From an uncultured Paraprevotella sp. (GTDB lineage: Bacteria > Bacteroidota > Bacteroidia > Bacteroidales > Bacteroidaceae): DNA of 64,000 nt. Below the pieces are notes generated by a model. It saw only the letters and a program-made list of their open reading frames with translations. It did no database searches and was not told where the DNA came from. Within the stretch, counting starts at the first letter, position 1, and the number at the start of each line of letters is the position of its first letter. Positions 1 through 64,000 of this stretch are shown in pieces. The stretch spans positions 62,001 to 126,000 of the forward strand of contig CALULA010000002.1 in the NCBI GenBank assembly GCA_944321365.1, given 5' to 3'. Position numbers and translations under genes: made by a program.

Positions 1-1
1 T

Positions 2-544
2 ATGTTGAAAACGATGCGGAAACTTAAGATAACAGAATTGCACAGGATTTCACAGGAAGAGTTCAAGACGGCAGAAAAACTACCCTTGACTGTGGTCTTG
101 GACCACGTAAGGAGTTTATATAATGTAGGTTCGGTGTTTCGTTCTTCCGATGCTTTTCGTGTGGATCATGTTTATTTATGTGGCATAACAGCTACTCCAC
201 CGCAAGTGGAAATTCATAAGACTGCTTTGGGTGCCGAGGACACCGTGGACTGGAAATATTATGAAAACACGCTGGATGCGGTGAGAGAACTGAAAGATTG
301 TGGGACAGAAGTATGGGCGGTTGAACAAGTAGAAGGAAGCACGATGCTGCAGGATTTTGTCCCTCAACAAGGCAAGAAGTATGCTATTGTTCTTGGAAAT
401 GAAGTGAAAGGCGTACAGCAGGAGGTTGTTGACCTGTGTGACGGTTGCATAGAAATCCCTCAGTTTGGGACGAAGCACTCTTTAAACGTGTCGGTTACGG
501 CGGGCATGCTGATTTGGGAATTTGCCCGTAAGTTGAAGTTATGA
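2..544 (+). CDS. TrmH/SpoU-family RNA methyltransferase
   Basis: SPOUT-class enzyme predicted to transfer a methyl group from S-adenosylmethionine to a ribose 2'-OH in tRNA or rRNA. The three knot motifs are visible: motif 1 NVGSVFR (residues 41-47), motif 2 IVLGNEVKGV (129-138), and motif 3 IPQFGTKHSLNVSV (152-165). At 180 residues it is the short form without an N-terminal substrate-binding extension. The first ATG lies at the window edge, so the true start could be this one, the ATG at 14, or upstream of the window. Its 3' end meets the convergent DUF4294 gene with 3 bases between. The family is certain; the modified nucleotide cannot be read from sequence. Confidence 0.9.
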   Translation: MLKTMRKLKITELHRISQEEFKTAEKLPLTVVLDHVRSLYNVGSVFRSSDAFRVDHVYLCGITATPPQVEIHKTALGAEDTVDWKYYENTLDAVRELKDCGTEVWAVEQVEGSTMLQDFVPQQGKKYAIVLGNEVKGVQQEVVDLCDGCIEIPQFGTKHSLNVSVTAGMLIWEFARKLKL

Positions 545-547
545 ACA

Positions 548-1177
548 TTATAGTGCACCTATTTCAACCATTCTGACTACGCGTTCAGTAAGTTTGTCAT
601 CGGCTTCCGGGTCATAATTCTTTTTCAGACTGGCTCCAAAAATGGCAGCAAAAGCTTGGTAGAATCCGGCCTTGAAAGGACCGAAGAAAGCTTTTACTAT
701 TTCATATGAATTTTGGTTGCACTCGCGGTCTACCAGCTTTATGAGCAGTTTTCCTTGCGAGTAAGTCAGTTTTTTCATTTCTGGAGTATATTGTTTCTTT
801 ATTCCCTTCTCTACGGCTCGGATATGTGCGTCTTTTTCTTTTTTCGTTGGCAGTTTTTCCAGGTATTCATACGTCTCGGCTATGGTCTGGTTTACTCTTT
901 TTGCAATGGGCAATGTCTTTTTGACGTTATATACCAGTCTGTTATAACGCATGACTTCTCTTCTGTTCTTGAACTTCAAGGGAGGATAAACCGGGAGTTC
1001 CGGCATGATGATGACCGTGATGGAATCACCCTTATAAAATTCTTTTTGTACCTTCTTGTAAAACACCACCTGTATTTTCTGTTCTCCTTCGGTGGGTACA
1101 AAATGGTCCTGAGCTTCCGCCTGTTCAATTGTGAAGTAGCTCATTAAAAATAATATGAGGCATTTCCATATTTTCAT
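548..1177 (-). CDS. DUF4294 family exported protein
   Basis: A 209-residue protein with an N-terminal signal peptide (hydrophobic stretch at residues 4-17, likely cleaved after AEAQ). The body matches DUF4294, a Bacteroidetes family of unknown function, in its basic, charged helical middle (YPPLKFKNRREVMRYNRLVY near 63-82) and the later GKLLIKLVDRECNQNSYEIV. It is probably periplasmic. It is divergent from the helix-hairpin-helix gene and has a TAnnTTTG-like element just upstream of its ATG. Function unknown. Confidence 0.85.
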   Translation of the reverse strand: MKIWKCLILFLMSYFTIEQAEAQDHFVPTEGEQKIQVVFYKKVQKEFYKGDSITVIIMPELPVYPPLKFKNRREVMRYNRLVYNVKKTLPIAKRVNQTIAETYEYLEKLPTKKEKDAHIRAVEKGIKKQYTPEMKKLTYSQGKLLIKLVDRECNQNSYEIVKAFFGPFKAGFYQAFAAIFGASLKKNYDPEADDKLTERVVRMVEIGAL

Positions 1178-1185
1178 ATCAGCTG

Positions 1186-1193
1186 CAAAAATA
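1186..1193 (-). promoter_or_regulatory. Candidate -7 element for the DUF4294 gene
   Basis: Minus-strand TATTTTTG fits the Bacteroidetes TAnnTTTG consensus 9 bp upstream of the ATG. No matching -33 TTG is seen at the expected distance. Confidence 0.4.
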
Positions 1194-1259
1194 TAAATTA
1201 AATACTTTCATTGAATGCTTTTTGCAAATAATATAATTTGTTATATTAAAATAGTTGAT

Positions 1260-1267
1260 TATATTTG
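1260..1267 (+). promoter_or_regulatory. Candidate -7 element very close to the helix-hairpin-helix gene start
   Basis: TATATTTG matches TAnnTTTG but ends only 4 bases before the ATG at 1272. If used, the transcript would be leaderless or translation would start at the TTG near 1312, which would still leave a signal peptide. Confidence 0.35.
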
Positions 1268-1271
1268 ACGC

Positions 1272-3332
1272 ATGACAGATAAAACTTCTGAAAACAGTTT
1301 TCAACATCTGTTGTGGATAATAAGTTTAATTACTTGTATTTTACAGGTATGTGTTGTGAATAAGGCTTATGGACAGCAGTATTCATGGGAAGAATTTGTA
1401 GAGAAGATTTCTGTTGATGAATATGATGAATACGATTATCTCACTCCTTTACTGGAAGATTTGACGGAGCTGCACGAGCATCCTTTTAATCTGAACACAG
1501 CGACAAAAGAAGAATTGGAGCAGTTGCCTTTTCTCACAGATGAGGACGTAGAAGAGATATTGGCTTATGTTTACAGGTATGGACCGTTACAATCTTTGGG
1601 AGAGCTGAAACTGATAGCCCGGTTGGATTATCAGACTGCACAGTTTCTTGGTTTATTTGTTTACGTAGCCCCACCCGGAGAAAAGAGCAAAAGGATAAAA
1701 TGGAAAGACCTGTGGAAGTACGGGCATCAGGAATTAATGACCAGACTTGACATACCGTTATATAAACGTGAAGGGTTTATCATGCCGGAAGAAGATGTCC
1801 TACGGGAGAATCCCAACAAGGTATATTTGGGTAATGGTCTGTATCACAATATCCGATATGCTTATAGATATAAGGGGAAATTGTTCTGGGGACTGACCAT
1901 GGAAAAGGATGCCGGCGAGCCTTTCGGCAGTTATGGCAATAAGGTTTACGACGCTTACTCCTTTCATTTTCTGCTGAAGGACTGTGGTATATTGCGCACT
2001 TTGGCTTTGGGCGATTACAGATTGAATTTCGGTGAAGGGTTGGTAGTCAATACAGATTTCTCTTTCGGCAAGTCTGGTTTTTGGAATATGAATAAAAAGA
2101 CTACACCTGTTAAGAAATTCTCTTCCACATCGGAAACTTCGTTTTTCAGGGGGATGGCCGGTACTGTCGGTGTAGGTCCGGTGGAGGTTTCCGTCTTTTA
2201 TTCTTATCTGCCTGTTGACGCTACGTTGAAGAAAGACGGAAACATCTCATCTTTGAAAACGGACGGTTTGCACCGTACGCTGTCAGAAGTTTCAAAAAAA
2301 CATAATGTAACAGAACAGTCTGCCGGCGGAGACATAACCTGGAATGCCCGGCATTTCTCGGCAGGAATGCTGATGTTTTATCAACACTTCAGCAAAAGTT
2401 TTTCTAAAGGTGAGCAAAAGTACAGACAATATTATCCGGAAGGAAAAAACTTTATGAATGCAAGTCTGCATTATCGTCTGCATTACGATAAGTTTTTGTT
2501 TGCCGGAGAGACGGCGTTCAGCAATACTTATCAGGGCTGGGCTACGCTGAACAAGCTGTCGTATCGCTTCAGTCACCGTTACAGCATCATGGCTTTATAT
2601 CGTTTGTTTGCTTATCAGTATGTTGGATTGCGCGGAAACAGTTTTTCAGAAAGCGGTATGGTGAAGAATGAAAGCGGGGTATACGTAAGTCTTGAGGCTT
2701 CACCTTTGAATGAATTGAAACTGTATGCTTACTTCGATTATTTTTATTTTCCCTGGGTGAAGTTTGCCACACCGCATACTTCCGACGGTTATGAAATGAC
2801 CGTTCAGGCTGATTGGGTGCCGGACAAGAGGTGGAATGCTTCCGGACGTTATCAGTTGAAACGCAAAGAACGTTATGGTCATCCGTATCTTTATCATAAA
2901 CTGAAGGCACAAGTGCAGTGCATGTTCGCTGACAGTTGGAACGTACGTATGTTCGGGCGGTATACTCAAGTGAGCGATTTGGGTGGTACGCACGTGAGTG
3001 GATATATGGCCGGTGGAATTGTGCGGTGGACGGAAAAGAAAAACAGAGTGAGCCTTTCGCTGTCCGGTGTCTGTTTTGACAGTGAGGACTATAAGGCACC
3101 GATGTCTTTCTACGAGCCTTCTTTGCTCTATGCCTTCTCCTTTATGACTTTGTATGGACGAGGAATAAGGGCGGCATTGACCGGGCGTTGGAATATTTCC
3201 GGGCGTTGGATGCTGATGCTGAAATACGGTATGACGGATTATTGGGACAGGGACGTGATAGGAGAGGGGTTGCAACGCATCAACAGTTCTTGCAAGAACG
3301 ACCTTTCTTTTCTCTTGCGCTACAAGTTTTGA
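1272..3332 (+). CDS. Helix-hairpin-helix protein with outer-membrane-barrel-like body
   Basis: A 686-residue exported protein. Residues 12-33 form a signal peptide ending near AYGQQ. Residues about 75-130 carry ComEA-like helix-hairpin-helix motifs (FNLNTATKEELEQLPFL, then GPLQSLGELKLIARLDYQTA). The rest is rich in alternating aromatic and polar strands of outer-membrane type (for example NVRMFGRYTQVSDLGG) and ends in FLLRYKF, a terminal aromatic signature of barrels. HhH plus barrel proteins are common in Bacteroidetes and uncharacterised; a DNA-related role is suggested by the HhH domain but unproven. It is the only long frame here and is followed 48 bases later by the radical SAM gene. Confidence 0.8.
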   Translation: MTDKTSENSFQHLLWIISLITCILQVCVVNKAYGQQYSWEEFVEKISVDEYDEYDYLTPLLEDLTELHEHPFNLNTATKEELEQLPFLTDEDVEEILAYVYRYGPLQSLGELKLIARLDYQTAQFLGLFVYVAPPGEKSKRIKWKDLWKYGHQELMTRLDIPLYKREGFIMPEEDVLRENPNKVYLGNGLYHNIRYAYRYKGKLFWGLTMEKDAGEPFGSYGNKVYDAYSFHFLLKDCGILRTLALGDYRLNFGEGLVVNTDFSFGKSGFWNMNKKTTPVKKFSSTSETSFFRGMAGTVGVGPVEVSVFYSYLPVDATLKKDGNISSLKTDGLHRTLSEVSKKHNVTEQSAGGDITWNARHFSAGMLMFYQHFSKSFSKGEQKYRQYYPEGKNFMNASLHYRLHYDKFLFAGETAFSNTYQGWATLNKLSYRFSHRYSIMALYRLFAYQYVGLRGNSFSESGMVKNESGVYVSLEASPLNELKLYAYFDYFYFPWVKFATPHTSDGYEMTVQADWVPDKRWNASGRYQLKRKERYGHPYLYHKLKAQVQCMFADSWNVRMFGRYTQVSDLGGTHVSGYMAGGIVRWTEKKNRVSLSLSGVCFDSEDYKAPMSFYEPSLLYAFSFMTLYGRGIRAALTGRWNISGRWMLMLKYGMTDYWDRDVIGEGLQRINSSCKNDLSFLLRYKF

Positions 3333-3342
3333 TATATTGTAT

Positions 3343-3350
3343 TACCTTTG
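3343..3350 (+). promoter_or_regulatory. -7 element of the radical SAM gene
   Basis: TACCTTTG fits TAnnTTTG and would start transcription near 3357, giving a leader of about 24 nt before the ATG at 3381. Confidence 0.5.
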
Positions 3351-3380
3351 CGGTGATTTTGAAAGGATTTGAATATCATT

Positions 3381-4157
3381 ATGTCTACAGTTATTTATCC
3401 CTCGCCTATATTCGGTCCTGTACACAGTCGCAGGCTGGGAGTTTCATTGGGCATTAATCTGCTTCCTGAGGATGGAAAGGTTTGTACGTTCGACTGTATT
3501 TATTGTGAATGCGGGTTCAATAAGGATTTCCGGCCGCATTCTTCTTTTCCCACAAGAGAATGTGTGCGTGAGGCTTTGGAGAAGCGTCTGAAAGACATGT
3601 CGGTCAACGGGCCGGTACCAGACGTGCTCACTTTTGCCGGTAACGGTGAACCCACTCTGCATCCTCTGTTTCCGGAAATAGTAGATGATGTTTGTATGTT
3701 GCGCGACCGCTATTTTCCGAAAGCGAAAATCAGCGTGCTGAGCAATTCCACACAGATATTTAAGCCGGAAGTGTTCGCAGCATTGGAAAAGGTGGACAAC
3801 AATATCCTGAAGCTGGATACGGCTGACACGGATTATATCCGCTTGGTAGACCGTCCTGCGGGCCGTTATGAGCTGGAGCGGCTGGTGGACCGCATGAAAG
3901 ATTTTAAAGGAAAGCTGATCATACAGACCATGTTCATGAAAGGAAAGTATGAAGGTATGGATGTGGATAATACTTCAGACCGTTTCGTGCTGCCGTGGAT
4001 AAATGCGGTGAAGAAAATAGCTCCGTCGCAGGTTATGATTTACACCATAGACAGGGAAACTCCGGATCATGATTTGAAAAAGGCCACACATGAGGAACTG
4101 GACCGTATCGCTGTTTTGTTGCGCAATGAGGGGCTGAATGTTTCGGTTTCTTATTGA
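3381..4157 (+). CDS. Radical SAM protein
   Basis: A 258-residue enzyme with the radical SAM CxxxCxxC motif in CTFDCIYCECG near residue 35, followed by FAGNGEPTLHP, the GGE-like strand that contacts SAM. It should bind one 4Fe-4S cluster and generate a 5'-deoxyadenosyl radical. The N-terminus (STVIYPSPIFGPVHSRRLG) resembles a widespread short radical SAM family in Bacteroidetes and Firmicutes with no assigned substrate. The ATG at 3381 is preferred over the in-frame TTG at 3369. It ends in a shared bidirectional terminator opposite nadB. Confidence 0.85.
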   Translation: MSTVIYPSPIFGPVHSRRLGVSLGINLLPEDGKVCTFDCIYCECGFNKDFRPHSSFPTRECVREALEKRLKDMSVNGPVPDVLTFAGNGEPTLHPLFPEIVDDVCMLRDRYFPKAKISVLSNSTQIFKPEVFAALEKVDNNILKLDTADTDYIRLVDRPAGRYELERLVDRMKDFKGKLIIQTMFMKGKYEGMDVDNTSDRFVLPWINAVKKIAPSQVMIYTIDRETPDHDLKKATHEELDRIAVLLRNEGLNVSVSY

Positions 4158-4191
4158 AAAAAACGGGTTTCCGTCTTGCGCCTTGCTTTTT

Positions 4192-4267
4192 TTGCGCAAG
4201 GTCTGCTATGGTCTTGCGCAAAAACGGAGCTGTTCATGCGCAACAGATGTTGCGGTTTTCCGCAAGG
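4192..4267. repeat. Cluster of TTGCGCAA-type palindromes
   Basis: The gap between the radical SAM gene and the terminator holds TTGCGCAA at 4192-4199 and 4214-4221, TGCGCAA near 4237, and TTGCGG-TTTT-CCGCAA near 4250-4265. Similar clusters occur in four other gene-end gaps in this window. Confidence 0.6.
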
Positions 4268-4296
4268 CAGAATACGAGATTCTTGTCATTGAAGGA

Positions 4297-4340
4297 AAAG
4301 GGTGTGCAAGTGTTTTTGTCCACACTTGCACACCCTTTTT
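4297..4340. terminator. Bidirectional terminator between radical SAM gene and nadB
   Basis: A near-perfect stem (AAAGGGTGTGCAAGTGT against ACACTTGCACACCC plus T run) with a loop of about 8 nt sits between the two convergent genes. It has A and T runs on both sides, so it can act on both strands. Confidence 0.9.
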
Positions 4341-4415
4341 CATTATAGGATGAACACGGCTTTGTCAAATAAGAAAAGCTGTGCTTTTTGTGGAGATTCA
4401 TGCGTGACGGTTATC

Positions 4416-6005
4416 TCATTTCTGATCATAGGCATGCTTGGGGTAGTCTGTCGTGTAGTGCAGTCCGCGGCTTTCTTTGCGTTCCATGGCCTGGCGTGTG
4501 ATGAGGTAACCCACATTAATCATGTTACGCAGTTCGCAAATATCTCTTGTTGCCTTTACTCGTTTGAAGAGTTCTTCTGTCTCCTCATAGAGCAGGTCCA
4601 GACGGGTCCAGGCCCGTTTCAGGCGCAGGTCGCTGCGCACGATGCCCACATAGTTGCTCATAATCTGGCCCACTTCTTTCATATCCTGGGCTATCAGCAC
4701 TTTCTCTTCGTTGGTCATTGTCCCCTCATCGTTCCATTCCGGTACCTTGTCGTTGAACGTGTATTGGTCAATGACGCTCAGGCTGTGGCGGGCGGCTGCA
4801 TCGGCATAAACCACAGCCTCGATGAGCGAGTTGCTGGCCAGGCGGTTGCCGCCGTGCAGTCCGGTACATGAACATTCCCCGACGGCATACAGGCGTCTGA
4901 TGCTGGAACATGCGTTAAGGTCTACTTTGATGCCGCCGCACATGTAGTGTGCGCAAGGCACTACAGGAATATACTGTTTCGTGATGTCTATGCCGATGGA
5001 CAGACATTTGGCATAGATGTTTGGAAAGTGGTGCTTGGTTTCTTCCGCATTCTTGTGTGTCACGTCCAGACATACGTGATCCAGTCCGTGTATTTTCATC
5101 TCTTTGTCTATGGCGCGTGCCACGATGTCTCTTGGAGCAAGGCTGAGCCGTTTGTCATATTTCTGCATGAACTCTTCTCCATTGGGCAGACGCAGTATGC
5201 CTCCATACCCCCGCATGGCCTCGGTGATGAGGTAAGCCGGATGGGTTTCTCCGGGATGGAAGAGTGCTGTGGGATGAAATTGTACGAATTCCATGCCCTC
5301 CACAGTTCCTTTTGCACGATAGACCATGGCGATGCCGTCTCCTGTAGCGATGTCAGGATTGGTCGTAGTGGCATAGACCGCTCCCGTTCCGCCGGTGGCC
5401 ATCAAGGTAACTTTGGACAGAAAAGTGTCTATTTTCTTTGTGTCTGGGTCGAGAATGTAAGCACCGTAGCACTCTATGTCTGGCGTGCGTCTTGTTACTT
5501 CAATGCCTAAATGATGTTGCGTGATGATTTCTATGGCGAAATGATTTTCCAATATGGTGATGTTCGGATGATGGCGGACAGCTTCCATCAGTCCGCGTTG
5601 TATTTCAAATCCGGTGTCGTCGGCATGATGCAGGATGCGGAATTCCGAATGTCCGCCTTCGCGGTGCAGGTCAAATTCCCCGTTTTCTTTCTTGTCGAAA
5701 TTCACTCCCCATCTCACCAGGTCGCGGATGCCCTGTGGGGCGTTCTTCACCACCTGTTCCACGGCTGCCGGGTCGCTGATGTAGTCTCCGGCTATCATGG
5801 TGTCCTGGATATGTTTCTCAAAGTTGTCCACTTCCAGATTGGTCACCGAGGCTATTCCGCCTTGGGCTTTGGCTGTGTTGGCCTCGTCCAGTGTGGTTTT
5901 GCATACAATAGCCACTTTGCCTTTTCCGGCCTCGGCTACTTTCAGGGCGTAACTCATTCCGGCCACTCCGGAACCTATGATCAGAAAATCAAATTTACGT
6001 ATCAT
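4416..6005 (-). CDS. nadB: L-aspartate oxidase
   Basis: FAD enzyme that oxidises L-aspartate to iminoaspartate, the first step of de novo NAD synthesis; in anaerobes fumarate can be the acceptor. The N-terminus carries the dinucleotide motif IIGSGVAGMSYALK, followed by NTAKAQGGIASV, EGGHSEFRILHHADDTG and the ARAID/HYMCGGI segments of the fumarate reductase/aspartate oxidase family. The C-terminal helical domain is present (about 529 residues, normal length). The start is the ATG before IRKFDFLI; an upstream in-frame TTG at 6029 adds eight residues and is less likely. nadA and nadC are not in this window. Confidence 0.95.
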   Translation of the reverse strand: MIRKFDFLIIGSGVAGMSYALKVAEAGKGKVAIVCKTTLDEANTAKAQGGIASVTNLEVDNFEKHIQDTMIAGDYISDPAAVEQVVKNAPQGIRDLVRWGVNFDKKENGEFDLHREGGHSEFRILHHADDTGFEIQRGLMEAVRHHPNITILENHFAIEIITQHHLGIEVTRRTPDIECYGAYILDPDTKKIDTFLSKVTLMATGGTGAVYATTTNPDIATGDGIAMVYRAKGTVEGMEFVQFHPTALFHPGETHPAYLITEAMRGYGGILRLPNGEEFMQKYDKRLSLAPRDIVARAIDKEMKIHGLDHVCLDVTHKNAEETKHHFPNIYAKCLSIGIDITKQYIPVVPCAHYMCGGIKVDLNACSSIRRLYAVGECSCTGLHGGNRLASNSLIEAVVYADAAARHSLSVIDQYTFNDKVPEWNDEGTMTNEEKVLIAQDMKEVGQIMSNYVGIVRSDLRLKRAWTRLDLLYEETEELFKRVKATRDICELRNMINVGYLITRQAMERKESRGLHYTTDYPKHAYDQK

Positions 6006-6026
6006 GTTCTTGGATGTTAGGTTTTG

Positions 6027-6034
6027 CAAAGCTA
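6027..6034 (-). promoter_or_regulatory. -7 element of nadB
   Basis: Minus-strand TAGCTTTG fits TAnnTTTG about 22 bp upstream of the nadB ATG. Confidence 0.45.
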
Positions 6035-6164
6035 CGTAAAAACTCAGTCCGTTGTTTGTGTGCGCTCCATTTTCTTTGGTTTTCCTTTAAAATAAATGAA
6101 ATATGTGAGATTTTTATTCTGTTTTTTTCAGAAAAAATGTAACTTGCCACGAAATGGTTCTCTT

Positions 6165-6593
6165 ATGATACGTACGTTTCATTCAAAAATAAACAAAAAG
6201 ACATTGTTTTTTTGTCTTTTGCCCGGTACGGTGCTGGCGGTTTACTTTTTTTGGATAAAGCAGCCCCTTGTTGCTTTATGCTGTATGATTTTTTTGGTGT
6301 TCGTCATAGAGCGTTTGATTCATACGGCTTATACTTTTACTTCCGACGGTTGGCTGACGGTTTATCAGGGACGGTTCTCCAAGATAGGGAAGTATGCTTT
6401 GGCCGATATAGAGAAGGTAAATGTCATTCATTCCCCTTCCTGGTCTTTTTTGAAAAACAGAGATACGGTAATGCTGACTTTCCGTGGAGGGCGTGTGAGG
6501 TTTATCACACCTTTTCCTGCGGAAGAGTTTTGTCGTTATTTCAACCGGAAAAAAAGGGAAGTCACTGAAACGGAAAATAAGCAAGAAGAATGA
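6165..6593 (+). CDS. Bacterial PH-domain membrane protein
   Basis: A 142-residue protein with two adjacent membrane helices (residues about 13-45) followed by a bacterial PH-like domain: YTFTSDGWLTVYQGRF, then IEKVNVIHSPSWSF and DTVMLTFRGGRVRFITPFP, a spacing typical of YdbS/DUF304-type PH domains. Such domains scaffold membrane proteins; no substrate is known. The ATG at 6165 is chosen because it leaves a short leader before the first helix; the ATG at 6096 would add 23 residues. It overlaps the next gene by four bases (ATGA), so the two are probably co-translated. Confidence 0.75.
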   Translation: MIRTFHSKINKKTLFFCLLPGTVLAVYFFWIKQPLVALCCMIFLVFVIERLIHTAYTFTSDGWLTVYQGRFSKIGKYALADIEKVNVIHSPSWSFLKNRDTVMLTFRGGRVRFITPFPAEEFCRYFNRKKREVTETENKQEE

Positions 6594-7789
6594 GAAGGAG
6601 AGTCTTGCAGGGTTTGATCGTGTGTTGGGCTGTATTGTCGACATGTATTCCCGTCAGGGCGGAGCAGCTTCCGGCGGAAGACAATACTGTATGGAGGCAG
6701 TCTCTGCAGTTGGGATTGTCAGCATTGCTGCAGGATGAACTGTTTGAAACTTCTCAGGTGGGGATATGTGTATATGATTTGACCGATGACGTCATGTTGT
6801 ATACCCACGAGGCAAAACAACGCATGCGCCCGGCCTCTACGGAAAAGATAGTAACTGCCGTTTCTGCCTTGTCGGAACTGGGCGCGGATCATCGCCTCAC
6901 CACCCGACTTTATTTTACGGGTGACATCAGCGGCAGCGTCTTACGAGGTGATCTTTACGCTGTCGGAGGATTCGATCCTTGTTTCGGTCGTGACGATATG
7001 CAGCTTTTTGTGCAGACACTCCGGGCAGCAGGCATTGATTCCATTGCGGGAAACCTGTGCGCAGACGTATCAATGAAAGACACTTTAAAGTGGGGATTAG
7101 GATGGTGTTGGGATGATGAGATGCCTGTGCTGACTCCTTTATTATATGAAGGAAAAAACAATTTTATGGAGATTATGGGGCAGATGTTGCAGACGGCAGG
7201 CATAGGATATGTCGGCATTTCCGTGTCACGTTGTCCGGCTGATGCCGTTTTGCTGGAGCAGTGCGGCCGTCCGTTGATAACCGTGTTGAAACGAATGATG
7301 AAAGAAAGTGATAATCTGTATGCGGAATCTGTATTTTATCAGCTGGCGGCTAAAGACGGAAAACCTTATGCGACAAGGGAAGATGTCATTTATCTGATAG
7401 AAAGACTGATCGGTGAAATGGGTTATGAACCGGCTAATTACGTGATAGCGGACGGCAGTGGAGTGTCACTGTATAATTACCTGAGTGCGGAATTGGAAGT
7501 CGCCTTTTTGCGTTATGCCTATCATCGTGCAGACATTTTTAAACATTTGTATGCGGTTTTGCCTATAGCCGGTGTGGATGGCACATTAAAAAACCGTATG
7601 AAAAGGACTGTAGCCAAAGGAAACGTACATGCCAAGACAGGTTCATTGGAAGGAGTTTCCACTTTGACAGGCTATCTTCGGGCTTCCAATGGGCATGATC
7701 TGGCTTTCTGCATCATGAATCAAGGAGTGAGTTCCGGAAAAGCAGCCCGCGACTTTCAGGATAAGGTTTGCGAATTATTGTGTCGTTGA
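6590..7789 (+). CDS. dacB: PBP4-type D-alanyl-D-alanine carboxypeptidase/endopeptidase
   Basis: Periplasmic penicillin-binding protein that trims or cleaves peptidoglycan peptides. A signal peptide (about residues 1-24, ending VRAEQ) precedes the serine hydrolase domain. The three active-site motifs are present: SxxK as RPASTEKIVTA, SxN as SDNLYAE, and KTG in AKTGSLEGVSTLTGY. At 399 residues it is shorter than typical PBP4 (about 470), with a reduced insert between SxxK and SxN. Translationally coupled to the PH-domain gene by ATGA. Confidence 0.9.
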   Translation: MRRRVLQGLIVCWAVLSTCIPVRAEQLPAEDNTVWRQSLQLGLSALLQDELFETSQVGICVYDLTDDVMLYTHEAKQRMRPASTEKIVTAVSALSELGADHRLTTRLYFTGDISGSVLRGDLYAVGGFDPCFGRDDMQLFVQTLRAAGIDSIAGNLCADVSMKDTLKWGLGWCWDDEMPVLTPLLYEGKNNFMEIMGQMLQTAGIGYVGISVSRCPADAVLLEQCGRPLITVLKRMMKESDNLYAESVFYQLAAKDGKPYATREDVIYLIERLIGEMGYEPANYVIADGSGVSLYNYLSAELEVAFLRYAYHRADIFKHLYAVLPIAGVDGTLKNRMKRTVAKGNVHAKTGSLEGVSTLTGYLRASNGHDLAFCIMNQGVSSGKAARDFQDKVCELLCR

Positions 7790-7878
7790 CCGACAATTAA
7801 AAGTTAAAAAAGGAAACAGGCTCTTTTCATTTTAGATATTTTAATCCTTTCCGAAAGAAGTTCTAAAGATAATATATG

Positions 7879-7886
7879 TACCTTTG
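7879..7886 (+). promoter_or_regulatory. -7 element upstream of the 127-residue exported protein gene
   Basis: TACCTTTG fits TAnnTTTG 23 bp before the ATG at 7910. It may also feed the nuo operon by read-through. Confidence 0.5.
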
Positions 7887-7909
7887 CCCCTTGTTAAAGA
7901 GACGAGGCA

Positions 7910-8293
7910 ATGGGCAAGAAATTATGTGTTCTGACAGTTTTGTCCCTGTTCTTCTTCCTGACTTGCATGACGGTTGAAGTGCAGGAAAAAGCGTGGTCTT
8001 GTCCTGTTGTGGAACAGTCTGTGGACCAGGATTTTCATAAGGAAGCAGAATACTGGACTGTCAGCACCCCGTATCTGTTCTTTACTTTTGATTATATAGC
8101 TCCCTTTTCTCTTGTCGTGGCTTCTGATGCCGATATGATGTGCCTCATGTATGCTTTGGCGGCAGAGAAAAGTGTCTGCTGTCCGGATGTAGGGATGTGT
8201 CCTGTTGCGGAACTTTCCCGCCCATTGGTACCGCCCGGTAGCTATATGGGCAGGGATTACTATGTCTTTGCCCTACGCCATATAGTGGTGTGA
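7910..8293 (+). CDS. Small exported protein of unknown function
   Basis: A 127-residue protein that I do not recognise. It begins with a hydrophobic export signal (about residues 4-20) and has six cysteines after the start, including a CC pair (SVCCPDVGMC), which suggests disulfides outside the cytoplasm. The promoter element and plausible start support a real gene. It stands 150 bases upstream of nuoA in the same direction, separated by a hairpin, so partial co-transcription is possible. Confidence 0.6.
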   Translation: MGKKLCVLTVLSLFFFLTCMTVEVQEKAWSCPVVEQSVDQDFHKEAEYWTVSTPYLFFTFDYIAPFSLVVASDADMMCLMYALAAEKSVCCPDVGMCPVAELSRPLVPPGSYMGRDYYVFALRHIVV

Positions 8294-8309
8294 TACGGCT
8301 TTCTGACGT

Positions 8310-8341
8310 ATGCCTGTTTCCGTGAAGAGGAAAGCAGGCAT
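8310..8341 (+). terminator. Hairpin after the small exported protein gene
   Basis: ATGCCTGTTTCC pairs with GGAAA-G-CAGGCAT (12 bp, one bulge), followed by a modest pyrimidine tract. Possibly a leaky terminator or attenuator in front of nuo. Confidence 0.5.
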
Positions 8342-8443
8342 TGCGGCTGTTCTTCTTTTCCGTCATGTGTAGTGCAAAAGAAGAATCGGTCGATATTGTC
8401 GGATAATGTCAGACAGGTTCAAACTAAAAACAGAATAATAAAG

Positions 8444-8797
8444 ATGACAGAATTTACATTACTGACAGTGGTAGTGCTCACAGCCATCGTCCTTGTGGCA
8501 GCGGCCTTGGGCATAGCCCGTCTGTTGGCTCCGCGCAGTTTCAATCCCCAGAAAGGGGAGCCTTATGAGTGCGGTGTGCCGACGAGAGGAGAGACGTGGT
8601 TTCAGTTCCATGCAGGATATTATCTGTATGCCCTGCTGTTCCTCGTGTTCGACATCGAGACGGTGTTTCTGTTCCCGTGGGCGGCCGTAGCCGGTAAGTT
8701 GGGCGTGCAGGGACTGGTCTGTGTGGCTTTCTTCTTGCTTATTTTGGTGCTGGGACTGGCTTATGCCTGGCGGAAAGGAGCTTTGGAATGGAAATGA
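8444..8797 (+). CDS. nuoA: NADH-quinone oxidoreductase subunit A
   Basis: Small membrane subunit of respiratory complex I that packs against NuoH and NuoJ at the quinone channel. The 117-residue product has three membrane helices and the conserved loop [11 protein letters not shown] with the cysteine of that loop, followed by [12 protein letters not shown] in the second helix. The ATG at 8444 is preferred over an in-frame GTG at 8372. First gene of the eleven-subunit operon; overlaps nuoB. Confidence 0.95.
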
Positions 8798-9396
8798 AAC
8801 ACAAGCTGCCCGGAGTGAAGGACATGCCTGCCGAGGAGTTCGGTAACAACGATTATCTGTTGCGCATGGCCGAGGAATTGAACCGCGATGGGGCGGGCAT
8901 CGTGCTGGGCACGATGGACGAACTGATCAACTGGGGGCGCAGTAACTCGTTGTGGTCGCTCACATTCGGTACGAGCTGCTGTGCCATCGAGTTCATGGCC
9001 TTGGGTGCGGCACGCTACGACATGGCCCGCTTCGGTTTCGAGGTGACCCGTAACTCACCGCGTCAGGCCGATATGATTATGGTGCTGGGTACGATTACCT
9101 GGCGTATGGCTCCCGTGCTCAAGCGTCTGTACGACCAGATGGCTGAACCGAAGTATGTGATAGCTGTGGGCGGCTGCACCATCAGCGGTGGTCCGTTCCG
9201 TGGCAGTTACCATGTGGTGGAGGGTATCGACAAGATTGTTCCGGTGGACGTGTACATCCCTGGTTGCCCGCCGCGACCTGAGGCTTTCTTCTACGGCATG
9301 ATGCAGTTGCAGCGCAAGATAAAGATGGAACGCTTCCTGGGCGGGCGCAACCGCAAGGAAAAGGAGAGTGAAAACGCAAAAAGCGACGGAGAATGA
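8788..9396 (+). CDS. nuoB: NADH-quinone oxidoreductase subunit B
   Basis: Peripheral-arm subunit holding the terminal 4Fe-4S cluster N2, which passes electrons to quinone. Ligands are visible at C64-C65 (GTSCCAIEF), C130 (VGGC) and C160 ([10 protein letters not shown]). 202 residues, with a lysine/glutamate-rich tail after about residue 180. Two starts are possible: the ATG at 8788, and the ATG at 8794, which would make a clean ATGA coupling with nuoA. It overlaps nuoCD by four bases. Confidence 0.95.
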
Positions 9397-11036
9397 TGGA
9401 AATGGAAGAAAAGATAAAACAGTGGTGCCCCGCCGGCGGACTCCGTGTGGAGGAAAGCGGTGAGAGGGTACTGGTGGTCATGGCAGATGACCTGGAGAAC
9501 GTGTGCCGCCGTCTGCACGATGACACAGAGGAACCGATGGACTACCTGCGTGACCTGGTAGGGGTGGACAACGGGCCTGAGACGGGCACGCTGAGCGTGT
9601 TCTACCAACTGGAGAGTGCCCGGACAGGGCGGCGGCTCATGCTGCGCTGCGACACGCGGGGACGCGATGCGGAGGGGGCGCTGCTGCCCACCGTGAGCGG
9701 TATCTGGCACACGGCCGAAATCAAGGAGCGCGAGGCATGGGATCTGCTGGGCATCCGTTTCGTGGGCCATCCCGACATGCGGCGGCTCTACCTGCGCGAG
9801 AACTGGAACGGCCATCCGCTGCGTAAGGACTATGACATGAACTCCAACGTGCTCGACCTGGAGGCGGAGACGAATGCCGACGTGACGGAAGAGTTCGACC
9901 TGATGGCCGACGGCACGCTGCGCGGGCATGAGAATGTGGTGTTCAATCCCGATGACTTCGTGGTGAACATCGGTCCGCAGCACCCCTCCACCCACGGCGT
10001 ACTGCGCATGCGTACGGCCCTGGACGGTGAGATGGTGAAGAAAATCGACCCCGTGCTGGGCTATATCCACCGCGGTATAGAGAAGATGAACGAGCGTCTC
10101 ACCTATCCGCAGACGCTGGCTCTGACCGACCGGTTGGACTACCTGAGCGCACACCAGAACCGCCATGCACTGTGCATGTGCATCGAGCAGGCGGCAGGCA
10201 TCGAGGTGAGCCGTCGCGTACAGTTCATCCGTACCATCATGGACGAGCTGCAGCGTATCGACTCCCACCTGCTCTTCTACTCCTGTCTGGCCATGGATAT
10301 GGGTGCACTGACGCCTTTCTTCTACGGTTTCCGCGAACGTGAGATGATTCTGGACATCTTCGAGGAGACCACGGGCGGACGCCTCATACAGAACTATAAT
10401 GTCATTGGCGGCGTACAGGCAGACATCCATCCCGGCTTCGTGAGCAGCGTGAAAAAGTTTATCACCCATCTGCGCGGCATCATCCACGAGTACCACGAGA
10501 TATTCACCGGCAACGTCATTGCCCGTACCCGTCTGCAGGGCGTGGGTGTGCTCTCGCGTGAGGACGCCATCTCGCTGGGCGCTACGGGCGGCACCGGACG
10601 TGCTTCGGGCTGGGCCAACGATGTGCGCAAGCACCATCCCTATGCGCTCTACGGCGAAGTGGACTTCCGCGAGATAGTCTATACCGAGGGCGATTCCTTT
10701 GCCCGCTACATGGTGCGTATGGACGAGATTATGGAATCATGCCACATCATAGAGCAACTGATAGACAACATTCCCGAAGGGGAGTTCAGGGTCAAGGTGC
10801 GTCCTGTGCTGAAGTTGCCTGAGGGTGTCTATACGGCTTCGGTGGAGGCCAGCCGCGGCGAGTTCGGCGTGTTCCTGGTCAGCCGTGGCGACAAGGTGCC
10901 CTATCGTCTGCACTACCGCTCCACGGGACTTCCGCTGGTGCATGCCATGGACACGGTGTGCCGGGGCGGCAAGATTGCCGACCTGATAGCCATCGGCGGT
11001 ACGCTGGACTTCGTGATTCCCGACATAGACAGATAG
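9393..11036 (+). CDS. nuoCD: NADH-quinone oxidoreductase fused subunits C and D
   Basis: Residues 1 to about 150 are the 30 kDa NuoC domain ([20 protein letters not shown], then LRKDYD); residues about 165-547 are the 49 kDa NuoD domain, with [31 protein letters not shown], and the terminal [13 protein letters not shown]. Together with NuoB and NuoH, NuoD forms the quinone pocket; the PQHPSTHG histidine lies there. The fusion is common in Bacteroidetes and also in E. coli. GC-rich, like its neighbours. Start coupled to nuoB by ATGA. Confidence 0.95.
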
Positions 11037-11078
11037 AGACCCTGAATATACAGATATAAACTTATCAAGCATACGAGT

Positions 11079-12179
11079 ATGAATCAAGCATTTTTGGATT
11101 ATTACAGCCTGGAGCCGCTGACGGGATGGATTCACCGCACGCTGTGCGGTGTGATGCCGGAAGACTGGGCCGTCTTTCTTGAGGGACTTGTCATCGGCGT
11201 GGTCATTCTGTTGGCCTACGCCCTGCTGGCTGTGGTGCTCATCTATATGGAACGCCGGGTGTGCGGTGCTTTCCAGTGTCGCATCGGTCCCAACCGTGTG
11301 GGCGGTCGTGGCGGTCTGCTGCAGGTGCCGGCCGATGTGCTGAAAATCCTGACCAAGGAAATCATTCGTCTGAAGAAGTCCGACCATCTGCTCTATGAGC
11401 TGGCACCCTATCTGGTGATTCTGGCTTCCGTGGTGTCCTTTTCGTGCCTGCCGTGGCACAAGGGGGCGCAGGTGCTCGATCTGGAGATTGGTGTGTTCTT
11501 CGTGCTGGCGGCTTCCAGCATCGGTGTGCTGGGCATCCTGCTGGCCGGATGGAGCAGTAACAGCAAGTACACCCTTATCGGTGCCGTGCGCAGCGGTGCC
11601 ATGATTATCAGCTACGAGCTGTCGTTGGGCATCACGGTGCTGACGATGGTGGTGCTGAGCGGCACGATGAGCATCAGCGGCATCGTGGAGAGCCAAGCCG
11701 GGGGATGGAACATCTTCCGGGGGCACATCGTGGCCGTGGTGGCTTTCATCATCTATCTCATTGCGGGTAATGCCGAGGCCAACCGTGGCCCGTTCGACCT
11801 GGCCGAGGCCGAGCAGGAACTGACGGCCGGTTACCATACGGAATATTCCGGTATGCACTTCGGCTTCTTCTATCTGGCCGAGTACCTGAACCTCTTCATC
11901 ACGGCGGGTATCGCCACCACCCTGTTCCTGGGCGGATGGATGCCGTTCCATGTGGCCGGTCTCGACGGTTTCAATGCCGTGATGGACTATATTCCCGGCA
12001 TCGTGTGGTTCCTGGGCAAGACTTTCTTCGTGGTCTTCCTGCTCATGTGGATCCGTTGGACATTCCCCCGCCTGCGTATCGACCAGGTGCTGACGCTGGA
12101 GTGGAAATACCTCATGCCGCTTTCGCTTCTGGTGATGATGGTGATGACGGTGTTCAAGGTGTTCGGTTTGGTGTTTTAA
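11079..12179 (+). CDS. nuoH: NADH-quinone oxidoreductase subunit H
   Basis: Membrane subunit joining the peripheral arm to the proton-pumping arm and forming the quinone entry. 366 residues with about eight membrane helices. Family signatures are [20 protein letters not shown] (loop 1) and [20 protein letters not shown] with [15 protein letters not shown] (the acidic loop facing the quinone cavity). It follows nuoCD after 42 bases. Confidence 0.95.
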
Positions 12180-12200
12180 CATGTAATATGAAAAAGTGAT

Positions 12201-12680
12201 ATGAGCAAGTTCACAGAATATATCAAAGGATATTGGAACGGCACGGGGACGCTGCTGGTGGGACTGCGTACGTCCATGAGGGTGTTCCTGCGCAAGAAAG
12301 TGACGGAGCAGTATCCGGAAAACCGTCATACGACGCTCCACATCCCGGAGCGTCACCGCGCTACGCTGGAGATGGTCTACGACGAGGAGGGCCATCACCA
12401 TTGCATCGCCTGCGGCCTGTGTCAGATGGCCTGCCCCAACGGGACCATCCGTGTGACATCGGCCACCAAGGAGGATGCCGAGGGAAAAAAGAAGAAGTAT
12501 CTGGTGAAGTATGAGTACGACCTGGGTTCGTGCATGTTCTGCCAGCTCTGTGTCAATGCCTGTCCCCATGGGGCCATACGTTTCTCCAATCATTTTGAGA
12601 ACGCCGTGTTCGAGCGTGAGAAACTGTTGCTCACGCTGAGCCGTGAGGGGTCGGTGCTGGCGGCTTCCGGAAGTAAATAA
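12201..12680 (+). CDS. nuoI: NADH-quinone oxidoreductase subunit I
   Basis: Ferredoxin-like subunit carrying clusters N6a and N6b, which relay electrons to N2 in NuoB. Two complete CxxCxxCxxxC sets are visible: C68, C71, C74, C78 (CIACGLCQMACP) and C111, C114, C117, C121 (CMFCQLCVNACP). 159 residues. With no NuoEFG genes present, these are likely the first clusters to receive electrons from a soluble donor. Confidence 0.95.
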   Translation: MSKFTEYIKGYWNGTGTLLVGLRTSMRVFLRKKVTEQYPENRHTTLHIPERHRATLEMVYDEEGHHHCIACGLCQMACPNGTIRVTSATKEDAEGKKKKYLVKYEYDLGSCMFCQLCVNACPHGAIRFSNHFENAVFEREKLLLTLSREGSVLAASGSK

Positions 12681-12701
12681 CCTGTAAAAGCATGTAGTAA
12701 T

Positions 12702-13214
12702 ATGGAAATAACTCTTCAACAAATCGTTTTCGGAGTAGTTGCGCTGATGATGGCGGTCTGCTCGGTCCTGTCAGTAACCACGGGCAGGATCCTGCGTGCG
12801 GCCACGGCACTGCTGTTCGTGCTTTTCGGTACGGCTGGCCTCTATTTCATGTTGGGTTACACCTATCTGGGGGCTGTTCAGCTGTCGGTCTATGCCGGAG
12901 GTATTGTGGTACTCTACGTATTTTCAATCCTGCTCACCCGTTCAGACAAGAACATGAACAGGCGTATTCCTCGTGGTCGCTGGTTTGCCGCTACCGTTGC
13001 GGTGGTAACCGGTTTCTTCCTGACAGTGTTCCTGCTGTTTACTAACGGTTTCGCCCTGAACACCGTTCCTGCTCTGGTGGAGCAGAATCCTGCAGGGGTG
13101 GGCGAGGCACTGGTCGGTATGGACAAGTACGGCTTCATTCTGCCTTTCGAGGCTATCAGCGTACTGTTGCTGGCCTGCATGATTGGAGCGATAATGATAG
13201 CACGCAAACATTGA
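12702..13214 (+). CDS. nuoJ: NADH-quinone oxidoreductase subunit J
   Basis: Membrane subunit with five predicted helices in 170 residues. The conserved third-helix segment YLGAVQLSVYAGGIVVLYVF is clear. It sits between nuoI and nuoK, as in standard nuo operons, and takes part in the central proton-translocation axis. Confidence 0.93.
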   Translation: MEITLQQIVFGVVALMMAVCSVLSVTTGRILRAATALLFVLFGTAGLYFMLGYTYLGAVQLSVYAGGIVVLYVFSILLTRSDKNMNRRIPRGRWFAATVAVVTGFFLTVFLLFTNGFALNTVPALVEQNPAGVGEALVGMDKYGFILPFEAISVLLLACMIGAIMIARKH

Positions 13215-13230
13215 CTAAAAAGGTAAAGTT

Positions 13231-13542
13231 ATGGAAATTCACGTAATTAGTTATTTGATATTGAGCACGGTCATGATGTTTGCCGGCATCTACGGCTTCT
13301 TCACGCGCCGCAACCTGCTGGCCATACTGATTTCCGTGGAACTGATGCTCAACGCGACGAACATCAATTTTGCCGTGTTCAACCGCTATCTGTTCCCCGG
13401 TGTGCTTGAGGGCCACTTCTTCACGCTCTTCGGCATCGCCATTTCGGCGGCGGAGACTGCCGTGGCCATTGCCATCATGATCAACGTTTACCGCAATGTG
13501 CGCAACATCCAGACGGACGACATCAACGAGATGAAAGGGTGA
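13231..13542 (+). CDS. nuoK: NADH-quinone oxidoreductase subunit K
   Basis: Three-helix antiporter-like small subunit, 103 residues. The glutamates used in proton transfer are in ISVELMLNATNINF (helix 2) and AAETAVAIAIMI (helix 3). It follows nuoJ after 16 bases and precedes nuoL. Confidence 0.95.
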   Translation: MEIHVISYLILSTVMMFAGIYGFFTRRNLLAILISVELMLNATNINFAVFNRYLFPGVLEGHFFTLFGIAISAAETAVAIAIMINVYRNVRNIQTDDINEMKG

Positions 13543-13577
13543 CGGCGTAATGTTTAAACTGACAAAAGAATAAGGAT

Positions 13578-15464
13578 ATGGAATATACGATATTGATTCT
13601 CCTTCTGCCGGTGCTGAGCTTTCTGGTACTGGCGTTGGCCGGGATGAAGATGTCCCACCGTGTGGCGGGCCTTATAGGCACGCTGTCATTGTGTGCCGTC
13701 ACGGTGGTCAGCTATCTCACGGCATACGCCTACTTCGCGATGCCGCGTCAGGCCGACGGCACTTTCGCACAGCTGATGCCCTATAATTTTGAGTGGCTTC
13801 CTTTCACGGACGCGCTGCACATCGACATGGGCATCCTGCTTGACCCTATTTCCGTGATGATGCTGGTGGTCATCTCCACCGTGTCGTTCATGGTGCACAT
13901 CTATTCTTTCGGTTACATGAAAGGCGAACGGGGCTTCCAGCGTTACTACGCTTTCCTGAGCCTTTTCACCTTTTCGATGCTCGGACTGGTGGTGGCCACG
14001 AACATCTTCCAGATGTATGTGTTCTGGGAACTGGTGGGCGTGTCGTCCTACCTGCTCATCGGCTTCTACTATACCAAGCCCGAAGCCATCGCCGCTTCCA
14101 AGAAAGCCTTCATCGTGACGCGCTTTGCCGATCTGGGCTTCCTGATTGGTATTCTGATTTACGGCTACTACATGGGTACGTTCACCTTTGACCCGGCTCA
14201 GGAGGACCTGATGCAGGGGGCACTGATGCTGCCCTGGGCACTGGGACTGATGTTCGTGGGCGGTGCCGGTAAGAGCGCCATGTTCCCGTTGCACATCTGG
14301 CTGCCCGACGCCATGGAGGGTCCCACGCCGGTGAGTGCCCTGATTCATGCCGCCACGATGGTGGTGGCCGGTGTCTACCAGGTGGCCCGCCTCTTCCCGC
14401 TCTACATTGCCTATGCGCCCGAAACGCTCCATATCGTGGCCTACGTGGGGGCTTTCACGGCTTTCTATGCAGCTTCGGTGGCTTGCGTACAGAGCGACAT
14501 CAAGCGTGTGCTGGCCTTTTCCACCATCTCGCAGATCGGTTTCATGATGGTGGCACTGGGCGTATGTACGGGCATGCCCTCGCACGAGGGTGGACTGGGC
14601 TACATGGCCTCCATGTTCCACCTGTTCACACATGCCATGTTCAAGGCACTGCTCTTCCTGGGTGCGGGCTGCATCATCCATGCAGTACACAGCAATGAGA
14701 TGTCGGCCATGGGCGGACTGCGCAAGTACATGCCTGTGACCCACATCACGTTCCTCATCGCCTGTCTGGCCATTTCGGGCATACCGCCGTTCTCCGGTTT
14801 CTTCTCCAAGGACGAGATTCTGACGGCCTGCTTCGCTTTCAGTCCCGTGATGGGCTGGGTGATGACGGTCATTGCCGGTATGACGGCGTTCTACATGTTC
14901 CGTCTTTACTACGGCATCTTCTGGGGTACGGAGAACAAGGCGCTCCATGCGGCGCATACGCCTCATGAGAGTCCGCTCACGATGACGTTCCCGCTGATGG
15001 TGCTGGCTGCCGTGACCTGTGTGGCCGGTTTCATTCCCTTCGGCCATTTCGTGACGGGCGACGGCCTGTCGTACGACATCCATCTGGACAGTACGGTGGC
15101 CCTGACCAGCTGCGTGGTGGCTGTAGTGGCCATTGCGCTGGCAACTTTCATCTATGTCCGCGACCGCCAGCCGGTGGCCGATGCGCTGGCCCGCCGCTTC
15201 CCGCGGTTGCACGAGGCGGCCTACCGCCGTTTCTATATGGACGAGGCCTGGCTGTTCGTCACCAAGCGCATCATCTTCCGCATGGTGTCCACTCCGCTGG
15301 CCTGGTTCGACCGCCATGTGGTGGACGGCTTCATGAATTTCCTGGCGTGGGCCACGAATGCCTCGGCCGAGGAGGTGCAGCCCATGCAGAGCGGGCGCAT
15401 CCAGGCCTACACTGTATGGTTCCTGTGCGGTATCATTGTGCTGACGCTGTTGTTAATGTTGTAA
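13578..15464 (+). CDS. nuoL: NADH-quinone oxidoreductase subunit L
   Basis: Distal antiporter-like proton-pumping subunit with the long lateral helix at the C-terminus. 628 residues (E. coli about 613). Signatures: FWELVGVSSYLLIGFYY (glutamate of helix 5), GAGKSAMFPLHIWLPDAMEG (lysine of helix 7), and the discontinuous helix around SVACVQSDIKRVLAFSTISQ. The last about 70 residues form a final membrane helix after the amphipathic arm. Confidence 0.95.
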   Translation: MEYTILILLLPVLSFLVLALAGMKMSHRVAGLIGTLSLCAVTVVSYLTAYAYFAMPRQADGTFAQLMPYNFEWLPFTDALHIDMGILLDPISVMMLVVISTVSFMVHIYSFGYMKGERGFQRYYAFLSLFTFSMLGLVVATNIFQMYVFWELVGVSSYLLIGFYYTKPEAIAASKKAFIVTRFADLGFLIGILIYGYYMGTFTFDPAQEDLMQGALMLPWALGLMFVGGAGKSAMFPLHIWLPDAMEGPTPVSALIHAATMVVAGVYQVARLFPLYIAYAPETLHIVAYVGAFTAFYAASVACVQSDIKRVLAFSTISQIGFMMVALGVCTGMPSHEGGLGYMASMFHLFTHAMFKALLFLGAGCIIHAVHSNEMSAMGGLRKYMPVTHITFLIACLAISGIPPFSGFFSKDEILTACFAFSPVMGWVMTVIAGMTAFYMFRLYYGIFWGTENKALHAAHTPHESPLTMTFPLMVLAAVTCVAGFIPFGHFVTGDGLSYDIHLDSTVALTSCVVAVVAIALATFIYVRDRQPVADALARRFPRLHEAAYRRFYMDEAWLFVTKRIIFRMVSTPLAWFDRHVVDGFMNFLAWATNASAEEVQPMQSGRIQAYTVWFLCGIIVLTLLLML

Positions 15465-15483
15465 AAAGAAAGATAGAAACGTT

Positions 15484-16971
15484 ATGAATATACTGAGTCT
15501 TTTCGTCCTGGTGCCCCTGCTGATGATGCTGGGGCTGTGGGCGGCCCGCACGCTGAGTCAGGTGCGCGGGGTGATGGTGGCCGGTTCTTCCGTGCTGCTG
15601 CTGTTGGCCATATGGCTTGTGGTGGACTATCTGGGTCTGCGTGCCGGAGGGGCCACTGAGGAGATGCTTTTTACAGACAGCGTGATGTGGTATGCCCCGT
15701 TGCACATCTGCTACGCTGTGGGTGTGGACGGCATTTCGGTGGTGATGTTGCTGTTGAGTGCCATCATCGTGTTCACGGGTACGTTCGCTTCGTGGAAGCT
15801 GAAGCCGCTGACCAAGGAATATTTCCTGTGGTTCACGCTGTTGAGCACCGGCGTGTTCGGTTTCTTCATTTCCGTAGACCTGTTCACCATGTTCATGTTC
15901 TACGAGGTGGCCCTGATTCCGATGTACCTGCTTATCGGCGTGTGGGGTAGCGGTCGCAAGGAGTATGCCGCCATGAAGCTCACACTGATGCTCATGGGCG
16001 GTTCTGCTTTTCTGCTTATCGGCATTCTGGGCATCTATTACGGTGCCGGAGCACAGACGATGAACGTGCTGGAGATAGCCCGTCTGCACATCCCCGAAGA
16101 GATGCAGCGCATCTTCTTCCCGGCGGTGTTCGTAGGCTTTGGCGTGCTGGGGGCTTTGTTCCCGTTCCACACCTGGAGCCCCGACGGTCATGCATCGGCT
16201 CCCACGGCGGTGTCGATGCTGCATGCCGGTGTGCTGATGAAGCTGGGAGGCTACGGCTGTTTCCGTGTGGCCATGTACCTGATGCCTGAGGGGCTGGCCA
16301 TGTGGGGCGACGTGTTCCTCGTGCTGACCACCATTTCCGTGGTCTACGGTGCGTTCAGTGCCGTGGTGCAGACCGACCTGAAATACATCAATGCCTATTC
16401 TTCGGTGAGCCACTGCGGTCTGGTGTTGTTCGCGCTGCTGATGATGACGCGCACGAGCTGCACGGGTGCCGTGCTGCAGATGCTGAGCCACGGTCTGATG
16501 ACAGCCCTGTTCTTTGCCCTCATCGGCATGATTTATGGCCGTACGCATACGCGTGATGTCCGGCAGCTCAGCGGTCTGATGAAGATTATGCCTTTCCTGG
16601 CCGTGGGGTATGTGCTGGCCGGTCTGGCCAACCTGGGTCTGCCGGGACTTAGCGGTTTCGTGGCCGAGATGACCGTATTCGTCGGCTCGTTTGAGCATAC
16701 AGACTTGTTCCATCGCGCCTGCACCATTATCGCCACGACGAGTATCGTCATCACGGCGGTGTACATCCTGCGTGTGGTGGGCAAGATTCTCTATGGCACT
16801 TGCCACAATCCGGAGCATCTGAAGCTGACCGATGCCACTTGGGACGAGCGTGTGGCCGTCATCTGCCTGGTGGTCTGCGTGGCCGGTCTGGGTCTCGCCC
16901 CGTGGTGGGTGAGCGATGCGGTGAGTGCGAGCGTGGAGCCTATTGTTTCCCAATTGTCTGTTTTCAATTAA
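15484..16971 (+). CDS. nuoM: NADH-quinone oxidoreductase subunit M
   Basis: Middle antiporter-like subunit of the membrane arm, 495 residues and about 14 helices. Markers are FMFYEVALIPMYLLIGVWG (key glutamate), LFPFHTWSPDGHASAPTAVS, LMKLGGYGCFR and QTDLKYINAYSSVSHCGLV. It follows nuoL after 19 bases. Confidence 0.95.
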   Translation: MNILSLFVLVPLLMMLGLWAARTLSQVRGVMVAGSSVLLLLAIWLVVDYLGLRAGGATEEMLFTDSVMWYAPLHICYAVGVDGISVVMLLLSAIIVFTGTFASWKLKPLTKEYFLWFTLLSTGVFGFFISVDLFTMFMFYEVALIPMYLLIGVWGSGRKEYAAMKLTLMLMGGSAFLLIGILGIYYGAGAQTMNVLEIARLHIPEEMQRIFFPAVFVGFGVLGALFPFHTWSPDGHASAPTAVSMLHAGVLMKLGGYGCFRVAMYLMPEGLAMWGDVFLVLTTISVVYGAFSAVVQTDLKYINAYSSVSHCGLVLFALLMMTRTSCTGAVLQMLSHGLMTALFFALIGMIYGRTHTRDVRQLSGLMKIMPFLAVGYVLAGLANLGLPGLSGFVAEMTVFVGSFEHTDLFHRACTIIATTSIVITAVYILRVVGKILYGTCHNPEHLKLTDATWDERVAVICLVVCVAGLGLAPWWVSDAVSASVEPIVSQLSVFN

Positions 16972-16988
16972 TAAATGGTTAGAAGGTT

Positions 16989-18431
16989 ATGAATAATTAT
17001 ATGTCTGCTGTGTTGTCATTGCACGCCGAGTTGTCGCTGATTGTGGTGCTGGTGGTGGTCTTCCTGGCCGACCTTTTCAGGTCGCGTCCCGGTGGGCGCG
17101 GACTGCGGGTGCTGGTGTGTGCGCTGATGCTTGTCCAGGTGCTGCTGAACCTGTCGCCCGACACGCGCGAGCTTTTCGGCGGCATGTACGTGAACACGCC
17201 TTTCACTTCTGTGGTCAAGTCCATCCTTTCGGCCGGCACGCTGCTGGTGTTCCTCCAGAGCGGTGAGTGGACACGCCGTCCTGATACGGCCATACGCGAG
17301 GGGGAGTTCTATGTGATTACGCTTTCCACCCTGTTGGGCATGTTCTTCATGCTCTCTGCGGGTCATTTCCTGATATTCTATGTGGGACTGGAGATGGCGA
17401 GCATCCCCATGGCCTGTCTGGTGGCGATGGACAAGAAACGCCGTCAGAGTGCCGAGGCCGGGGCCAAGTTCATCCTCAGTTCGATGTTTTCATCGGCCCT
17501 GCTGCTCTACGGTCTGTCGCTGCTCTACGGTACGACGGGTACGCTCTATTTCGCCGACCTGCCCGATGTGTTGCAGAGCGGTGGTCTGGAGCGGCTGGCA
17601 CTGGTGCTCTTCATTGCCGGCATGGGCTTCAAGATGAGCCTGGTGCCGTTCCATCTGTGGACGGCTGATGTCTATCAGGGGGCACCAACGGGCGTGACGG
17701 CCTATCTGAGTGTCATCTCCAAGGGAGCTGCCGCTGTGGCACTGGCCGTTGTGGTACGCTTCGTGTTCCCGGCCTTGACGGACGACTGGTCTGTAGTGCT
17801 GGCCCTGCTCTCCGTGGTGACCATCACGTTGGGTAACCTGATGGCCGTGCTGCAGCACGACATGAAGCGTTTCATGGCTTTCAGCAGCATCTCTCAGGCG
17901 GGTTACATCGTGCTGGGCGTATTGGCCGGTTCGCCTGCGGGTATGGCTTCTCTGGCGTTCTATGTGGCCATCTATGTGGTGGCCAACGTGGCGGTGTTTG
18001 CCGTCATCAGTACGGTGGAGCAGCATGGCGGTGGCCGCACGGACCGCGAGGCTTTCAACGGCCTGTATGCCACCAATCCGCGTCTGACGCTGGTGATGAC
18101 GTTGGCACTGTTCTCGCTGGGCGGCATTCCGCCGTTTGCGGGCTTCTTCAGCAAGTTCTTCATCTTTGCTGCGGCTTTCGAGGCCGGCTGGCACCTGGTG
18201 GTGTTCCTGGCCCTGCTCAACACCATCATCTCGCTCTATTACTACCTGTTGGTGGTCAAGGCCATGTACATCAGTACACCGGCTGAAGGCAGTGCCTTTG
18301 GCAGTCCCATTCACAGCAGTCGTGGCGTGCGCCTGTGTCTGGCACTCTGCACGCTGGGTGTATGTGTACTGGGTGTGCTGAGTTGCTTCTACGAGAATCT
18401 CTTCCAGTGGGCAGATATGCTGCCGTGGTAA
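16989..18431 (+). CDS. nuoN: NADH-quinone oxidoreductase subunit N
   Basis: Proximal antiporter-like subunit, 480 residues. Markers are YVGLEMASIPMACLVAMDKK, MGFKMSLVPFHLWTADVYQG and HDMKRFMAFSSISQAGYIVLG. Last gene of the operon; a hairpin begins 24 bases after the stop. Together the eleven genes give the core (NuoA-D, H-N) without the NADH-oxidising module. Confidence 0.95.
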   Translation: MNNYMSAVLSLHAELSLIVVLVVVFLADLFRSRPGGRGLRVLVCALMLVQVLLNLSPDTRELFGGMYVNTPFTSVVKSILSAGTLLVFLQSGEWTRRPDTAIREGEFYVITLSTLLGMFFMLSAGHFLIFYVGLEMASIPMACLVAMDKKRRQSAEAGAKFILSSMFSSALLLYGLSLLYGTTGTLYFADLPDVLQSGGLERLALVLFIAGMGFKMSLVPFHLWTADVYQGAPTGVTAYLSVISKGAAAVALAVVVRFVFPALTDDWSVVLALLSVVTITLGNLMAVLQHDMKRFMAFSSISQAGYIVLGVLAGSPAGMASLAFYVAIYVVANVAVFAVISTVEQHGGGRTDREAFNGLYATNPRLTLVMTLALFSLGGIPPFAGFFSKFFIFAAAFEAGWHLVVFLALLNTIISLYYYLLVVKAMYISTPAEGSAFGSPIHSSRGVRLCLALCTLGVCVLGVLSCFYENLFQWADMLPW

Positions 18432-18455
18432 GAGAAGCCTTATAATATTATCAGT

Positions 18456-18532
18456 TCCTCCGCGCGAGTTTTGCCCTTTTCCGTTCCTGATGGGTTTGAT
18501 GCTGTGGCAAGCCTCGCGCGGAGGATGTTTTT
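18456..18532 (+). terminator. Terminator of the nuo operon
   Basis: TCCTCCGCGCGAG (18456-18468) is perfectly complementary to CTCGCGCGGAGGA (18513-18525), a 13-bp GC-rich stem with a 44-nt loop, followed by TGTTTTTA. Confidence 0.8.
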
Positions 18533-18663
18533 ATAGGGGAGTGGGGAGGACATTATTATGGTGAAAATGTGGAAAAGTAAATCCCTGTTGCCGATAGATT
18601 TTGCGCACAAAAATTTTCCGCCTACCGCAATTTCTCCGTTCTTCTACTGCAAGAAAAACTGTA

Positions 18664-18707
18664 TATATGCAGTGAATTGCTTATATATATAAGGTATTCT
18701 GCATATA
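18664..18707. repeat. Nested AT-rich palindrome
   Basis: Outer arms TATATGCAG (18664-18672) and CTGCATATA (18699-18707) enclose the perfect palindrome CTTATATATATAAG (18680-18693). It could be an operator or cruciform-forming site; no regulator is identified. Confidence 0.6.
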
Positions 18708-18987
18708 CATTCAGATTTAGAACTGTTGCTCCTGCTCGATTTTGTTCTGGATGAAGCAGTATGTCAGTCTGTTGTTTTGATAAAGTGTAAGCTGTAGGGC
18801 GGGGTAATCCTATACAGGAAAAGAAGAACGGCTACAGTGGACGATGCCTTTCAGACCTTAAAAGCGATAAGTATGCCTGAACGTCTTTTCAGCTCCTGTT
18901 TCGCTGTTTTCCTCTCCGCGTTCCCTAAAAAAAGTGAAGCGTTCTGATAAACTGCTGCAAATATCCCGTTTTTTGAGAGCCTTTTCT

Positions 18988-18995
18988 TATATTTG
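18988..18995 (+). promoter_or_regulatory. -7 element of the menaquinone operon
   Basis: TATATTTG fits TAnnTTTG 29 bp before the ATG at 19025. A T-run ending in G lies upstream, but the spacing to a -33 TTG is not ideal. Confidence 0.5.
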
Positions 18996-19024
18996 CTTCT
19001 GTAACATCTAAAAAACGTGGGAGT

Positions 19025-20257
19025 ATGAAGTACAAAATGTTAGTACTCGACGTCGACGGGACACTGTTGAACGACGAGAAAGAGATTAGCAAGCGGACGC
19101 TGAACACCCTGCGCAAGGTGCAGCAGATGGGCGTACGCATCATGTTGGCTTCGGGCCGCCCCACTTATGGTTTGCTGCCGTTGGCCAAGACCCTTGAGCT
19201 GGGCACGTACAACGGCTATATCCTCTCCTACAACGGCGGCCAGGTAATCAATGCGGCCAACGGGGAGGTGGTGTTCGAACGGCGTATCAATCCCGAACAG
19301 ATACCTTATCTGGAGAAGAAGGCCAATAAAAACGGTTTTGCCATTCTGACCTATAACGGGGACACCATCGTGACCAACGATCCGGATAATCCTCATGTGA
19401 AGGCGGAAGCGGCCCTGAACGGCATGAAGCTGGATTATCAGGAGTTCTTTTCGGCTGCCATAGACTATCCGCCCTGCAAGTGCATGCTGGTGAGCGACGA
19501 TGAGGAGGCACTGATGGGGTTGGAAAATCATTGGAAACGCCGCCTGAACGGTGTGCTGGACGTGTTCCGTTCCGAGCCTTACTTCCTGGAGGTGGTGGGC
19601 AGCCGGGTGGACAAAGCCAACACGCTGGGTGTCGTCATGGAGATGGAAGGCATCAAGACGGATGAGATTGTCGTGTTCGGCGACGGAGCGGCGGACGTCA
19701 CGATGCTGCAGTTGGCCGACTTGGGCATAGCGATGGGTAATGCGCCCGATTCCGTAAAACGTTGTGCCGATTATACCACGCTGTCCAACAACGACGACGG
19801 TGTGGCCGTGGCTGTGGAGAAAGCTTTCCTGGCGGAGGTGCGTGAAAGTGAAATCCCGCTGGATGCCATCAATGCACAGGCTGAAAGTACACTTATGGGT
19901 AATTTGGGTATACAGTATACCTACGCTTCGCACGACCGTGTGGAGGCCATCATGCCGGTGGACCACCGCAACCGCCAGCCGTTCGGCATCCTGCACGGCG
20001 GGGCCACGCTGGCACTGGCCGAGACCGTGGCGGGCTTCGGTTCCATGATTATCTGCAACCCCGACGAGTTTGTGGTGGGGATGCAGGTGAGCGGCAACCA
20101 CATCTCGTCGGCACACGAGGGCGACACCGTGCGGGCCGTAGGAACGGTGGTGCACAAGGGCCGTTCGTCGCATGTGTGGAATGTGGATGTGTTCACCTCT
20201 ACGGGCAAGCTGGTGTCTTCCATCAGGGTGGTCAATAGCGTGATGAAACGGAAATGA
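19025..20257 (+). CDS. HAD phosphatase fused to hotdog thioesterase (probable DHNA-CoA hydrolase)
   Basis: A 410-residue two-domain protein. Residues 1-270 are a Cof-type HAD phosphatase: DVDGT (D9, D11), S43 in ASGRP, K197, and GDGAAD (D220, D224; motif IV lacks the usual asparagine). Residues about 280-410 are a PaaI/YdiI-type hotdog with QPFGILHGG (Q318, H324) and LAET (E333), matching the catalytic Gln/His/Glu of 1,4-dihydroxy-2-naphthoyl-CoA thioesterases. Heading menF-menD-menB by a four-base ATGA overlap, the thioesterase half most likely performs the DHNA-CoA hydrolysis step of menaquinone synthesis. The phosphatase substrate is unknown; FMN or sugar phosphates are typical of the family. 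Confidence 0.85.
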   Translation: MKYKMLVLDVDGTLLNDEKEISKRTLNTLRKVQQMGVRIMLASGRPTYGLLPLAKTLELGTYNGYILSYNGGQVINAANGEVVFERRINPEQIPYLEKKANKNGFAILTYNGDTIVTNDPDNPHVKAEAALNGMKLDYQEFFSAAIDYPPCKCMLVSDDEEALMGLENHWKRRLNGVLDVFRSEPYFLEVVGSRVDKANTLGVVMEMEGIKTDEIVVFGDGAADVTMLQLADLGIAMGNAPDSVKRCADYTTLSNNDDGVAVAVEKAFLAEVRESEIPLDAINAQAESTLMGNLGIQYTYASHDRVEAIMPVDHRNRQPFGILHGGATLALAETVAGFGSMIICNPDEFVVGMQVSGNHISSAHEGDTVRAVGTVVHKGRSSHVWNVDVFTSTGKLVSSIRVVNSVMKRK

Positions 20258-21363
20258 ACGCGCAGGAGACCGAAGAGACACTGGAAGAATGGGTGTCCGG
20301 CGGCCGGGCCTTTGCCCTGTATCGCCGGCCCGGAGAGACATGTTGCCGTGGTGTGAGGCCCCTGCGGGCGGCACCGGTTGAGCTGACGGACGTCCGTCAG
20401 CTCAATGGCAGAAAAGGATTCGTGTTTGCTCCTTTCCGTTGCGGAGGGGAGCATCCTTTATGTTTGCTGCCTTTCGACGGGGAGGTGTGCCTGTCCCTTT
20501 CGGGGGCGGCCGAGCACAGTGAATGCGAGGCACCTGCACCGGTGCCGCCTGCGGGTGGCGGGGTGTCGGCGGTGCCTACGGAGGCCTATGCCCGTGCGTT
20601 CGGTGTGTTTTCCGGTGCGTTGTGTTCGGGAGAGTTCCGCAAGCTGGTGCTTTCCCGCAAGGCAGACGTGCCGTGTCCGGCGCGTTTCTCGTGGGCGGCG
20701 GCCTTTGCGGCGGCCTGCCGGCGTTATGTTCATTCTTATGTCTACCTTTTTTATATGCCGCATGTCGGTTTCTGGTTGGGAGCTACTCCCGAAATCCTGC
20801 TTTGCGGCGAGGCGGGGCGCTACCGGACGGTGTCTTTGGCCGGTACGCAGTACTTGTGTGACGGACGTCTGGCCGGACCGTGGTCGGAGAAGAACATCGC
20901 CGAGCAGGCCTGTGTCACGCAGTACATCGCCGACTGTCTGCAACGGCAAGGTATCGATGCCATGGCGGAAGGGCCTTATACAGCGACAGCCGGTGAGCTG
21001 GCCCATCTGAAGACGGACCTGTGTTTTTCCTTGTCTTCTACAGACCGTCTGGGCGACCTGCTGCAGGAACTGTATCCTACGCCTGCCGTCTGCGGACTGC
21101 CGAAAGCGGAGGCCCGGCAGTTCATCTGCCGCCACGAGGGGTACGACCGGTCGTATTATGCCGGTTTTCTGGGACGGCTGGATCCGGACGGAAGCACGGA
21201 ACTGTACGTGAACCTACGCTGCATGCAGGGGACGGGCGATGGGCTGCACCTGTATGCCGGCGGAGGTCTGCTGGCGGCTTCGGTGCTGGAAGACGAATGG
21301 ATGGAGACGGAACGCAAGATGCAGACGATGAAATATGTGATAGATAAAGGTGCGCAGTTATGA
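20254..21363 (+). CDS. menF: Isochorismate synthase
   Basis: Converts chorismate to isochorismate, the entry to menaquinone. A 369-residue member of the chorismate-utilising family. C-terminal signatures: KLVLSRKADV, WLGATPEILL, SEKNIAEQACVTQYI, HLKTDLCFSL, CGLPKAEARQFI, and YAGFLGRLDPDGSTELYVNL. The N-terminal part is shortened relative to E. coli MenF (about 430). Coupled to both neighbours by ATGA overlaps; very GC-rich. Confidence 0.93.
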   Translation: MNAQETEETLEEWVSGGRAFALYRRPGETCCRGVRPLRAAPVELTDVRQLNGRKGFVFAPFRCGGEHPLCLLPFDGEVCLSLSGAAEHSECEAPAPVPPAGGGVSAVPTEAYARAFGVFSGALCSGEFRKLVLSRKADVPCPARFSWAAAFAAACRRYVHSYVYLFYMPHVGFWLGATPEILLCGEAGRYRTVSLAGTQYLCDGRLAGPWSEKNIAEQACVTQYIADCLQRQGIDAMAEGPYTATAGELAHLKTDLCFSLSSTDRLGDLLQELYPTPAVCGLPKAEARQFICRHEGYDRSYYAGFLGRLDPDGSTELYVNLRCMQGTGDGLHLYAGGGLLAASVLEDEWMETERKMQTMKYVIDKGAQL

Positions 21364-23033
21364 TAACGGACAAGAAGAGTGTGTTGCAGCTCGTGGCCCT
21401 GCTGCGGGCTTACGGCATCCGCCGGGTGGTGCTGTGTCCCGGTAGTCGCGATGTGCCGCTGGTGCAGGCCTTTTCGGCCTGTGCGGACTTTGAGTGCTTT
21501 TCGGTGACGGACGAGCGGAGTGCCGGTTTCTTTGCCATCGGGCTGGCCCGGCAGACGGGTTCGGCCGTGGCGGTGTGCTGCACGTCCGGGTCGGCGTTGC
21601 TCAACCTGCACCCGGCGGTGTGCGAGGCTTTCTACCGCCAGGTGCCGCTGGTGGTGATTTCGGCAGACCGTCCGGCGGCCTGGATCGGGCAGATGGACGG
21701 CCAGACCCTGCCGCAGCCCGGCGTGTTCGGCTCACTGGTGCGGAAGAGTGTGAACCTGCCGGAGGTGGTGACGGACGAGGACGAGTGGTATGCCAACCGG
21801 CTGGTGAACGAGGCTCTGCTCGAACTGGACCATCACGGCGGCGGACCGGTGCACATCAACGTGCCGCTGTCCGAGCCGCTGTTCCGTTTCACGGTGGAGC
21901 GGTTGCCCGACGTGCGCCGCATCATCCGCGTGGAGGCAGGCGGACTGGCGGACTTCCTGCGGGCGGAACTGCCCCGCTATGCCCGTTGCATGGCGGTGGG
22001 CGGACAGATGACGGTGGCGGAGGCTGCGCGGGTGGCTCCGTTTGTGCCGCAGGACAAGGTGGCCTGGCTGGCCGAAGCACTGGGCAACAGCGGCACTGCG
22101 CTGCATGGCTTCGATGCGGTGCTTTATGCTGCCGGTGGGGAGGAACAGGCACTGTGTCCCGACCTGGTCATCACTTTCGGCGGGCATATCGTCTCCAAGC
22201 GGTTGAAGCAGTTCCTGAGGCGGGGCAGGCCTGTGGCCCATTGGCATGTCGCGCCCGACGGCGTTCCGGTGGACTTGTTCTGTTCGCTGACGGCGGTGGT
22301 GGAGAGTTCGCCGGAGGCGTTCTGGCGGGCGGTGTCGCAAGTGGAGAGCTTTTCACCGTCGTCGGTGGAGTATGCGCAGCGGTGGCGGACGGCCTGCCGT
22401 GCGGTGCAGGTACCGGAAGCGGACTATTCCGAACTGTATGCCGTGCAGCGGGTGCTGGAGGCACTGCCGCAGCGGTCGGTGCTGCACCTGGCCAACAGTT
22501 CCGTGGTGCGGCTGGCCGAGCTGTGCCCGTTGCCCGAAGACGTAGAGGTGCAGTGCAACCGCGGGGTGAACGGCATCGAGGGGTCTGTGTCGGCGGCGGT
22601 GGGGCAGGCTGCCGTGTCCGACCGTCTGAACCTGTTGCTCGTGGGCGACCTGAGTTTCTTTTACGACATGAATGCCCTGTGGAGCGCAAGCATCCGTCCC
22701 AACCTGCGCATCGTGGTGCTGAACAACGGCGGGGGCGGCATCTTCCATGCCCTGCCGGGCCTGGACATGCAGGGCGACACGCGCCGTTTTGTCACGGCTG
22801 TGCATGGGGCTTCGGCTGCCGGATGGGCCTCTTCGCAAGGCTTTACTTATCTGCGGGCCACGGATGCTGCCTCGCTCCTGGCCGCCATGGACCGGTTGTT
22901 CGCCACCGATGCAGCGTCTCCCGTGCTGCTGGAAGTGTTCACCGATGCGGCTGCCGATGCCGCCGCCCAGCGCGAATGCTATCACCGCCTGAAGGACAGC
23001 TGGCTCAGAAGATGTAGCCCACGGAGATGTTGA
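21360..23033 (+). CDS. menD: SEPHCHC synthase
   Basis: Thiamine-diphosphate enzyme adding a succinic semialdehyde unit from 2-oxoglutarate to isochorismate. 557 residues with the three TPP-fold domains: N-terminal VVLCPGSRDVPLVQAFS, DERSAGFFAIGLARQTG, CTSGSALLNLHPAV and ISADRP; central domain; C-terminal CNRGVNGIEGSVSAAVG, LLVGDLSFFYDMNAL and VVLNNGGGGIFHALPG. The last residues (SWLRRCSPRRC) look like read-through past the usual end, because the DNA there reads on the other strand as the C-terminus of a lost barrel gene. Start coupled to menF by ATGA. Confidence 0.93.
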   Translation: MITDKKSVLQLVALLRAYGIRRVVLCPGSRDVPLVQAFSACADFECFSVTDERSAGFFAIGLARQTGSAVAVCCTSGSALLNLHPAVCEAFYRQVPLVVISADRPAAWIGQMDGQTLPQPGVFGSLVRKSVNLPEVVTDEDEWYANRLVNEALLELDHHGGGPVHINVPLSEPLFRFTVERLPDVRRIIRVEAGGLADFLRAELPRYARCMAVGGQMTVAEAARVAPFVPQDKVAWLAEALGNSGTALHGFDAVLYAAGGEEQALCPDLVITFGGHIVSKRLKQFLRRGRPVAHWHVAPDGVPVDLFCSLTAVVESSPEAFWRAVSQVESFSPSSVEYAQRWRTACRAVQVPEADYSELYAVQRVLEALPQRSVLHLANSSVVRLAELCPLPEDVEVQCNRGVNGIEGSVSAAVGQAAVSDRLNLLLVGDLSFFYDMNALWSASIRPNLRIVVLNNGGGGIFHALPGLDMQGDTRRFVTAVHGASAAGWASSQGFTYLRATDAASLLAAMDRLFATDAASPVLLEVFTDAAADAAAQRECYHRLKDSWLRRCSPRRC

Positions 23034-23037
23034 TGCC
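23005..23037 (-). pseudogene. Possible remnant of an outer-membrane protein C-terminus
   Basis: The minus strand encodes GINISVGYIF and a stop inside the last codons of menD, the ending typical of Bacteroidetes outer-membrane barrels. An in-frame TAG lies directly upstream, so only about ten codons remain. Short enough to be chance. Confidence 0.3.
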
Positions 23038-23139
23038 CTACGGGCGGACGGAGGACCGGGCGGGCCTGCGCGGACGGCGGGCGACATCCAGTGCGGACTA
23101 CACCTTATTATATAGGAACAAGTTTAAAAACGAAGAGAT

Positions 23140-24015
23140 ATGGAAAGGAAATGGGAAACTTTGAAAGAATACGAGGATATTCTTTTTGACTTCTTTGGCG
23201 GGATTGCCCGCATCACCATCAACCGCCCGCAGGTGCGCAACGCCTTCACGCCGCGCACGGTGTCGGAGATGAGCGACGCCCTGCGCCTCTGCCGCGAGCG
23301 GCAGGACGTGCGCGTGGTGGTACTGACCGGGGCGGGCGACAAGGCTTTCTGCTCCGGCGGCGACATGCACGTGAAAGGGCACGGCGGGTATGTCGGCGAG
23401 GACGGTGTGCCGCGGCTGAACGTGCTGGAGGTGCAGCGGCAGATCCGTTCGCTGCCCAAGCCCGTCATCGCGGCGGTGAACGGCTTCGCCATCGGCGGCG
23501 GACACGTGCTGCATGTGGTGTGCGACCTGACGATAGCTTCCGACAACGCCATCTTCGGACAGACCGGTCCGCGCGTGGGCAGTTTCGACGCCGGTTTCGG
23601 CGCATCCTATCTGGCCCGCGTGGTGGGGCAGAAGAAAGCCCGCGAGATATGGTTCCTCTGCCGCAAGTACAGCGCACAGGAGGCGCTCGGCATGGGGCTG
23701 GTGAACAAGGTGGTGCCTTTGTCACGGCTGGAGGACGAGTATGTGGCCTGGGCCGAAGAGATGATGCAGCTCAGTCCGCTGGCCCTACGCATGATCAAGG
23801 TGGGGCTGAACGCCGAACTGGACGGTCAGGCCGGCATACAGGAACTGGCGGGCGACGCCACCATGCTCTACTACATGACCGACGAGGCCCAGGAGGGCGG
23901 GCCTTTCTGGAGAAGCGCAAGCCGCGCTGGTCTGCCGGACAGGAATGATTCTCCGGCTGTCTGTGTCATAATTTCTTTCGGTAGTTGTTTACGGACCTGC
24001 GGCACCGGCGCGTGA
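23140..24015 (+). CDS. menB: 1,4-dihydroxy-2-naphthoyl-CoA synthase with frameshifted C-terminus
   Basis: Crotonase-fold enzyme that closes the naphthoquinone ring from o-succinylbenzoyl-CoA. The core is intact: [56 protein letters not shown]. After DEAQEGG (about residue 254) the frame changes. The reading frame two bases on encodes the expected family ending [16 protein letters not shown] with a stop at 23946-23948. Adding four bases (one GGGC unit at 23896-23903) would restore it. As written, the protein is 291 residues with an unrelated 37-residue tail, and it lacks the conserved C-terminal segment that crosses to the neighbouring subunit. A real mutation, a phase-variable tract and an assembly error are all possible. 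Confidence 0.9.
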
Positions 24016-24241
24016 GAGCGTCGCCGGCCTCAGGTCCGTCTCTGTATCCGGTGCGGGGCGGACGTTGCGGTCGGGGCCGGGTATCGGGCAGGGCGGCGTG
24101 TCGCTACAGCTGACCGTTGAATCCGGCATGCGTGCGCGGCGGAAAGCTCTCTTGCGGACGTCCGGAAGCGGCAGCCCGTGCATTTTCCGGTGCATGGTGC
24201 GGTGAGAAAACCGTCCTTCTGCGCCCGTTTTCTCTATCTCT

Positions 24242-24325
24242 AAGTTAGAGATATATATCCTCAGATTAGAGATATGTATCTTTAGGCTGGAGATATATAT
24301 CTTTAACCTGAAGATATACCTTTGT
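24242..24325. repeat. Four tandem 21-bp palindromic repeats
   Basis: Units at 24242-24262, 24263-24283, 24284-24304 and 24305-24325. Each contains a version of TTAGAGATATATATCTTT with the palindromic core AGATATATATCT; the last unit is the most diverged. A further half-site TATCTCTAA just upstream pairs with TTAGAGATA of unit 1. The 21-bp period equals two helical turns, as in arrayed operator sites. Confidence 0.8.
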
Positions 24326-24517
24326 GAGGCTCAGGTTGAGTTTTCCGTGAGGGATGCGCGTTGTTTTGCCGGCAGGGGGCCTATTTCTCTGTCCGGCTTC
24401 GGATGTCGTGTTTTTCTGACATTCCGGTGCGCCTTTTTTCATCATAATCTGGGCTGATGGTTATAAATAGCCCATAATTTGTTATTTTTCATCCTATGCA
24501 TACGTGAATGTTTGTCC

Positions 24518-24525
24518 TATTTTTG
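24518..24525 (+). promoter_or_regulatory. -7 element of the 933-residue secreted protein gene
   Basis: TATTTTTG fits TAnnTTTG, about 193 bp downstream of the 21-bp repeat array and 125 bp before the ATG. Confidence 0.5.
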
Positions 24526-24650
24526 CCATGTCAAAAAGAATCCGTTATAGAAAGACACGCGGATTCCTGTTTGTAAAAAAACGATGTGTCGCGGTCAACG
24601 GGTTCGGTTGCGGTGCACGGATGTTTTGAGGAACCTTAAAAATAGAAGAC

Positions 24651-27452
24651 ATGAAAAAAGGATTTACCAAAATCTGTTCCCGTGGTGCGGGAAAACGTAT
24701 TCCGGTTTTGTTCTTGCTGGCTTGGGCTGCGGGGAGTGGCCTGCAGGCTCAGGAGGCGGAGTCGCCGTGGGTGGGCGAGGCGTTGCCCGCGGAAAGCGGA
24801 GAGTATTATCTGTACAACAAGGCCGGCGGCGGCTTCCTGCTCGGTGCCAACAACTGGGGCACGCAGGCTTCGCTGGGCGAGCCGGGGCTGTTGTGTACGG
24901 TGGCGGTGAAGAACGGAAAGTACACCATTGATACCGGTGCCAACGATAATAAAGGACTGGGATCTGACGGTTATGTGGATAATGCCAATTGGGCTGAATT
25001 CGACTTCACCGACCCCACGGAAGATGATACGCATGAATATGTGATAGCCAACGGAGATAACATCCTGTATTGGGGCGGCAAAGGAACGGCCTTGACGTTG
25101 AATAATGGCGGCAGCAAGACTGAGGCACAGTGGCTGCTGGTGTCGCGCGACCAGCGTGTGAAGTCTTTGGACGAGGCTACGGCGGACAATGGTGTGGCCG
25201 CTACGTTCTATATCGTAGGAGCTAACTTCGACCGTGGGGTGCGGTTGGACTGGCTGGAGACGCACGACGGCGGCAATGTCGTTCTTTCCTCTCCCAATAA
25301 GAACTTCGGAAATTATTGTGCGGAAGCTTCCGACAACAATACATTTGACATCTATCAGGAGCTGACCGGCGTGAAGAACGGGCGTTACGTGCTGACGTGT
25401 CAGGGTTTCTACCGGGGCGATGACACCGGAGCCCGCAATGCCGTGCTCTATGCCGGTTCGAACGAGACCCCGTTGCTGAGTGCGGATGACGGGAACGGCG
25501 TGCCCGGCAGTGTCGATGATGCGGCCAATGCTTTCAAAGCTGGGCGTTATGCAGGCAACGAGGTTTCGGTCATCGTGACGGACGGGACATTGCGTTTCGG
25601 CGTGCGCAAGAGCCTCCGCATTGAGGGCGACTATACGGCTTTTGACAATTTCCGGCTGACGTATTACGGTGAGGTGTCGGAAGCTGATATGCTGGCCGAT
25701 GCTTTGAGTCAGCTGCAGGAGGTGCAGACAGCGTTTACCGAGTTGGGGGCTACGGCGATTGCCGGTGAGCTGCAGGCCGTTTATGACCAATATTCCGGCT
25801 CAACGAGTTACGCTGAGGCCACGACTGCCGTTACGGCTGCTATCGAACAGGCCAACGGTGTGCGGGCGATAACCGGCATGCTGAGCAGCTCGCTGGCCAC
25901 GGCGGAAGCTTTCAAGGCAGAGGTGGAAGGCGGCACATATACCTTGTCGGATGCGGCCAAGAAAGCTCTGGACGATGCCATTTCTGCAGCTGATCCGGTA
26001 TTGTCCGGCTCAACTATGGCCAACATCGCCAGTGTGGCAGAGGGACATATTGAGGCGTTGAACTCAGCCGTAGAAGCCGGAAAGGCCTATGCCGGTATGA
26101 TTTATCCGCTTACGGTGGCCAAGGCTCTGGCTGACGAGATCGGTGGTTTGAGCGACACGGAGGCTTATCAGAAAGTGGAGGCTGATATGGCTGCCGCAAC
26201 ACTGACTTATGCGGATATGGTGGCCGACGTGAAGGCACTGAATATGGAGTGCCGAAATGCCATGACCGCAGACTTCCTGTCGCAGGCTACGGCGGAGAAT
26301 CCGATAGAACTGACCAGCTTTATCACCAACCCGAACATTTATCATGATGCGGAGAAAACGCAGATGCCGGACGGGTGGATAATGGCCGCCCAAGGCAGCT
26401 CAGACAACAGGGAACCGGCAACCGCTTCGTTCGGCGACGCCGCCTTGCATTGCGGCAGCTGGTCCGGCAATGCTGACAATAGTATAGGCAAGGCTCATTA
26501 TTATACGGAAACAGGCGGTGCAGGGGAGAATGCCGTGAGCCTGCCCGATGGGAAATACCTGCTGAAAGCCGCCACCTACATTACGCGCCAGCCTGAATGT
26601 GTCAGCCTGTATGCCTCTACGGACAACAAGGATATGGTCATGGCCCGATTCAACGGGGACAAGGCCGCCTATGATGCCGCAGCCGGCATGAAAGGCGGCA
26701 CTACGACAGAGCTGGAAATCACCGTGAGCGGCGGAAAGCTTTATATAGGGGTGAAAGGTACGGCTGTGGTAGGAGGAAACGGACAATCTTGGTATGCCGA
26801 CAACTTCCGCCTCTATTACATCGGCGGGACGCCTACTGACGCGCTCACGCTGAACATCACGGAGGCCGGATATGCCACGTATTACGCTCCGAATGCGTTT
26901 GAAGTGCCCACAGGCGTGGAGGCCGGTGTGGTTTCGGCTGTGGCCGAGGACAAGAACCAGCTGACGATTGACTGGCGTTATCCTGCGGGGAGCACCGTTC
27001 CGGGTCTGACCGGAGTCATCCTGAAGGGTGAGGCAAAGAACTACAGTGCGGCTACCAGTGTGGCCAACGTCATCCGTCCGGCGGACAACTACCTGCAGGG
27101 CACGCTGACGGAGACCACCGTGGCTGAGGAAGGTTATACCTACTACAAACTGGCCGACGGTGCGAAAGGACTGGGCTTCTATTATGCTGCCGAGGACGGC
27201 AAGAGCATCAACAACGGAGCCAACAAGGCTTATCTGGCCTTGCCGGAAGAGGTGGCAGCCGGAGTGAACTTCCTGCTGTGGGATCTGGAGGCTACGGGCA
27301 TCGGCTCCACGCTGGCCGACGCTGACGCTACGGTGGACGTCTACACGCTGTCCGGTGTCTGCGTACGTTCGCAGGTGAAGATGAGCCAGGCACTCCAGGG
27401 CTTGCAGAAAGGCATTTATATCGTTAACGGAAAGAAACTTTTAATCAAATAA
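24651..27452 (+). CDS. Large secreted protein with type IX-like C-terminal sorting tail
   Basis: A 933-residue exported protein of unknown function. The signal peptide ends near LQAQEAES (about residue 35). Near residue 50 a YYLYNKAGGGFLLGANNWG segment resembles a ligand-binding beta fold. Two jelly-roll-like modules follow: one with NGRYVLTCQGFYRGDD and DNFRLTYYG (about 240-340), and one with DGKYLLKAATYITRQP and DNFRLYYIGG (about 640-725), separated by alanine-rich helical repeats (about 345-550). The last 40 or so residues (VDVYTLSGVCVRSQVK to KGIYIVNGKKLLIK) match type A C-terminal sorting domains of the type IX secretion system. Codon use and composition differ visibly from the neighbouring men genes. 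Likely surface or secreted, carbohydrate-related. Confidence 0.8.
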   Translation: MKKGFTKICSRGAGKRIPVLFLLAWAAGSGLQAQEAESPWVGEALPAESGEYYLYNKAGGGFLLGANNWGTQASLGEPGLLCTVAVKNGKYTIDTGANDNKGLGSDGYVDNANWAEFDFTDPTEDDTHEYVIANGDNILYWGGKGTALTLNNGGSKTEAQWLLVSRDQRVKSLDEATADNGVAATFYIVGANFDRGVRLDWLETHDGGNVVLSSPNKNFGNYCAEASDNNTFDIYQELTGVKNGRYVLTCQGFYRGDDTGARNAVLYAGSNETPLLSADDGNGVPGSVDDAANAFKAGRYAGNEVSVIVTDGTLRFGVRKSLRIEGDYTAFDNFRLTYYGEVSEADMLADALSQLQEVQTAFTELGATAIAGELQAVYDQYSGSTSYAEATTAVTAAIEQANGVRAITGMLSSSLATAEAFKAEVEGGTYTLSDAAKKALDDAISAADPVLSGSTMANIASVAEGHIEALNSAVEAGKAYAGMIYPLTVAKALADEIGGLSDTEAYQKVEADMAAATLTYADMVADVKALNMECRNAMTADFLSQATAENPIELTSFITNPNIYHDAEKTQMPDGWIMAAQGSSDNREPATASFGDAALHCGSWSGNADNSIGKAHYYTETGGAGENAVSLPDGKYLLKAATYITRQPECVSLYASTDNKDMVMARFNGDKAAYDAAAGMKGGTTTELEITVSGGKLYIGVKGTAVVGGNGQSWYADNFRLYYIGGTPTDALTLNITEAGYATYYAPNAFEVPTGVEAGVVSAVAEDKNQLTIDWRYPAGSTVPGLTGVILKGEAKNYSAATSVANVIRPADNYLQGTLTETTVAEEGYTYYKLADGAKGLGFYYAAEDGKSINNGANKAYLALPEEVAAGVNFLLWDLEATGIGSTLADADATVDVYTLSGVCVRSQVKMSQALQGLQKGIYIVNGKKLLIK

Positions 27453-27455
27453 GAC

Positions 27456-27611
27456 ATGGAAAAGAAAAGATATATCACTCCGTGCGTGTGTGAGACGGAG
27501 CTGTGCGAACAAAGCATGTTGTGTCTGTCGGGTGACAGTGCGGACATCAATCATGAATATGACGATGCCATACAGCTGTCCAACAAGGACGTCTGGGATG
27601 ACATCTGGTGA
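27456..27611 (+). CDS. 51-residue peptide gene, function unknown
   Basis: Starts three bases after the stop of the secreted-protein gene and ends in WDDIW. It opens with MEKKRYITPCVCETELCEQS, has four cysteines in the first 23 residues and an acidic tail. It resembles the short Bacteroidales peptides of the form MKKxYxxP...MLxxS with a variable acidic end that often follow surface-protein genes; their role is unknown and a modified-peptide precursor has not been excluded. Supported by close spacing, coding character and the terminator 60 bases beyond. Confidence 0.6.
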   Translation: MEKKRYITPCVCETELCEQSMLCLSGDSADINHEYDDAIQLSNKDVWDDIW

Positions 27612-27671
27612 ATCCGGGCCTGCCCGGACAAGAGAGCGGACTCTCTTTATAGGTTAGGTTAATATATGTGT

Positions 27672-27724
27672 AAGCCCCGCGCGGAATGAGGTCTTGTGAA
27701 AGACGTTATCCGTGCGGGGCTTTT
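27672..27724. terminator. Bidirectional terminator between the peptide gene and the PspC gene
   Basis: AAGCCCCGCGCGG (27672-27684) pairs with CCGTGCGGGGCTT (27710-27722) with one mismatch and is followed by TTTT; it lies between convergent units. Confidence 0.8.
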
Positions 27725-27745
27725 CCGTGTGCGGGTGCAGGGCGG

Positions 27746-29458
27746 TCAGATGCGGGTCCGGACCGTGTTCCGGTCGTGGGCCTTCACCGGCTCCAGCCGG
27801 AAGTCGGTGGCCGAGAACCATGTGCCTTCCCACTGGTCGCTGCGGGCGTTCGTCACGCCGTAGGTCACGGTGCTGTCCCGGCCCACCGTGATGCCTGCGA
27901 TGGTCACGCGGCTCCAGCCGTAGCCTTTCCCGCCGTTGGCGTCCAGGATGTCGCGCCACATGCCGATGATGGAGTCGCCTGCGGCCTCCTTGCCGTGGGC
28001 CTCCTCCCAAAGCTCCCCGCCCGTGCATCCATAGGCCGGGACGGCGGCCAGCAGCTCTTGGCCACGGGTGCGGACAAAGATGTCGCAGCCTTTCCCGTTC
28101 GCGCGGGCCATGGCCTCCAGCGTGTAGACGCCCGGAGCCACGCGGACGGTCTTCTCCGCCTCGTAGCGCATGCCGCGGTCCTCGCCGTAGGCGTGCAGGT
28201 ACTGCTGCGGATAGTGCCCGGTGTAGTAGTGGCTTTTTCCTACGAAGTACAGGCTGTCGCACTTTTCGTGCTTCACCACCTTCCAGCCTTCACGGCGCAG
28301 CCAGTCCTGCTGCTGGCGGACCTGGAAAGCGTCGTGCCGGGCCTGTTGTTCGTTCTGCCGTTCCTTATAGTACTGCTTGTAGGCCACACCGCCCTGGATG
28401 AAGGAAGCTATGGACAGGATGGCCAGTACCAGCCAGAGTATGACCAGTGTGATCCGTGCCGGTGTAGACAGTGGGCGCATGCGCCCCATCATGCGTGCAA
28501 AGGAGTGTATACCTATATATAAGGTAAGGGCGAGCAGCAGCAGGAAGCTGACCATGGCCACCCAGTAGATGCCCTGACTGATGGTGCCGTCCACAAAGCA
28601 CCTGAGGAAACTCTGGTCGTCCGTACCGAACACTTCCGGCGTCCCGGCCTGCAAGGCGAAGTAGTAGACGCAAAGTGCGATGAGCGACCCGATGAGCAGG
28701 AGGGCACAGAAGAAGAGGACAATGGCTGCGGCCAGCACCATACAGCCCTTCAGCAGGGCGGCGAGCAGGGTCAGACAGCCGCCGAGGATTCCCTTGACGG
28801 TCCGTTTCGTTTCAGGCATGGCGGCATAGCGTCCGGTGCGGCGCACCTTGTCCACTATCTCGTCGCGCAGGTTCTCCATGTTCACCGGCCGGCCCTGCAT
28901 GCGCAGCCGGTCCTCCGGCGTGCGGGCCTCAGGAATGATGAGCCACAGCACCAGATAGATGACGACCATGGTACCCACGGAGAACCAGGCCAGCAGAATC
29001 ATCAGCAGGCGCATCCACAGCGCGTCGATGCCGAAATAGCAGGCCAGTCCGGAGCAGACGCCGCCCAGCATCTTGTCGTCCGGGTTGCGGAACATCTTCT
29101 TGCGGGCGGTTTCTTCCGCTTTCTGCGTTTCCCCGCCTTGCGTCTCCCCGTTCTGTGTCTCTTCCTTGCGGCTGTTTTCCGTTCCGTAGTTTTCCGTTCC
29201 GTCCATTTCCTCAGGGTTGCCGATGCGCGTGATGATGTCCTGCACCTGTTCTATGGTGATGGCCTCCACGCCTGCGGCCTTCAGTTCGGCGAACAGTTCG
29301 GCCACGCGCCGTTCTATGTCGTCAGCGATTTCCTCGCCGCCCTCCTTGCGGGCGAAGTAGCGGCGCATGTTGTTTTGGTATTGGTTCAGCAGCTCATAAG
29401 CATCCTCGTCGATGGCATAGAGCGAGCCGAACAAGTTGATGGTGATGTTCTTTTTCAT
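27746..29458 (-). CDS. PspC-domain membrane protein with C-terminal beta domain
   Basis: A 570-residue membrane protein. Residues 1-80 form an acidic helical cytoplasmic region (ITIEQVQDIITRIGNPEEMD). At about 121-185 lies a PspC domain (PDDKMLGGVCSGLACYFGID, then WMRLLMILLAWF and YLVLWLIIPEARTPEDR). Further membrane helices follow (about 230-385). The last about 170 residues are extracytoplasmic and jelly-roll-like (VAPGVYTLEAMARANGKG, FVRTRGQELL, FSATDFRLEP), similar in style to modules of the convergent secreted protein. The ATG before KKNITINLFG is chosen; an upstream extension is not protein-like. PspC proteins respond to envelope stress; it is probably regulated by the adjacent PadR protein. 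Confidence 0.85.
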   Translation of the reverse strand: MKKNITINLFGSLYAIDEDAYELLNQYQNNMRRYFARKEGGEEIADDIERRVAELFAELKAAGVEAITIEQVQDIITRIGNPEEMDGTENYGTENSRKEETQNGETQGGETQKAEETARKKMFRNPDDKMLGGVCSGLACYFGIDALWMRLLMILLAWFSVGTMVVIYLVLWLIIPEARTPEDRLRMQGRPVNMENLRDEIVDKVRRTGRYAAMPETKRTVKGILGGCLTLLAALLKGCMVLAAAIVLFFCALLLIGSLIALCVYYFALQAGTPEVFGTDDQSFLRCFVDGTISQGIYWVAMVSFLLLLALTLYIGIHSFARMMGRMRPLSTPARITLVILWLVLAILSIASFIQGGVAYKQYYKERQNEQQARHDAFQVRQQQDWLRREGWKVVKHEKCDSLYFVGKSHYYTGHYPQQYLHAYGEDRGMRYEAEKTVRVAPGVYTLEAMARANGKGCDIFVRTRGQELLAAVPAYGCTGGELWEEAHGKEAAGDSIIGMWRDILDANGGKGYGWSRVTIAGITVGRDSTVTYGVTNARSDQWEGTWFSATDFRLEPVKAHDRNTVRTRI

Positions 29459-29487
29459 GTTGTTTTCTGTTAGGATGAGGTTGTGGA

Positions 29488-29847
29488 TTATTGGGGAGAT
29501 TGCAGGGGGAGCCGCACGGGGCTTTCCGCCTTGAGGTGGCTTACGGTGGATGCCAGTTCGTTCCAGGCCGTGTCCAGTCCGGCCAGGAAGGCTTCGCCGT
29601 CCAGCGTCAGCGCATAGTACTTGCGTGGAGGTCCTTGGGTGGACTCCCGCCATTCATAGCTCAGCAGGCCGTCTTTCTTCAGGCGTGTGAGCAGCGGATA
29701 GAGCGTGCCTTCCACAACAATCAGGTCGGCTTCCTTCAGCCGTGCGATGATGTCGGAGGCATATGAGGGTGTCTTGCGCAGGAGCAGCATGACGCAGTAC
29801 TCCAGCATTCCTTTCCGCATCTGTGATTTTGCATTGTCTACATTCAT
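29488..29847 (-). CDS. PadR-family transcriptional regulator
   Basis: A 119-residue winged-helix repressor: RKGMLEYCVMLLLRKTPSYA, SDIIARLKEADLIVVEGTLYPLLTRLKKDGLL (recognition helix and wing), and YYALTLDGEAFLAGL. It has the short C-terminal dimerisation helix of PadR subfamily 2. It lies 29 bases upstream of the PspC gene on the same strand, an arrangement frequent in Bacteroidetes. A perfect inverted repeat overlapping its own promoter suggests autoregulation of the pair. Confidence 0.93.
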   Translation of the reverse strand: MNVDNAKSQMRKGMLEYCVMLLLRKTPSYASDIIARLKEADLIVVEGTLYPLLTRLKKDGLLSYEWRESTQGPPRKYYALTLDGEAFLAGLDTAWNELASTVSHLKAESPVRLPLQSPQ

Positions 29848-29904
29848 AAGCTTTTAAGGTTTGTGCGTGGAGAGAACCGGCCGGTTTCCTCTCTATGCTT
29901 GCCG

Positions 29905-29935
29905 CAAATGTAGGCAATATTTTAGTACTATGCAA
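29905..29935 (-). promoter_or_regulatory. Promoter of the padR-pspC pair
   Basis: Minus-strand TTG (29933-29935), 20-bp spacer, then TACATTTG (29905-29912): a full match to the Bacteroidetes consensus. Confidence 0.75.
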
Positions 29936-29944
29936 TACATAGTA
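29926..29944. promoter_or_regulatory. Probable PadR operator
   Basis: TACTATG-CAATA-CATAGTA is a perfect 7-bp inverted repeat with a 5-bp centre that covers the -33 element of the padR promoter. Size and position fit PadR autoregulation. Confidence 0.65.
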
Positions 29945-30103
29945 GTGTATTTTCTTCATTTTTTTGCCGGATAAAGCTTAAAGTGATGCGGCTTCTGCTG
30001 CCTGGGGCTGTCTGTCGGCCGTTTTTGCCGGTCTTTGCGGTGCGCATTATTCCCGCCTGCTTTTTTCTGTCTGCCTGCGTGCGTTCCGTTCGTTTTTTAT
30101 CCG

Positions 30104-30111
30104 TAACTTTG
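30104..30111 (+). promoter_or_regulatory. -7 element of menC-menE
   Basis: TAACTTTG fits TAnnTTTG about 41 bp upstream of the menC ATG, indicating that menCE has its own promoter here. Confidence 0.55.
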
Positions 30112-30152
30112 TCTGCCGGAGAGAATTTACAGGAAAGACATTTTTCAGACTT

Positions 30153-31181
30153 ATGGAACATTTCAAGATTGAGGTATATCCCCGCCTCTTCCACTTCAGG
30201 AAACCGGCGGGCACGTCGCGCGGCGTCTACACCGAGCGGCGGTCGTGGTACGTGCGGGTGGAGGCCGACGGACGCGAGGGGTGGGGCGAGTGTGCGCCGC
30301 TCTCCCGGCTGAGCCTTGACGATGTGCCGGACTACAGCGAGCGTTTGTGCGCAATGTGCGATGATGTCATGCGGAAAGGCAGGCTTGATGTTGCGCAACA
30401 TTTGCGCTACCCTTCCATGCTCTTCGGACTGGAGACTGCCCTGCGCCACTGGGAGCGCGGCACGTATGCCCTGTGGGACACGCCTTTCTCCCGCGGCGAG
30501 GAGGGCGTCTGCATCAACGGACTGATCTGGATGGGCAGCCGTGATGACATGTACAGCCAGATCCGCGCGAAGCTGGAGGCGGGCTACCGTTGCATCAAGC
30601 TGAAGATCGGTGCCATCCGTTTCGAGGAGGAACTGGAGCTGCTGCGCTTTGTCCGCCGCCATTTCACGGCTCGCGAGGTGGAGCTGCGTGTGGACGCCAA
30701 CGGGGCTTTCACTCCGGAGGAAGCACCGGAACGACTGCGGCAGCTGGCTGCGCTGGACCTGCACTCCATCGAACAGCCCATCCGTGCCGGACAGTGGGAG
30801 GCCATGGCGCGCCTGACGGCAGAGACGCCGCTGCCCATCGCTTTCGACGAGGAACTGATAGGCCACTGCACGCGGGTGGAAAAAATACGCCTGCTGGACA
30901 ATCTGCATCCGCAGTACATCGTGCTGAAGCCCTCGTTGCATGGCGGTTTCTGCGGCCTGCGCGAGTGGATTGAGGAGGCGGAGCGGCGGGGCATCGGCTG
31001 GTGGATTACCTCTGCACTGGAGTCCAACGTGGGGCTGAATGCCATCGCCCAGTGGTGCGCCACGTGGAGGCCAAGCCTGCCGCAGGGGCTGGGCACTGGA
31101 CTGCTCTTCACCGACAACGTACCGATGCCGCTCGAAATCCGTAAAGACTGTTTGTGGTATGTGGCAGACGGACATCAGTAG
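30153..31181 (+). CDS. menC: o-succinylbenzoate synthase
   Basis: Enolase-superfamily dehydratase making o-succinylbenzoate from SHCHC. 342 residues. Active-site elements in order: KLKIG lysines (about 151-153), metal ligands in RVDANGAF, SIEQPI and AFDEEL, and the second lysine in VLKPSLHGG. GLETALRHW is a family marker. It is separated from menFDB by about 6.1 kb of unrelated DNA, and its 3' end overlaps menE by 23 bases. Confidence 0.93.
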   Translation: MEHFKIEVYPRLFHFRKPAGTSRGVYTERRSWYVRVEADGREGWGECAPLSRLSLDDVPDYSERLCAMCDDVMRKGRLDVAQHLRYPSMLFGLETALRHWERGTYALWDTPFSRGEEGVCINGLIWMGSRDDMYSQIRAKLEAGYRCIKLKIGAIRFEEELELLRFVRRHFTAREVELRVDANGAFTPEEAPERLRQLAALDLHSIEQPIRAGQWEAMARLTAETPLPIAFDEELIGHCTRVEKIRLLDNLHPQYIVLKPSLHGGFCGLREWIEEAERRGIGWWITSALESNVGLNAIAQWCATWRPSLPQGLGTGLLFTDNVPMPLEIRKDCLWYVADGHQ

Positions 31182-32268
31182 GCAGCAGGTGGAGGTGGAG
31201 GGCCGCCGTTTCACGATGGCCGATAGGCAGCTGTTGGAGCAGCTTTCACATGCCGGGGCGGATGAGGCCTTGTGCGCGGTCTGTGCCTTTCTGGCCGAAT
31301 GGTTCTCGCCCTCTCTGATGGTGGAGGTACAGACGTCCGGCTCCACTGGCGTGCCCAAGCGGATGCAGGTGGAAAAGGAGCGCATGATGTGCAGTGCCAT
31401 CCGCACGTGCGAGTTCCTACGGCTGCGCCGGGGCGATACGGCTCTGCTGTGCATGGACCTGAAGTATATCGGGGCCAAGATGATGGTGGTGCGTGCCCTG
31501 GTGGCCGGTCTGCGTCTGATGGTCCGCCGTCCGTCAGGGCATCCGTTGGCCGATGTGGCGCAGGGGGTGGACTTCCTGGCCGTGGTGCCGATGCAGCTCT
31601 ATAACACCCTGCAGTGTGCCGTCGAGGCGGAACGGTTGGCTCACGTGCGCTGCGTCATCGTGGGCGGCGGAGCTGTGGATGAGGCCCTGCAGCAACGGCT
31701 GGCTGGCCTGCCCTGCCGTGTGTATTCCACTTACGGGATGACCGAGACACTTTCGCACATCGCCCTGCGTGCGCTCAACGGTCCGCAGGCCTCCCGCCTC
31801 TATACGCCCTTTGCCGGAGTGCGCCTGTCACTGTCGGAGCGCGGCACGCTGGTGGTGCATGCACCGGAAGTGTGCGCCGCGGTGCTGGAGACGAACGATG
31901 TGGTGCGCCTCCATGCCGACGGCAGGTTCGAGGTGGTGGGCCGGGCGGACAACACAGTGAACAGCGGCGGCGTCAAGATACAGATAGAAGAGGAGGAGCA
32001 GCGGCTGAAGGATTTCGTGCCCGTACCCTTTGCCCTGACCGCCGTGCCGGACGAGCGGTTGGGCGAGGCACTGGTGCTGCTGGTGGATGCCGCCTGTCCG
32101 CTGCCGGACGAAGCCTTGCTGACGGAGGCGAAACGACGTCTGCCCCGTTACCATGCGCCGCGCCATGTGGTCAGGGTGGAGGCGGTGCCGCTTGCGGGAA
32201 ACGGCAAGACCGACCGTCAGTCCTGCCGCCGGATAGCCTGTCAGGCTGTCCGGTTCCATTCGCAGTGA
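31159..32268 (+). CDS. menE: o-succinylbenzoate-CoA ligase
   Basis: Adenylate-forming enzyme that activates o-succinylbenzoate with ATP and CoA. Motifs: QTSGSTGVPKR (ATP loop), YSTYGMTETLSHIAL, GRADNTVNSGGVKI (hinge) and GNGKTDR (C-terminal lysine). At 369 residues it is a compact form with a reduced N-terminal domain, as usual in Bacteroidetes. The start MWQTDI at 31159 lies inside the end of menC; the longer frame from 31039 is menC sequence in another frame and is rejected. menH is not present here. Confidence 0.92.
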   Translation: MWQTDISRQQVEVEGRRFTMADRQLLEQLSHAGADEALCAVCAFLAEWFSPSLMVEVQTSGSTGVPKRMQVEKERMMCSAIRTCEFLRLRRGDTALLCMDLKYIGAKMMVVRALVAGLRLMVRRPSGHPLADVAQGVDFLAVVPMQLYNTLQCAVEAERLAHVRCVIVGGGAVDEALQQRLAGLPCRVYSTYGMTETLSHIALRALNGPQASRLYTPFAGVRLSLSERGTLVVHAPEVCAAVLETNDVVRLHADGRFEVVGRADNTVNSGGVKIQIEEEEQRLKDFVPVPFALTAVPDERLGEALVLLVDAACPLPDEALLTEAKRRLPRYHAPRHVVRVEAVPLAGNGKTDRQSCRRIACQAVRFHSQ

Positions 32269-32743
32269 ACGCATCCCGTTATCAGGTTCCGCTGTGATTT
32301 CTCTCTGCCAAAGGCCTGCAAAAGGACAGTGGCGTGTTGTATCTTTCTGTATCTATGACCTTGTTGCTGTGATAAGGTCACGTATTCACAGCGTAGGACC
32401 GGACCGGTCAGCGCACTCGTCGCCCTTTCCTTGTCTGACAGGAAGAAAATCTGATGGCTGATCCCTTCCGGTTTACCGGTGAAGGAGGTGTGCCATTGTG
32501 TATGCTCTTTGGAATTTTTTCAGACCGAAAAGCAAACGAACATATTTCTTTAGGGGGAACGCTGTCATTGTGTTGTCAGACTTGCTTTTAAAGAGCCGAC
32601 CGGAGGTGTCCGGCTGTGGTAGCATTATTTTTATATATGAACCATTATGAACTTGCATTCTCATGTATTTATTCATACTTTTGCAAAAACGAGATTGCGC
32701 ATTTCGTCCATTTTTTTGTCGGTTACACTAAAAATGAAATATT
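32269..32743. other. Intergenic region between menE and the fimbrillin operon
   Basis: About 475 bases without a supported gene. Small hairpins occur (GACCTT...AAGGTC near 32378-32400; CCGGA-GGTG-TCCGG near 32602-32615, a possible menE terminator). The downstream part contains a full promoter at 32653-32683. Confidence 0.65.
32653..32683 (+). promoter_or_regulatory. Promoter of the fimbrillin-kinase operon
   Basis: TTG (32653-32655), 20-bp spacer, TACTTTTG (32676-32683): a full consensus match. Transcription would begin near 32690, giving a leader of about 55 nt. Confidence 0.75.
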
Positions 32744-33712
32744 ATGATGTCAGTTTTATCTTTAATAGAAGAGCGGGTAAGGCGGATTGGAATACGGTTT
32801 TCCATGTTGTTGCTTGCCTCTATTGCGTTGGGTGCCTGTTCGTCCGGTGAAGATGAACTGCTGGATGAACCGGAGCCTTCCGTGCCGTCGGGAGAACAGG
32901 AGGTATGGCCTATCACTATCAGCACTGTGATGGAGAATGATGGCTATAAGCGTGTCACTGATTATGCCTTTGAGGCGGGAGATGAGATTGGACTTTATGT
33001 GGTTTCGCGCGAGTCTGACGGAACGGCAAATCCGTTGCAGACTCAGGGAAACCACGTGGACAACATGCGTTTTACGTATAGTGGCGTGTGGACAGCCGAT
33101 ACACCGGTTTATTGGAAGGACGATGTGACGCATGCGGACTTCTATCTGTATTATCCTTATCGGGCTACTGTAGGGAATGTGGAGACTATGTCCTTTCAGG
33201 TCAATGCAGACCAGAGCAGGGAAGAGGCCTATAAGGCCAGCGATCTGATTCTGGGACAGGTGCAGGACGTGGCTCCCACGGAGAGTGCGGTCCGGATTGC
33301 AGCCCGTCACATGCTGACCCAGATGGTGATCACAGTGGTGCCGGGTAACGGTTTTACTGCGGAAAGTCTTGCGGCCGCAGACGTTACGGTGAGAATCAAT
33401 GGGGTCAGGACAGAAGCATCTGTCAATCTGGCGGCGGCAACCGTGACGGCAGTGGGTGAACCGGGGGCTGTCACGCCGTTGTCGGAGGACGGCAGATACA
33501 AGGCTTTGATTGTACCTCAGACGGTGAGCCAGGGTAATCTGGTGACTGTGACAGTGGACGGGCGTGAGTTCAATTACCCTACCTCCATGACCTTTGAATC
33601 GGGTCGGCGTTACCAGGTGACTGTAACATTGAATAAGACCAGCAACGGAATCAATGTGTCGATTGACCCGTGGGAGGATGACGGCATTGATTATGGCGGT
33701 GTCGCAGAGTAG
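32744..33712 (+). CDS. Fimbrillin-family lipoprotein
   Basis: A 322-residue lipoprotein with lipobox ALGAC (Cys about 32) and a fimbrillin/Mfa-like body: RVTDYAFEAGDEIGLYVV, PVYWKDDVTHADFYLYYPY, YKASDLILGQVQDVAPTESA, RHMLTQMVITVVPGNGF and the closing ITIDPWEDD-like segment. Such proteins are exported, lipidated, and often processed to polymerise as surface fimbriae. Two further genes downstream carry the same module. First gene after a strong promoter. Confidence 0.85.
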   Translation: MMSVLSLIEERVRRIGIRFSMLLLASIALGACSSGEDELLDEPEPSVPSGEQEVWPITISTVMENDGYKRVTDYAFEAGDEIGLYVVSRESDGTANPLQTQGNHVDNMRFTYSGVWTADTPVYWKDDVTHADFYLYYPYRATVGNVETMSFQVNADQSREEAYKASDLILGQVQDVAPTESAVRIAARHMLTQMVITVVPGNGFTAESLAAADVTVRINGVRTEASVNLAAATVTAVGEPGAVTPLSEDGRYKALIVPQTVSQGNLVTVTVDGREFNYPTSMTFESGRRYQVTVTLNKTSNGINVSIDPWEDDGIDYGGVAE

Positions 33713-33730
33713 AGATTTTTTTGAATGACA

Positions 33731-33787
33731 GCAAATAAATGTCGTGAAGACAAATACTTTCCCGGTCTGATACCGGCATTTATTTGC
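33731..33787. repeat. Perfect 11-bp inverted repeat between operon genes 1 and 2
   Basis: GCAAATAAATG (33731-33741) and CATTTATTTGC (33777-33787) enclose an inner hairpin CCGGT-CTGAT-ACCGG. No T-run follows, so an mRNA-processing or stabilising structure is more likely than a terminator. Confidence 0.65.
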
Positions 33788-33823
33788 TCGTTGTTTATGG
33801 TCTAACCTTAAAAAAGGAGTATT

Positions 33824-36800
33824 ATGAAATTTAGAAATTTCTGTATTAGCTTGCTGGTGTGCTGGATGGCACTTGCAGGGTGTTCCGATGACCTGTTCAG
33901 GGACGATGCCGTCATCAACGGGACAGAAAGGATCAGCCTGGCCGGTGAGATTGACCAGGTGGTAAAGACCCGCGTGAACGACAACGGTTTCTGCGACGGA
34001 GATGTGATGGGTGTGTACATCGTTGACTTCAATGGGAATGAACCGGGAGAGTTGATGCTCACCGGAAACCGTGGAGACAACGTGCGACATACTTTTGACG
34101 AAGCGGCCTATGCCTGGAATTCTGCATACGACCTGTATTGGAAGGACAAGCATACCCACATTGATGTGTACGGTTACTATCCTTTCGGCGAACCGGAAAG
34201 TATCGAGGCTTACAGCTTCACCGTGCAGCGCGACCAGAGCACGGAAGGCGAGAATGGAGAGTTGGGCGGTTACGAGGCCAGTGACTTCCTGTGGGGGAAG
34301 GTGGCCGATGTGGCTCCGACAACCCATGTCATCCGTCTGCCCATGCAGCACCGCATGGCCAATGCCCGTGTCACGCTTGTCGAGGGTGAGGGCTTTGCCA
34401 CAGGCGAGTGGCAGAAAACGGAGAAAATCGTGCTGGCCACCAACCTTGTCCGCGAAGCCAGCATCAATCTGTCGGATGGTCATGTGACACCGGTGGGAGA
34501 GGTGGAAGAGACGGCTACCATCCCCAGCCGCAACGGCGATGAATGGCGGGCCATCGTGGTGCCGCAGACCGTGCCGAAGGACACCATGCTGTTCAGCATC
34601 ACCATCGGCGGCGTGCCCTACAAGTTCTCCAAGAAAGGAGACTTCACTACCTATATAGCTGGCAAGATGAACAACTTCTCCATCCGTGTGGACAAGAAGG
34701 AAGATACGGGAAAATACACCCTGACGCTCATCAGCGAGAGCATCACCCCGTGGGAGAACGACCTGGTGAGCCATGACGCGGCGGCACGGGAATATATCGT
34801 CATCAACTCCACTGCCGGGCATCTGAAAGATTCTATCATTGCGGCCAACAAAGACTACACGCAGGTGAAGAATCTCAAGATCACCGGACGTATCAACAGT
34901 CAGGACTTCTATTTCATGCGTGACTCCATGGAGATGCTTCAGTCGCTCAACCTGAAAGAAGTGCGTGTCAGAGGCTCTTTCGGCTATCAGCCTTGGTTCA
35001 CTGGCGATGCCAGCCGTGATGATGTGGAACGCGATGACGTGATTCCTCAAAGTGCCTTTGATGAGAAAAGTTCGCTGCTTCGCATTGTCTTGCCTGATAC
35101 GTTGGAGGGAATTGGCGAGCGAGCTTTCCGTAGTTGCGTGAATCTCACAGGGGCAATCATCATTCCTGAAGGTGTCACCCGCATAGGCAGTAGTGCGTTC
35201 CTGTGGTGTACGTCCCTCACGGGTACATTGTCCTTGCCCAGTACGCTTGAATACATTGGCGGTGGCGGTGCTGCGGATATTCACGGCGCGTTCTGTGACT
35301 GTCATTTCTCTTGTGAACTGAAACTCCCCAACAACCTGAAATATATCGGGCATAATGCTTTTGCCGGTAATGACGGCTATTATGGCAATCTGGTTCTTCC
35401 GGAGAAATTGGAATTCATCGGTGACTTTGCCTTTGCCAATGCGCGGAATCTGACTGGTAATCTGAAAATACCGCAAGGGGTTTCCTACATCTCCCAGGGT
35501 GCATTTCAGTATACAGGTCTGAACGGAACACTCCAACTGCATGATGGCATAACCGGCATCCAGCCCGGAGCGTTCCAGGGAAGTCCGTTTAAAGGCGATC
35601 TGGTGCTCCCGAAGGATCTGACCACGCTCGGAGCCAGTGCTTTTGAAGGTTGCGATTTCTCCGGAGAGTTACAACTCCCTAAGGATATCGCTTCCATAGG
35701 CAGCAATGCTTTTGCCGGGAACTGGCGTCTCATGGGAACGGTGGAATTCCCGGACGGCCTGCAGACCATAGGCTCAAATGCATTTTCCGAATGCCGGAGT
35801 TTGGAGGGGCTGGTGTTCTCGGAAAGCATAGAGAACATACAGAGCGGTGCTTTCAACAACTGTTTCGGCATAGGCTCCATCGTCTGCAAAGGCGAAATGC
35901 CGGCCCGTGTGGAAAGCAGTGCGTTCAACGGCGTGGCCAAAGACAACTTCACGCTCGAAGTGCCCGAACCTGCCATTGCGCAGTATCAGGTAACGGCAGG
36001 CTGGAACGAGTTCAAGCGTATCGCCGCCCATCACGAGCTGGTGTGCCGTCCGTCCGTGGCCTGTGCCCTGAACACCGAGCACAAGCAGACGCTCGTTGTG
36101 GATGCTGAGGGCGAATGGGAGGTGCAGAGCATGCCGACGTGGTGCGAACTGTCGCAGACCAGCGGGGGGGACAAGGCCGAGGTGACGCTCACCATCAAGG
36201 CCATGGCCAAAGGCTCGGCCGACCGCACGGGGGAAATCGTGTTCAAACTGAAAGACGAGGAATATACCCACAAATGCACCGTGACGCAGTATGATTACGA
36301 GTACGGCGAGGACGAATGGCTGACCTTGCAAAAGGCCACGCGCGGTAACAACGGCGGCATCAACATCGTGATTCTCGGCGACGGTTACGATGCCAAGAAT
36401 ATCTCCGACGGTGACTATCTGGTCAATATCCAGCAAGAGGTGGAATACTTCTTCGGCATCGAGCCTTATACGACCTACCGCGACTACTTCAACGTCTACA
36501 CGGCTTTCCCGCTTTCTACCGAGACCGGCGTGGGTACGGTGAATACCATCCGCTACAACCGCTTCAACACTACCTATACCGGCGGTGTGGGTCTGCGTGC
36601 CGATTATGATGAGATCTTCAACTATGCGCTGAATGCTCCCACCGTGACACGGCAGAACCTGAACCAGACGCTCATCATTATTGTGCCGAACAGCACCGAC
36701 TATGGCGGCATCTGCCAGATGTGGGAGGACGGCTCGGCCATCGCCTTCTGTCCGCAGAGCACCTACGGCTACCCGCTCGATTCGCGCGGCGTCATCCAGC

Positions 36801-37312
36801 ATGAGGCCGGCGGTCATGGCTTCGGCAAGCTGGGCGATGAATACATTTATCACAATGAGTTTATCGATTTCTGCGGATGCAGCTGTTGCGGTCACGTCTT
36901 TGAATTCAACTGGGCGAAAGGACTGGGCTGGTACGACAACCTGTCGCTCACGGGCAAGATGCACGAAGTGCCCTGGAGCCATCTCATCTTCGATGACCGC
37001 TACAGCGACATCGTGGACATCTACGAGGGTGGCTTCATGCACAACCGCGGTGTGTTCCGTTCGGAGCAGAACTCCTGCATGAACAACGACATTCCGTATT
37101 ACAGCACTATCAGCCGTGAAAGCATTGTGAAGCGCATCAAGCGTTATGCTGGCGAAACCTACTCATTTGAAGAATTTGTGGCCAATGACAAGCGCGATGC
37201 CGGCATCCTGACACGTGGTATTGTGGACGAGACGTCCGGGCACACATTGCACAGCTTCCAGTTGCCGCCGCAGATTCATAAGGGAAGTCCATTGCAACGG
37301 AACGGGCGATGA
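33824..37312 (+). CDS. Fimbrillin-LRR-BACON-M64 peptidase lipoprotein
   Basis: A 1162-residue surface lipoprotein (lipobox ALAGC). Residues about 25-310 are a fimbrillin-like module (LYWKDKHTHIDVYGYYPF, YEASDFLWGKVADVAP). About 410-715 are BspA-type LRR_5 repeats (LPDTLEGIGERAFRSC, IPEGVTRIGSSAFLWC). About 740-823 is a BACON domain. About 844-1110 is an M64 (IgA-peptidase-like) zinc protease with IVILGDGYDAKN and the metal motif HEAGGHGFGKLGDEY (H993, E994, H998), then the SHLIFDDRY/YEGGF/NSCMN tail. The second histidine is one residue further than in classic HExxH. An AAGGAG sits just before the start. Likely binds and cleaves host or fibre proteins. Confidence 0.88.
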   Translation: MKFRNFCISLLVCWMALAGCSDDLFRDDAVINGTERISLAGEIDQVVKTRVNDNGFCDGDVMGVYIVDFNGNEPGELMLTGNRGDNVRHTFDEAAYAWNSAYDLYWKDKHTHIDVYGYYPFGEPESIEAYSFTVQRDQSTEGENGELGGYEASDFLWGKVADVAPTTHVIRLPMQHRMANARVTLVEGEGFATGEWQKTEKIVLATNLVREASINLSDGHVTPVGEVEETATIPSRNGDEWRAIVVPQTVPKDTMLFSITIGGVPYKFSKKGDFTTYIAGKMNNFSIRVDKKEDTGKYTLTLISESITPWENDLVSHDAAAREYIVINSTAGHLKDSIIAANKDYTQVKNLKITGRINSQDFYFMRDSMEMLQSLNLKEVRVRGSFGYQPWFTGDASRDDVERDDVIPQSAFDEKSSLLRIVLPDTLEGIGERAFRSCVNLTGAIIIPEGVTRIGSSAFLWCTSLTGTLSLPSTLEYIGGGGAADIHGAFCDCHFSCELKLPNNLKYIGHNAFAGNDGYYGNLVLPEKLEFIGDFAFANARNLTGNLKIPQGVSYISQGAFQYTGLNGTLQLHDGITGIQPGAFQGSPFKGDLVLPKDLTTLGASAFEGCDFSGELQLPKDIASIGSNAFAGNWRLMGTVEFPDGLQTIGSNAFSECRSLEGLVFSESIENIQSGAFNNCFGIGSIVCKGEMPARVESSAFNGVAKDNFTLEVPEPAIAQYQVTAGWNEFKRIAAHHELVCRPSVACALNTEHKQTLVVDAEGEWEVQSMPTWCELSQTSGGDKAEVTLTIKAMAKGSADRTGEIVFKLKDEEYTHKCTVTQYDYEYGEDEWLTLQKATRGNNGGINIVILGDGYDAKNISDGDYLVNIQQEVEYFFGIEPYTTYRDYFNVYTAFPLSTETGVGTVNTIRYNRFNTTYTGGVGLRADYDEIFNYALNAPTVTRQNLNQTLIIIVPNSTDYGGICQMWEDGSAIAFCPQSTYGYPLDSRGVIQHEAGGHGFGKLGDEYIYHNEFIDFCGCSCCGHVFEFNWAKGLGWYDNLSLTGKMHEVPWSHLIFDDRYSDIVDIYEGGFMHNRGVFRSEQNSCMNNDIPYYSTISRESIVKRIKRYAGETYSFEEFVANDKRDAGILTRGIVDETSGHTLHSFQLPPQIHKGSPLQRNGR

Positions 37313-37347
37313 ACATAATTACTGTTTAATCAAAAAAGATTATAAAG

Positions 37348-38256
37348 ATGAAAAAAGATATAATAAAATCCATTGCCATCACGTTATTGGCAATAGGGTT
37401 GTCTACCTGCTCGCAGGAAGAGGCCGTGCCGGACATGCCGGCAGCGGCAGGCGTTCCGACAGATGCACGGCATACTCCCATGAAGTTCACCGCTCTCCAT
37501 CCGGCGCAGAACAAGCGCGTGACCGACACGGGCTTTGAAACGGGAGACACCGTGGGACTGTATGTACACGTCCAGAACGCGCCTCTGGAAATCGGAGGCA
37601 ATCTGGTGAACAACGAGGCACTTGTGCGGACCGACGGCGGAGAGTGGACAACCTCCCGTACGCTCTATTGGGACGATGGCACGTTCAATGCCTGTGCCTA
37701 TTATCCTTACATTCCGCACGTCGGATCCATTGAGGATCTCCCGTTCAGCGTGAGTCTGGACCAGCGGGACGACAACGGCGCGGGCGGTTATGAGGCGAGT
37801 GATTTCCTCTATGCCAGGACCGAGGGGGTGAGTGCGTCGGACACGCCTGTCCCCCTGCAGTTCCGTCACATCATGAGCAGACTTACGATACGGCTCATCA
37901 AGGGAGAGGATTTCGAGGGCGACATGCCTACGGACGCTGTGGTCTATCTGCATAACACCGTACCCACGGCCACCATTGACCTGAATGCCGGAGTGGTCAC
38001 GCGGGATGTGTACGGCGTGCGGAGCACTATCAGGGCGCGGCAGACCAGTGACTTTGTTTTCTCCACGATTGTGGTGCCCCAGCGTGTCGAGAACCGCATG
38101 CCACTGATTGAAGTGGTCATGAAAGGGGTTTCCTACGTCTATGAGAGCACTTTCCAGTTCAAGCCGGGCGTGGAGCATCTGGTCAACATGGTAATATCGG
38201 ATAATCCTGATAAAGTGAAGATTGAGATAGGCGGTGAGATAGAAGACTGGCAGTAA
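37348..38256 (+). CDS. Fimbrillin-family lipoprotein
   Basis: A 302-residue lipoprotein (lipobox LSTC, Cys about 21) with the same module as the two upstream genes: RVTDTGFETGDTVGLYV, TLYWDDGTFNACAYYPY, GGYEASDFLYARTEGVSASD, FRHIMSRLTIRLIKGEDF, and TIVVPQRVENRMPLIEV. It is probably a second fimbrial or accessory subunit. It follows the M64 gene after 35 bases and precedes the next gene by 8 bases, so it is clearly within the operon. Confidence 0.82.
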   Translation: MKKDIIKSIAITLLAIGLSTCSQEEAVPDMPAAAGVPTDARHTPMKFTALHPAQNKRVTDTGFETGDTVGLYVHVQNAPLEIGGNLVNNEALVRTDGGEWTTSRTLYWDDGTFNACAYYPYIPHVGSIEDLPFSVSLDQRDDNGAGGYEASDFLYARTEGVSASDTPVPLQFRHIMSRLTIRLIKGEDFEGDMPTDAVVYLHNTVPTATIDLNAGVVTRDVYGVRSTIRARQTSDFVFSTIVVPQRVENRMPLIEVVMKGVSYVYESTFQFKPGVEHLVNMVISDNPDKVKIEIGGEIEDWQ

Positions 38257-38264
38257 ATGAAAGA

Positions 38265-39302
38265 ATGAAAGCAGCGATATACGTCTTATCAGCTTTGGTA
38301 TTCGTCCTTTTAGGGGTGGCGGCAGTCCTGTGGCTGTCGCCACCCCTTGATGATGCCGGGGCAGGACGTGAGGTAAGGTACGGGCTTTACGAGGGGCGTG
38401 AGTTGGTGCAGGCCATCGACGGTGAGGGGAATGCACGTTACGCGGTGGAAGACAGCCACGGAAACAGGCTGTTCGACATCCCCGTGACTGGCTGCCTGCT
38501 GGACGTGCGTTTCCGGGAGGGCCGGTTGCGCTTCCGGGAGGGTGACACGAAGCGGACCGGGTATATCGACCTGGAGGGGAATGTGCAGTGGCTGGCGGAC
38601 AGCTCGCGCAGCGACCACGGGCAGCTTGTACGCGAGCCTGCTGAGGTGTCTGTCATCGTGCCCGATAAAGAGAAACCACGGGCGGAAGTCCCGGTCGCTT
38701 CACGGGAAGACGGCCTGTCGTACAGACTGGATGATGCGTCCCTGCGCCGGCTGAAGGCGGACCATCCGTTCTATAAGGAGGCGGCCAGGATTCTGTCTGG
38801 CAAGCTGCCGGTGGACGACAGTGAAAGACGGCGTGTTATCCTGAACTATTGCGAGCATTTCCGTATGGCCTATACGACCAAGGACATCGATTTTCTGCGG
38901 CAGGTGTTCAGCGAAGAGGCCCTGATCATAGTGGGGAATGTGGTGAAGACCGCACCGCAGGGCGGCAGTGGGATGGCGGCGGACAAGCGTGTGGAATACT
39001 ATCTGCGCACGAAAAAGGATTATCTGGACCGGCTTTCGCGGGCTTTTGCCGCCAACAAGAAGATTGACGTGGAGTTCTCGAAATTCCGCATTATGCGGCA
39101 TCCCAGTGTGAATGGCATCTATGGGGTCAGTCTGCGTCAGCGTTACCGTAGCGACCGGTATTCGGACGATGGCTGGCTGTTCCTGCTCTGGGATTTCCGC
39201 AATGCGTCCATGCCGCTCATACACGTCAGGACCTGGCAGCCGTCGGCAGCCGTGGAAGAGGCGGAGGATGTGGTCGGCATCAGTGACTTTAACCTGCAAT
39301 GA
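38265..39302 (+). CDS. Membrane-anchored NTF2-like protein
   Basis: A 345-residue protein with one N-terminal membrane helix (residues 4-24) and an extracytoplasmic body. The first part has beta repeats of the kind RLRFREGDTKRTGYIDLEGNVQW. The second (about 188-325) resembles the NTF2 fold: RRVILNYCEHFRMAYTTKD, FLRQVFSEEALIIVGN, YYLRTKKDYLDRLSRAF, and GIYGVSLRQRYRSDRYSDDG. Such domains bind small ligands or mediate dimerisation; no catalytic set is evident. Packed between a fimbrillin gene (8 bases) and the next gene (13 bases). Confidence 0.65.
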   Translation: MKAAIYVLSALVFVLLGVAAVLWLSPPLDDAGAGREVRYGLYEGRELVQAIDGEGNARYAVEDSHGNRLFDIPVTGCLLDVRFREGRLRFREGDTKRTGYIDLEGNVQWLADSSRSDHGQLVREPAEVSVIVPDKEKPRAEVPVASREDGLSYRLDDASLRRLKADHPFYKEAARILSGKLPVDDSERRRVILNYCEHFRMAYTTKDIDFLRQVFSEEALIIVGNVVKTAPQGGSGMAADKRVEYYLRTKKDYLDRLSRAFAANKKIDVEFSKFRIMRHPSVNGIYGVSLRQRYRSDRYSDDGWLFLLWDFRNASMPLIHVRTWQPSAAVEEAEDVVGISDFNLQ

Positions 39303-39315
39303 TGAATAGGCATAT

Positions 39316-40392
39316 ATGGAGGTAGGAGTGTTTTTGTCGTTCTGCCGGAGAACCGGGAGGTACATCGGGTTTTCTTGTGTTCCGTGGCTGGTGGGCATGT
39401 GGCTGACGGTTCTCGCACTGTCTGTCCCGGCACAAGCGATGGAGGGTGCTGTCCGCGACAGTGTCCTCACGGACTCCGTTACGGCTCCGTCGGGCGGCAC
39501 GCACTTCCGTGTGTCGGGCTTCCGGGTGCTGCCCAACGATGTGAGTGCGTTCATCTCCCCTGTGCGTGACCTCAACGGAGATGCCTGCGCACTGGTGAAG
39601 GTGGTGGGCCCGGCGGACTGCGCGTTCTCCTCGCCGTTGGGCATCGTGAAGCGGCTGGACAAGGTGGGCGAGATATGGCTCTACCTGCCGCGCGGCACCA
39701 GGATGCTGACCATCAAGCATCCTCAGTGGGGCGTGCTGAGGGACTACCGTCTGGCCAAGCCGCTGGAGGGACACGTGACCTATGAACTGAAGATTGAGAG
39801 GCCGAGGCCGGCGGTGGTCCATATGCGCGATACCGTGGTCTTTACCCAAACGATTACCGACACCATCGTTGTGGACCGCCGGAAGCTCTGCCCCGCCTGG
39901 CGCATGCACGGGCTGCTGACGGCATCGCTGCATGAGCGTGGACCGTCATGGGGCGTCATGTTCACCATGTTCCGCCGCCATGGTTTCTTCGTGCACGGCC
40001 AGAGCGACCTGCGTCGTGTGGGGCAGGGATTGCCCGCGTGCGACAGGGACGGCTTTCTGCCCGGCAGCACGGTGAAGCCCTATTATACGGGTGATACGCG
40101 CCGGGCAAGTTATGCTTTCACGGCGGGGGCGACCCATCGTCTGCTTTCGTGGCTCGGCCTGTTCTATGGGATGGGTTACGGGCGTTCGTCGGTGGCATGG
40201 CGGCTGGCGGACAGCGAGGGCGGGGGCTATGTGCTCAATGAGGGACTCTCGCACGAGGGGGTGGCTGCCGAGGCCGGCGTGCTACTCTCTTATAAGCGTC
40301 TCAGCCTGTCTGCCTCTGCGCTGACTGTCCGAGGCGAGCTGTGGCAGGCCGTAGTAGGAATTGGCATCAGATTATGGAAAGCAAAGGAATAG
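39316..40392 (+). CDS. PEGA-like and beta-barrel-like exported protein
   Basis: A 358-residue exported protein (signal sequence about 20-42, ending PAQAME). Residues about 60-160 look like a PEGA-type surface repeat unit: NDVSAFISPVRDLNGDACAL, GEIWLYLPRGTRMLTIKHP and HVTYELKIERP. The C-terminal half has short amphipathic strands (GLLTASLHERGPSWGVMFTM, YGMGYGRSSVAWRL) ending in GIRLWKAKE, suggesting a small outer-membrane barrel. It may link fimbrial parts to the outer membrane. Its 3' end overlaps the next gene by 19 bases. Confidence 0.6.
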   Translation: MEVGVFLSFCRRTGRYIGFSCVPWLVGMWLTVLALSVPAQAMEGAVRDSVLTDSVTAPSGGTHFRVSGFRVLPNDVSAFISPVRDLNGDACALVKVVGPADCAFSSPLGIVKRLDKVGEIWLYLPRGTRMLTIKHPQWGVLRDYRLAKPLEGHVTYELKIERPRPAVVHMRDTVVFTQTITDTIVVDRRKLCPAWRMHGLLTASLHERGPSWGVMFTMFRRHGFFVHGQSDLRRVGQGLPACDRDGFLPGSTVKPYYTGDTRRASYAFTAGATHRLLSWLGLFYGMGYGRSSVAWRLADSEGGGYVLNEGLSHEGVAAEAGVLLSYKRLSLSASALTVRGELWQAVVGIGIRLWKAKE

Positions 40393-42617
40393 TCATATAC
40401 AGGTTGCTGCTCATCGTGGTTGCGGTGTGGGCATTGGGGGCCTGCCGGGACGAGTACGGGCCGGACAGTTTTGAGCCGCAGCTCTACGTCGGTGCGGCTA
40501 CCGACATCACGCGTACGGAAGTCACCCTCACGGGTCGCGTCGTGAGGCAGGGGAACACGCCCATGCCGCAGCTGCGGTTCCTGTATGGCACGTCGCAGGG
40601 GCCGGACCTTGCCTCTCCGGTGGTGGAGGCTGACGGAGAGGGGAGTGTGTCGGTACGGCTGACAGGGCTGGAGCCGGGCACGTTCTATAGCTTCTGTCTG
40701 CAGGGGGACAACGGGCGCGTGGTACTCAGCAGTGACACGGCAGCGTTCACGACCCTGCCCGCAGAGATACCGGTTCTGTATGTAGATACGGTGGCGGATG
40801 TGACGCGCATGGAGGCCACTCTGACAGGCGGTGTGCGCAAGGAGGCGGAGACAGCCATGCCTGAGGGGCTGCGGTTTGTGTATGGCACGCAACAGGACGA
40901 TACGATGGGCCTTGCGATGCCCGTGCCGGAGGTCGACAGCACAGGGCATGTGTCGGTGCGGCTGACGGGGCTGGAGCCGGGCACGTCCTACCGTTTCTGC
41001 CTGCAAGGGGATAACGGAAGTGTGGTGCTCAGCAGTGATACGGTGACGTTCACGACCCTGCCCGAAGATATACCGGTATTGTATGTGGACGCAGCGGCGG
41101 ACGTGACGCGCAAGGAGGCCACTCTGACGGGCGGAGTGCGCAAGGAGGCGGAGACGGCCATGCCTGAGGGGCTGCGGTTTGTGTATGGCGCGCAGCAGGA
41201 GGGCACGATGAGCCTTGCGGTGCCCGTTCCGGAGGCCGACAGCGCAGGGCATGTGTCGGTGCGGCTGACGGGACTGGATCCGGGCACGTCCTACCGTTTC
41301 TGCCTGCAGGGGGATAACGGGAGTGTGGTGCTCAGCAGCGACACGGTGGTGTTCACGACCCTGCCGGACAGGCTTCCGGTGGTGGGGCCGCCCAGTTTGC
41401 TGGGGGTGGGGCCGCTGAGCGCGGTGTTGACCTATGAGATTACGGATGAGGGCACTGAGCGGGTGACGGAATCGGGCTGCTACGTCAGCAACCTGGCAAC
41501 AGGCCGGACGGTGAAACATCAGGTGTCTTCCGTCTCGTCCGTATGCCGGCTGCACATCAGCGGGCTGGAATCCGGACTGGCCTACAGCATACAGCCGTAT
41601 GCCGTCAGCAGTGTGGGTGAGGCCAGAGGGGAGAAGCTGGAGATTACGACCGCTGATGCCTTTGTGTGGACTGAGCCGGGCGGGCTGGACGAGCTGGCGG
41701 GGGAGGAGGACCTTTTTCAGTTCACCTCGCTCACGTTTGCCGGGCCGATGAACGGCGACGACCTGCGGCAGCTGCGGCGGCTGGCGGGACGTGAGCCGGA
41801 CGGAACGGACAGCGGGGGCAGGCTGACCCGCCTGGACCTGACGGATGCCGACATCGTGAGCGGAGGCGGAAGTTACGACAATGCCCACTATGCGGCCGAC
41901 AACGTGGTGGGGCAGGGATTGTTCGCTGGCTGTGACCGGCTGGAGAAGGTGGTGCTGCCCGCATCTGTACGGGTGATAGAGAAGGACGCTTTCCTGGACT
42001 GCAGCTCGCTCGTGCGGCTGGACATCCCGGCGGGTGCCGTGCAGGTGGCACCTTCGGACGGGTGCAGCCAGCTGGCCGGAATCGGCGTGTCGGAACTCAA
42101 TGCGGCCTACTGCAGCGAGGACGGCGTGCTGTTCACTGCCGACCTGTCGGAGCTCGTGTGGTTCCCCATGGGGCGGGACGGAGACTATGTCCTGCCCTCC
42201 TCGGTCACATTGGTGGGCGACTATGCCTTCCGTGGCTCACGCGTCACGAAGCTCACGCTGCCCGACGGGCTGAAGAGCCTGGGGCAGGGCGTGTTCTATG
42301 GCAGCAGGGTGGAAGAAGTCGTCATGCCGGCCTCGCTCGGAACGCTGCCTGCCGCCACCTTCCAGGGCTGCGGTAGCCTGCGCACCGTGAGGCTCGGCAG
42401 CGGCACGGGGCTCGTGTCGGACTACGCCTTCGACGGCTGTCCGCTGGAGCACTTGTATGTGGAGGCCGTGTATCCGCCGGTATGCAATTCCCATGCGTTC
42501 ACTACTTCGTATGAGGGGTTGTTCGCGGGATGCGTGCTGCATGTGCCCCAGCAGGCTCTGGAGATGTACAGGGCACACCCCTCCTGGGGTAAGTTTGAAC
42601 ATATAGTTGGAATGTAA
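40374..42617 (+). CDS. FN3-repeat and leucine-rich-repeat surface lipoprotein
   Basis: A 748-residue lipoprotein (lipobox ALGAC). Residues about 36-335 are three fibronectin-III-like repeats; the second and third are nearly identical 101-residue units (ADVTRxEATLTGGV, VSVRLTGLxPGTSYRFCLQ). A fourth, diverged FN3-like unit follows (about 340-425). Residues about 480-748 are BspA-type LRR_5 repeats (FAGCDRLEKVVLPASVRVIE, AFRGSRVTKLTLPDGLKSLG). Typical adhesin architecture. The start ATG at 40374 places the lipobox correctly; the longer frame begins in the preceding gene. The next gene begins one base after its stop. Confidence 0.8.
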   Translation: MESKGIVIYRLLLIVVAVWALGACRDEYGPDSFEPQLYVGAATDITRTEVTLTGRVVRQGNTPMPQLRFLYGTSQGPDLASPVVEADGEGSVSVRLTGLEPGTFYSFCLQGDNGRVVLSSDTAAFTTLPAEIPVLYVDTVADVTRMEATLTGGVRKEAETAMPEGLRFVYGTQQDDTMGLAMPVPEVDSTGHVSVRLTGLEPGTSYRFCLQGDNGSVVLSSDTVTFTTLPEDIPVLYVDAAADVTRKEATLTGGVRKEAETAMPEGLRFVYGAQQEGTMSLAVPVPEADSAGHVSVRLTGLDPGTSYRFCLQGDNGSVVLSSDTVVFTTLPDRLPVVGPPSLLGVGPLSAVLTYEITDEGTERVTESGCYVSNLATGRTVKHQVSSVSSVCRLHISGLESGLAYSIQPYAVSSVGEARGEKLEITTADAFVWTEPGGLDELAGEEDLFQFTSLTFAGPMNGDDLRQLRRLAGREPDGTDSGGRLTRLDLTDADIVSGGGSYDNAHYAADNVVGQGLFAGCDRLEKVVLPASVRVIEKDAFLDCSSLVRLDIPAGAVQVAPSDGCSQLAGIGVSELNAAYCSEDGVLFTADLSELVWFPMGRDGDYVLPSSVTLVGDYAFRGSRVTKLTLPDGLKSLGQGVFYGSRVEEVVMPASLGTLPAATFQGCGSLRTVRLGSGTGLVSDYAFDGCPLEHLYVEAVYPPVCNSHAFTTSYEGLFAGCVLHVPQQALEMYRAHPSWGKFEHIVGM
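40479..41378 (+). repeat. Tandem FN3-coding repeats, 303-bp unit
   Basis: Units at about 40479-40772 (diverged), 40773-41075 and 41076-41378. The last two are highly similar at DNA level and exactly 303 bp apart, so copy number can change by recombination in frame. Confidence 0.8.
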
Positions 42618-42618
42618 T

Positions 42619-43185
42619 ATGAATACACCGGAAACAGAAGAACTTAAAGTGCAGGTGGAGCAGAAGTACGGGCGGGTGCTGAGCACGAGCACCGACTTCG
42701 AGGCTTTCTCGCTGGAACTCGGCCGCAAGACGGGCGAGCGCCTGTCGTCATCCACCATGAAGCGGTTGTGGGATTATGTGGGCGACAGCCATAAGCCCCG
42801 TGTCTACACGCTCGACATTCTCTCGCAGTATGTCGGGCACAAGGACTATGCCGCGTTCAAATCCTGGCTGAAGACCAGTACACGGTATAACTCGTCGTTC
42901 TTCAACGCGGAGCAGCTGGTGAGCAGCGAACTCAGGCCCGGCGCGGTGGTCGAGATCGGGTGGAGCCCGAACCGGAGCGTGCGTCTGAACTACCTTGGCG
43001 ACAGCCTGTTCGAGGTGACCGGCTCGCGCAACAGCAAGATCGTGGCCGGAGACCGCTTCATGGCGGGGTGTTTCATCAAAGGCCAGCCCCTGTATCTGCC
43101 CTATATAGAACGGCGGGACAGGCGCACACCGCCTTTTGTGGCAGGGCGCAACGGGGGGCTGACTGTCATCAACGTCATCGGCTGA
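42619..43185 (+). CDS. Helix-turn-helix-like protein paired with the kinase
   Basis: A 188-residue cytoplasmic protein. Residues about 25-80 match an HTH-like segment common in Bacteroidetes proteins: RLSSSTMKRLWDYVGDSHKP, then TLDILSQYVGHKDYAAFKSW. Residues about 95-188 are a small beta domain (LRPGAVVEIGWSPNRSVRLN, GDRFMAGCFIKGQPLYLPYI). It could be a DNA-binding or adaptor protein responding to the kinase. The start is the ATG at 42619; the TTG at 42607 is rejected. Its TGA overlaps the kinase ATG by one base, indicating coupled synthesis. Confidence 0.6.
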   Translation: MNTPETEELKVQVEQKYGRVLSTSTDFEAFSLELGRKTGERLSSSTMKRLWDYVGDSHKPRVYTLDILSQYVGHKDYAAFKSWLKTSTRYNSSFFNAEQLVSSELRPGAVVEIGWSPNRSVRLNYLGDSLFEVTGSRNSKIVAGDRFMAGCFIKGQPLYLPYIERRDRRTPPFVAGRNGGLTVINVIG

Positions 43186-44159
43186 TGGAGAAGGAGCAGC
43201 AGTCAGGCGGCTGGAAGGACAGTCCGTCGGGGTATGTGGAGCGGCTGGATGATGCCATCCGTTCGGCCTCGGTGATGCGGGTACAGGATGGATTCAGGGA
43301 CCTGCGTGAGTTCTATGTGTCGCAGACAGGACACACGCGCCTGTTGTATGCCTCGCGCTACGGCAAGTTGTATGTGCTTAAGTGCCTGAAGCCCGATTTC
43401 CTCTATGTCCCGCTCTACCGCCAGGCCCTGGCCAAGGAGTTCGAGATAGGCCTGCAACTGGACCATCCCTGTATCTGCCGTACGGTGGGGATGGAGGAGG
43501 TGGAGGGGCTGGGCCCCGTCATCGTGATGGAGCGGGTGGACGGCTGCACGCTGAAGAGCCTGATGGAGCAGGGCGCGCTGACGAGGCCGCTGGCCCGCAG
43601 ACTGGCCATGCAGCTGATGGATGCTGTGGGCTACCTGCACGACAGGCAGGTCATCCACCGCGACCTGAAACCGTCGAACATCATGGTTTCCTACAACGGG
43701 CATAACGTGAAACTGATTGATTTCAGTCTGGCGGACAGCGATGCCTTCGGGGTACTGAAGCAGCCGGCGGGCACGTCGGGCTATATCGCGCCGGAGCAGT
43801 TGCTTGCTGGTGCCAGGGCGGACGTGCGTGCCGACATCTATTCGCTGGGAATGGTGATGAAGGACATGGCGCAGGCTGTGGGGGACAGGCAGATGGGGCA
43901 TGTGGCGGCATTGTGTACGCGTCGCAATGTGGATGAGCGCCCGCCCGATGTGGTCCGTCTGAAGAAGTTGCTCCTGCATGGCCGCAGGCAGCTCTTCTGG
44001 GTGGTGCTGCTTGCTCTCCTGACGCTCCTGTCGGCCCTTTGTGTGGCGGTGGCGTGGCGGGGACGGCAGGAGCGGGTGCGGGCCTCGCAGTCTGTAGAAC
44101 GTCTTCAGCCGGACAGCAACAGGGCTGTCGATATCCGCTCGTGGCCCTCGCAGCAGTAG
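43185..44159 (+). CDS. Membrane-anchored Hanks-type Ser/Thr protein kinase
   Basis: A 324-residue kinase. The N-lobe lysine is in YVLKCLK (K66), the helix C glutamate near E86, the catalytic loop VIHRDLKPSNIM (HRD 158-160, N165), the metal site LIDFSLAD (D179; DFS instead of DFG) and GTSGYIAPEQ, with DIYSLGMVM later. A canonical GxGxxG loop is not visible. A single membrane helix (about 270-290) leaves only some 30 residues outside. It likely phosphorylates the upstream HTH-like protein or operon products. Last gene of the operon. Confidence 0.85.
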   Translation: MEKEQQSGGWKDSPSGYVERLDDAIRSASVMRVQDGFRDLREFYVSQTGHTRLLYASRYGKLYVLKCLKPDFLYVPLYRQALAKEFEIGLQLDHPCICRTVGMEEVEGLGPVIVMERVDGCTLKSLMEQGALTRPLARRLAMQLMDAVGYLHDRQVIHRDLKPSNIMVSYNGHNVKLIDFSLADSDAFGVLKQPAGTSGYIAPEQLLAGARADVRADIYSLGMVMKDMAQAVGDRQMGHVAALCTRRNVDERPPDVVRLKKLLLHGRRQLFWVVLLALLTLLSALCVAVAWRGRQERVRASQSVERLQPDSNRAVDIRSWPSQQ

Positions 44160-44520
44160 CCGTTCCGGTGGTTTCCCGTGCGGACGGCTCCTGCAACGGG
44201 GCGGTCTGTCCTGCCCGCTGACGTTTTTCGGCATCTGTCACTTTGCCATATTGTCAGTCCTGTTCCGCAAGGCTCGCGTATTTGCGCCCGGAGGGCAGCC
44301 GTCGGCAAATAACGGATTCTCATGCAGGCGGGCTTTTTCAATCTGACACCGGGAGGCGGTTTTTGTCTGACAGATGCGCGCGGCAGAGCGACCTTGTGCG
44401 CAGGAAATGTCGGGGCGCATCAGCTGCGGGGCATTTCCGCTTTCTTTCTGACATTCCGGTGGAAAGGCAATTCACGTTCCATTTAGAGAAAAATACGGGA
44501 AAAAGCGCGGCGGATGCCCG

Positions 44521-44660
44521 CCTTGCGGCTCACTTTTTCCGTTTGTGCGGCAGACTTTCCGCGTTTGTGCGGCAAAACGTGTTGTTCTTTGCGCACAAAA
44601 AAAGTGTTTCTTGCGGAAAGATGTCCGCGTCTTGCCGCAAGAAAACTGATGTTTTTGCGG
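44521..44660. repeat. Cluster of TGCGCA/TTGCGG palindromes
   Basis: Contains GTTTGTGCGGCA twice, TTTGCGCACAAA, TTGCGGAAAG, CTTGCCGCAAG and TTTTGCGGAT within 140 bases. Same motif class as the clusters near 4.2, 18.6, 53.9 and 63.7 kb. Confidence 0.55.
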
Positions 44661-44885
44661 ATAAATGATTAAAATCTGCAAATAAGCGTAAAGAAAAATA
44701 TAGGAAATCTTTCTATTTGGAGCGGATACAAGAACATCGCTGTCAGCAGAAATGGCAGATGTGTTGCATTCTGCCGATGAAATAATGAATATTCTTTCTT
44801 TTTGTTTTGTCGGTCACCGCCTGCGGGATGTCCGGATGACTCCACGATTCCGCCCCGGTGGTGAAGTTGTTCCGTCTCCTGTGCA

Positions 44886-44923
44886 TTTTCAGCCGGTCCG
44901 GAAGAAACCGGCCCGGCTGAAAA
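44886..44923 (-). terminator. Inverted repeat after uxaA, probable terminator
   Basis: TTTTCAGCCGG (44886-44896) pairs perfectly with CCGGCTGAAAA (44913-44923), with an inner GGTCCGG/CCGGCC possibility. It starts 15 bases beyond the uxaA stop; the T-run is inside the stem. Confidence 0.55.
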
Positions 44924-44938
44924 TGTCTGCGGGGCTTT

Positions 44939-46444
44939 CTACAGCGTCACGCCGGACTTCCAGATGGCCATGTCGCGGAAGCCGTTCGTCTCATTGCGGG
45001 TGGGCTTGCCGCTGGCTGTGTCGATGACCAGGCGGATGAAGCGGTGGCACAGCTCTTCCATCTCCTCGCCCTCCGTCAGCGTGCCGGCGTTGAAGTCCAT
45101 CCAGTGGGGCTTGTGGTGGAAGAGGGGACTGTTGGTGGACACCTTCAGCGTGGGGACAAAGGTGCCGAAAGGCGTTCCGCGTCCGGTGGTGAACAGCACC
45201 ATGTGGCAGCCTGCGGCGGCCAGTGCCGTACTGGCCACCAGGTCGTTGCCCGGTGCGCAGAGCAGGTTCAGTCCGCCGGTCTGCAGCCGTCCGCCGTAGG
45301 GCAGGACGTCCTGCACGGCGGATGTGCCCGACTTCTGCACGCAGCCCAGCGACTTTTCCTCCAGCGTGGAGATGCCGCCCGCCTTGTTGCCCGGCGAGGG
45401 GTTCTCGTAGACGGGTTGGCCGCTCTGCAGGAAGTAGGTCTTGAAACCGTTGATGAGACTGACGGTCTTGTCGAAGATCTCCCGCGAGCGGCAGCGGTTC
45501 ATCAGCAGTGTCTCCGCACCGAACATTTCCGGCACTTCGGTGAGCACCGTCGTGCCGCCCTGCGCCACCAGAAAGTCGGAGAAGCGGCCCAGCAGCGGGT
45601 TGGCGGTGATGCCGGACAGGCCGTCCGATCCGCCGCATTTCAGTCCCACCCGCAGCTGGGACAGCGGTATGTTCTCGCGCCGGTCGTGCGAGGCAACGGC
45701 ATGCAGCCTGCGCAGTATCTGCAGGCCGGTCTGCAGCTCATCGTCCACTTTCTGTGTCTCCAGGAATGCGATGCGCTCCTCGTCGTAGTCGCCCAGCAGC
45801 CCGCGCAGTGCGCTGATCTGGTTGTTCTCACATCCCAGTCCCACTACCAGCACGGCCCCGGCATTGGGGTGCAGTATGATGTCGCGCAGGATGCGCTGCG
45901 TGTTGCTGTGGTCGTCGCCCAGCTGTGAGCAGCCGTAGTTGTGCGGAAAGGCTACGATTGCATCCATTTCCGGCTCCGGATGTTCGTCGCGGAACAGCCG
46001 TGCCAGCTGCAGTGCCGTGCCGTTGACACAGCCCACAGTGGGTACGATCCAGAGTTCGTTGCGGATGCCGGCCAGCCCGTTCCTGCGTCGGTAGCCTTGG
46101 AAGGTGAGGGGCGTGTCGGGCGCCGGCGCGGTCTGCCGCCTTGCGATGTCGGTGTCCGGTGTGTAGGTGTATTCGCACAGTCCGTCCAGGTTCGTCCGGA
46201 TGTTCTTCTCGTTGACCGCGCAGCCTGCCGGTATGTCCGCTACGGCATGCCCGATGGGTGCGCCGTATTTCACCACCTGTGCGCCTGCCGCCAGGTCGCA
46301 TAATGCTATCTTGTGTCCTGCCGGTACGGCCTCCTGCAGTACGATGGTGCGGCCCGCCTCCGTCTCCACGGCGCAGCCCGCCTGCAGGTCGGCCAGCGCG
46401 ACGGCCACGTTGTCGGCAGGGTGAATCTGTATGTACGTCCTCAT
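44939..46444 (-). CDS. uxaA: Altronate dehydratase
   Basis: Dehydrates D-altronate to 2-keto-3-deoxy-D-gluconate. 501 residues: N-terminal SAF-type domain (AVALADLQAGCAVET, AGHKIALCDLAAGAQVVKYG) and the C-terminal UxaA domain (GYRRRNGLAGIRNELWIVPT, AFPHNYGCSQLGDDHSNTQR, LRVGLKCGGSDGLSGITANP, FTTGRGTPFGTFVPTLKVST). Conserved cysteines and histidines fit the metal site of this family. Last gene of the L-galactose operon; its ATG overlaps the uxaB stop by one base. Confidence 0.93.
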   Translation of the reverse strand: MRTYIQIHPADNVAVALADLQAGCAVETEAGRTIVLQEAVPAGHKIALCDLAAGAQVVKYGAPIGHAVADIPAGCAVNEKNIRTNLDGLCEYTYTPDTDIARRQTAPAPDTPLTFQGYRRRNGLAGIRNELWIVPTVGCVNGTALQLARLFRDEHPEPEMDAIVAFPHNYGCSQLGDDHSNTQRILRDIILHPNAGAVLVVGLGCENNQISALRGLLGDYDEERIAFLETQKVDDELQTGLQILRRLHAVASHDRRENIPLSQLRVGLKCGGSDGLSGITANPLLGRFSDFLVAQGGTTVLTEVPEMFGAETLLMNRCRSREIFDKTVSLINGFKTYFLQSGQPVYENPSPGNKAGGISTLEEKSLGCVQKSGTSAVQDVLPYGGRLQTGGLNLLCAPGNDLVASTALAAAGCHMVLFTTGRGTPFGTFVPTLKVSTNSPLFHHKPHWMDFNAGTLTEGEEMEELCHRFIRLVIDTASGKPTRNETNGFRDMAIWKSGVTL

Positions 46445-47883
46445 CAGCTGATTTCTTTTACGGTTTCCAGCATGCCTTTGGTCTGGATGTCGTCCAGAAA
46501 GCCCTTCAGCATCTCCGTCAGGCCCGCAATGCGGTTCAGGTCCTCTCCCCAGATGGCTGTGGCTCCCAGAACGCCCTCTGCCACGGCCTGCGTGGAGTCT
46601 GTGGCCCAGAGCCGCTGCAGCAGTTGCAGGTTTTCGGCCGAATCTTCCGGCCGGGCCTGCTTGCCGTCGGCGCGGACGCCGCCTTTATAGTAGGTGATGA
46701 TGGCGGCCAGTCCCAGCACCAGTCCGCGCGGCAGCTGGCCCTTGCGCTTCAGGTAGGTCTTGAGTCCCGGCAGGTCACGTGTCTGGTACTTCGGGAGCGA
46801 GTTGAGCATGATGGAAGTCACGGCGTGGTCCACGAACGGGTTGTTGAAGCGCTCCAGCACGTCCTTTCCGAACTGCATCAGTTCTTCATGCGGCAGGTCC
46901 AGCGTTTCCATCAGCTCGTCGAACATCACGCGGTGGATGAACGGGCCCAGCACGGCGTGCTGGCAGGCCTCGCGCACGATGTCCACACCGGAGAGCCAAG
47001 CCACGGGGGCCAGTACCGTGTGCGGTCCGTTGAGCAGCGTCACCTTCCGCTGGTGATACGGCTCTTCGCTGGGGACGAACAGCACGTGCAGTCCGGCCTT
47101 GTCGGCAGGGAACTCGTGGGCCACCCATTCCGGTGCCTCGATGACCCAGAGGTGGAACACTTCGGCCTGTACGACAAGCCGGTCGCGGTAGCCCAGCCGC
47201 TCCTGGATGGCGTCGATGTCCTTGTGCGGGAATCCCGGCACGATGCGGTCCACCAGCGTGGCGCAGACTGTGCAGGCCTCCCTGAACCACGTTCTGAAGC
47301 CGTCCTCCAGCTGCCACAGGTCGATGTACTGCTCGATGGTCTCTTTCAGCCTGTGTCCGTTCAGGAATATCAGTTCGCACGGGAAGATGATCAGTCCTTT
47401 GCTCCGGTCGCCCCGGAACGTGCGGTAGCGGTGATAGAGCAGCTGGGTCAGCTTGCCCGGATAAGAGGAGGCCGGTCTGTCGTCCGGACGGCAGGCAGGG
47501 TCGAAGGCGATGCCCGCCTCCGTCGTGTTGGAGATGACAAAACGCATGTCCGGCTGCTCGGCCAGCTTCAGGAAAGCCTCGAAGTCCGTGTAGGGATTCA
47601 GTGCGCGGCTGATGACGTCGATACGCGTCAGGCTGTCCGTTTTCTCCCCTTTGTCCAGCCCCTGCAGGTTGACGTGGTACAGGCAGTCCTGCTCCTGCAG
47701 CCGCCCGACCATGCCGTGCTCGATGGGCTGCACCACGACCACGCTGCTGTTGAATTCCACGCGGTCGTTCATCTGCTGGATGATCCAGTCGGCAAACGCA
47801 CGCAGAAAGTTCCCTTCCCCGAACTGTATGATGCGTTCGGTGTACGACCGTTTCGTGGCGGTCTCCCGGTTCAGTTCTTTCAT
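46444..47883 (-). CDS. uxaB: Tagaturonate reductase (altronate oxidoreductase)
   Basis: NADH-dependent reduction of D-tagaturonate to D-altronate. Mannitol-dehydrogenase superfamily: ERIIQFGEGNFLRAFADWII (nucleotide loop), VISNTTEAGIAF, CELIFLNGHRLKETIEQY, RIVPGFPH and KVTLLNGPHTVLAP. The start MKELNRETA is preferred because it matches the family N-terminus; an ATG at 47916 would add 11 residues. Links the upstream dehydrogenase, which makes tagaturonate, to uxaA. Confidence 0.92.
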   Translation of the reverse strand: MKELNRETATKRSYTERIIQFGEGNFLRAFADWIIQQMNDRVEFNSSVVVVQPIEHGMVGRLQEQDCLYHVNLQGLDKGEKTDSLTRIDVISRALNPYTDFEAFLKLAEQPDMRFVISNTTEAGIAFDPACRPDDRPASSYPGKLTQLLYHRYRTFRGDRSKGLIIFPCELIFLNGHRLKETIEQYIDLWQLEDGFRTWFREACTVCATLVDRIVPGFPHKDIDAIQERLGYRDRLVVQAEVFHLWVIEAPEWVAHEFPADKAGLHVLFVPSEEPYHQRKVTLLNGPHTVLAPVAWLSGVDIVREACQHAVLGPFIHRVMFDELMETLDLPHEELMQFGKDVLERFNNPFVDHAVTSIMLNSLPKYQTRDLPGLKTYLKRKGQLPRGLVLGLAAIITYYKGGVRADGKQARPEDSAENLQLLQRLWATDSTQAVAEGVLGATAIWGEDLNRIAGLTEMLKGFLDDIQTKGMLETVKEIS

Positions 47884-47954
47884 TTCTTTTTTATTAAGGC
47901 TGTCTTTATTGTTCATTTTTGTTATCAATGTTGTGGAATCATAGTGTGAATAAG

Positions 47955-48971
47955 TCAGAACTCCGCCAGTATGCGGAATACCCGTCCGGGGTTGGCTGCC
48001 CAGTTCTCCAATGCCTGCCCGGCGTCTTCCGGACGGATTACCTGAGAGATGAAGGGCGCGTAGCTGTCACCGGCCCCCTGCATATAGCGTATGACGGCGC
48101 GGAAGTCCGGCGTCAGGGCGTTGCGCGAGCCGCGGATGTCCAGCTCTTTCTGCACGAAGAGCTTGGTCTGGAACGTGACTTCCTGCTTGGCATATCCGAT
48201 GCAGACGACACGTCCGGTGAAGGCCACCTCGTCGATGGCCAGTGTATAGGTCTGCGGACTGCCCACGGCCTCGATGACGACGTCCGGCATGAAGCCCTGC
48301 GTGATTTCTGCCAGCCGGCTGTGCACGTCCTCCGTGCGTGAGTTGATGGTGTGCGTGATGCCCAGCGTGCGTACCAGAGCCAGTTTCTCATCGTCCACGT
48401 CCATGGCGATGACCGTCGCTCCGCGCAGGTGTGAGCGGAGTATGGCGCCGATGCCCACCATGCCGCAGCCGATGACCAGCACGCAGTCCAGGTCGCTCAC
48501 CTCGCCCCGGCTCACGGCATGGAAGCCCACGCTGAGCGGTTCCACCAGTGCGCAGGCCTGCGCTGTCAGTCCGTCGGCGGGCACTATTTTCTGCCACGGC
48601 AGGGCCAGGTATTCGCGCATCGCCCCGTTGCGCTGTACGCCCAGCGTCTCATTGTTCTGGCAGGCGTTCACCCGGCCTCTCCGGCATGAGGCGCACTTGC
48701 CGCAGTTGGTATAGGGGTTTACCGTGACCGTCATTCCCTCTCTCAGATGAGCAGGCACGCCTTCCGCCGTGCGGACGATCTCCGCCCCCACCTCGTGACC
48801 GGGGATGACGGGCAGCCTCACCATCGGGTTGCGTCCCAGGTAGGTGTTCAGGTCCGATCCACAGAAACCTACATAGCGTATGCGGACCAATACTTCGCCG
48901 GGCTTCAGTTCCGGCATCTCGCACTCGGTTGTCCTTACCTGTCCCGGTGCGGTAATCTGTATGGCTTTCAT
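47955..48971 (-). CDS. Zinc alcohol dehydrogenase, probable L-galactonate 5-dehydrogenase
   Basis: Medium-chain dehydrogenase predicted to oxidise L-galactonate to D-tagaturonate. 338 residues with the catalytic zinc region GFCGSDLNTYLGR and GHEVGAEI, the structural zinc loop CGKCASCRRGRVNAC, and the Rossmann motif VIGCGMVGIGAI. The start MKAIQITAPG is chosen; the longer frame adds 22 basic residues from untranslated sequence. Its position next to uxaB/uxaA and a lactonase matches the L-galactose pathway described in Bacteroides vulgatus; the E. coli analogue is LgoD (YjjN). Substrate is inferred from context. Confidence 0.85.
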   Translation of the reverse strand: MKAIQITAPGQVRTTECEMPELKPGEVLVRIRYVGFCGSDLNTYLGRNPMVRLPVIPGHEVGAEIVRTAEGVPAHLREGMTVTVNPYTNCGKCASCRRGRVNACQNNETLGVQRNGAMREYLALPWQKIVPADGLTAQACALVEPLSVGFHAVSRGEVSDLDCVLVIGCGMVGIGAILRSHLRGATVIAMDVDDEKLALVRTLGITHTINSRTEDVHSRLAEITQGFMPDVVIEAVGSPQTYTLAIDEVAFTGRVVCIGYAKQEVTFQTKLFVQKELDIRGSRNALTPDFRAVIRYMQGAGDSYAPFISQVIRPEDAGQALENWAANPGRVFRILAEF

Positions 48972-49062
48972 GATATGTCTTTGTTTTTTTTGAATGGGTT
49001 TATCAATGATTCTTTGTTTTCTTTTCTGTGTCTGCACAGCACCCCCGTCTGCCTGGGGCAGG

Positions 49063-50310
49063 TCAGTCGACGACCTTGTACCCTCGCCAGCCGTAGTAGG
49101 CGCAGAATACGAAGCAGACCAGCGGCACGATGTAAGCCGCCTGGTACGACTCCGGGTGATGGCTCATGAACCAGGCTGTCAGCTGCGGCAGGCAGGCGTT
49201 GCCCACGATGGCCATGACCAGGAACGCCGACCCGCTCTTGGTGTCCGTTCCCAGGTCCTGCAAGGCCAGGGAGAACTGCGTGGGATACATGATGGACATG
49301 AAGAAGGAGATAGCGATCATGGCATACATGCCCGCCCATCCACCTTCCGTAGCCACCACGCCGCAGAGCGCGACATTGATCAGGGCATAGACCAGCAGCA
49401 TGCGCTGCGGAGCTATCCACGTCATCAGCAGCGTGCCCACCCAGCGTCCCAGCAGGAACGCTAGCATGTACAGCCCGAAGAACGTTGTGGCCGTGGCCTC
49501 GGATATGCCTACGTAAGTGCAGCAGTAGACCAGGAACAGACTGTTGATGGCCGTCTGTCCGCCGTTGTAGAAGAACTGGCAGATGACGCCCCAGCGCAGA
49601 TGCCTGCGTCGCAGCACACGCGTGTCAATGAGTCTGCCCCCGTCTGTCGCGCTGTCCTCTTCGGCGATGTGCGGCAACCGTGCCCGCCGGAACACCAGGG
49701 CGATGAGCAGCAGTGCGCCGGCCAGCAGCAGATAAGGCAGCTTCATGGCATCGGTCTCGGTCGCGATGTATGCCTCCCATCCGCCTGCATAGTCCGCCGG
49801 GAGCGTGTCCCGCGTGTAGTGTTCGCCGCTCAGGACGAGCTTGCTCAGGAACATGGCGGAGACGAACGCCCCCAGCCCGTTGAACGACTGCGCCAGATTC
49901 AGGCGGCGCGGAGCTGTCTGCGGTGCGCCCAGAGCCGTGACATACGGATTGGCCGCCGTCTCCAGGAAGCACATTCCCGTGGCAATGACGAAGAACACCG
50001 CCAGATAGGCCCAGTAGTCCCCTATGGCTGCCGCCGGGAAGAAGAGCAGACATCCCCCAGCGGCCAGCACCAGTCCGAAGAGGATGCCCGCCTTGTAGCT
50101 GAACCGCTTCATGAACATGGCGATGGGGATGGGGAAGATGAAGTAAGCCAGCCAGTAGGCCGTCTCGGTGAATGAGGCCTCGAAAGCCGAAAGCTCACAC
50201 GTCTTCATCAGCTGCCTGATCATCGTAGGCAGCAGGTTGTTGCTTATGGCCCACAGCAGGAAAAGGCTGAATATCAGCCATAGGGCCGTACGATAACTTG
50301 ACTGTTTCAT
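49063..50310 (-). CDS. fucP: FucP-type sugar:proton symporter
   Basis: Major-facilitator permease of the L-fucose symporter family, 415 residues, about 12 helices. Signatures: ALWLIFSLFLLWAISNNLLP, FTETAYWLAYFIFPIPIAMF, FLETAANPYVTALG and NLAQSFNGLGAF. L-fucose is 6-deoxy-L-galactose, so a FucP-type carrier fits L-galactose uptake. It overlaps the lactonase gene by four bases (ATGA), confirming a shared transcript. Confidence 0.9.
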   Translation of the reverse strand: MKQSSYRTALWLIFSLFLLWAISNNLLPTMIRQLMKTCELSAFEASFTETAYWLAYFIFPIPIAMFMKRFSYKAGILFGLVLAAGGCLLFFPAAAIGDYWAYLAVFFVIATGMCFLETAANPYVTALGAPQTAPRRLNLAQSFNGLGAFVSAMFLSKLVLSGEHYTRDTLPADYAGGWEAYIATETDAMKLPYLLLAGALLLIALVFRRARLPHIAEEDSATDGGRLIDTRVLRRRHLRWGVICQFFYNGGQTAINSLFLVYCCTYVGISEATATTFFGLYMLAFLLGRWVGTLLMTWIAPQRMLLVYALINVALCGVVATEGGWAGMYAMIAISFFMSIMYPTQFSLALQDLGTDTKSGSAFLVMAIVGNACLPQLTAWFMSHHPESYQAAYIVPLVCFVFCAYYGWRGYKVVD

Positions 50311-51230
50311 TCCGACATGTTTTTGATGTAAGGTAATCTGACCAGTTCTCCGAAGCCGTAGAACTCGCGTGCGTTTCCGCCCAGGAAGAGTGCTTTCTCC
50401 TCGTCCGTCAGGGCGTCGCTCTTCACGACGAAGTCATACGACATGCGGTAGGTGATGGCCGTGATGGTGCGCGGATAGTCGGATCCCCACATCAGCTTGT
50501 CGATGCCTACCAGATCCGCCGCCTCGCGTATGGCCCGCACGGCCCCTCGGAAGGGGTAGAACTCGTCGTTGAAGAGCCACGTGATGCCGCCCGACTCAAT
50601 GCGTACGTTCGGGTGACGGGCCAGCCGAACCTGCGACTGCCAGCCGGGGCGTGTCACCATCCCGAAGTGTCCGATGGCTATCTTCAGGCGGGGGCACTCG
50701 CTGACTATCTCCTCCATCTCCGCCACCTGCGTGTCGCCGTCGGCCAGGTCGATGGAGAGTATCATGCCGCGCTGCTCCATCATGTGCAGCATCTGCATCA
50801 TCTCGTCGCTTGTGAGCCACACCCGCCCTGCGGGCCCGATGAGCCGCTGCGCCGGTATCTTTATGGCGCGGAATCCCGCCCCGGCCAGACTCTCGGCCTG
50901 CCGCAGGAACCCCGGACGGCGGAACTCGCACAGCCCGCAAACGAAGAAGCGCTGCGGCCATCGCCGCTCCACCTCGTGCAGATAGTCGTTCTGCATGCCG
51001 TCGATGAATTCCTGTGTGACGACGGCGGCCGACACCTGTGCGTAGTCCATGTTCGAGAGCAGCACCTCGGCCGTGTTGCGCCCGTCCGTCATGAACGGGG
51101 GTAGCATCTGGCGCACCTCTCCCATGAAGAGCGACCGCCCGTTCTCCTGCGTGCGTATGGGCATTCCGTCCACCACCGTGTCCTGCCGGATCCATAGGTG
51201 CGTGTGTGCGTCTATGATAGTGTATTCCAT
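50307..51230 (-). CDS. Amidohydrolase-family sugar lactonase, probable L-galactonolactonase
   Basis: TIM-barrel metal hydrolase predicted to open L-galactonolactone to L-galactonate. 307 residues: IIDAHTHLW (HxH on strand 1), GFRAIKIPAQRLIG, GMILSIDLADGD, IAIGHFGM and KLMWGSDYPRT (terminal Asp of the family). This is the COG3618-like group that includes fuconolactonase and galactonolactonase. It lies between the dehydrogenase that makes the lactone (13-base gap) and the transporter. Confidence 0.85.
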   Translation of the reverse strand: MEYTIIDAHTHLWIRQDTVVDGMPIRTQENGRSLFMGEVRQMLPPFMTDGRNTAEVLLSNMDYAQVSAAVVTQEFIDGMQNDYLHEVERRWPQRFFVCGLCEFRRPGFLRQAESLAGAGFRAIKIPAQRLIGPAGRVWLTSDEMMQMLHMMEQRGMILSIDLADGDTQVAEMEEIVSECPRLKIAIGHFGMVTRPGWQSQVRLARHPNVRIESGGITWLFNDEFYPFRGAVRAIREAADLVGIDKLMWGSDYPRTITAITYRMSYDFVVKSDALTDEEKALFLGGNAREFYGFGELVRLPYIKNMSE

Positions 51231-51243
51231 GGCCTCCGCTGTT

Positions 51244-52176
51244 TTATGTGTTGGCCCATGTGACGCACCGCTGCGCTCCGATGATGTCCTGCACTTCGCG
51301 TACCAGCTGCTGGTCCATAGGCTCCTCCACGTAGCGTATGTTCGTGCGTACGTTCACCGGATTGGCCGAGCTGAACAGCGTGGTGGCGATGCGCGGGTTG
51401 CTCACGGCATACTGTATGGCAAGCTTCTCTATGGGATAGTTCTTGTCCTGGCAGTGCTGTGCGGCCTTGCGGCAGGCCTCCACCAGCGGCTGTGGTGCGG
51501 GATGCCATGCCGGCACGCCACGGCTGGAGAGCAGCCCCATGCCGAAAGGCGATGCGTTGATGACGCCCACACCCCGTTGTTCGAAGTAGTCCAGATAGTC
51601 GGCCAGCGCATCATCGTTCAGGCAGTAGTGGCAGAAGTTCAGGATGGTCTCCACCGTTCCCTCCGGGGTGTGGTCTATCACCCATCGCAGGTTTTCCAGC
51701 TGTAGGTCGGTGATGCCCACGTGGGCCACCACGCCTTTCTGCTTCAGTTCGTGCAGGGCGGGCAGCGTCTCGTCCGCCACCTGGTGCAGGTCGGCGAACT
51801 CGATGTCGTGCACGTTGATCAGGTCTATGTGGTCCACGCCCAGCCGCTCCATGCTCTCGTAGACGCTCTCCGTGGCCCGCCGGGCGGAATAGTCCCACGT
51901 GTTGACGCCGTCCTTGCCGTAGCGCCCCACCTTGGTGGACAGATAATATTTCTCACGCGGCACTTCGCGCAGGGCCTTGCCCAGCACGGTCTCCGCCCTG
52001 TAGTGCCCGTAGTAGGGCGACACATCGATGAAGTTCATGCCGCCTTCCACGGCAGCTACGACGGCCTCAATGGCTTCTTTCTCCTTGACGTCATGAAACA
52101 CGCCGCCCAGCGAGGAGGCTCCAAAACTCAGTCGGGACAGTTTCATCCCGGTTTTTCCACATTCGTTATATTCCAT
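51244..52176 (-). CDS. Aldo/keto reductase, probable L-galactose dehydrogenase
   Basis: Predicted to oxidise L-galactose to its lactone with NAD(P). 310 residues. Markers: LSRLSFGASSLGGVFHDV, NFIDVSPYYGHYRAETVLGK (catalytic Asp and Tyr), YYLSTKVGRYG (Lys), DLINVHDIEF (His) and LETHIS-like GVGVINASPFGMGLL. It resembles plant-type L-galactose dehydrogenases and the Bacteroides enzyme of the L-galactose pathway; L-fucose is an alternative substrate. Confidence 0.85.
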   Translation of the reverse strand: MEYNECGKTGMKLSRLSFGASSLGGVFHDVKEKEAIEAVVAAVEGGMNFIDVSPYYGHYRAETVLGKALREVPREKYYLSTKVGRYGKDGVNTWDYSARRATESVYESMERLGVDHIDLINVHDIEFADLHQVADETLPALHELKQKGVVAHVGITDLQLENLRWVIDHTPEGTVETILNFCHYCLNDDALADYLDYFEQRGVGVINASPFGMGLLSSRGVPAWHPAPQPLVEACRKAAQHCQDKNYPIEKLAIQYAVSNPRIATTLFSSANPVNVRTNIRYVEEPMDQQLVREVQDIIGAQRCVTWANT

Positions 52177-52217
52177 ATCAACAGATTTAAATTAACAGAT
52201 GCATATCAATAAATCAT

Positions 52218-52616
52218 TCATTCCATAGCTTTGCTGAGAGAGAACATCTGTTCCATCAGGGTCCATTTCTCTTCCGATGAAGCCTCGGCGTCGGCATCCT
52301 GGAAAACCGACATGTAGCGTTCCCACTCTTGTTGTCTCGGCAGTGTGGCCAGTTTCCGGAAAGCAGTATCCCAGTCGAAGTCCAGCGGTGTCTCCACTAT
52401 CATGAAGAGGTGGTTCTCATGTATGTAGATTTCCATGTCCAGAATGCCCACCGCGCGTAGCCCTTCGCCTATCTCTTTCCAATAGTGAGCAGGAGAATGT
52501 CTTTTCTTGTATTCGGCAATCAGTTGCGGGTCGTCTTTCAGATCGAGCGTCTGGCAATAACGCTTTGTCGGTTTTTCATAAGGTTGTTCACCGTAGCCGG
52601 TTTTTTTGGTATTCAT
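52218..52616 (-). CDS. L-rhamnose mutarotase-family protein
   Basis: Small sugar mutarotase (RhaM/YiiL family), 132 residues: RYCQTLDLKDDPQLIAEYKK, AHYWKEIGEGLRAVGILDME, YIHENHLFMIVETPLDFDWD and the C-terminal WTLMEQMFSL. In this operon it probably interconverts anomers of L-galactose ahead of the dehydrogenase. The start MNTKKTGYGE is chosen over a longer frame reaching into the promoter. First gene of the catabolic operon. Confidence 0.88.
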   Translation of the reverse strand: MNTKKTGYGEQPYEKPTKRYCQTLDLKDDPQLIAEYKKRHSPAHYWKEIGEGLRAVGILDMEIYIHENHLFMIVETPLDFDWDTAFRKLATLPRQQEWERYMSVFQDADAEASSEEKWTLMEQMFSLSKAME

Positions 52617-52645
52617 GGCATAATCATTTCTGGTATTGTCTGTTG

Positions 52646-52653
52646 CAAAGTAA
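52646..52653 (-). promoter_or_regulatory. Weak -7 element for the L-galactose operon
   Basis: Minus-strand TTACTTTG differs from TAnnTTTG at one position and lies 30 bp upstream of the mutarotase ATG. A weak promoter that needs activation would suit AraC control. Confidence 0.35.
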
Positions 52654-52695
52654 GCAGAAATGTCGGAAAATAAATAGTAATATCTTGTCATTTGA

Positions 52696-52726
52696 TTGCA
52701 CAATATCGATATTCTCGCTATCTTTG
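52696..52726 (+). promoter_or_regulatory. Promoter of the AraC-type regulator gene
   Basis: TTG (52696-52698), 20-bp spacer, TATCTTTG (52719-52726): a full consensus match, divergent from the L-galactose operon. Confidence 0.75.
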
Positions 52727-52820
52727 CCAGTATGGAGGCAGGATGCGGATCGGCATGGCAGGCTTGAAAACCAAGGTTTTCGCCTGACCCTGTACTCGCC
52801 TTTCACTGTCTTTGTTTTGA

Positions 52821-52827
52821 AAGGAGG
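52821..52827 (+). promoter_or_regulatory. Strong Shine-Dalgarno before the AraC gene
   Basis: AAGGAGG lies 5 bases before the ATG at 52833, a near-perfect anti-SD match that is rare in Bacteroidetes. It decides the start. Confidence 0.75.
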
Positions 52828-52832
52828 TCGGA

Positions 52833-53687
52833 ATGGAACGGGATGCATCGAGTTTAATTCTTTTAAATATCGGATATGCCATTCACCAGGGAGATTGGAA
52901 CTACAAGCATGTAAACAGTCCTTTTGCGCGAATTTATCTGGTCAAAGAGGGAACGGCAAAACTGCATCTCCCGCAGAGCGTGCAGGTGCTGCTGCCGGGG
53001 CATCTCTACTTGATTCCACCTTTTACTACCCATGACTACGAATGTGACGGTTATTATACCTTATATTATATTCACATCTACGAATCATCTTCTACGGAAA
53101 GAAGGGTATTGGAGGACTATGTATTCCCTACGGAAGTAGAGGCTTCGGATCTTGATGCCCGTTTGGTCGAACGGCTTATGGCAATCAATCCGGAGAGGCA
53201 ATTGAATGCATACGACCCGTCGGATTACGACAATTCTTCAACCCTGATGCAGAACATCCGTCGTAATCTGCTTTTGCAGCCTGCCGAGACCTTTGAGACC
53301 CAAGGCATTTTGTTGCAACTCCTCTCCCGCTTTTTGAAACAAGCTGTGCATATCCATAGCATTACAGACAGCCGGATCTGGAAAAGCATCCGTTACATCC
53401 GTAAAAATGTGGATAAAGAAATCGATGTGGAAACGTTGGCTAAAATCTGTTGTCTGTCCAAGGACCATTTTATCCGGCTTTTCAAGAAAGAACTGAAAGT
53501 AACGCCTGTACAGTATGTCAATCAGAAGAAAATAGAGAAGGCGCAACAGATGCTCTTCATCGGTAATTATTCCGTTAAAGACATCGCCTATGCATTGGCT
53601 TTCAATAACGTTTCCTACTTCAACCGGCTATTCAAACATCTCGTGGGTTGTACACCTCTTGAATATAAGAAGAACAAGCATATTTGA
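52833..53687 (+). CDS. AraC-family transcriptional regulator
   Basis: A 284-residue regulator. The N-terminal cupin-like sensor (residues about 25-110: ARIYLVKEGTAKLHLP, PGHLYLIPPFTTHDYECDG) is followed by a C-terminal double HTH (about 185-284: DVETLAKICCLSKDHFIRLF, SVKDIAYALAFNNVSYFNRL, GCTPLEYKK). Divergently transcribed from the L-galactose operon across a 216-bp gap, so it is very likely its sugar-responsive activator. Ends in a bidirectional terminator region. Confidence 0.93.
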   Translation: MERDASSLILLNIGYAIHQGDWNYKHVNSPFARIYLVKEGTAKLHLPQSVQVLLPGHLYLIPPFTTHDYECDGYYTLYYIHIYESSSTERRVLEDYVFPTEVEASDLDARLVERLMAINPERQLNAYDPSDYDNSSTLMQNIRRNLLLQPAETFETQGILLQLLSRFLKQAVHIHSITDSRIWKSIRYIRKNVDKEIDVETLAKICCLSKDHFIRLFKKELKVTPVQYVNQKKIEKAQQMLFIGNYSVKDIAYALAFNNVSYFNRLFKHLVGCTPLEYKKNKHI

Positions 53688-53888
53688 AATATGTTCCGTA
53701 AACTGCTGTAGCCCTGTACGCTTGTTTGCCGTTTTTTTGAGGGTATTTTTGTGAACGTCTTTGGCGGGTGAGGTGAAATGCAGGGACCGGCTGGAGTGTT
53801 CACGCTGTGTATGTCGGGCCCAGTGTCGGGCGGTGTCGGTTGCTCCCGGACAATGTTCTCCGCTTCTTTGCGGAATGTCGGTAAAAGT

Positions 53889-53998
53889 CTTGCGCAAGAA
53901 TGTGAGTGGTGATGCGCAAGAAAATTCTTCGGGTTGCAGATACTTTTGCGGGCGTTTGCGGAGGGGCGTAAACGGTGCTTTGCAAAGTGCTTTGCGGA
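53889..53998. repeat. Cluster of TTGCGCAA-type palindromes
   Basis: CTTGCGCAAG, TGCGCAAG, TTTTGCGGG, TTTGCGGAG and TTTGCAAAG within about 110 bases, next to the terminator. Confidence 0.6.
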
Positions 53999-54007
53999 GC
54001 GGGTATG

Positions 54008-54040
54008 AAAAAGGGCCACCCATGCATGGCGGCCCTTTTG
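54008..54040. terminator. Bidirectional terminator between araC and OmpA gene
   Basis: AAAAAGGGCC pairs with GGCCCTTTTG around a CATGCATG-containing loop, with A and T runs on both sides. Confidence 0.85.
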
Positions 54041-54061
54041 TTATAGTATGAAAGTTGCGGA

Positions 54062-55237
54062 TTAATGTTCCATGATCGTGCAGATGCTGACGCGGTTCCA
54101 GTCGGGTTCTTCAAACATATAGCCCACGCCTTGTCCCTTGGCAGTGATGCGTTGTGCGTCGATTCTGAATTTGTTCACCAGCATGTTCTTCACGGCTTCG
54201 GCGCGTTGTCTGGCGATTCGTTCGTTGATCTCTGCACTGCCTTCTGGCGAAGCGTAACCCAGAATCTCCACTCTGGCTCTCTTGTGGTTCTTCAGATAAG
54301 TGGCGATGCGCTCTACATTAGGCTGTTGTGATGCGTCGATGACGGTCTTGCCTTGGCGGAAAGTGACGACAGACTCCAGTGTCTTCTTGTTGTTTGTGAT
54401 GACTTTCGGAGCGCGGTTACGGCATTCATTGAGTGCGCGTTCCAGGTCGGCGGATTTCTGCTGCTCCTTGTGCAGCGCGTCTGCGGTGCGTTTCAGCTGT
54501 ATTTCCTTGGCTGTAGCCTCGTCGTGCAGGGCGTTGATGCGCGCGTTGAGCCTGCCCACTTCGGCCGCGTCATAGAGCCGGGCTTTGGTCATATAATGTC
54601 TGCCGTTGCTGTTCTTGAAGTGATAGACGATGCCTGCCGCGATTTCCCAATTGGCATAATTGGCATTGAAGTTGGGATGACGGTGTGTGCGTCCGGCGTC
54701 CCACATGCTCATGTCCCAATAGATGGCAGGTTTGATGGCTACGGTCCATGCCTTCTTTTCGCCTACATTGAAGTTGAAGTTTACTCCGGCTTTAGATGCC
54801 AGATGGTTGGCTCCCTCTCCCGTAGAATAGAAATCGTTCAGTCTGAGCCATCCGAAACCGCCTACGGCTTCTACTTCAAACAGGCGGGGGGAGCCGTTGT
54901 AGCCTGCGAAGATATTGTTCAGGTTGACGCGGTTCAGTAACATGACGTTGAAAGCGTCGAATGCTGTGGTACTCTTTCCTGCGGCCATGGGGCTTTGGGT
55001 GTTGATGGTCCAGTTGCTTTCCAGGGTTAGTCCGTAGATGGGTGACAATTGTTTGTTTACGTCGATGCCGACAACGGCACGGGCGTTCTTGAAGAATGCG
55101 CTATGGGTAAGGGGCGTGACGATGCCACCGTTCAATCCGATGGACCAATTGTCACGGATTTTATTCCCTTCCAGTACCTGTGCGTTCAGGTTGCTGAGGC
55201 CTAAAAGGCTTAATAATACGATCAAAGACTTTCTCAT
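54062..55237 (-). CDS. OmpA-family outer-membrane protein
   Basis: A 391-residue protein: signal peptide (about 1-19, ending LNAQ), an N-terminal eight-strand-like barrel (about 25-215: GLNGGIVTPLTHSAFFKNAR, VGGFGWLRLND, AAGIVYHFKNSNGRHY), a coiled coil (about 225-270, LHDEATAKEIQLKRTADALH), and an OmpA peptidoglycan-binding domain (about 285-391: VEILGYASPEGSAEINERIA, RITAKGQGVG). The domain contains the family Asp/Arg positions only in part. Tandem paralogue of the next gene. Complete promoter upstream. Confidence 0.9.
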   Translation of the reverse strand: MRKSLIVLLSLLGLSNLNAQVLEGNKIRDNWSIGLNGGIVTPLTHSAFFKNARAVVGIDVNKQLSPIYGLTLESNWTINTQSPMAAGKSTTAFDAFNVMLLNRVNLNNIFAGYNGSPRLFEVEAVGGFGWLRLNDFYSTGEGANHLASKAGVNFNFNVGEKKAWTVAIKPAIYWDMSMWDAGRTHRHPNFNANYANWEIAAGIVYHFKNSNGRHYMTKARLYDAAEVGRLNARINALHDEATAKEIQLKRTADALHKEQQKSADLERALNECRNRAPKVITNNKKTLESVVTFRQGKTVIDASQQPNVERIATYLKNHKRARVEILGYASPEGSAEINERIARQRAEAVKNMLVNKFRIDAQRITAKGQGVGYMFEEPDWNRVSICTIMEH

Positions 55238-55265
55238 AAATTGTGTTTGTTTAGTGAAACATTCT

Positions 55266-55296
55266 CAAATATAAGGTTTTTTTGATCCGTTTCCAA
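55266..55296 (-). promoter_or_regulatory. Promoter of the first OmpA paralogue
   Basis: Minus-strand TTG (55294-55296), 20-bp spacer, TATATTTG (55266-55273): a full consensus match. Confidence 0.75.
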
Positions 55297-55354
55297 GGGA
55301 AAAGGTACTTTTTTTTGAAAAAATATCTGTCAGTTGCAGCTGTTATATATAAGA

Positions 55355-55389
55355 AAGGACGGGGAAATCTTAATGAATTCCCCGTCCTT
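55355..55389 (-). terminator. Terminator of the second OmpA paralogue
   Basis: AAGGACGGGGAA pairs perfectly with TTCCCCGTCCTT (12 bp, 11-nt loop), starting 26 bases after the stop codon. It separates the two paralogues, so each has its own transcript. Confidence 0.85.
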
Positions 55390-55414
55390 GGTCGTTATGC
55401 AAAAGAATATGCTT

Positions 55415-56545
55415 TTACTTCGTTACGCAGATGCTTGCACGGTTGTATGTAGGTTCTTCAAATACGGTTCCTACTCCCTTGCCTTCGGTCTCGATGCGGT
55501 CTGCGCTGATGTTATACTCCTTTACAAGGATGTTCTTCACTGCTTCTGCACGTTTCTCGGACAATTTCTGGTTGAAGTCTGCATTGCCTTCGGGTGAAGC
55601 GTAACCGGAAATGATGACTTTGGCGTTCGCATTCTTCTTCAGGTAGCTGGCCAGACGATCGATGTTTGGCATTTGCAGGGCGTCAACCTTGCTGCTGCTC
55701 TGACGGAAGATGACTACATATTCGCTCTTTTCTACCGGCTTGGTTTCCGGAGCCACCTTCTTGCTCTTGCAGTCGTTCAGCTCTTTCTGCAGGTCGTTGA
55801 TGGTGTTCTGTGCATTCTGCAATGCGCGGTCTTTTCCGGCAGCTTCTGCTTCCATCGAGCTGATGGTGGCGTTCAGCGCGGCGATTTCAGCGGCGTGACC
55901 GCAACTGTTGGAGTAATAGTGCTTGCCGTTGCTGTTCTTGAAGTGGTAAACTACACCGGCGGTGATTTCCCATGTGGCTTGGTTGGCATCGAAGTTGATG
56001 TTGTCGGCGTCAAACTGTGTCATGTTCCACAGGATTGCCGGTTTTACGGCAATAGTCCAAGCTTTCTTCTCTCCAATGTTGAAATTGAAGTTCAGACCGG
56101 CCTTTGAGGATATCCAGTTGCCGTCTTTCATGCCGTCGTTGCCGTAGTATGCGTCGTTCACATGCAACCAGCCGAAACCTCCGATGGCCTCGACTTCGAA
56201 CAATGTGGGTTCTCCTTTATAGCGGCGGAAAATGTTGTTCAGATTCAAGCGGTGCAATAACATGAGGTTGCTGGCATCGAAAGCGGCACTGCTTTCAAAC
56301 GTGTTGATGCTCCACATGTTTTCAAAGGTCAGACCATAAATGGGAGACAGCTGCTTGTTGATGTCGATACCCATGGTCGCACGGGCGTTCTTGAAGAACG
56401 CGCTGTGAGTGAGCGGGGTGACAATTCCGCCGTTTATACCGATTGACCAATTGTCACGAAACTTTGTAGTTTGTTCTTCTGTCGTTTGGGCGTTCAGGCA
56501 ACTTGCGCCTAACACACCGGCTAATAATAGTAGAGACTTTTTCAT
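55415..56545 (-). CDS. OmpA-family outer-membrane protein
   Basis: A 376-residue paralogue of the preceding gene with the same plan: signal peptide (ending LNAQ), barrel (GINGGIVTPLTHSAFFKNAR, IGGFGWLHVNDAYYG, TAGVVYHFKNSNGKHYYSN), coiled coil (SSMEAEAAGKDRALQNAQN), and OmpA domain (KVIISGYASPEGNADFNQKL, DRIETEGKGVG). Likely an abundant outer-membrane protein anchoring the envelope to peptidoglycan. Confidence 0.9.
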   Translation of the reverse strand: MKKSLLLLAGVLGASCLNAQTTEEQTTKFRDNWSIGINGGIVTPLTHSAFFKNARATMGIDINKQLSPIYGLTFENMWSINTFESSAAFDASNLMLLHRLNLNNIFRRYKGEPTLFEVEAIGGFGWLHVNDAYYGNDGMKDGNWISSKAGLNFNFNIGEKKAWTIAVKPAILWNMTQFDADNINFDANQATWEITAGVVYHFKNSNGKHYYSNSCGHAAEIAALNATISSMEAEAAGKDRALQNAQNTINDLQKELNDCKSKKVAPETKPVEKSEYVVIFRQSSSKVDALQMPNIDRLASYLKKNANAKVIISGYASPEGNADFNQKLSEKRAEAVKNILVKEYNISADRIETEGKGVGTVFEEPTYNRASICVTK

Positions 56546-56590
56546 AATCGTTTAATCTTTAGTTGATAAATATGTTCATACTTCTTTCTA

Positions 56591-56598
56591 CAAAGGTA
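56591..56598 (-). promoter_or_regulatory. -7 element of the second OmpA paralogue
   Basis: Minus-strand TACCTTTG fits TAnnTTTG 45 bp upstream of the ATG; no matching -33 TTG. Confidence 0.5.
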
Positions 56599-56639
56599 AT
56601 CATAAAAAGGGAATGGTGTTTGTCTTTTATGTTATTAAA

Positions 56640-56674
56640 AGCAAAAAAGAGGCCAAGCAAGCCTCTTTTTTGCT
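56640..56674 (-). terminator. Terminator of the CoA-transferase/C1-peptidase/ddh operon
   Basis: AGCAAAAAAGAGGC pairs perfectly with GCCTCTTTTTTGCT (14 bp, 7-nt loop), flanked by T-rich sequence. Confidence 0.9.
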
Positions 56675-56719
56675 TTTTTTCTATAGAAAGTGTAGATGTG
56701 AAGTATAAAACTTCATCTC

Positions 56720-57622
56720 TTATACCAATTTTTCTATCCATTGTTCGCGGTCGCCTTCCAGCAGATCGATGACAGGTATCTCTATCATGGTGTAGCATCC
56801 CGGCTGCTGTTTCAGGGAGGCGCGAGCCACACAGACGAGAATCTGTCCGGTCAGTGCGGGGTTGTTGATGCGCATGTTGAACTCAAACAGTTGATTTTGA
56901 GTTTTGCCCGATACGCCTTTGCGTGTCAGGTTTACCCCGTGACCCATATCCAGCAGGTCGTCCACGCAGGAGACTTCCACCACGTGTGTTTCATCATTCA
57001 CGAAATAGGGGTCTGCTTTGATTGCGGCTGCCACTTTGCTGAATTCATATCCTTCCTTGACTTCGATATACACCATGCGGCGGTGTATGCCGGTACCCGT
57101 AGGAATAGTCATGGACAAGGCGGCTTTCACACCGTCTATGGCTTTCACGGCTACGGTGTGACCCATACTCATGCCGGGACCGAAGTTGGTATAGGTGATG
57201 CCTTTCGGAGCAATGGCCTGCAACATGGCCCGTACGACGGAATCGCTGCCCGGATCCCAGCCGGCGGAGATGATGGACACAGCTTTGCCTGCCTTGGCAC
57301 TCTCGTCGAGCGAACGCCGTAAGGCCGGAATCTGTGTGTGTATGTCGAAGCTGTCTACTGTATTGATACCTAATGCCAGAATGTCTTTGGCATATTTTTC
57401 TACGCTTCTTGTCGGTGTGGCTAAGATAGCAACCTGAACGTTTTCCAGTTCACGGATGTCTTTGACCACCTTGTATTTGGATAGTTCTTCGGGCTTGTTG
57501 GCATCGCCGTTTCGGCGTACGATGCCGGCTACTTCAAAATCGGGGGCCGCTTCGAGGGCCTGAAGCGCGTAGTGACCTATGTTGCCGTATCCTACTACGG
57601 CTGCTCTGATCTTAGCTGTCAT
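56720..57622 (-). CDS. ddh: meso-Diaminopimelate D-dehydrogenase
   Basis: NADPH-dependent formation of meso-diaminopimelate from tetrahydrodipicolinate, a one-step route to lysine and peptidoglycan precursor. 300 residues: Rossmann start AAVVGYGNIGHYALQALEAA, VAILATPTRSVEKYAKDIL, INTVDSFDIHTQIPALRRSL, ISAGWDPGSDSVVRAMLQAI and NFGPGMSMGHTVAVKAIDGV. Normal length. It is 33 bases after the C1 peptidase gene and ends the operon. Confidence 0.95.
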   Translation of the reverse strand: MTAKIRAAVVGYGNIGHYALQALEAAPDFEVAGIVRRNGDANKPEELSKYKVVKDIRELENVQVAILATPTRSVEKYAKDILALGINTVDSFDIHTQIPALRRSLDESAKAGKAVSIISAGWDPGSDSVVRAMLQAIAPKGITYTNFGPGMSMGHTVAVKAIDGVKAALSMTIPTGTGIHRRMVYIEVKEGYEFSKVAAAIKADPYFVNDETHVVEVSCVDDLLDMGHGVNLTRKGVSGKTQNQLFEFNMRINNPALTGQILVCVARASLKQQPGCYTMIEIPVIDLLEGDREQWIEKLV

Positions 57623-57655
57623 GATGTTGTTATATTAATAATAGGTGTATCTTGT

Positions 57656-59047
57656 TTATTGTTCGTTCTGAAACATGGGATCCCATGCGGGCAACCGGAC
57701 CGGTTCTTGTTTAAGCATGTCCAGAATGCGTTGCGGACAGTATTTTTTGTTGACGACCACGCGGAACATGTATTCGTTGAACCACTCATCCGTCATAATG
57801 AGATGCCCTTGATGGCCGTAGTCTGCTCCCCAGCTGTTTTCTACCATCCATTTCTTAGGCTTGCCGTTGTCGTCGATGTCTACGGCCATGAGAGTCATGG
57901 CGTGCGTGCTTCCGCTGTCGAACGTTTGTATGCGTTGTTTTTTGGTCATGCCGAACGTAGTGCCGAACAGGCTGTTGTAATCATAGTTGTTCAGGTCGAG
58001 TCTTCCGTTTTTCGGGTTCAGGAATTTACCCACGTCACAACTGAAATAGAGCATCGTACTGTCTTTCAGACTGGCGATGGACAGCTCCTTGATGTCATCT
58101 ATCGGCAAGTTGATGTACAGCCAGTTATGCCCGTCATAGGTGTGCCTGTCGTAGTCGATCTCATATACTTGGTTGAAAGGCCGTGACGGGTCGTTCATCA
58201 ACATGACGTAATTGGCATTCAGGTCTTCTCCGCCACACACCTCTTTATAAAAACTTTGCGGGGTGTAAGTCTTGAGAGGCTCTGTATGCTTGCCGTTGAT
58301 TTTCGGTGCCCATGTGAAAGACGATGGAGGTTGTCCGTAAGCGTAGACCAACATACGGTAGATGGTTTTCATCATTTCCACCTTTTGTTGTTCGAGTTCT
58401 TTTTCGGATGCTCCTTTCTCTCCGGCCTCTCGAAGCAGAATGCCGTTTTCGCGCAGCTTGCTTTTCAACAGGCTTGAGAATTCGTTGGTGTTGTCACTGC
58501 TATACGTTTCGGCCATGACATCCTGCGGAACGAGTCCGTATTTCTCGACGAGGTCGGAAATACCGGTAAACTGTCCGCCGTCGCTCAGCGGATTACGGAA
58601 GAGCCATTCCACCATTTTGTCATCGAGTGCCTTGTCGCGTGTGTCGATGATGCCTTGCAAGAACAGGTTGCTTTTCTCCAGCTGGTCGTAGAAGAAGAGG
58701 TAAGCCTGTGAGAAATAGAAGTTCTTCATGCCGGTCTTGGCCATGACTCTGGACCGTATGATGTTCGTTCCGGTGAAGAGCCAGCAACGTCCGCTGTTCT
58801 TCTGATCGGTAATGCCAGAACTGTTCACACGGTTGCTGAACCAAGTGTCTGCGGCAGAAGTGTTTTCTGCATTGGCTGCCAGCTTCCTGATGGAGTTGGC
58901 GTTGACAGCGTTCCGTAGTGCCGTGTTTGTCCGGTCTTCGGTATAGCTCTGCGTCAGTGTCTGTAGCACGTCCGGCGTGAGGGCTTTTTGTGCGAACGAC
59001 GGGGCGCAACAGAGCATTGCGGCAATTATTAAAGGTATTTTCTTCAT
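57656..59047 (-). CDS. C1-family cysteine peptidase (bleomycin hydrolase/aminopeptidase C type)
   Basis: A 463-residue papain-fold peptidase with a signal peptide (about 1-19, ending SFAQ), unlike cytoplasmic PepC. Catalytic residues are visible: Gln and Cys in DQKNSGRCWLFTG, His in DSGSTHAMTLMAVD, and Asn in MVENSWGADYGHQG. Family segments NFYFSQAYLFFYDQLEK and DGGQFTGISDLVEKYGLVP are present. Export suggests periplasmic peptide trimming. It follows the CoA-transferase gene by 12 bases. Confidence 0.92.
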   Translation of the reverse strand: MKKIPLIIAAMLCCAPSFAQKALTPDVLQTLTQSYTEDRTNTALRNAVNANSIRKLAANAENTSAADTWFSNRVNSSGITDQKNSGRCWLFTGTNIIRSRVMAKTGMKNFYFSQAYLFFYDQLEKSNLFLQGIIDTRDKALDDKMVEWLFRNPLSDGGQFTGISDLVEKYGLVPQDVMAETYSSDNTNEFSSLLKSKLRENGILLREAGEKGASEKELEQQKVEMMKTIYRMLVYAYGQPPSSFTWAPKINGKHTEPLKTYTPQSFYKEVCGGEDLNANYVMLMNDPSRPFNQVYEIDYDRHTYDGHNWLYINLPIDDIKELSIASLKDSTMLYFSCDVGKFLNPKNGRLDLNNYDYNSLFGTTFGMTKKQRIQTFDSGSTHAMTLMAVDIDDNGKPKKWMVENSWGADYGHQGHLIMTDEWFNEYMFRVVVNKKYCPQRILDMLKQEPVRLPAWDPMFQNEQ

Positions 59048-59059
59048 GTGCTCGTCACC

Positions 59060-60571
59060 TTATTTTATATATTCACTCCAGTCTGTCAGACGCATATCCC
59101 CCTTGCGGAGATAGGTGTCGTGCATGGCGAAAGCTGCTGAAAGACAATGGTGAGTATGTCCACCGTTCTTCTCCGCATATTTCAGGTAATCTCTCAACAT
59201 CGGGCGGTAGTCGGGATGAGCCACTTTAATGACCTCTTCCGCTTTCTCCATGGAGCATTTTCCTCTCAGGTCGGCCACACCGTATTCCGTTATAATGGCG
59301 TCGATGAAATGGCTCGTGTGATCGATGTGTGAACAGAACGGCACGATGCTGCTGATGGCACCGCCTTTGGTGGTGGACCCGCAAGTGAAGATGCTCAGAT
59401 AGGCATTGTTGGTGAAGTCGGCAGACCCGCCGATGCCGTTCATCATCTTTGTTCCGCAGATCTTTGTGGAATTCACGTGTCCGTAGATGTCGGCCTCGAT
59501 GGCAGTGTTCAGCGAACATACGCCGATGCGTGCGATGACTTCCGGACAGTTGGAGATTTCGGACGGACGCAGCACGAGCTTGTCTTTGAAAAAGTCCATG
59601 TCGTTGTAGATGCCCTGCAGGCATTCGTTGGTTACGGTGAGCGAGCAGGCCGAGGCCGACAGCACGCGTCCCTCGCGCATCAGTTGTACGGGAGCATCTT
59701 GTAACACTTCAGTGTAGATGCTGAAGTTCGGCACATCCGGGCACTGTCCCAATGCCCCCAATACGGCATTGGCCCCACTGCCCACACCGCTTTGCAGGTT
59801 CAGGAATGTGGGCGGAATCTTTCCTTCTTTCAGGTTGCCCAGCAGGAAGCTCGCCACGTTGGCCCCGATTTGGGTAGTGATAGGGTCCGGATCCTTGAAA
59901 GCCCGTGCTTCATCGGGGATATTACATTCCACTATGCCTATGATGCGGTCGGCATCCACTTCCACATAAGGCTTTCCGATGCGGTCGTTGGCTTTCATGA
60001 TCATGACGGGTGTGCGGAAGGGATGGTCCTCTATTTCGTACACATCGTGTATGCCCATGCACTTTTTGCTGTGGAATGCGTTCAATTCTACGATGATTCC
60101 CTTACGTGCCAGACGGCAGATTGTAGGACTGATGCCACCGGCCGCCGTCAGGTATATATGAGCCTTGTTCCCCACCTGTTCCACTTCGCAGGCTTCTATG
60201 ATGGCCCAGTCTACAGGACCCAGATAGCCTTGGCGGACTTGGGTTGCCATGTTGGACAGGTTCAGGTCGGAATATGAGATTTCGTTTTTGTTGACGTGCG
60301 TACGGAAATCTTTGTTTGTAGTGTAGGGGGCGCGGAATTTGATGGCATGTGCGTTGGCTAACATACCGTCGCAGCTCTGGCCTGTCGAGGCACCAGTCAG
60401 TATGTTGACTTTAAATGCTTTGCCCGTAGCGTGTTCTTCTTCTGCTTTCCGGGCAATTTCGGCCGGTACGCTTTTAGGTACTCCGGCCGGTGTGAAGCCG
60501 CTCAGTCCGATGCTGTCGCCGTTCTGGATAAGCGCGGCGGCTTCAGTTGCCGTAATTTTGCTGAATCCCAT
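59060..60571 (-). CDS. Acetyl-CoA hydrolase/succinyl-CoA:acetate CoA-transferase family protein
   Basis: A 503-residue class I-like CoA-transferase. Markers: SGFTPAGVPKSVPAEIARKA, AIIEACEVEQVGNKAHIYLT, IPPTFLNLQSGVGSGANAVL, the catalytic glutamate in IYTEVLQD, and the C-terminal GGAISSIVPFCSHIDHTSHF and EYGVADLRGKCSMEKAEEVI. Likely acts in anaerobic acetate or succinate metabolism, moving CoA between succinyl-CoA or propionyl-CoA and acetate; the exact pair cannot be told from sequence. Confidence 0.9.
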   Translation of the reverse strand: MGFSKITATEAAALIQNGDSIGLSGFTPAGVPKSVPAEIARKAEEEHATGKAFKVNILTGASTGQSCDGMLANAHAIKFRAPYTTNKDFRTHVNKNEISYSDLNLSNMATQVRQGYLGPVDWAIIEACEVEQVGNKAHIYLTAAGGISPTICRLARKGIIVELNAFHSKKCMGIHDVYEIEDHPFRTPVMIMKANDRIGKPYVEVDADRIIGIVECNIPDEARAFKDPDPITTQIGANVASFLLGNLKEGKIPPTFLNLQSGVGSGANAVLGALGQCPDVPNFSIYTEVLQDAPVQLMREGRVLSASACSLTVTNECLQGIYNDMDFFKDKLVLRPSEISNCPEVIARIGVCSLNTAIEADIYGHVNSTKICGTKMMNGIGGSADFTNNAYLSIFTCGSTTKGGAISSIVPFCSHIDHTSHFIDAIITEYGVADLRGKCSMEKAEEVIKVAHPDYRPMLRDYLKYAEKNGGHTHHCLSAAFAMHDTYLRKGDMRLTDWSEYIK

Positions 60572-60609
60572 AAAAAGTGTTTATACGTTATACATTATTT
60601 TAAGTGACG

Positions 60610-60617
60610 CAAAGTTA
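60610..60617 (-). promoter_or_regulatory. -7 element of the CoA-transferase operon
   Basis: Minus-strand TAACTTTG fits TAnnTTTG 38 bp upstream of the ATG at 60571. Confidence 0.5.
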
Positions 60618-60667
60618 GCTATTTTTTGGGAATAATGTTATGATATGCCGCGTTTTTCCTTTCACTT

Positions 60668-61726
60668 TTACTTTTGTTGGAATTGCAGCCGGTACTGGCT
60701 GGGGGTGCAGCCGTATCTTTTGGTGAAAGACCGGCGGAATGTACTGTGGGAGTTAAAGCCGGAGAGGGTGGATATTTCTTCGATTGGTGTTTTTGTCTGT
60801 TGCAGGAGCCGTTCGGCGTATGTCAGACGATGCTGGTTGATGTAGTCGAAAAACGTCGTGTTCAATACGCTGTTCAGATATTTGGAGATATATGTGCGGT
60901 TTGTGCCGAGGGCCTTTGCCAAGTCTATGATGGTGAGTCTCGGATTCAGAAACAGTCGTTCTTCCACGATGATCTGGTGCAACTGCTCTTCGGACAGATA
61001 TTTACAGTTTCCGTTTTGGGGCAGAGAGACATCAGTAACCAAGGGGGCGTTCACCAGCGAACTGATGACTTTTTCCTGTCGGTTGATAAAGAAACTGATC
61101 AGCGACCAGTTGATGCAGATGAACAGATAGTAAAGAGTGTCGTTGAGCTTGGAGTAGTATAAGGAAGACAGACTCCACGCGGCAAGGAAGAATACGAAGA
61201 ACAGCAGAATGATATATAGCCAGTGGAGACTGATGTTTTTGCTGTAGGAATAGTTCTGTTTCAGCCGTCTGTGATAGGCGGGAATCTCGAACAGTATATA
61301 CGTCATGATGCTGAGGCCGTAGATGACGGCATAAGCTATGGCGCTTTCATACACCAGGTCCGACGGCCGGAATATGTATGTCAGGAGAAATAGTACGTAG
61401 GGAACTTCGTGCAGAAGAGCGCGGCGGAGATGCATCGAGCCGGGATGAGTAAGTTCAAAAAGAAGAAAGGCGCAGGTGGGTACTGCAGTCATGTCGATAA
61501 GTACGAATATGTGGTGAAGATATTCGTACGTCACCGTTGGATACCATATCAGAATAATGTCTTTCAAAGACTGCATCACCCAGACCAGCAATATCCATCC
61601 CGTGATTCTGTGAAGCCGGTTGTCGGTCTTGTTTCGCAGAAAATGTACGCACAGACACAGCAGAAACATGAAGCTGGTTCCTGCCATATATTGCATAAGT
61701 TGCAAGGAAACGATATTGTTTGTCAT
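60668..61726 (-). CDS. Membrane-bound AraC-type transcriptional regulator
   Basis: A 352-residue protein with about six or seven membrane helices in residues 8-225 (SFMFLLCLCVHFL, ITGWILLVWVMQSL, LHWLYIILLFFVFFLAAW) and a C-terminal AraC HTH domain (about 245-352: IIDLAKALGTNRTYISKYLN, PIEEISTLSGFNSHSTFRRS, GCTPSQYRLQFQQ). A membrane sensor joined to a DNA-binding domain is a known Bacteroidetes layout. Its target is not evident; the co-directional CoA-transferase operon begins about 100 bases downstream. Confidence 0.88.
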   Translation of the reverse strand: MTNNIVSLQLMQYMAGTSFMFLLCLCVHFLRNKTDNRLHRITGWILLVWVMQSLKDIILIWYPTVTYEYLHHIFVLIDMTAVPTCAFLLFELTHPGSMHLRRALLHEVPYVLFLLTYIFRPSDLVYESAIAYAVIYGLSIMTYILFEIPAYHRRLKQNYSYSKNISLHWLYIILLFFVFFLAAWSLSSLYYSKLNDTLYYLFICINWSLISFFINRQEKVISSLVNAPLVTDVSLPQNGNCKYLSEEQLHQIIVEERLFLNPRLTIIDLAKALGTNRTYISKYLNSVLNTTFFDYINQHRLTYAERLLQQTKTPIEEISTLSGFNSHSTFRRSFTKRYGCTPSQYRLQFQQK

Positions 61727-61770
61727 TTTAATGCTATACAGAATTGCCTGTAGAGGGTGAATTTGTTCAT

Positions 61771-61778
61771 CAAAGGTA
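61771..61778 (-). promoter_or_regulatory. -7 element of the membrane AraC gene
   Basis: Minus-strand TACCTTTG fits TAnnTTTG 44 bp upstream of the ATG at 61726. Confidence 0.5.
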
Positions 61779-61937
61779 GGGAAAAATCAAAAGTCCGCCT
61801 AATTTTTTTGTCTTTAATTTTGTATGCAGGGACGTATGTGTGAGGAGTCCGGGCGGGGCATTGATACCTTATGATTCCCTGTCGCTTCTGAACCGGTGTC
61901 CGCTTTGTTGTATTGGGGAGTGGTGTGGGACCGCTAT

Positions 61938-61958
61938 ACCTTATTACATATATAAGGT
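61938..61958. repeat. Inverted repeat ACCTTAT-N7-ATAAGGT
   Basis: Perfect 7-bp arms around TACATAT, a plausible dimeric regulator site upstream of the membrane AraC gene. A related AT-rich palindrome occurs at 18680-18693. Confidence 0.5.
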
Positions 61959-62002
61959 GAACGGGCGGCTCTGAGTGCGGTCTGTTTGAGGATATGCAAA
62001 AA

Positions 62003-62080
62003 AATAAACAAGCGGGGTTTTCGCAAATCCCGCTTATTTAACTAAACCTTAACTATGAAAAAATCTAATGTTTTTATTCG
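62003..62080 (-). ncRNA. Probable small RNA or attenuated leader
   Basis: On the minus strand a TTG (62112-62114) and GATCTTTG (62085-62092) with a 19-bp spacer form a near-consensus promoter starting near 62078. About 45 nt later the hairpin AAGCGGG...CCCGCTT (62010-62035) is followed by TGTTTATTTTTTTGC, a strong terminator on this strand. No minus-strand coding gene lies between, so the natural reading is a transcript of about 75 nt. Alternatively it is an attenuator for the membrane AraC gene 280 bases downstream. Confidence 0.4.
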
Positions 62081-62218
62081 AGTGCAAAGATCGTATTATT
62101 CTTTGGAATGGCAAAAGAACAGGAAGGCTTTTTGCCTGCTTTTAGTGTTTTTTAAGATAGCGGATGCTTCTTTTTTCTCTTTGACGCTGAAATCAGCGGC
62201 AATCTGTGCGATTTTGTG

Positions 62219-62226
62219 TATCTTTG
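62219..62226 (+). promoter_or_regulatory. -7 element of miaB
   Basis: TATCTTTG fits TAnnTTTG 23 bp upstream of the miaB ATG. Confidence 0.55.
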
Positions 62227-62249
62227 CAACTTGAATTTGAACGAATCGC

Positions 62250-63590
62250 ATGAAACGACTTTTTATAGAAACTTACGGGTGCCAGATGAATGTGGCTGAC
62301 AGCGAGGTGGTGGCCTCGGTCATGCGCATGGCTGGTTATGAGGTTTGCGAGACGCTGGATGAGGCTGATGCTGTTTTTCTGAATACGTGTTCTGTCAGGG
62401 ACAATGCCGAACAGAAAATCCTGAACCGCCTGGAGGCTTTGCATGCCTTGCGCAAGAAAGGAAAGCATCTGATTATCGGAGTGCTGGGCTGTATGGCCGA
62501 GCGTGTGAAAGACGAACTGATTGAAAAGCATCATGTCGACGTGGTGGCCGGACCGGATGCCTACTTGTCCCTGCCCGACCTGATAGCACAAGTAGAACTG
62601 GGGCATAAGGCCATCAATGTGGAGTTGTCCACTTCGGAGACTTACAAGGATGTCGTTCCGCAGCGGATTTGCGGTCCGCACATTTCAGGATTCGTAAGCA
62701 TCATGCGTGGCTGCAACAATTTCTGTCATTATTGTATAGTTCCCTACACCCGCGGACGGGAACGGAGCCGTGACGTGGAGAGCATTTTGCGCGAGGTGGA
62801 TGATTTGCGCAGCAGAGGATATAAGGAAGTGACGTTGTTGGGACAGAACGTCAATTCTTATCGTCATGAGGAAGCCGGCGGCAAGGTGGTGGATTTTCCG
62901 GAGCTGCTGCGCAAGATGGCGCATACGGCAGTCGGGATGAGAGTGCGGTTCACGACCTCACATCCTAAGGACATGAGTGACGAGACTTTGCGCGTTATTG
63001 CCGAGGAGCCTAATGTCTGCCGTCATATTCATCTGCCGGTGCAGAGCGGCAGTAATCGCATCCTGCAGCTCATGAACCGCAAATATACGCGGGAATGGTA
63101 TCTCGACCGTGTGGCTGCCATCCGCCGTATCGTGCCGGACTGCGGCTTGTCGACCGATATATTTTCCGGTTATTGTTCGGAGACGGAAGACGATCACCGG
63201 CAGTCGCTTTCGCTGATGAGAGAATGTGCTTACGACAGTGCTTTCATGTTCAAGTACTCCGAGCGGCCGGGAACTTATGCGGCACGGCATCTGCCCGACG
63301 ATGTTCCGGAGGAAGTCAAGGTGCGTCGTCTGAACGAACTGATAGCCTTGCAGAACGAGCTTTCAGCTGCCAGCAATGAAGCTTGTGTGGGCAAGGCTTT
63401 CGAGGTGCTGGTGGAGGGCGTGAGCAAACGCTCCAAAGAGCAGCTTTTTGGTCGGACGGAGCAGAACAAGGTCGTGGTATTCGACCGTGCCGGACATCAT
63501 GTGGGTGAGTTTGTTACGGTTAAAATCACCGGAAGTACTTCGGCGACCTTGAAAGGGACGGTAATCGGAGCCCGCGACGGGGCTGTCTGA
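62250..63590 (+). CDS. miaB: tRNA-2-methylthio-N6-dimethylallyladenosine synthase
   Basis: Radical SAM methylthiotransferase modifying A37 of tRNAs that read UNN codons. 446 residues: the N-terminal domain holds three cluster cysteines (ETYGCQMN C11, NTCSVRDNAEQK, VLGCMAERVKD). The radical SAM motif is CNNFCHYC in SIMRGCNNFCHYCIVPYTRG, followed by LLGQNVNSYR and HLPVQSGSNRIL. The C-terminal TRAM domain binds tRNA (about 380-440). The ATG at 62250 gives the family N-terminus. Confidence 0.95.
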   Translation: MKRLFIETYGCQMNVADSEVVASVMRMAGYEVCETLDEADAVFLNTCSVRDNAEQKILNRLEALHALRKKGKHLIIGVLGCMAERVKDELIEKHHVDVVAGPDAYLSLPDLIAQVELGHKAINVELSTSETYKDVVPQRICGPHISGFVSIMRGCNNFCHYCIVPYTRGRERSRDVESILREVDDLRSRGYKEVTLLGQNVNSYRHEEAGGKVVDFPELLRKMAHTAVGMRVRFTTSHPKDMSDETLRVIAEEPNVCRHIHLPVQSGSNRILQLMNRKYTREWYLDRVAAIRRIVPDCGLSTDIFSGYCSETEDDHRQSLSLMRECAYDSAFMFKYSERPGTYAARHLPDDVPEEVKVRRLNELIALQNELSAASNEACVGKAFEVLVEGVSKRSKEQLFGRTEQNKVVVFDRAGHHVGEFVTVKITGSTSATLKGTVIGARDGAV

Positions 63591-63675
63591 CAGCAAGGTC
63601 ATATAAGCTTGTGGTATGGCAGGCCAGATGCGGTTCCGGCAAGCCTTTCCGGCCTTGTAAGGCATTGTGCAAAGT

Positions 63676-63729
63676 CTTGCGCAAGATTCCGCGTTGTTTT
63701 GCGCAAAACCTTCCATGTTGTTGCGCAAC
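63676..63729. repeat. Three TTGCGCAA palindromes
   Basis: Perfect palindromes CTTGCGCAAG (63676-63685), TTTTGCGCAAAA (63697-63708) and GTTGCGCAAC (63720-63729), centre spacing about 22 bp, in the miaB-ftsX gap. The clearest example of the motif in this window. Confidence 0.75.
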
Positions 63730-63844
63730 ATTGCAGTCGGTATGCCGCTTCATTTGTTGGCGGGAAAGAGCCTGCAAGTCGTGTGCAAGGGCGAAAAACA
63801 AGTTAAATATCACTAAAAGCGAACGTTATACGTGGGTTTTGTTG

Positions 63845-63852
63845 TACTTTTG
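63845..63852 (+). promoter_or_regulatory. -7 element of ftsX
   Basis: TACTTTTG fits TAnnTTTG 33 bp upstream of the ATG at 63886. Confidence 0.5.
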
Positions 63853-63885
63853 TACCCTATGGTAAGAGGGATATCATAGAGAGAC

Positions 63886-64000
63886 ATGGGAAAAACAAGC
63901 AATAGGGGGTCTTTGGGCATGCAGTGGTTTACGACGGGAGTCAGTACGACACTTGTACTGATTCTGCTGGGTGCAGTGTCTTTTTTTGTCTTGTTTGCTC
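63886..64000 (+). CDS. ftsX: Cell-division protein FtsX, 5' fragment
   Basis: Only the first 38 codons are in the window. MGKTSNRGS, then MQWFTTGVSTTLVLILLGAV and a hydrophobic run match the start of Bacteroidetes FtsX, the membrane partner of FtsE that controls peptidoglycan hydrolases during division. The identification rests on this short N-terminus and the first membrane helix. Confidence 0.65.
   Translation, partial: MGKTSNRGSLGMQWFTTGVSTTLVLILLGAVSFFVLFA

Follow-up and report, generated by a model that had tools for sequence, protein, structure and literature searches.

A run of genes for fimbrillin-like lipoproteins, a metallopeptidase domain, envelope proteins and a Ser/Thr kinase lies in a stretch of 64,000 nucleotides from an uncultured Paraprevotella sp. 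(hereafter, the window), which raises the question of whether these genes form one unit and, if so, in which direction a signal would pass through it. Among the main surface appendages of gut Bacteroidales are type V pili, which are built from fimbrillin-like proteins and whose binding targets are little known (PMC12632263). The window contains eight open reading frames (genes A-H) on the plus strand at 32744-44159, separated by 111, 35, 8, 13, -19, 1 and -1 bases. The earlier note had described eight same-strand genes with these gaps behind one full promoter, and both descriptions are confirmed, the former by the coordinates of the reading frames and the latter by an exact match to the promoter consensus. 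The features are as follows.

32653-32683, plus strand: Bacteroidales -33/-7 promoter before gene A, exact match to TTG-N20-TAnnTTTG
32744-33712, plus strand: gene A, fimbrillin-like lipoprotein, 322 aa (PF13149, Mfa_like_1, E=8.9e-65)
33824-37312, plus strand: gene B, lipoprotein of 1162 aa with fimbrillin, BspA-type LRR, BACON and M64-like zinc peptidase domains (Pfam)
36800-36844, plus strand: zinc motif HEAGGHGFGKLGDEY of B, residues 993-1007, HExxxH instead of HExxH
37348-38256, plus strand: gene C, fimbrillin-like lipoprotein, 302 aa (PF13149, E=3.7e-57)
38265-39302, plus strand: gene D, protein of 345 aa with an N-terminal membrane anchor and an NTF2-like domain
39316-40392, plus strand: gene E, protein of 358 aa predicted to have an unclassified beta domain and an 8-strand outer-membrane barrel (AlphaFold, Foldseek)
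40374-42617, plus strand: gene F, lipoprotein of 747 aa with fibronectin-III-like repeats and BspA-type LRR (fn3, 2.8e-14; LRR_5, 2.2e-23)
42619-43185, plus strand: gene G, kinase-partner protein of 188 aa, modelled as five helices followed by a small beta barrel
43185-44159, plus strand: gene H, Ser/Thr protein kinase of 324 aa with one C-terminal TM helix (Pkinase, E=4.6e-32)

The first part of the question is answered by the recurrence of the gene set. Eighty named loci in GTDB genomes, many of them metagenome-assembled, are retrieved with an alignment of E; their genome labels are Paraprevotella, Prevotella, Leyella, Xylanibacter, Bacteroides, Phocaeicola, Mediterranea, Butyricimonas, Muribaculaceae and others. 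This sample is chosen by E and therefore cannot give the frequency of the other cassette genes in the absence of E. By the earlier note, genes that are unlinked or shuffled in most relatives would speak against the unit, and this is not what the loci show. The order A-B-C-D-E-F is near-universal in the intact loci and recurs nearly throughout the 80, and the D domain is detected at 80/80 with HMMs made from the window genes. F is followed by G-H in collinear orientation (type I), by H-G in collinear orientation (type II) or by a convergent pair (type III). Of the 74 loci whose sequence continues past F, 69 have H within the cluster, 68 of them with H beside F and one with H fused to D, which agrees with the earlier claim that the kinase is part of the set. 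Six loci (L133, L135, L143, L163, L171 and L189) stop short of the kinase position, and L129 stops after G. Among the loci that reach this position, H is absent from the cluster only at L152, L165, L167 and L181; the genomes of these four, and four other genomes tested, all encode G. At L152, L165 and L167, the H-G pair does not adjoin F, and G is encoded elsewhere in the genome.

The genome of the window gives a single match each for H, G and M64. The congeners G001 and G007 share the A-H gene set and its order, with the contig of G007 starting inside A; G009 also has this order, with B split over two frames, and the cassette is cut by contig ends in G017 and G004. The flanks differ: on the upstream side, G001 and G009 have translation genes of the thrS/rpmI type (by eye), and the window has menC/menE-like genes. 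The full set is also found in Xylanibacter rarus (L090, with B duplicated) and at L091. Full-length E is found in 13/301 genomes of a family sample and, in an evenly drawn sample of the order, only in the genome of the window, so that the distribution of the cassette is patchy. A-H is a real conserved unit of Bacteroidales, and the case for this is very strong. Two other identities are rejected. A defence system is not indicated, PADLOC matching the generic kinase domain only, and neither is a mobile element, E being absent from PLSDB plasmids and viral contigs and no tRNA being present in the window. The base composition of the operon is not clearly foreign. G+C climbs along the operon from 0.53 in A to about 0.62-0.64 in E, F and H, and third-position G+C climbs from 0.58 to 0.80.

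Sites matching TTG-N20-TAnnTTTG occur four times in the window, versus 0.41 expected from shuffles. A generic sigma-70 scan of the window gives no excess of sites over shuffles, which is expected for Bacteroidales, and the -33/-7 consensus was applied instead. Terminator-like sites in the window are likewise not in excess over shuffles. Across the loci, the 300 bases that precede the first gene, A, contain the -33/-7 promoter in 33/51 cases, as compared with 2.2% of random windows, and the promoter is found upstream of B, C, D, E and F at only 1/55, 2/72, 3/77, 0/80 and 1/76 loci respectively (0-4%). The distances between neighbouring cassette genes have medians of -8 to 39 bases. These short distances and the concentration of the promoter before A support a single A-F transcript, which would reach G and H in the collinear layouts. 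The H-G pair of Bacteroides-type loci is encoded on the opposite strand and need not share this transcript; G has its own -33/-7 promoter upstream in 6/20 convergent loci.

All three of A, B and C contain Mfa_like_1, as expected from the earlier description of three lipoproteins with related fimbrillin modules. The nearest solved structure for A is 4k4k, a 'putative cell adhesion protein' (E=5e-16), and sequence comparison gives no solved relative for C. The fimbrillins are position-specific in 177/177 cases: the first is of the A type at 53/53, B is of its own type at 64/64, and the third, after B, is of the C type at 60/60. A simple pattern detects Arg/Lys, a putative processing site, at a conserved position early in the pilin domain; it is present in 38/54 of the A proteins, 57/65 of the B proteins and 21/61 of the C proteins. 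Acidic residues directly follow the lipobox Cys in most A, B and F proteins, and positions +2 to +7 after this Cys hold about 1.6-2.1 of them in A, B, C and F, versus 0.9 in long D. The signal for surface export in Bacteroidetes consists of acidic residues after the lipobox Cys, SDDDD in B. fragilis (PMC5080379), and the post-lipobox residues of A, B, C and F resemble it. Type V pili contain three pilins, of which the tip pilin typically has an extra C-terminal binding domain (PMC12632263). The identification of A-B-C as a type V pilin-like trio that includes the protease-bearing B is supported by these sequence features, and B is the likely tip pilin; adhesion and polymerisation are putative. 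At L230 (1021-12460) in G010, of the same genus, three tandem B-like genes (fimbrillin-LRR-M64) are followed by a C-like fimbrillin, with no adjoining D-H, and the zinc motifs of these B-like proteins vary (HEAGGH, HEACGH).

B had been described in the earlier note as a fusion of fimbrillin, LRR, BACON and M64. The domains are all detected by Pfam (PF13149, 2.3e-54; LRR_5, PF13306, 2.1e-50; BACON, PF13004, 6.8e-11; Peptidase_M64, PF09471, 3e-13), but the HEXXH of M64 is not, since the motif reads HExxxH. HExxxH is present in every cassette copy of B with a readable motif, nearly always as HEAGGHxFxKLxDEY, so that none of these copies fits the M64 motif HEXXHXXXGXXD (PMC12402451). B nevertheless passes the curated cut-off of PF09471 with 50 versus 26 bits, as do its counterparts in congeners G001 and G007, and its best-matched PDB entries are 3p1v and 4df9. 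In an alignment of 67 rows, conservation exceeds 95% at H993, E994, H998, D1005, E1006, Y1007 and six cysteines, and it does so at 134 of about 337 positions of the M64-like domain. Among the published M64 clusters, HEXXHXXXGXXD is kept in all except CL-X, which lacks it, with Asp replaced by Glu in two; CL-IV is restricted to Bacteroidia (PMC12402451, 2025). Twenty-six stand-alone M64 proteins of ~430 aa have HExxH. A few M64-like proteins outside the cassette have HExxGH (L231 1995-4796, L232 1830-3590, L233 1347-3014 and L234 790-1656), so that the HExxxH variant belongs to a wider M64 branch. HExxGH recalls the motif HELLGH of dipeptidyl peptidase III, a likeness of motif only. With this change of motif, the peptidase activity may be changed or lost, and B is referred to here as a predicted protease.

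The AlphaFold model of E has a mean pLDDT of 84.7, with values >90 in the barrel region, and a Foldseek search with it detects Ail (3qrc, E=8e-7, prob 1.0, TMt 0.65) as well as OmpX and OmpA. E is thus well predicted to be an OmpX/Ail-like 8-strand outer-membrane barrel. The earlier note had called E a PEGA-like/barrel protein. The barrel is borne out by the model, but PEGA is not: E matches no Pfam family in the window, and the identity as a Pfam PEGA protein is rejected, as none of the 46 homologues of E has a match. A distant E-like protein with true PEGA repeats is found at L102. A second type of locus (L102 7143-12955, L100, L101, L105 and L106) encodes D-like NTF2 and E-like beta-domain/barrel proteins, with other secreted proteins adjoining.

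The hydrophobic segment of D starts at residue 4 (KD 2.74), and its C-terminal domain gives an NTF2-like match to Cds6_C (E=2.6e-5) that is below the Pfam cut-off. The sub-threshold match and the segment together bear out the claim that D is an NTF2-like anchored protein. In Bacteroides-type loci, D is ~570-670 aa long and contains WG repeats (WG_beta_rep, 1.9e-34 in one copy), often with a lipobox. D-like NTF2 proteins also occur in other surroundings. At L098 (859-10026), L099 and L107, a protein of ~1000 aa that starts with NHILVGLGGTGGKILRAFKMRMFEEF (tubulin-like by eye) is encoded a few genes upstream of one, and at L104 (6332-9553), in a congener without detected E, a fimbrillin-looking lipoprotein of ~445 aa is encoded directly upstream. 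The Pfam matches of F to fn3 and LRR_5 agree with its earlier description as an FN3-LRR lipoprotein, and nearly all loci have F placed after E and before the kinase module.

H has the catalytic Lys (LKCL), HRDLKPSN and DFS in place of DFG; across its relatives, this motif is DFS in 35, DFG in 18 and DFN in 13. The glycine-rich loop does not fit GxGxxG, and its sequence is YVSQTGHTRLLYA. The TM helix lies near 271-289. With the Pkinase profile, it substantiates the earlier claim of a membrane kinase. A C-terminal TM helix is kept in 64/66 H proteins, with medians of 34, 4 and 93 residues beyond it in types I, II and III respectively. On this topology, the kinase domain is predicted to be cytoplasmic and the protein to be tail-anchored, so that H should be unable to phosphorylate surface lipoproteins directly. 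In a single MAG (L094/L186), kinase, TM helix and the NTF2-like domain of D form one ORF of 541 aa, in which the D domain comes after the TM helix; G is directly before this ORF and E is after it. This fusion suggests that D is the likely periplasmic input to the kinase and favours outside-in signalling.

The model of G has a pLDDT of 93.1. G had been described as HTH-like, a claim that the searches do not support: no significant Pfam family is found in 49 homologues, no PDB entry matches by sequence, and no PDB entry is matched by Foldseek at E<=0.001. The only trace of such a domain is HTH_26 at E=0.14 in one homologue, and an HTH transcription factor is not supported. G and H are neighbours without the cassette in many genomes of the order, and the targets of H-G may therefore be general. 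In a tree of G-H, types I, II and III each form one clade, that of type III including the fusion locus, and types I and III with the fusion locus together form one well-supported clade apart from the stand-alone pairs. The distances E-H and E-G correlate within layouts with r of 0.72-0.88, which common descent alone could give. G of type II is only ~27% identical to G of types I/III, and E and H are 41-48% identical (L137, L139, L140, L142, L145 and L147). An exchange of both genes of the kinase pair in type II loci was considered and dropped, because the identities of E and H fall in step and G alone is unusually divergent.

The reading that we tentatively prefer, at somewhat less than an even chance, is that A-H encode a surface machine with its own trans-envelope signalling line, which runs from outside to inside through E, D, H and G. 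A, B and C would form a type V pilus-like complex with B at its tip, which would keep the protease at a distance from the cell, and F would be a second surface lipoprotein. E would lie in the outer membrane with its soluble domain at the N-terminal, periplasmic end, D would be anchored to the membrane in the periplasm as the partner of H, and H, which itself has hardly any domain outside, would lie in the inner membrane. H would then read the state of the surface complex through E and D and would phosphorylate G and/or other cytoplasmic targets, by which expression or envelope behaviour may be adjusted. Pilus assembly, protease activity, surface location, the direction of the signal and G as a target are the inferred parts of this scheme. 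Between outside-in signalling and direct phosphorylation of surface proteins, the former is the likelier, as the topology favours it. The phrase 'kinase-regulated apparatus' of the earlier note is not supported as worded, because the kinase domain is predicted to be cytoplasmic; the kinase-D fusion favours an inward signal.

The same linkage of kinase and surface genes, which is conserved, would also be expected if control ran from inside to outside, as the earlier reader supposed, with H sensing a cytoplasmic or membrane cue and controlling the assembly, display or activity of the surface complex through D and E. The occurrence of the D domain and the kinase in one membrane-spanning protein accords with such control; however, a kinase domain on the cytoplasmic side would then need an outward conformational relay, and the fused periplasmic domain looks more like an input than an output. 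We regard this direction of control as distinctly unlikely. It is unlikely, too, that two systems are merely adjacent, with A-F as a pilus/protease operon and G-H as a general kinase module that is only its stable neighbour. The pairs of G-H that stand alone in many genomes, the position of type III G-H on the other strand, its separation from F at L152, L165 and L167, and the promoters of some reversed units (6/20) are all consistent with such neighbours. They are countered by the retention of H with the cassette (69/74 loci) in three different arrangements, by the fusion of the kinase to D, and by the clade of type I, type III and fusion G-H that stands apart from the stand-alone pairs.

With either direction of the signal, or with two neighbouring systems, the three fimbrillin-domain lipoproteins might form a complex that does not polymerise and whose job is the proteolysis of a host or microbial protein. 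The presence of only three fimbrillins, each specific to its position, the lack of a solved relative of C by sequence and the strong conservation of the M64-like domain accord with this variant. On the other hand, a type V pilus needs three pilins (PMC12632263), and most A and B proteins have the Arg/Lys early in the pilin domain, at its conserved position. We consider the variant somewhat unlikely. The outside-in reading in its fullest form, an undescribed trans-envelope machine in which a pilus-borne HExxxH protease complex signals through E and D to the tail-anchored H and to G as a kinase partner of a new class, is possible but doubtful.

The cassette is conserved and taxonomically broad, and in it a pilin that bears a predicted protease is linked with an outer-membrane barrel and with a Ser/Thr kinase. 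If the preferred outside-in reading is correct, gut commensals would have a concrete means of sensing or processing what surrounds them, and trans-envelope signalling by Ser/Thr kinases would become directly testable in gut Bacteroidales. A search of the full text of open PMC papers finds no named system with the A-H set, in agreement with the earlier note. The cassette is best classed as a type V pilus-like locus with a conserved accessory signalling module, unmatched to named systems in this literature.

The cassette shares parts with several known systems. With the type V pilus loci (Fim/Mfa of Porphyromonas gingivalis and the Bacteroides pilins), it shares three Mfa_like_1 lipoproteins encoded together and, in B, the large extra C-terminal domains that follow the pilin domain of tip pilins. 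It differs from them in that the tip-like B ends in LRR-BACON-M64, and the pilus loci described in the literature consulted are without the FN3-LRR lipoprotein, the outer-membrane barrel, the NTF2/WG protein, G and the Ser/Thr kinase. With the M64 metallopeptidases (IgA protease ThomasA; BF3526, 4DF9; BACOVA_00663, 3P1V), B shares the conserved His, Glu, His and Asp and the Cys after them, but it has HExxxH (HEAGGH) rather than HEXXHXXXGXXD, and its peptidase domain is fused behind pilin, LRR and BACON. H resembles the Hanks-type (PknB-like) kinases with a single TM helix in its Pkinase domain, catalytic Lys, HRDLKPxN and one TM helix. Unlike them, it has a C-terminal helix that leaves little or nothing outside; D apparently provides an outside domain in trans, and is fused to the kinase in one genome. 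H also commonly has DFS/DFN instead of DFG, does not have GxGxxG, and has the small protein G as a regular partner. Trans-envelope relays suitable for comparison are Rcs with RcsF/OmpA and the cell-surface signalling by TonB receptors and anti-sigma factors. The proposed chain of an outer-membrane barrel, a periplasmic protein and an inner-membrane signal protein is shared with these relays by analogy only, and membership in them is not claimed. In place of their His kinase, anti-sigma factor or TonB receptor, the cassette uses a Ser/Thr kinase and G.

Follow-up and report, generated by a model that had tools for sequence, protein, structure and literature searches.

Organization of the locus

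The window analyzed here, a 64,000-nucleotide stretch of DNA from an uncultured Paraprevotella species, contains a minus-strand promoter and terminator in the gap between two divergently oriented genes. On the plus strand is a gene for a radical SAM tRNA methylthiotransferase (62250..63590), recognized from its Pfam domains, which we take to be miaB. On the minus strand are a membrane AraC-type regulator (60668..61726) and, beyond it, an acetyl-CoA hydrolase/transferase (59060..60571). A preliminary description of this DNA had reported the promoter and terminator with no gene between them, and both were found. The Bacteroides-type promoter spans 62085-62115 on the minus strand and consists of a -33 element, TTTG (62112..62115), and, after a spacing of 19 nt, a -7 element, GATCTTTG (62085..62092), which on the minus strand has one mismatch to the consensus TAnnTTTG. 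About 50 nt of A/U-rich sequence separate the promoter from the terminator hairpin (62005..62040, minus strand), the GC part of which, AAGCGGGATTTGCGAAAACCCCGCTT, occupies 62035-62010, while the predicted stem reaches 62040/62005. A U-rich tail follows at 62009-61998. In the list of open reading frames no minus-strand gene ends at the hairpin, and the next minus-strand gene downstream begins at 61726. A transcript of this unit would be a small RNA of about 80 nt (61998..62078, minus strand), with the 5' end placed from the -7 box.

Comparison of homologues identified a near-invariant core, AAACATTAGATTTTTTCATAGTTAAGGTTTAG (62042..62073, minus strand), that includes the anti-start-codon CAU at 62057-62055. 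The core was mostly unpaired in the centroid fold, and the minimum-energy fold paired part of it weakly. The predicted fold of the minus strand had an energy of -20.9 kcal/mol and a z score of only -2.0, so the fold by itself is only mildly unusual. A generic sigma-70 and terminator scan of the window, which was not designed for Bacteroides promoters, listed neither the promoter nor the terminator of the small RNA, and its 7 promoter-like sites compared with 6.4 expected were at chance level. What raises this feature above chance is conservation, both of the -33/-7 pairs upstream of the homologues and of a covarying terminator.

Conservation across the Bacteroidales

A BLAST search with the 136-base region gave some match at E ≤ 1 in 94 of 101 genomes, most of them weak. 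The best matches within the genus covered 79-107 bases at 84-90% identity, and in several other genera about 40 bases were kept at 93-98% identity. The core was common to the homologues and nearly invariant in the Bacteroidaceae, and at least 13 Bacteroidales families retain its 3' two-thirds. Sequences entered the alignments A2 and A3 by an exact match to a 20-base core, which makes the invariant columns of these alignments overstate conservation. Searches with a covariance model (R1, built from 35 sequences) are a fairer measure, though the model was itself derived from rows of A2 and A3.

In the window, model R1 matched 62075-62003 with 85.5 bits. Of 298 Bacteroidaceae genomes, 148 had a match at E ≤ 0.01, and in 106 it reached E ≤ 1e-8. 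The covariance search of Bacteroidales genomes that had been proposed in the preliminary description gave matches at E ≤ 0.01 in 135 of 392 genomes, including 44 at E ≤ 1.1e-9 in 13 families. A search across the phylum gave 28 of 392 genomes at E ≤ 0.01; only four matches were strong, every one of them in the Bacteroidales. The many weak matches scored near 30-40 bits and could represent either chance or relatives whose core differs, and the matches listed for genus g6 in the Bacteroidaceae search were all weak. When loci were instead anchored on miaB, 16 of 80 had a match with E below 1e-4, of which 14 were strong and two degenerate, and none of the 16 was a Prevotella-named locus. A degenerate version beside miaB was seen at 3261-3327 in L088 and L095 (Bacteroidaceae/Bacteroidales MAGs), with the CAU block lost and AGTTTAGGTTAA and the terminator retained. 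Three to four weaker matches in tandem, spaced roughly 200-300 bases apart, were present in G479 (C89:165-805) and G391 (C58:18240-18924), and these are possibly arrays of related small RNAs.

Promoter and terminator were conserved together with the core. Of 74 distinct regions upstream of homologues, 65 contained a -33/-7 pair, compared with 200 shuffles that averaged 1.0 and never exceeded 4. All 39 of the best model matches fetched kept UUUUUCAUAGUUAAGG, and six Us were kept in 37 of them. Covariation supports the terminator helix: each of its 8 pairs showed changes on both sides, 96.4% of cells remained paired, and there were 57 cells changed on both sides compared with 14.2 in shuffles (0 of 500 as good). 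The covariation score of the helix was 0.630, compared with 0.243 in shuffles (0 of 500 as good) and at most 0.300 in slid controls. Unlike the terminator, the core had no support from a covarying helix. RNAalifold proposed a seven-pair helix in the core, the pairs of which scarcely vary and so give no verdict for or against it. In each of 55 genomes there was exactly one perfect match to the 18-mer complementary to the core.

With its own promoter, an intrinsic terminator, and no conserved coding frame, the element has, as judged from sequence and conservation, the general features of a gene for a trans-acting small RNA. The feature itself is genuine and very probably a small RNA gene, and the small-RNA reading given in the preliminary description is supported by the conservation of promoter, core, and terminator.

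Gene context

The location of the RNA was also conserved. Among 29 loci retrieved by BLAST, miaB was the divergent neighbor in 24; the corresponding figures were 37 of 39 for loci retrieved with the model and 67 of 73 for the distinct loci. A co-oriented acetyl-CoA hydrolase/transferase was encoded downstream in at least 54 of the 73, which is a lower bound, as many loci end about 1.5 kb out. In many loci a poorly conserved small open reading frame of about 126 codons separates the RNA from the acetyl-CoA hydrolase/transferase gene (G207:C95:40392-40772 and equivalents). The position of the AraC-type regulator between these two is not conserved.

The preliminary description had suggested that the element could instead be an attenuator preceding the membrane AraC gene. 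This is unlikely, because a separate Bacteroides-type promoter for the downstream unit often follows the terminator (15 of the 25 loci examined by a strict rule; mean 0.76 and maximum 4 in shuffles) and because AraC is downstream in just 3 of the 73 distinct loci. In the window, a TACCTTTG box at 61771-61778 is located right before the AraC gene, with no -33 element by the strict rule.

The RNA might also be, more generally, a cis-acting leader, in which case it would be the prematurely terminated 5' end of a downstream operon (the small open reading frame and the acetyl-CoA hydrolase/transferase, or AraC in this genome) with regulated read-through. Such a leader would fit the frequent acetyl-CoA hydrolase/transferase gene downstream, as well as three loci (L053, L056, and L071) in which miaB is 1-2.4 kb off and yet the RNA stays with the downstream gene. 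We nevertheless consider it unlikely. The second promoter past the terminator argues against it, as does the variability of the downstream gene next to a constant core: what follows may be the small open reading frame, the CoA-transferase, or AraC, and some loci have none of these within about 1.5 kb. Furthermore, no antiterminator pairing of the core with the terminator arms was seen when the alignment was examined by eye. Given the divergent miaB, the variable downstream gene, and the second promoter, the simplest view is that the RNA gene forms a separate unit with a promoter on either side.

Relationship to known RNA families

No Rfam family matched at curated thresholds in the window or in 16 homologous loci. 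The top match below threshold in the window was to the L20 leader (27.7 bits compared with a threshold of 58.7), which requires an 84-base insertion and was attributed to chance. The closest families were FopS, GibS, and BTnc231, all of which carry the anti-start-codon motif UUUUUCAU, as does the core.

FopS (RF04319) is similar in design, with a short unpaired 5' part containing UUUUUCAURGU and UAAGGUU, a Bacteroides promoter, and a terminator hairpin. The RNA described here likewise has an anti-start-codon seed of the R1 type in its unpaired 5' part, and UUUUUCAUAGU aligns to the FopS consensus. However, its FopS scores of 23.2 bits in the window and 30.3 bits at the Bacteroides gallinarum locus were well below the gathering score of 56. 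Three FopS loci elsewhere in the same genome scored 71.1-84.5 bits with the FopS model and only 14-19 bits with model R1, so the FopS model works in this genome and separates the two kinds of RNA. FopS is a family of paralogous Bacteroides small RNAs, with 14 copies in B. thetaiotaomicron, whereas the single 18-mer match per genome in 55 genomes indicates one copy at a fixed locus. This RNA also has a shorter distance from CAU to UAAGG and is conserved across families of Bacteroidales. A further RNA of the UUUUUCAU type in the Paraprevotella genome (G000:C5:100971-101042; L008:1501-1572) scored 31.7 bits with the FopS model and 30.7 bits with model R1, which places it between the families.

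GibS (RF04182) has in common with this RNA a GUUUUUCAUAGU-like seed (R1), and pairing at start regions would be common to both. The B. gallinarum orthologue scored 24.2 bits with the GibS model (gathering score 115), and GibS is described as a 145-nt RNA with a second seed and a different type of promoter (PMC7366714, PMC11697453). Pairing at start codons has been reported for both FopS and GibS (PMC11697453). BTnc231 (RF04180) shares UUUUUUUCAUAG and UUUAAGGUUAG but is longer, with a further predicted hairpin, and the B. gallinarum orthologue scored 23.7 bits against its gathering score of 80.4. BatR, a B. thetaiotaomicron small RNA, is similar in that it is described as repressing cell-surface genes at translation starts, but it is 154 nt long with another structure and other neighbors (PMC10861873). 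In the main text of open-access papers there was no report of a small RNA beside miaB or of the core sequence, and nothing that linked such an RNA to Porphyromonas or to acetyl-CoA hydrolase; for the topic of OmpA and start regions a review was found. The orthologue may be an existing uncharacterized BTnc entry in the transcript lists of B. thetaiotaomicron.

The near-invariance of the core over more than 20 unpaired bases exceeds what a short seed needs. This would be accounted for if the core bound an RNA-binding protein, or if the RNA competed with FopS for common targets, and UUUUUCAU is common to the FopS RNAs, three of which are over threshold in the same genome. RbpB, the FopS partner described in B. 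thetaiotaomicron, is an RRM-1 protein; a search of the Paraprevotella genome for RRM_1 proteins found none despite the three FopS loci, and the partner seems to be absent. As the pairing predictions described below also account for a core centered on CAU, a protein-binding or titrating role appears improbable.

Predicted targets

Reverse-complemented, the core reads as a start region, UUAACUAUGAAAAAAUCU. A conserved start on the plus strand, with the core being the complement of ...CUUAACUAUGAAAAAAUCU... and constrained to encode a peptide beginning MKKSN (open reading frame 62055-62234), would fit the typical-looking start region and the 59-codon open frame in the window, but is very improbable because the frame ranges from 4 to 101 codons (median 15) in the 73 distinct loci with little residue conservation past codon 6, and the conserved promoter and U tail are both on the minus strand.

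For the favored reading, in which the core pairs with start regions elsewhere, simple duplex energies were calculated on parts of three genomes. In the Paraprevotella genome, where the 329 start regions were taken from 400 kb of contig 1 and the window, the mean duplex energy of the core was -9.38, compared with -7.47 (sd 0.47) for shuffled cores, none of 60 being as good. Start regions were also preferred over gene interiors (difference of -0.73 compared with +0.31, sd 0.46, for shuffled cores; 0 of 60). A FopS RNA from the same genome behaved like the core. The complement of AUGAAAAA fits any lysine-rich signal-peptide start, so the preference for start regions is partly generic.

Two tandem OmpA-family genes on the minus strand of the window (54062-56545) ranked 1 and 2 of the 329, or 1 and 3 with alternative starts. 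The predicted pairing at the start codon was -21.6 kcal/mol for the gene at 55415..56545 and -19.8 kcal/mol for that at 54062..55237. Searching 36 genomes for OmpA at E ≤ 1e-20 gave 24 matches in 17 genomes and no match in the other 19. Within the genus, pairing energies for 14 of 16 matches lay between -18.8 and -22.9 kcal/mol, levels reached by no more than 2 of 200 shuffles; a usable start was lacking in the remaining two, both from G016. Outside the genus, pairing was strong in G207 (-27.3 kcal/mol), G298 (-21.2), and G539 (-21.6), and weak in G141, G223, and G019, the last with a doubtful start. The OmpA genes of genus g6 gave -17.3 and -11.0 kcal/mol, the former from G022, a genome without a model R1 match. 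In partial genomes OmpA ranked 3 of 121 (G207) and 12 of 168 (G539, with its own core). The first codons of OmpA (MKKS) are also constrained by the protein, so its pairing is suggestive only. On these duplex predictions, the tandem OmpA-family mRNAs are the best candidate targets in this genus.

A search of 55 genomes for near-perfect targets gave 42 non-self sites with one or two mismatches, compared with 48 for a reversed control pattern. Twenty of the 42 were fetched, and six of these were at the start of a frame of at least 100 codons (two being one gene in two genomes). In the Paraprevotella genome, a 15-base start pattern had ten non-self sites with at most two mismatches, three at starts of long frames. 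The lack of an excess of near-perfect sites is expected for a regulator with imperfect pairing, or for one with a target that is not antisense.

Proposed function

The reading that we favor, with a probability of about 70%, is that the locus encodes a free-standing, single-copy, trans-acting small RNA of about 80 nt that pairs over the starts of envelope-protein mRNAs and brakes their synthesis. Judging from the conserved signals, RNA polymerase would start at the Bacteroides-type promoter and stop at the hairpin. The unpaired 5' part of the transcript, 5'-AAACAUUAGAUUUUUUCAUAGUUAAGGUUUAG-3', is predicted to pair with mRNAs that encode exported proteins, covering their start codon and first codons (AUGAAAAA...). 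By analogy with GibS and FopS, and in line with the duplex predictions, this pairing would block ribosome entry. As the core is complementary to the message starts of secreted and outer-membrane proteins, the RNA probably lowers their production. Weighing against this reading are the lack of long near-perfect targets in the genomes searched, the uneven OmpA pairing outside the genus, and the lack of an RRM_1 protein in the Paraprevotella genome, FopS working with a protein of that kind in B. thetaiotaomicron.

MicA and RybB of enterobacteria are Hfq-dependent, and the RNA described here would have a comparable role in restraining OmpA and other outer-membrane proteins. We propose, tentatively and with the odds somewhat against it, that this is an order-wide, single-copy core small RNA of the Bacteroidales, whose ancestral position is the miaB/acetyl-CoA-transferase locus and which, with no RRM chaperone, pairs at start codons to repress mRNAs for OmpA-type and other envelope proteins. 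It would then be the counterpart of the enterobacterial envelope small RNAs and might represent the type from which the GibS/FopS/BTnc231 group arose. Few Bacteroides small RNAs have known targets, and GibS, FopS, BatR, and MasB were, according to the published accounts, all worked out in B. thetaiotaomicron. A small RNA kept at one locus across at least 13 families, with a pairing stretch that hardly changes and a specific candidate target, offers a direct test of post-transcriptional control of the outer membrane in these bacteria, many of them gut bacteria, and of whether such control needs an RNA-binding protein.
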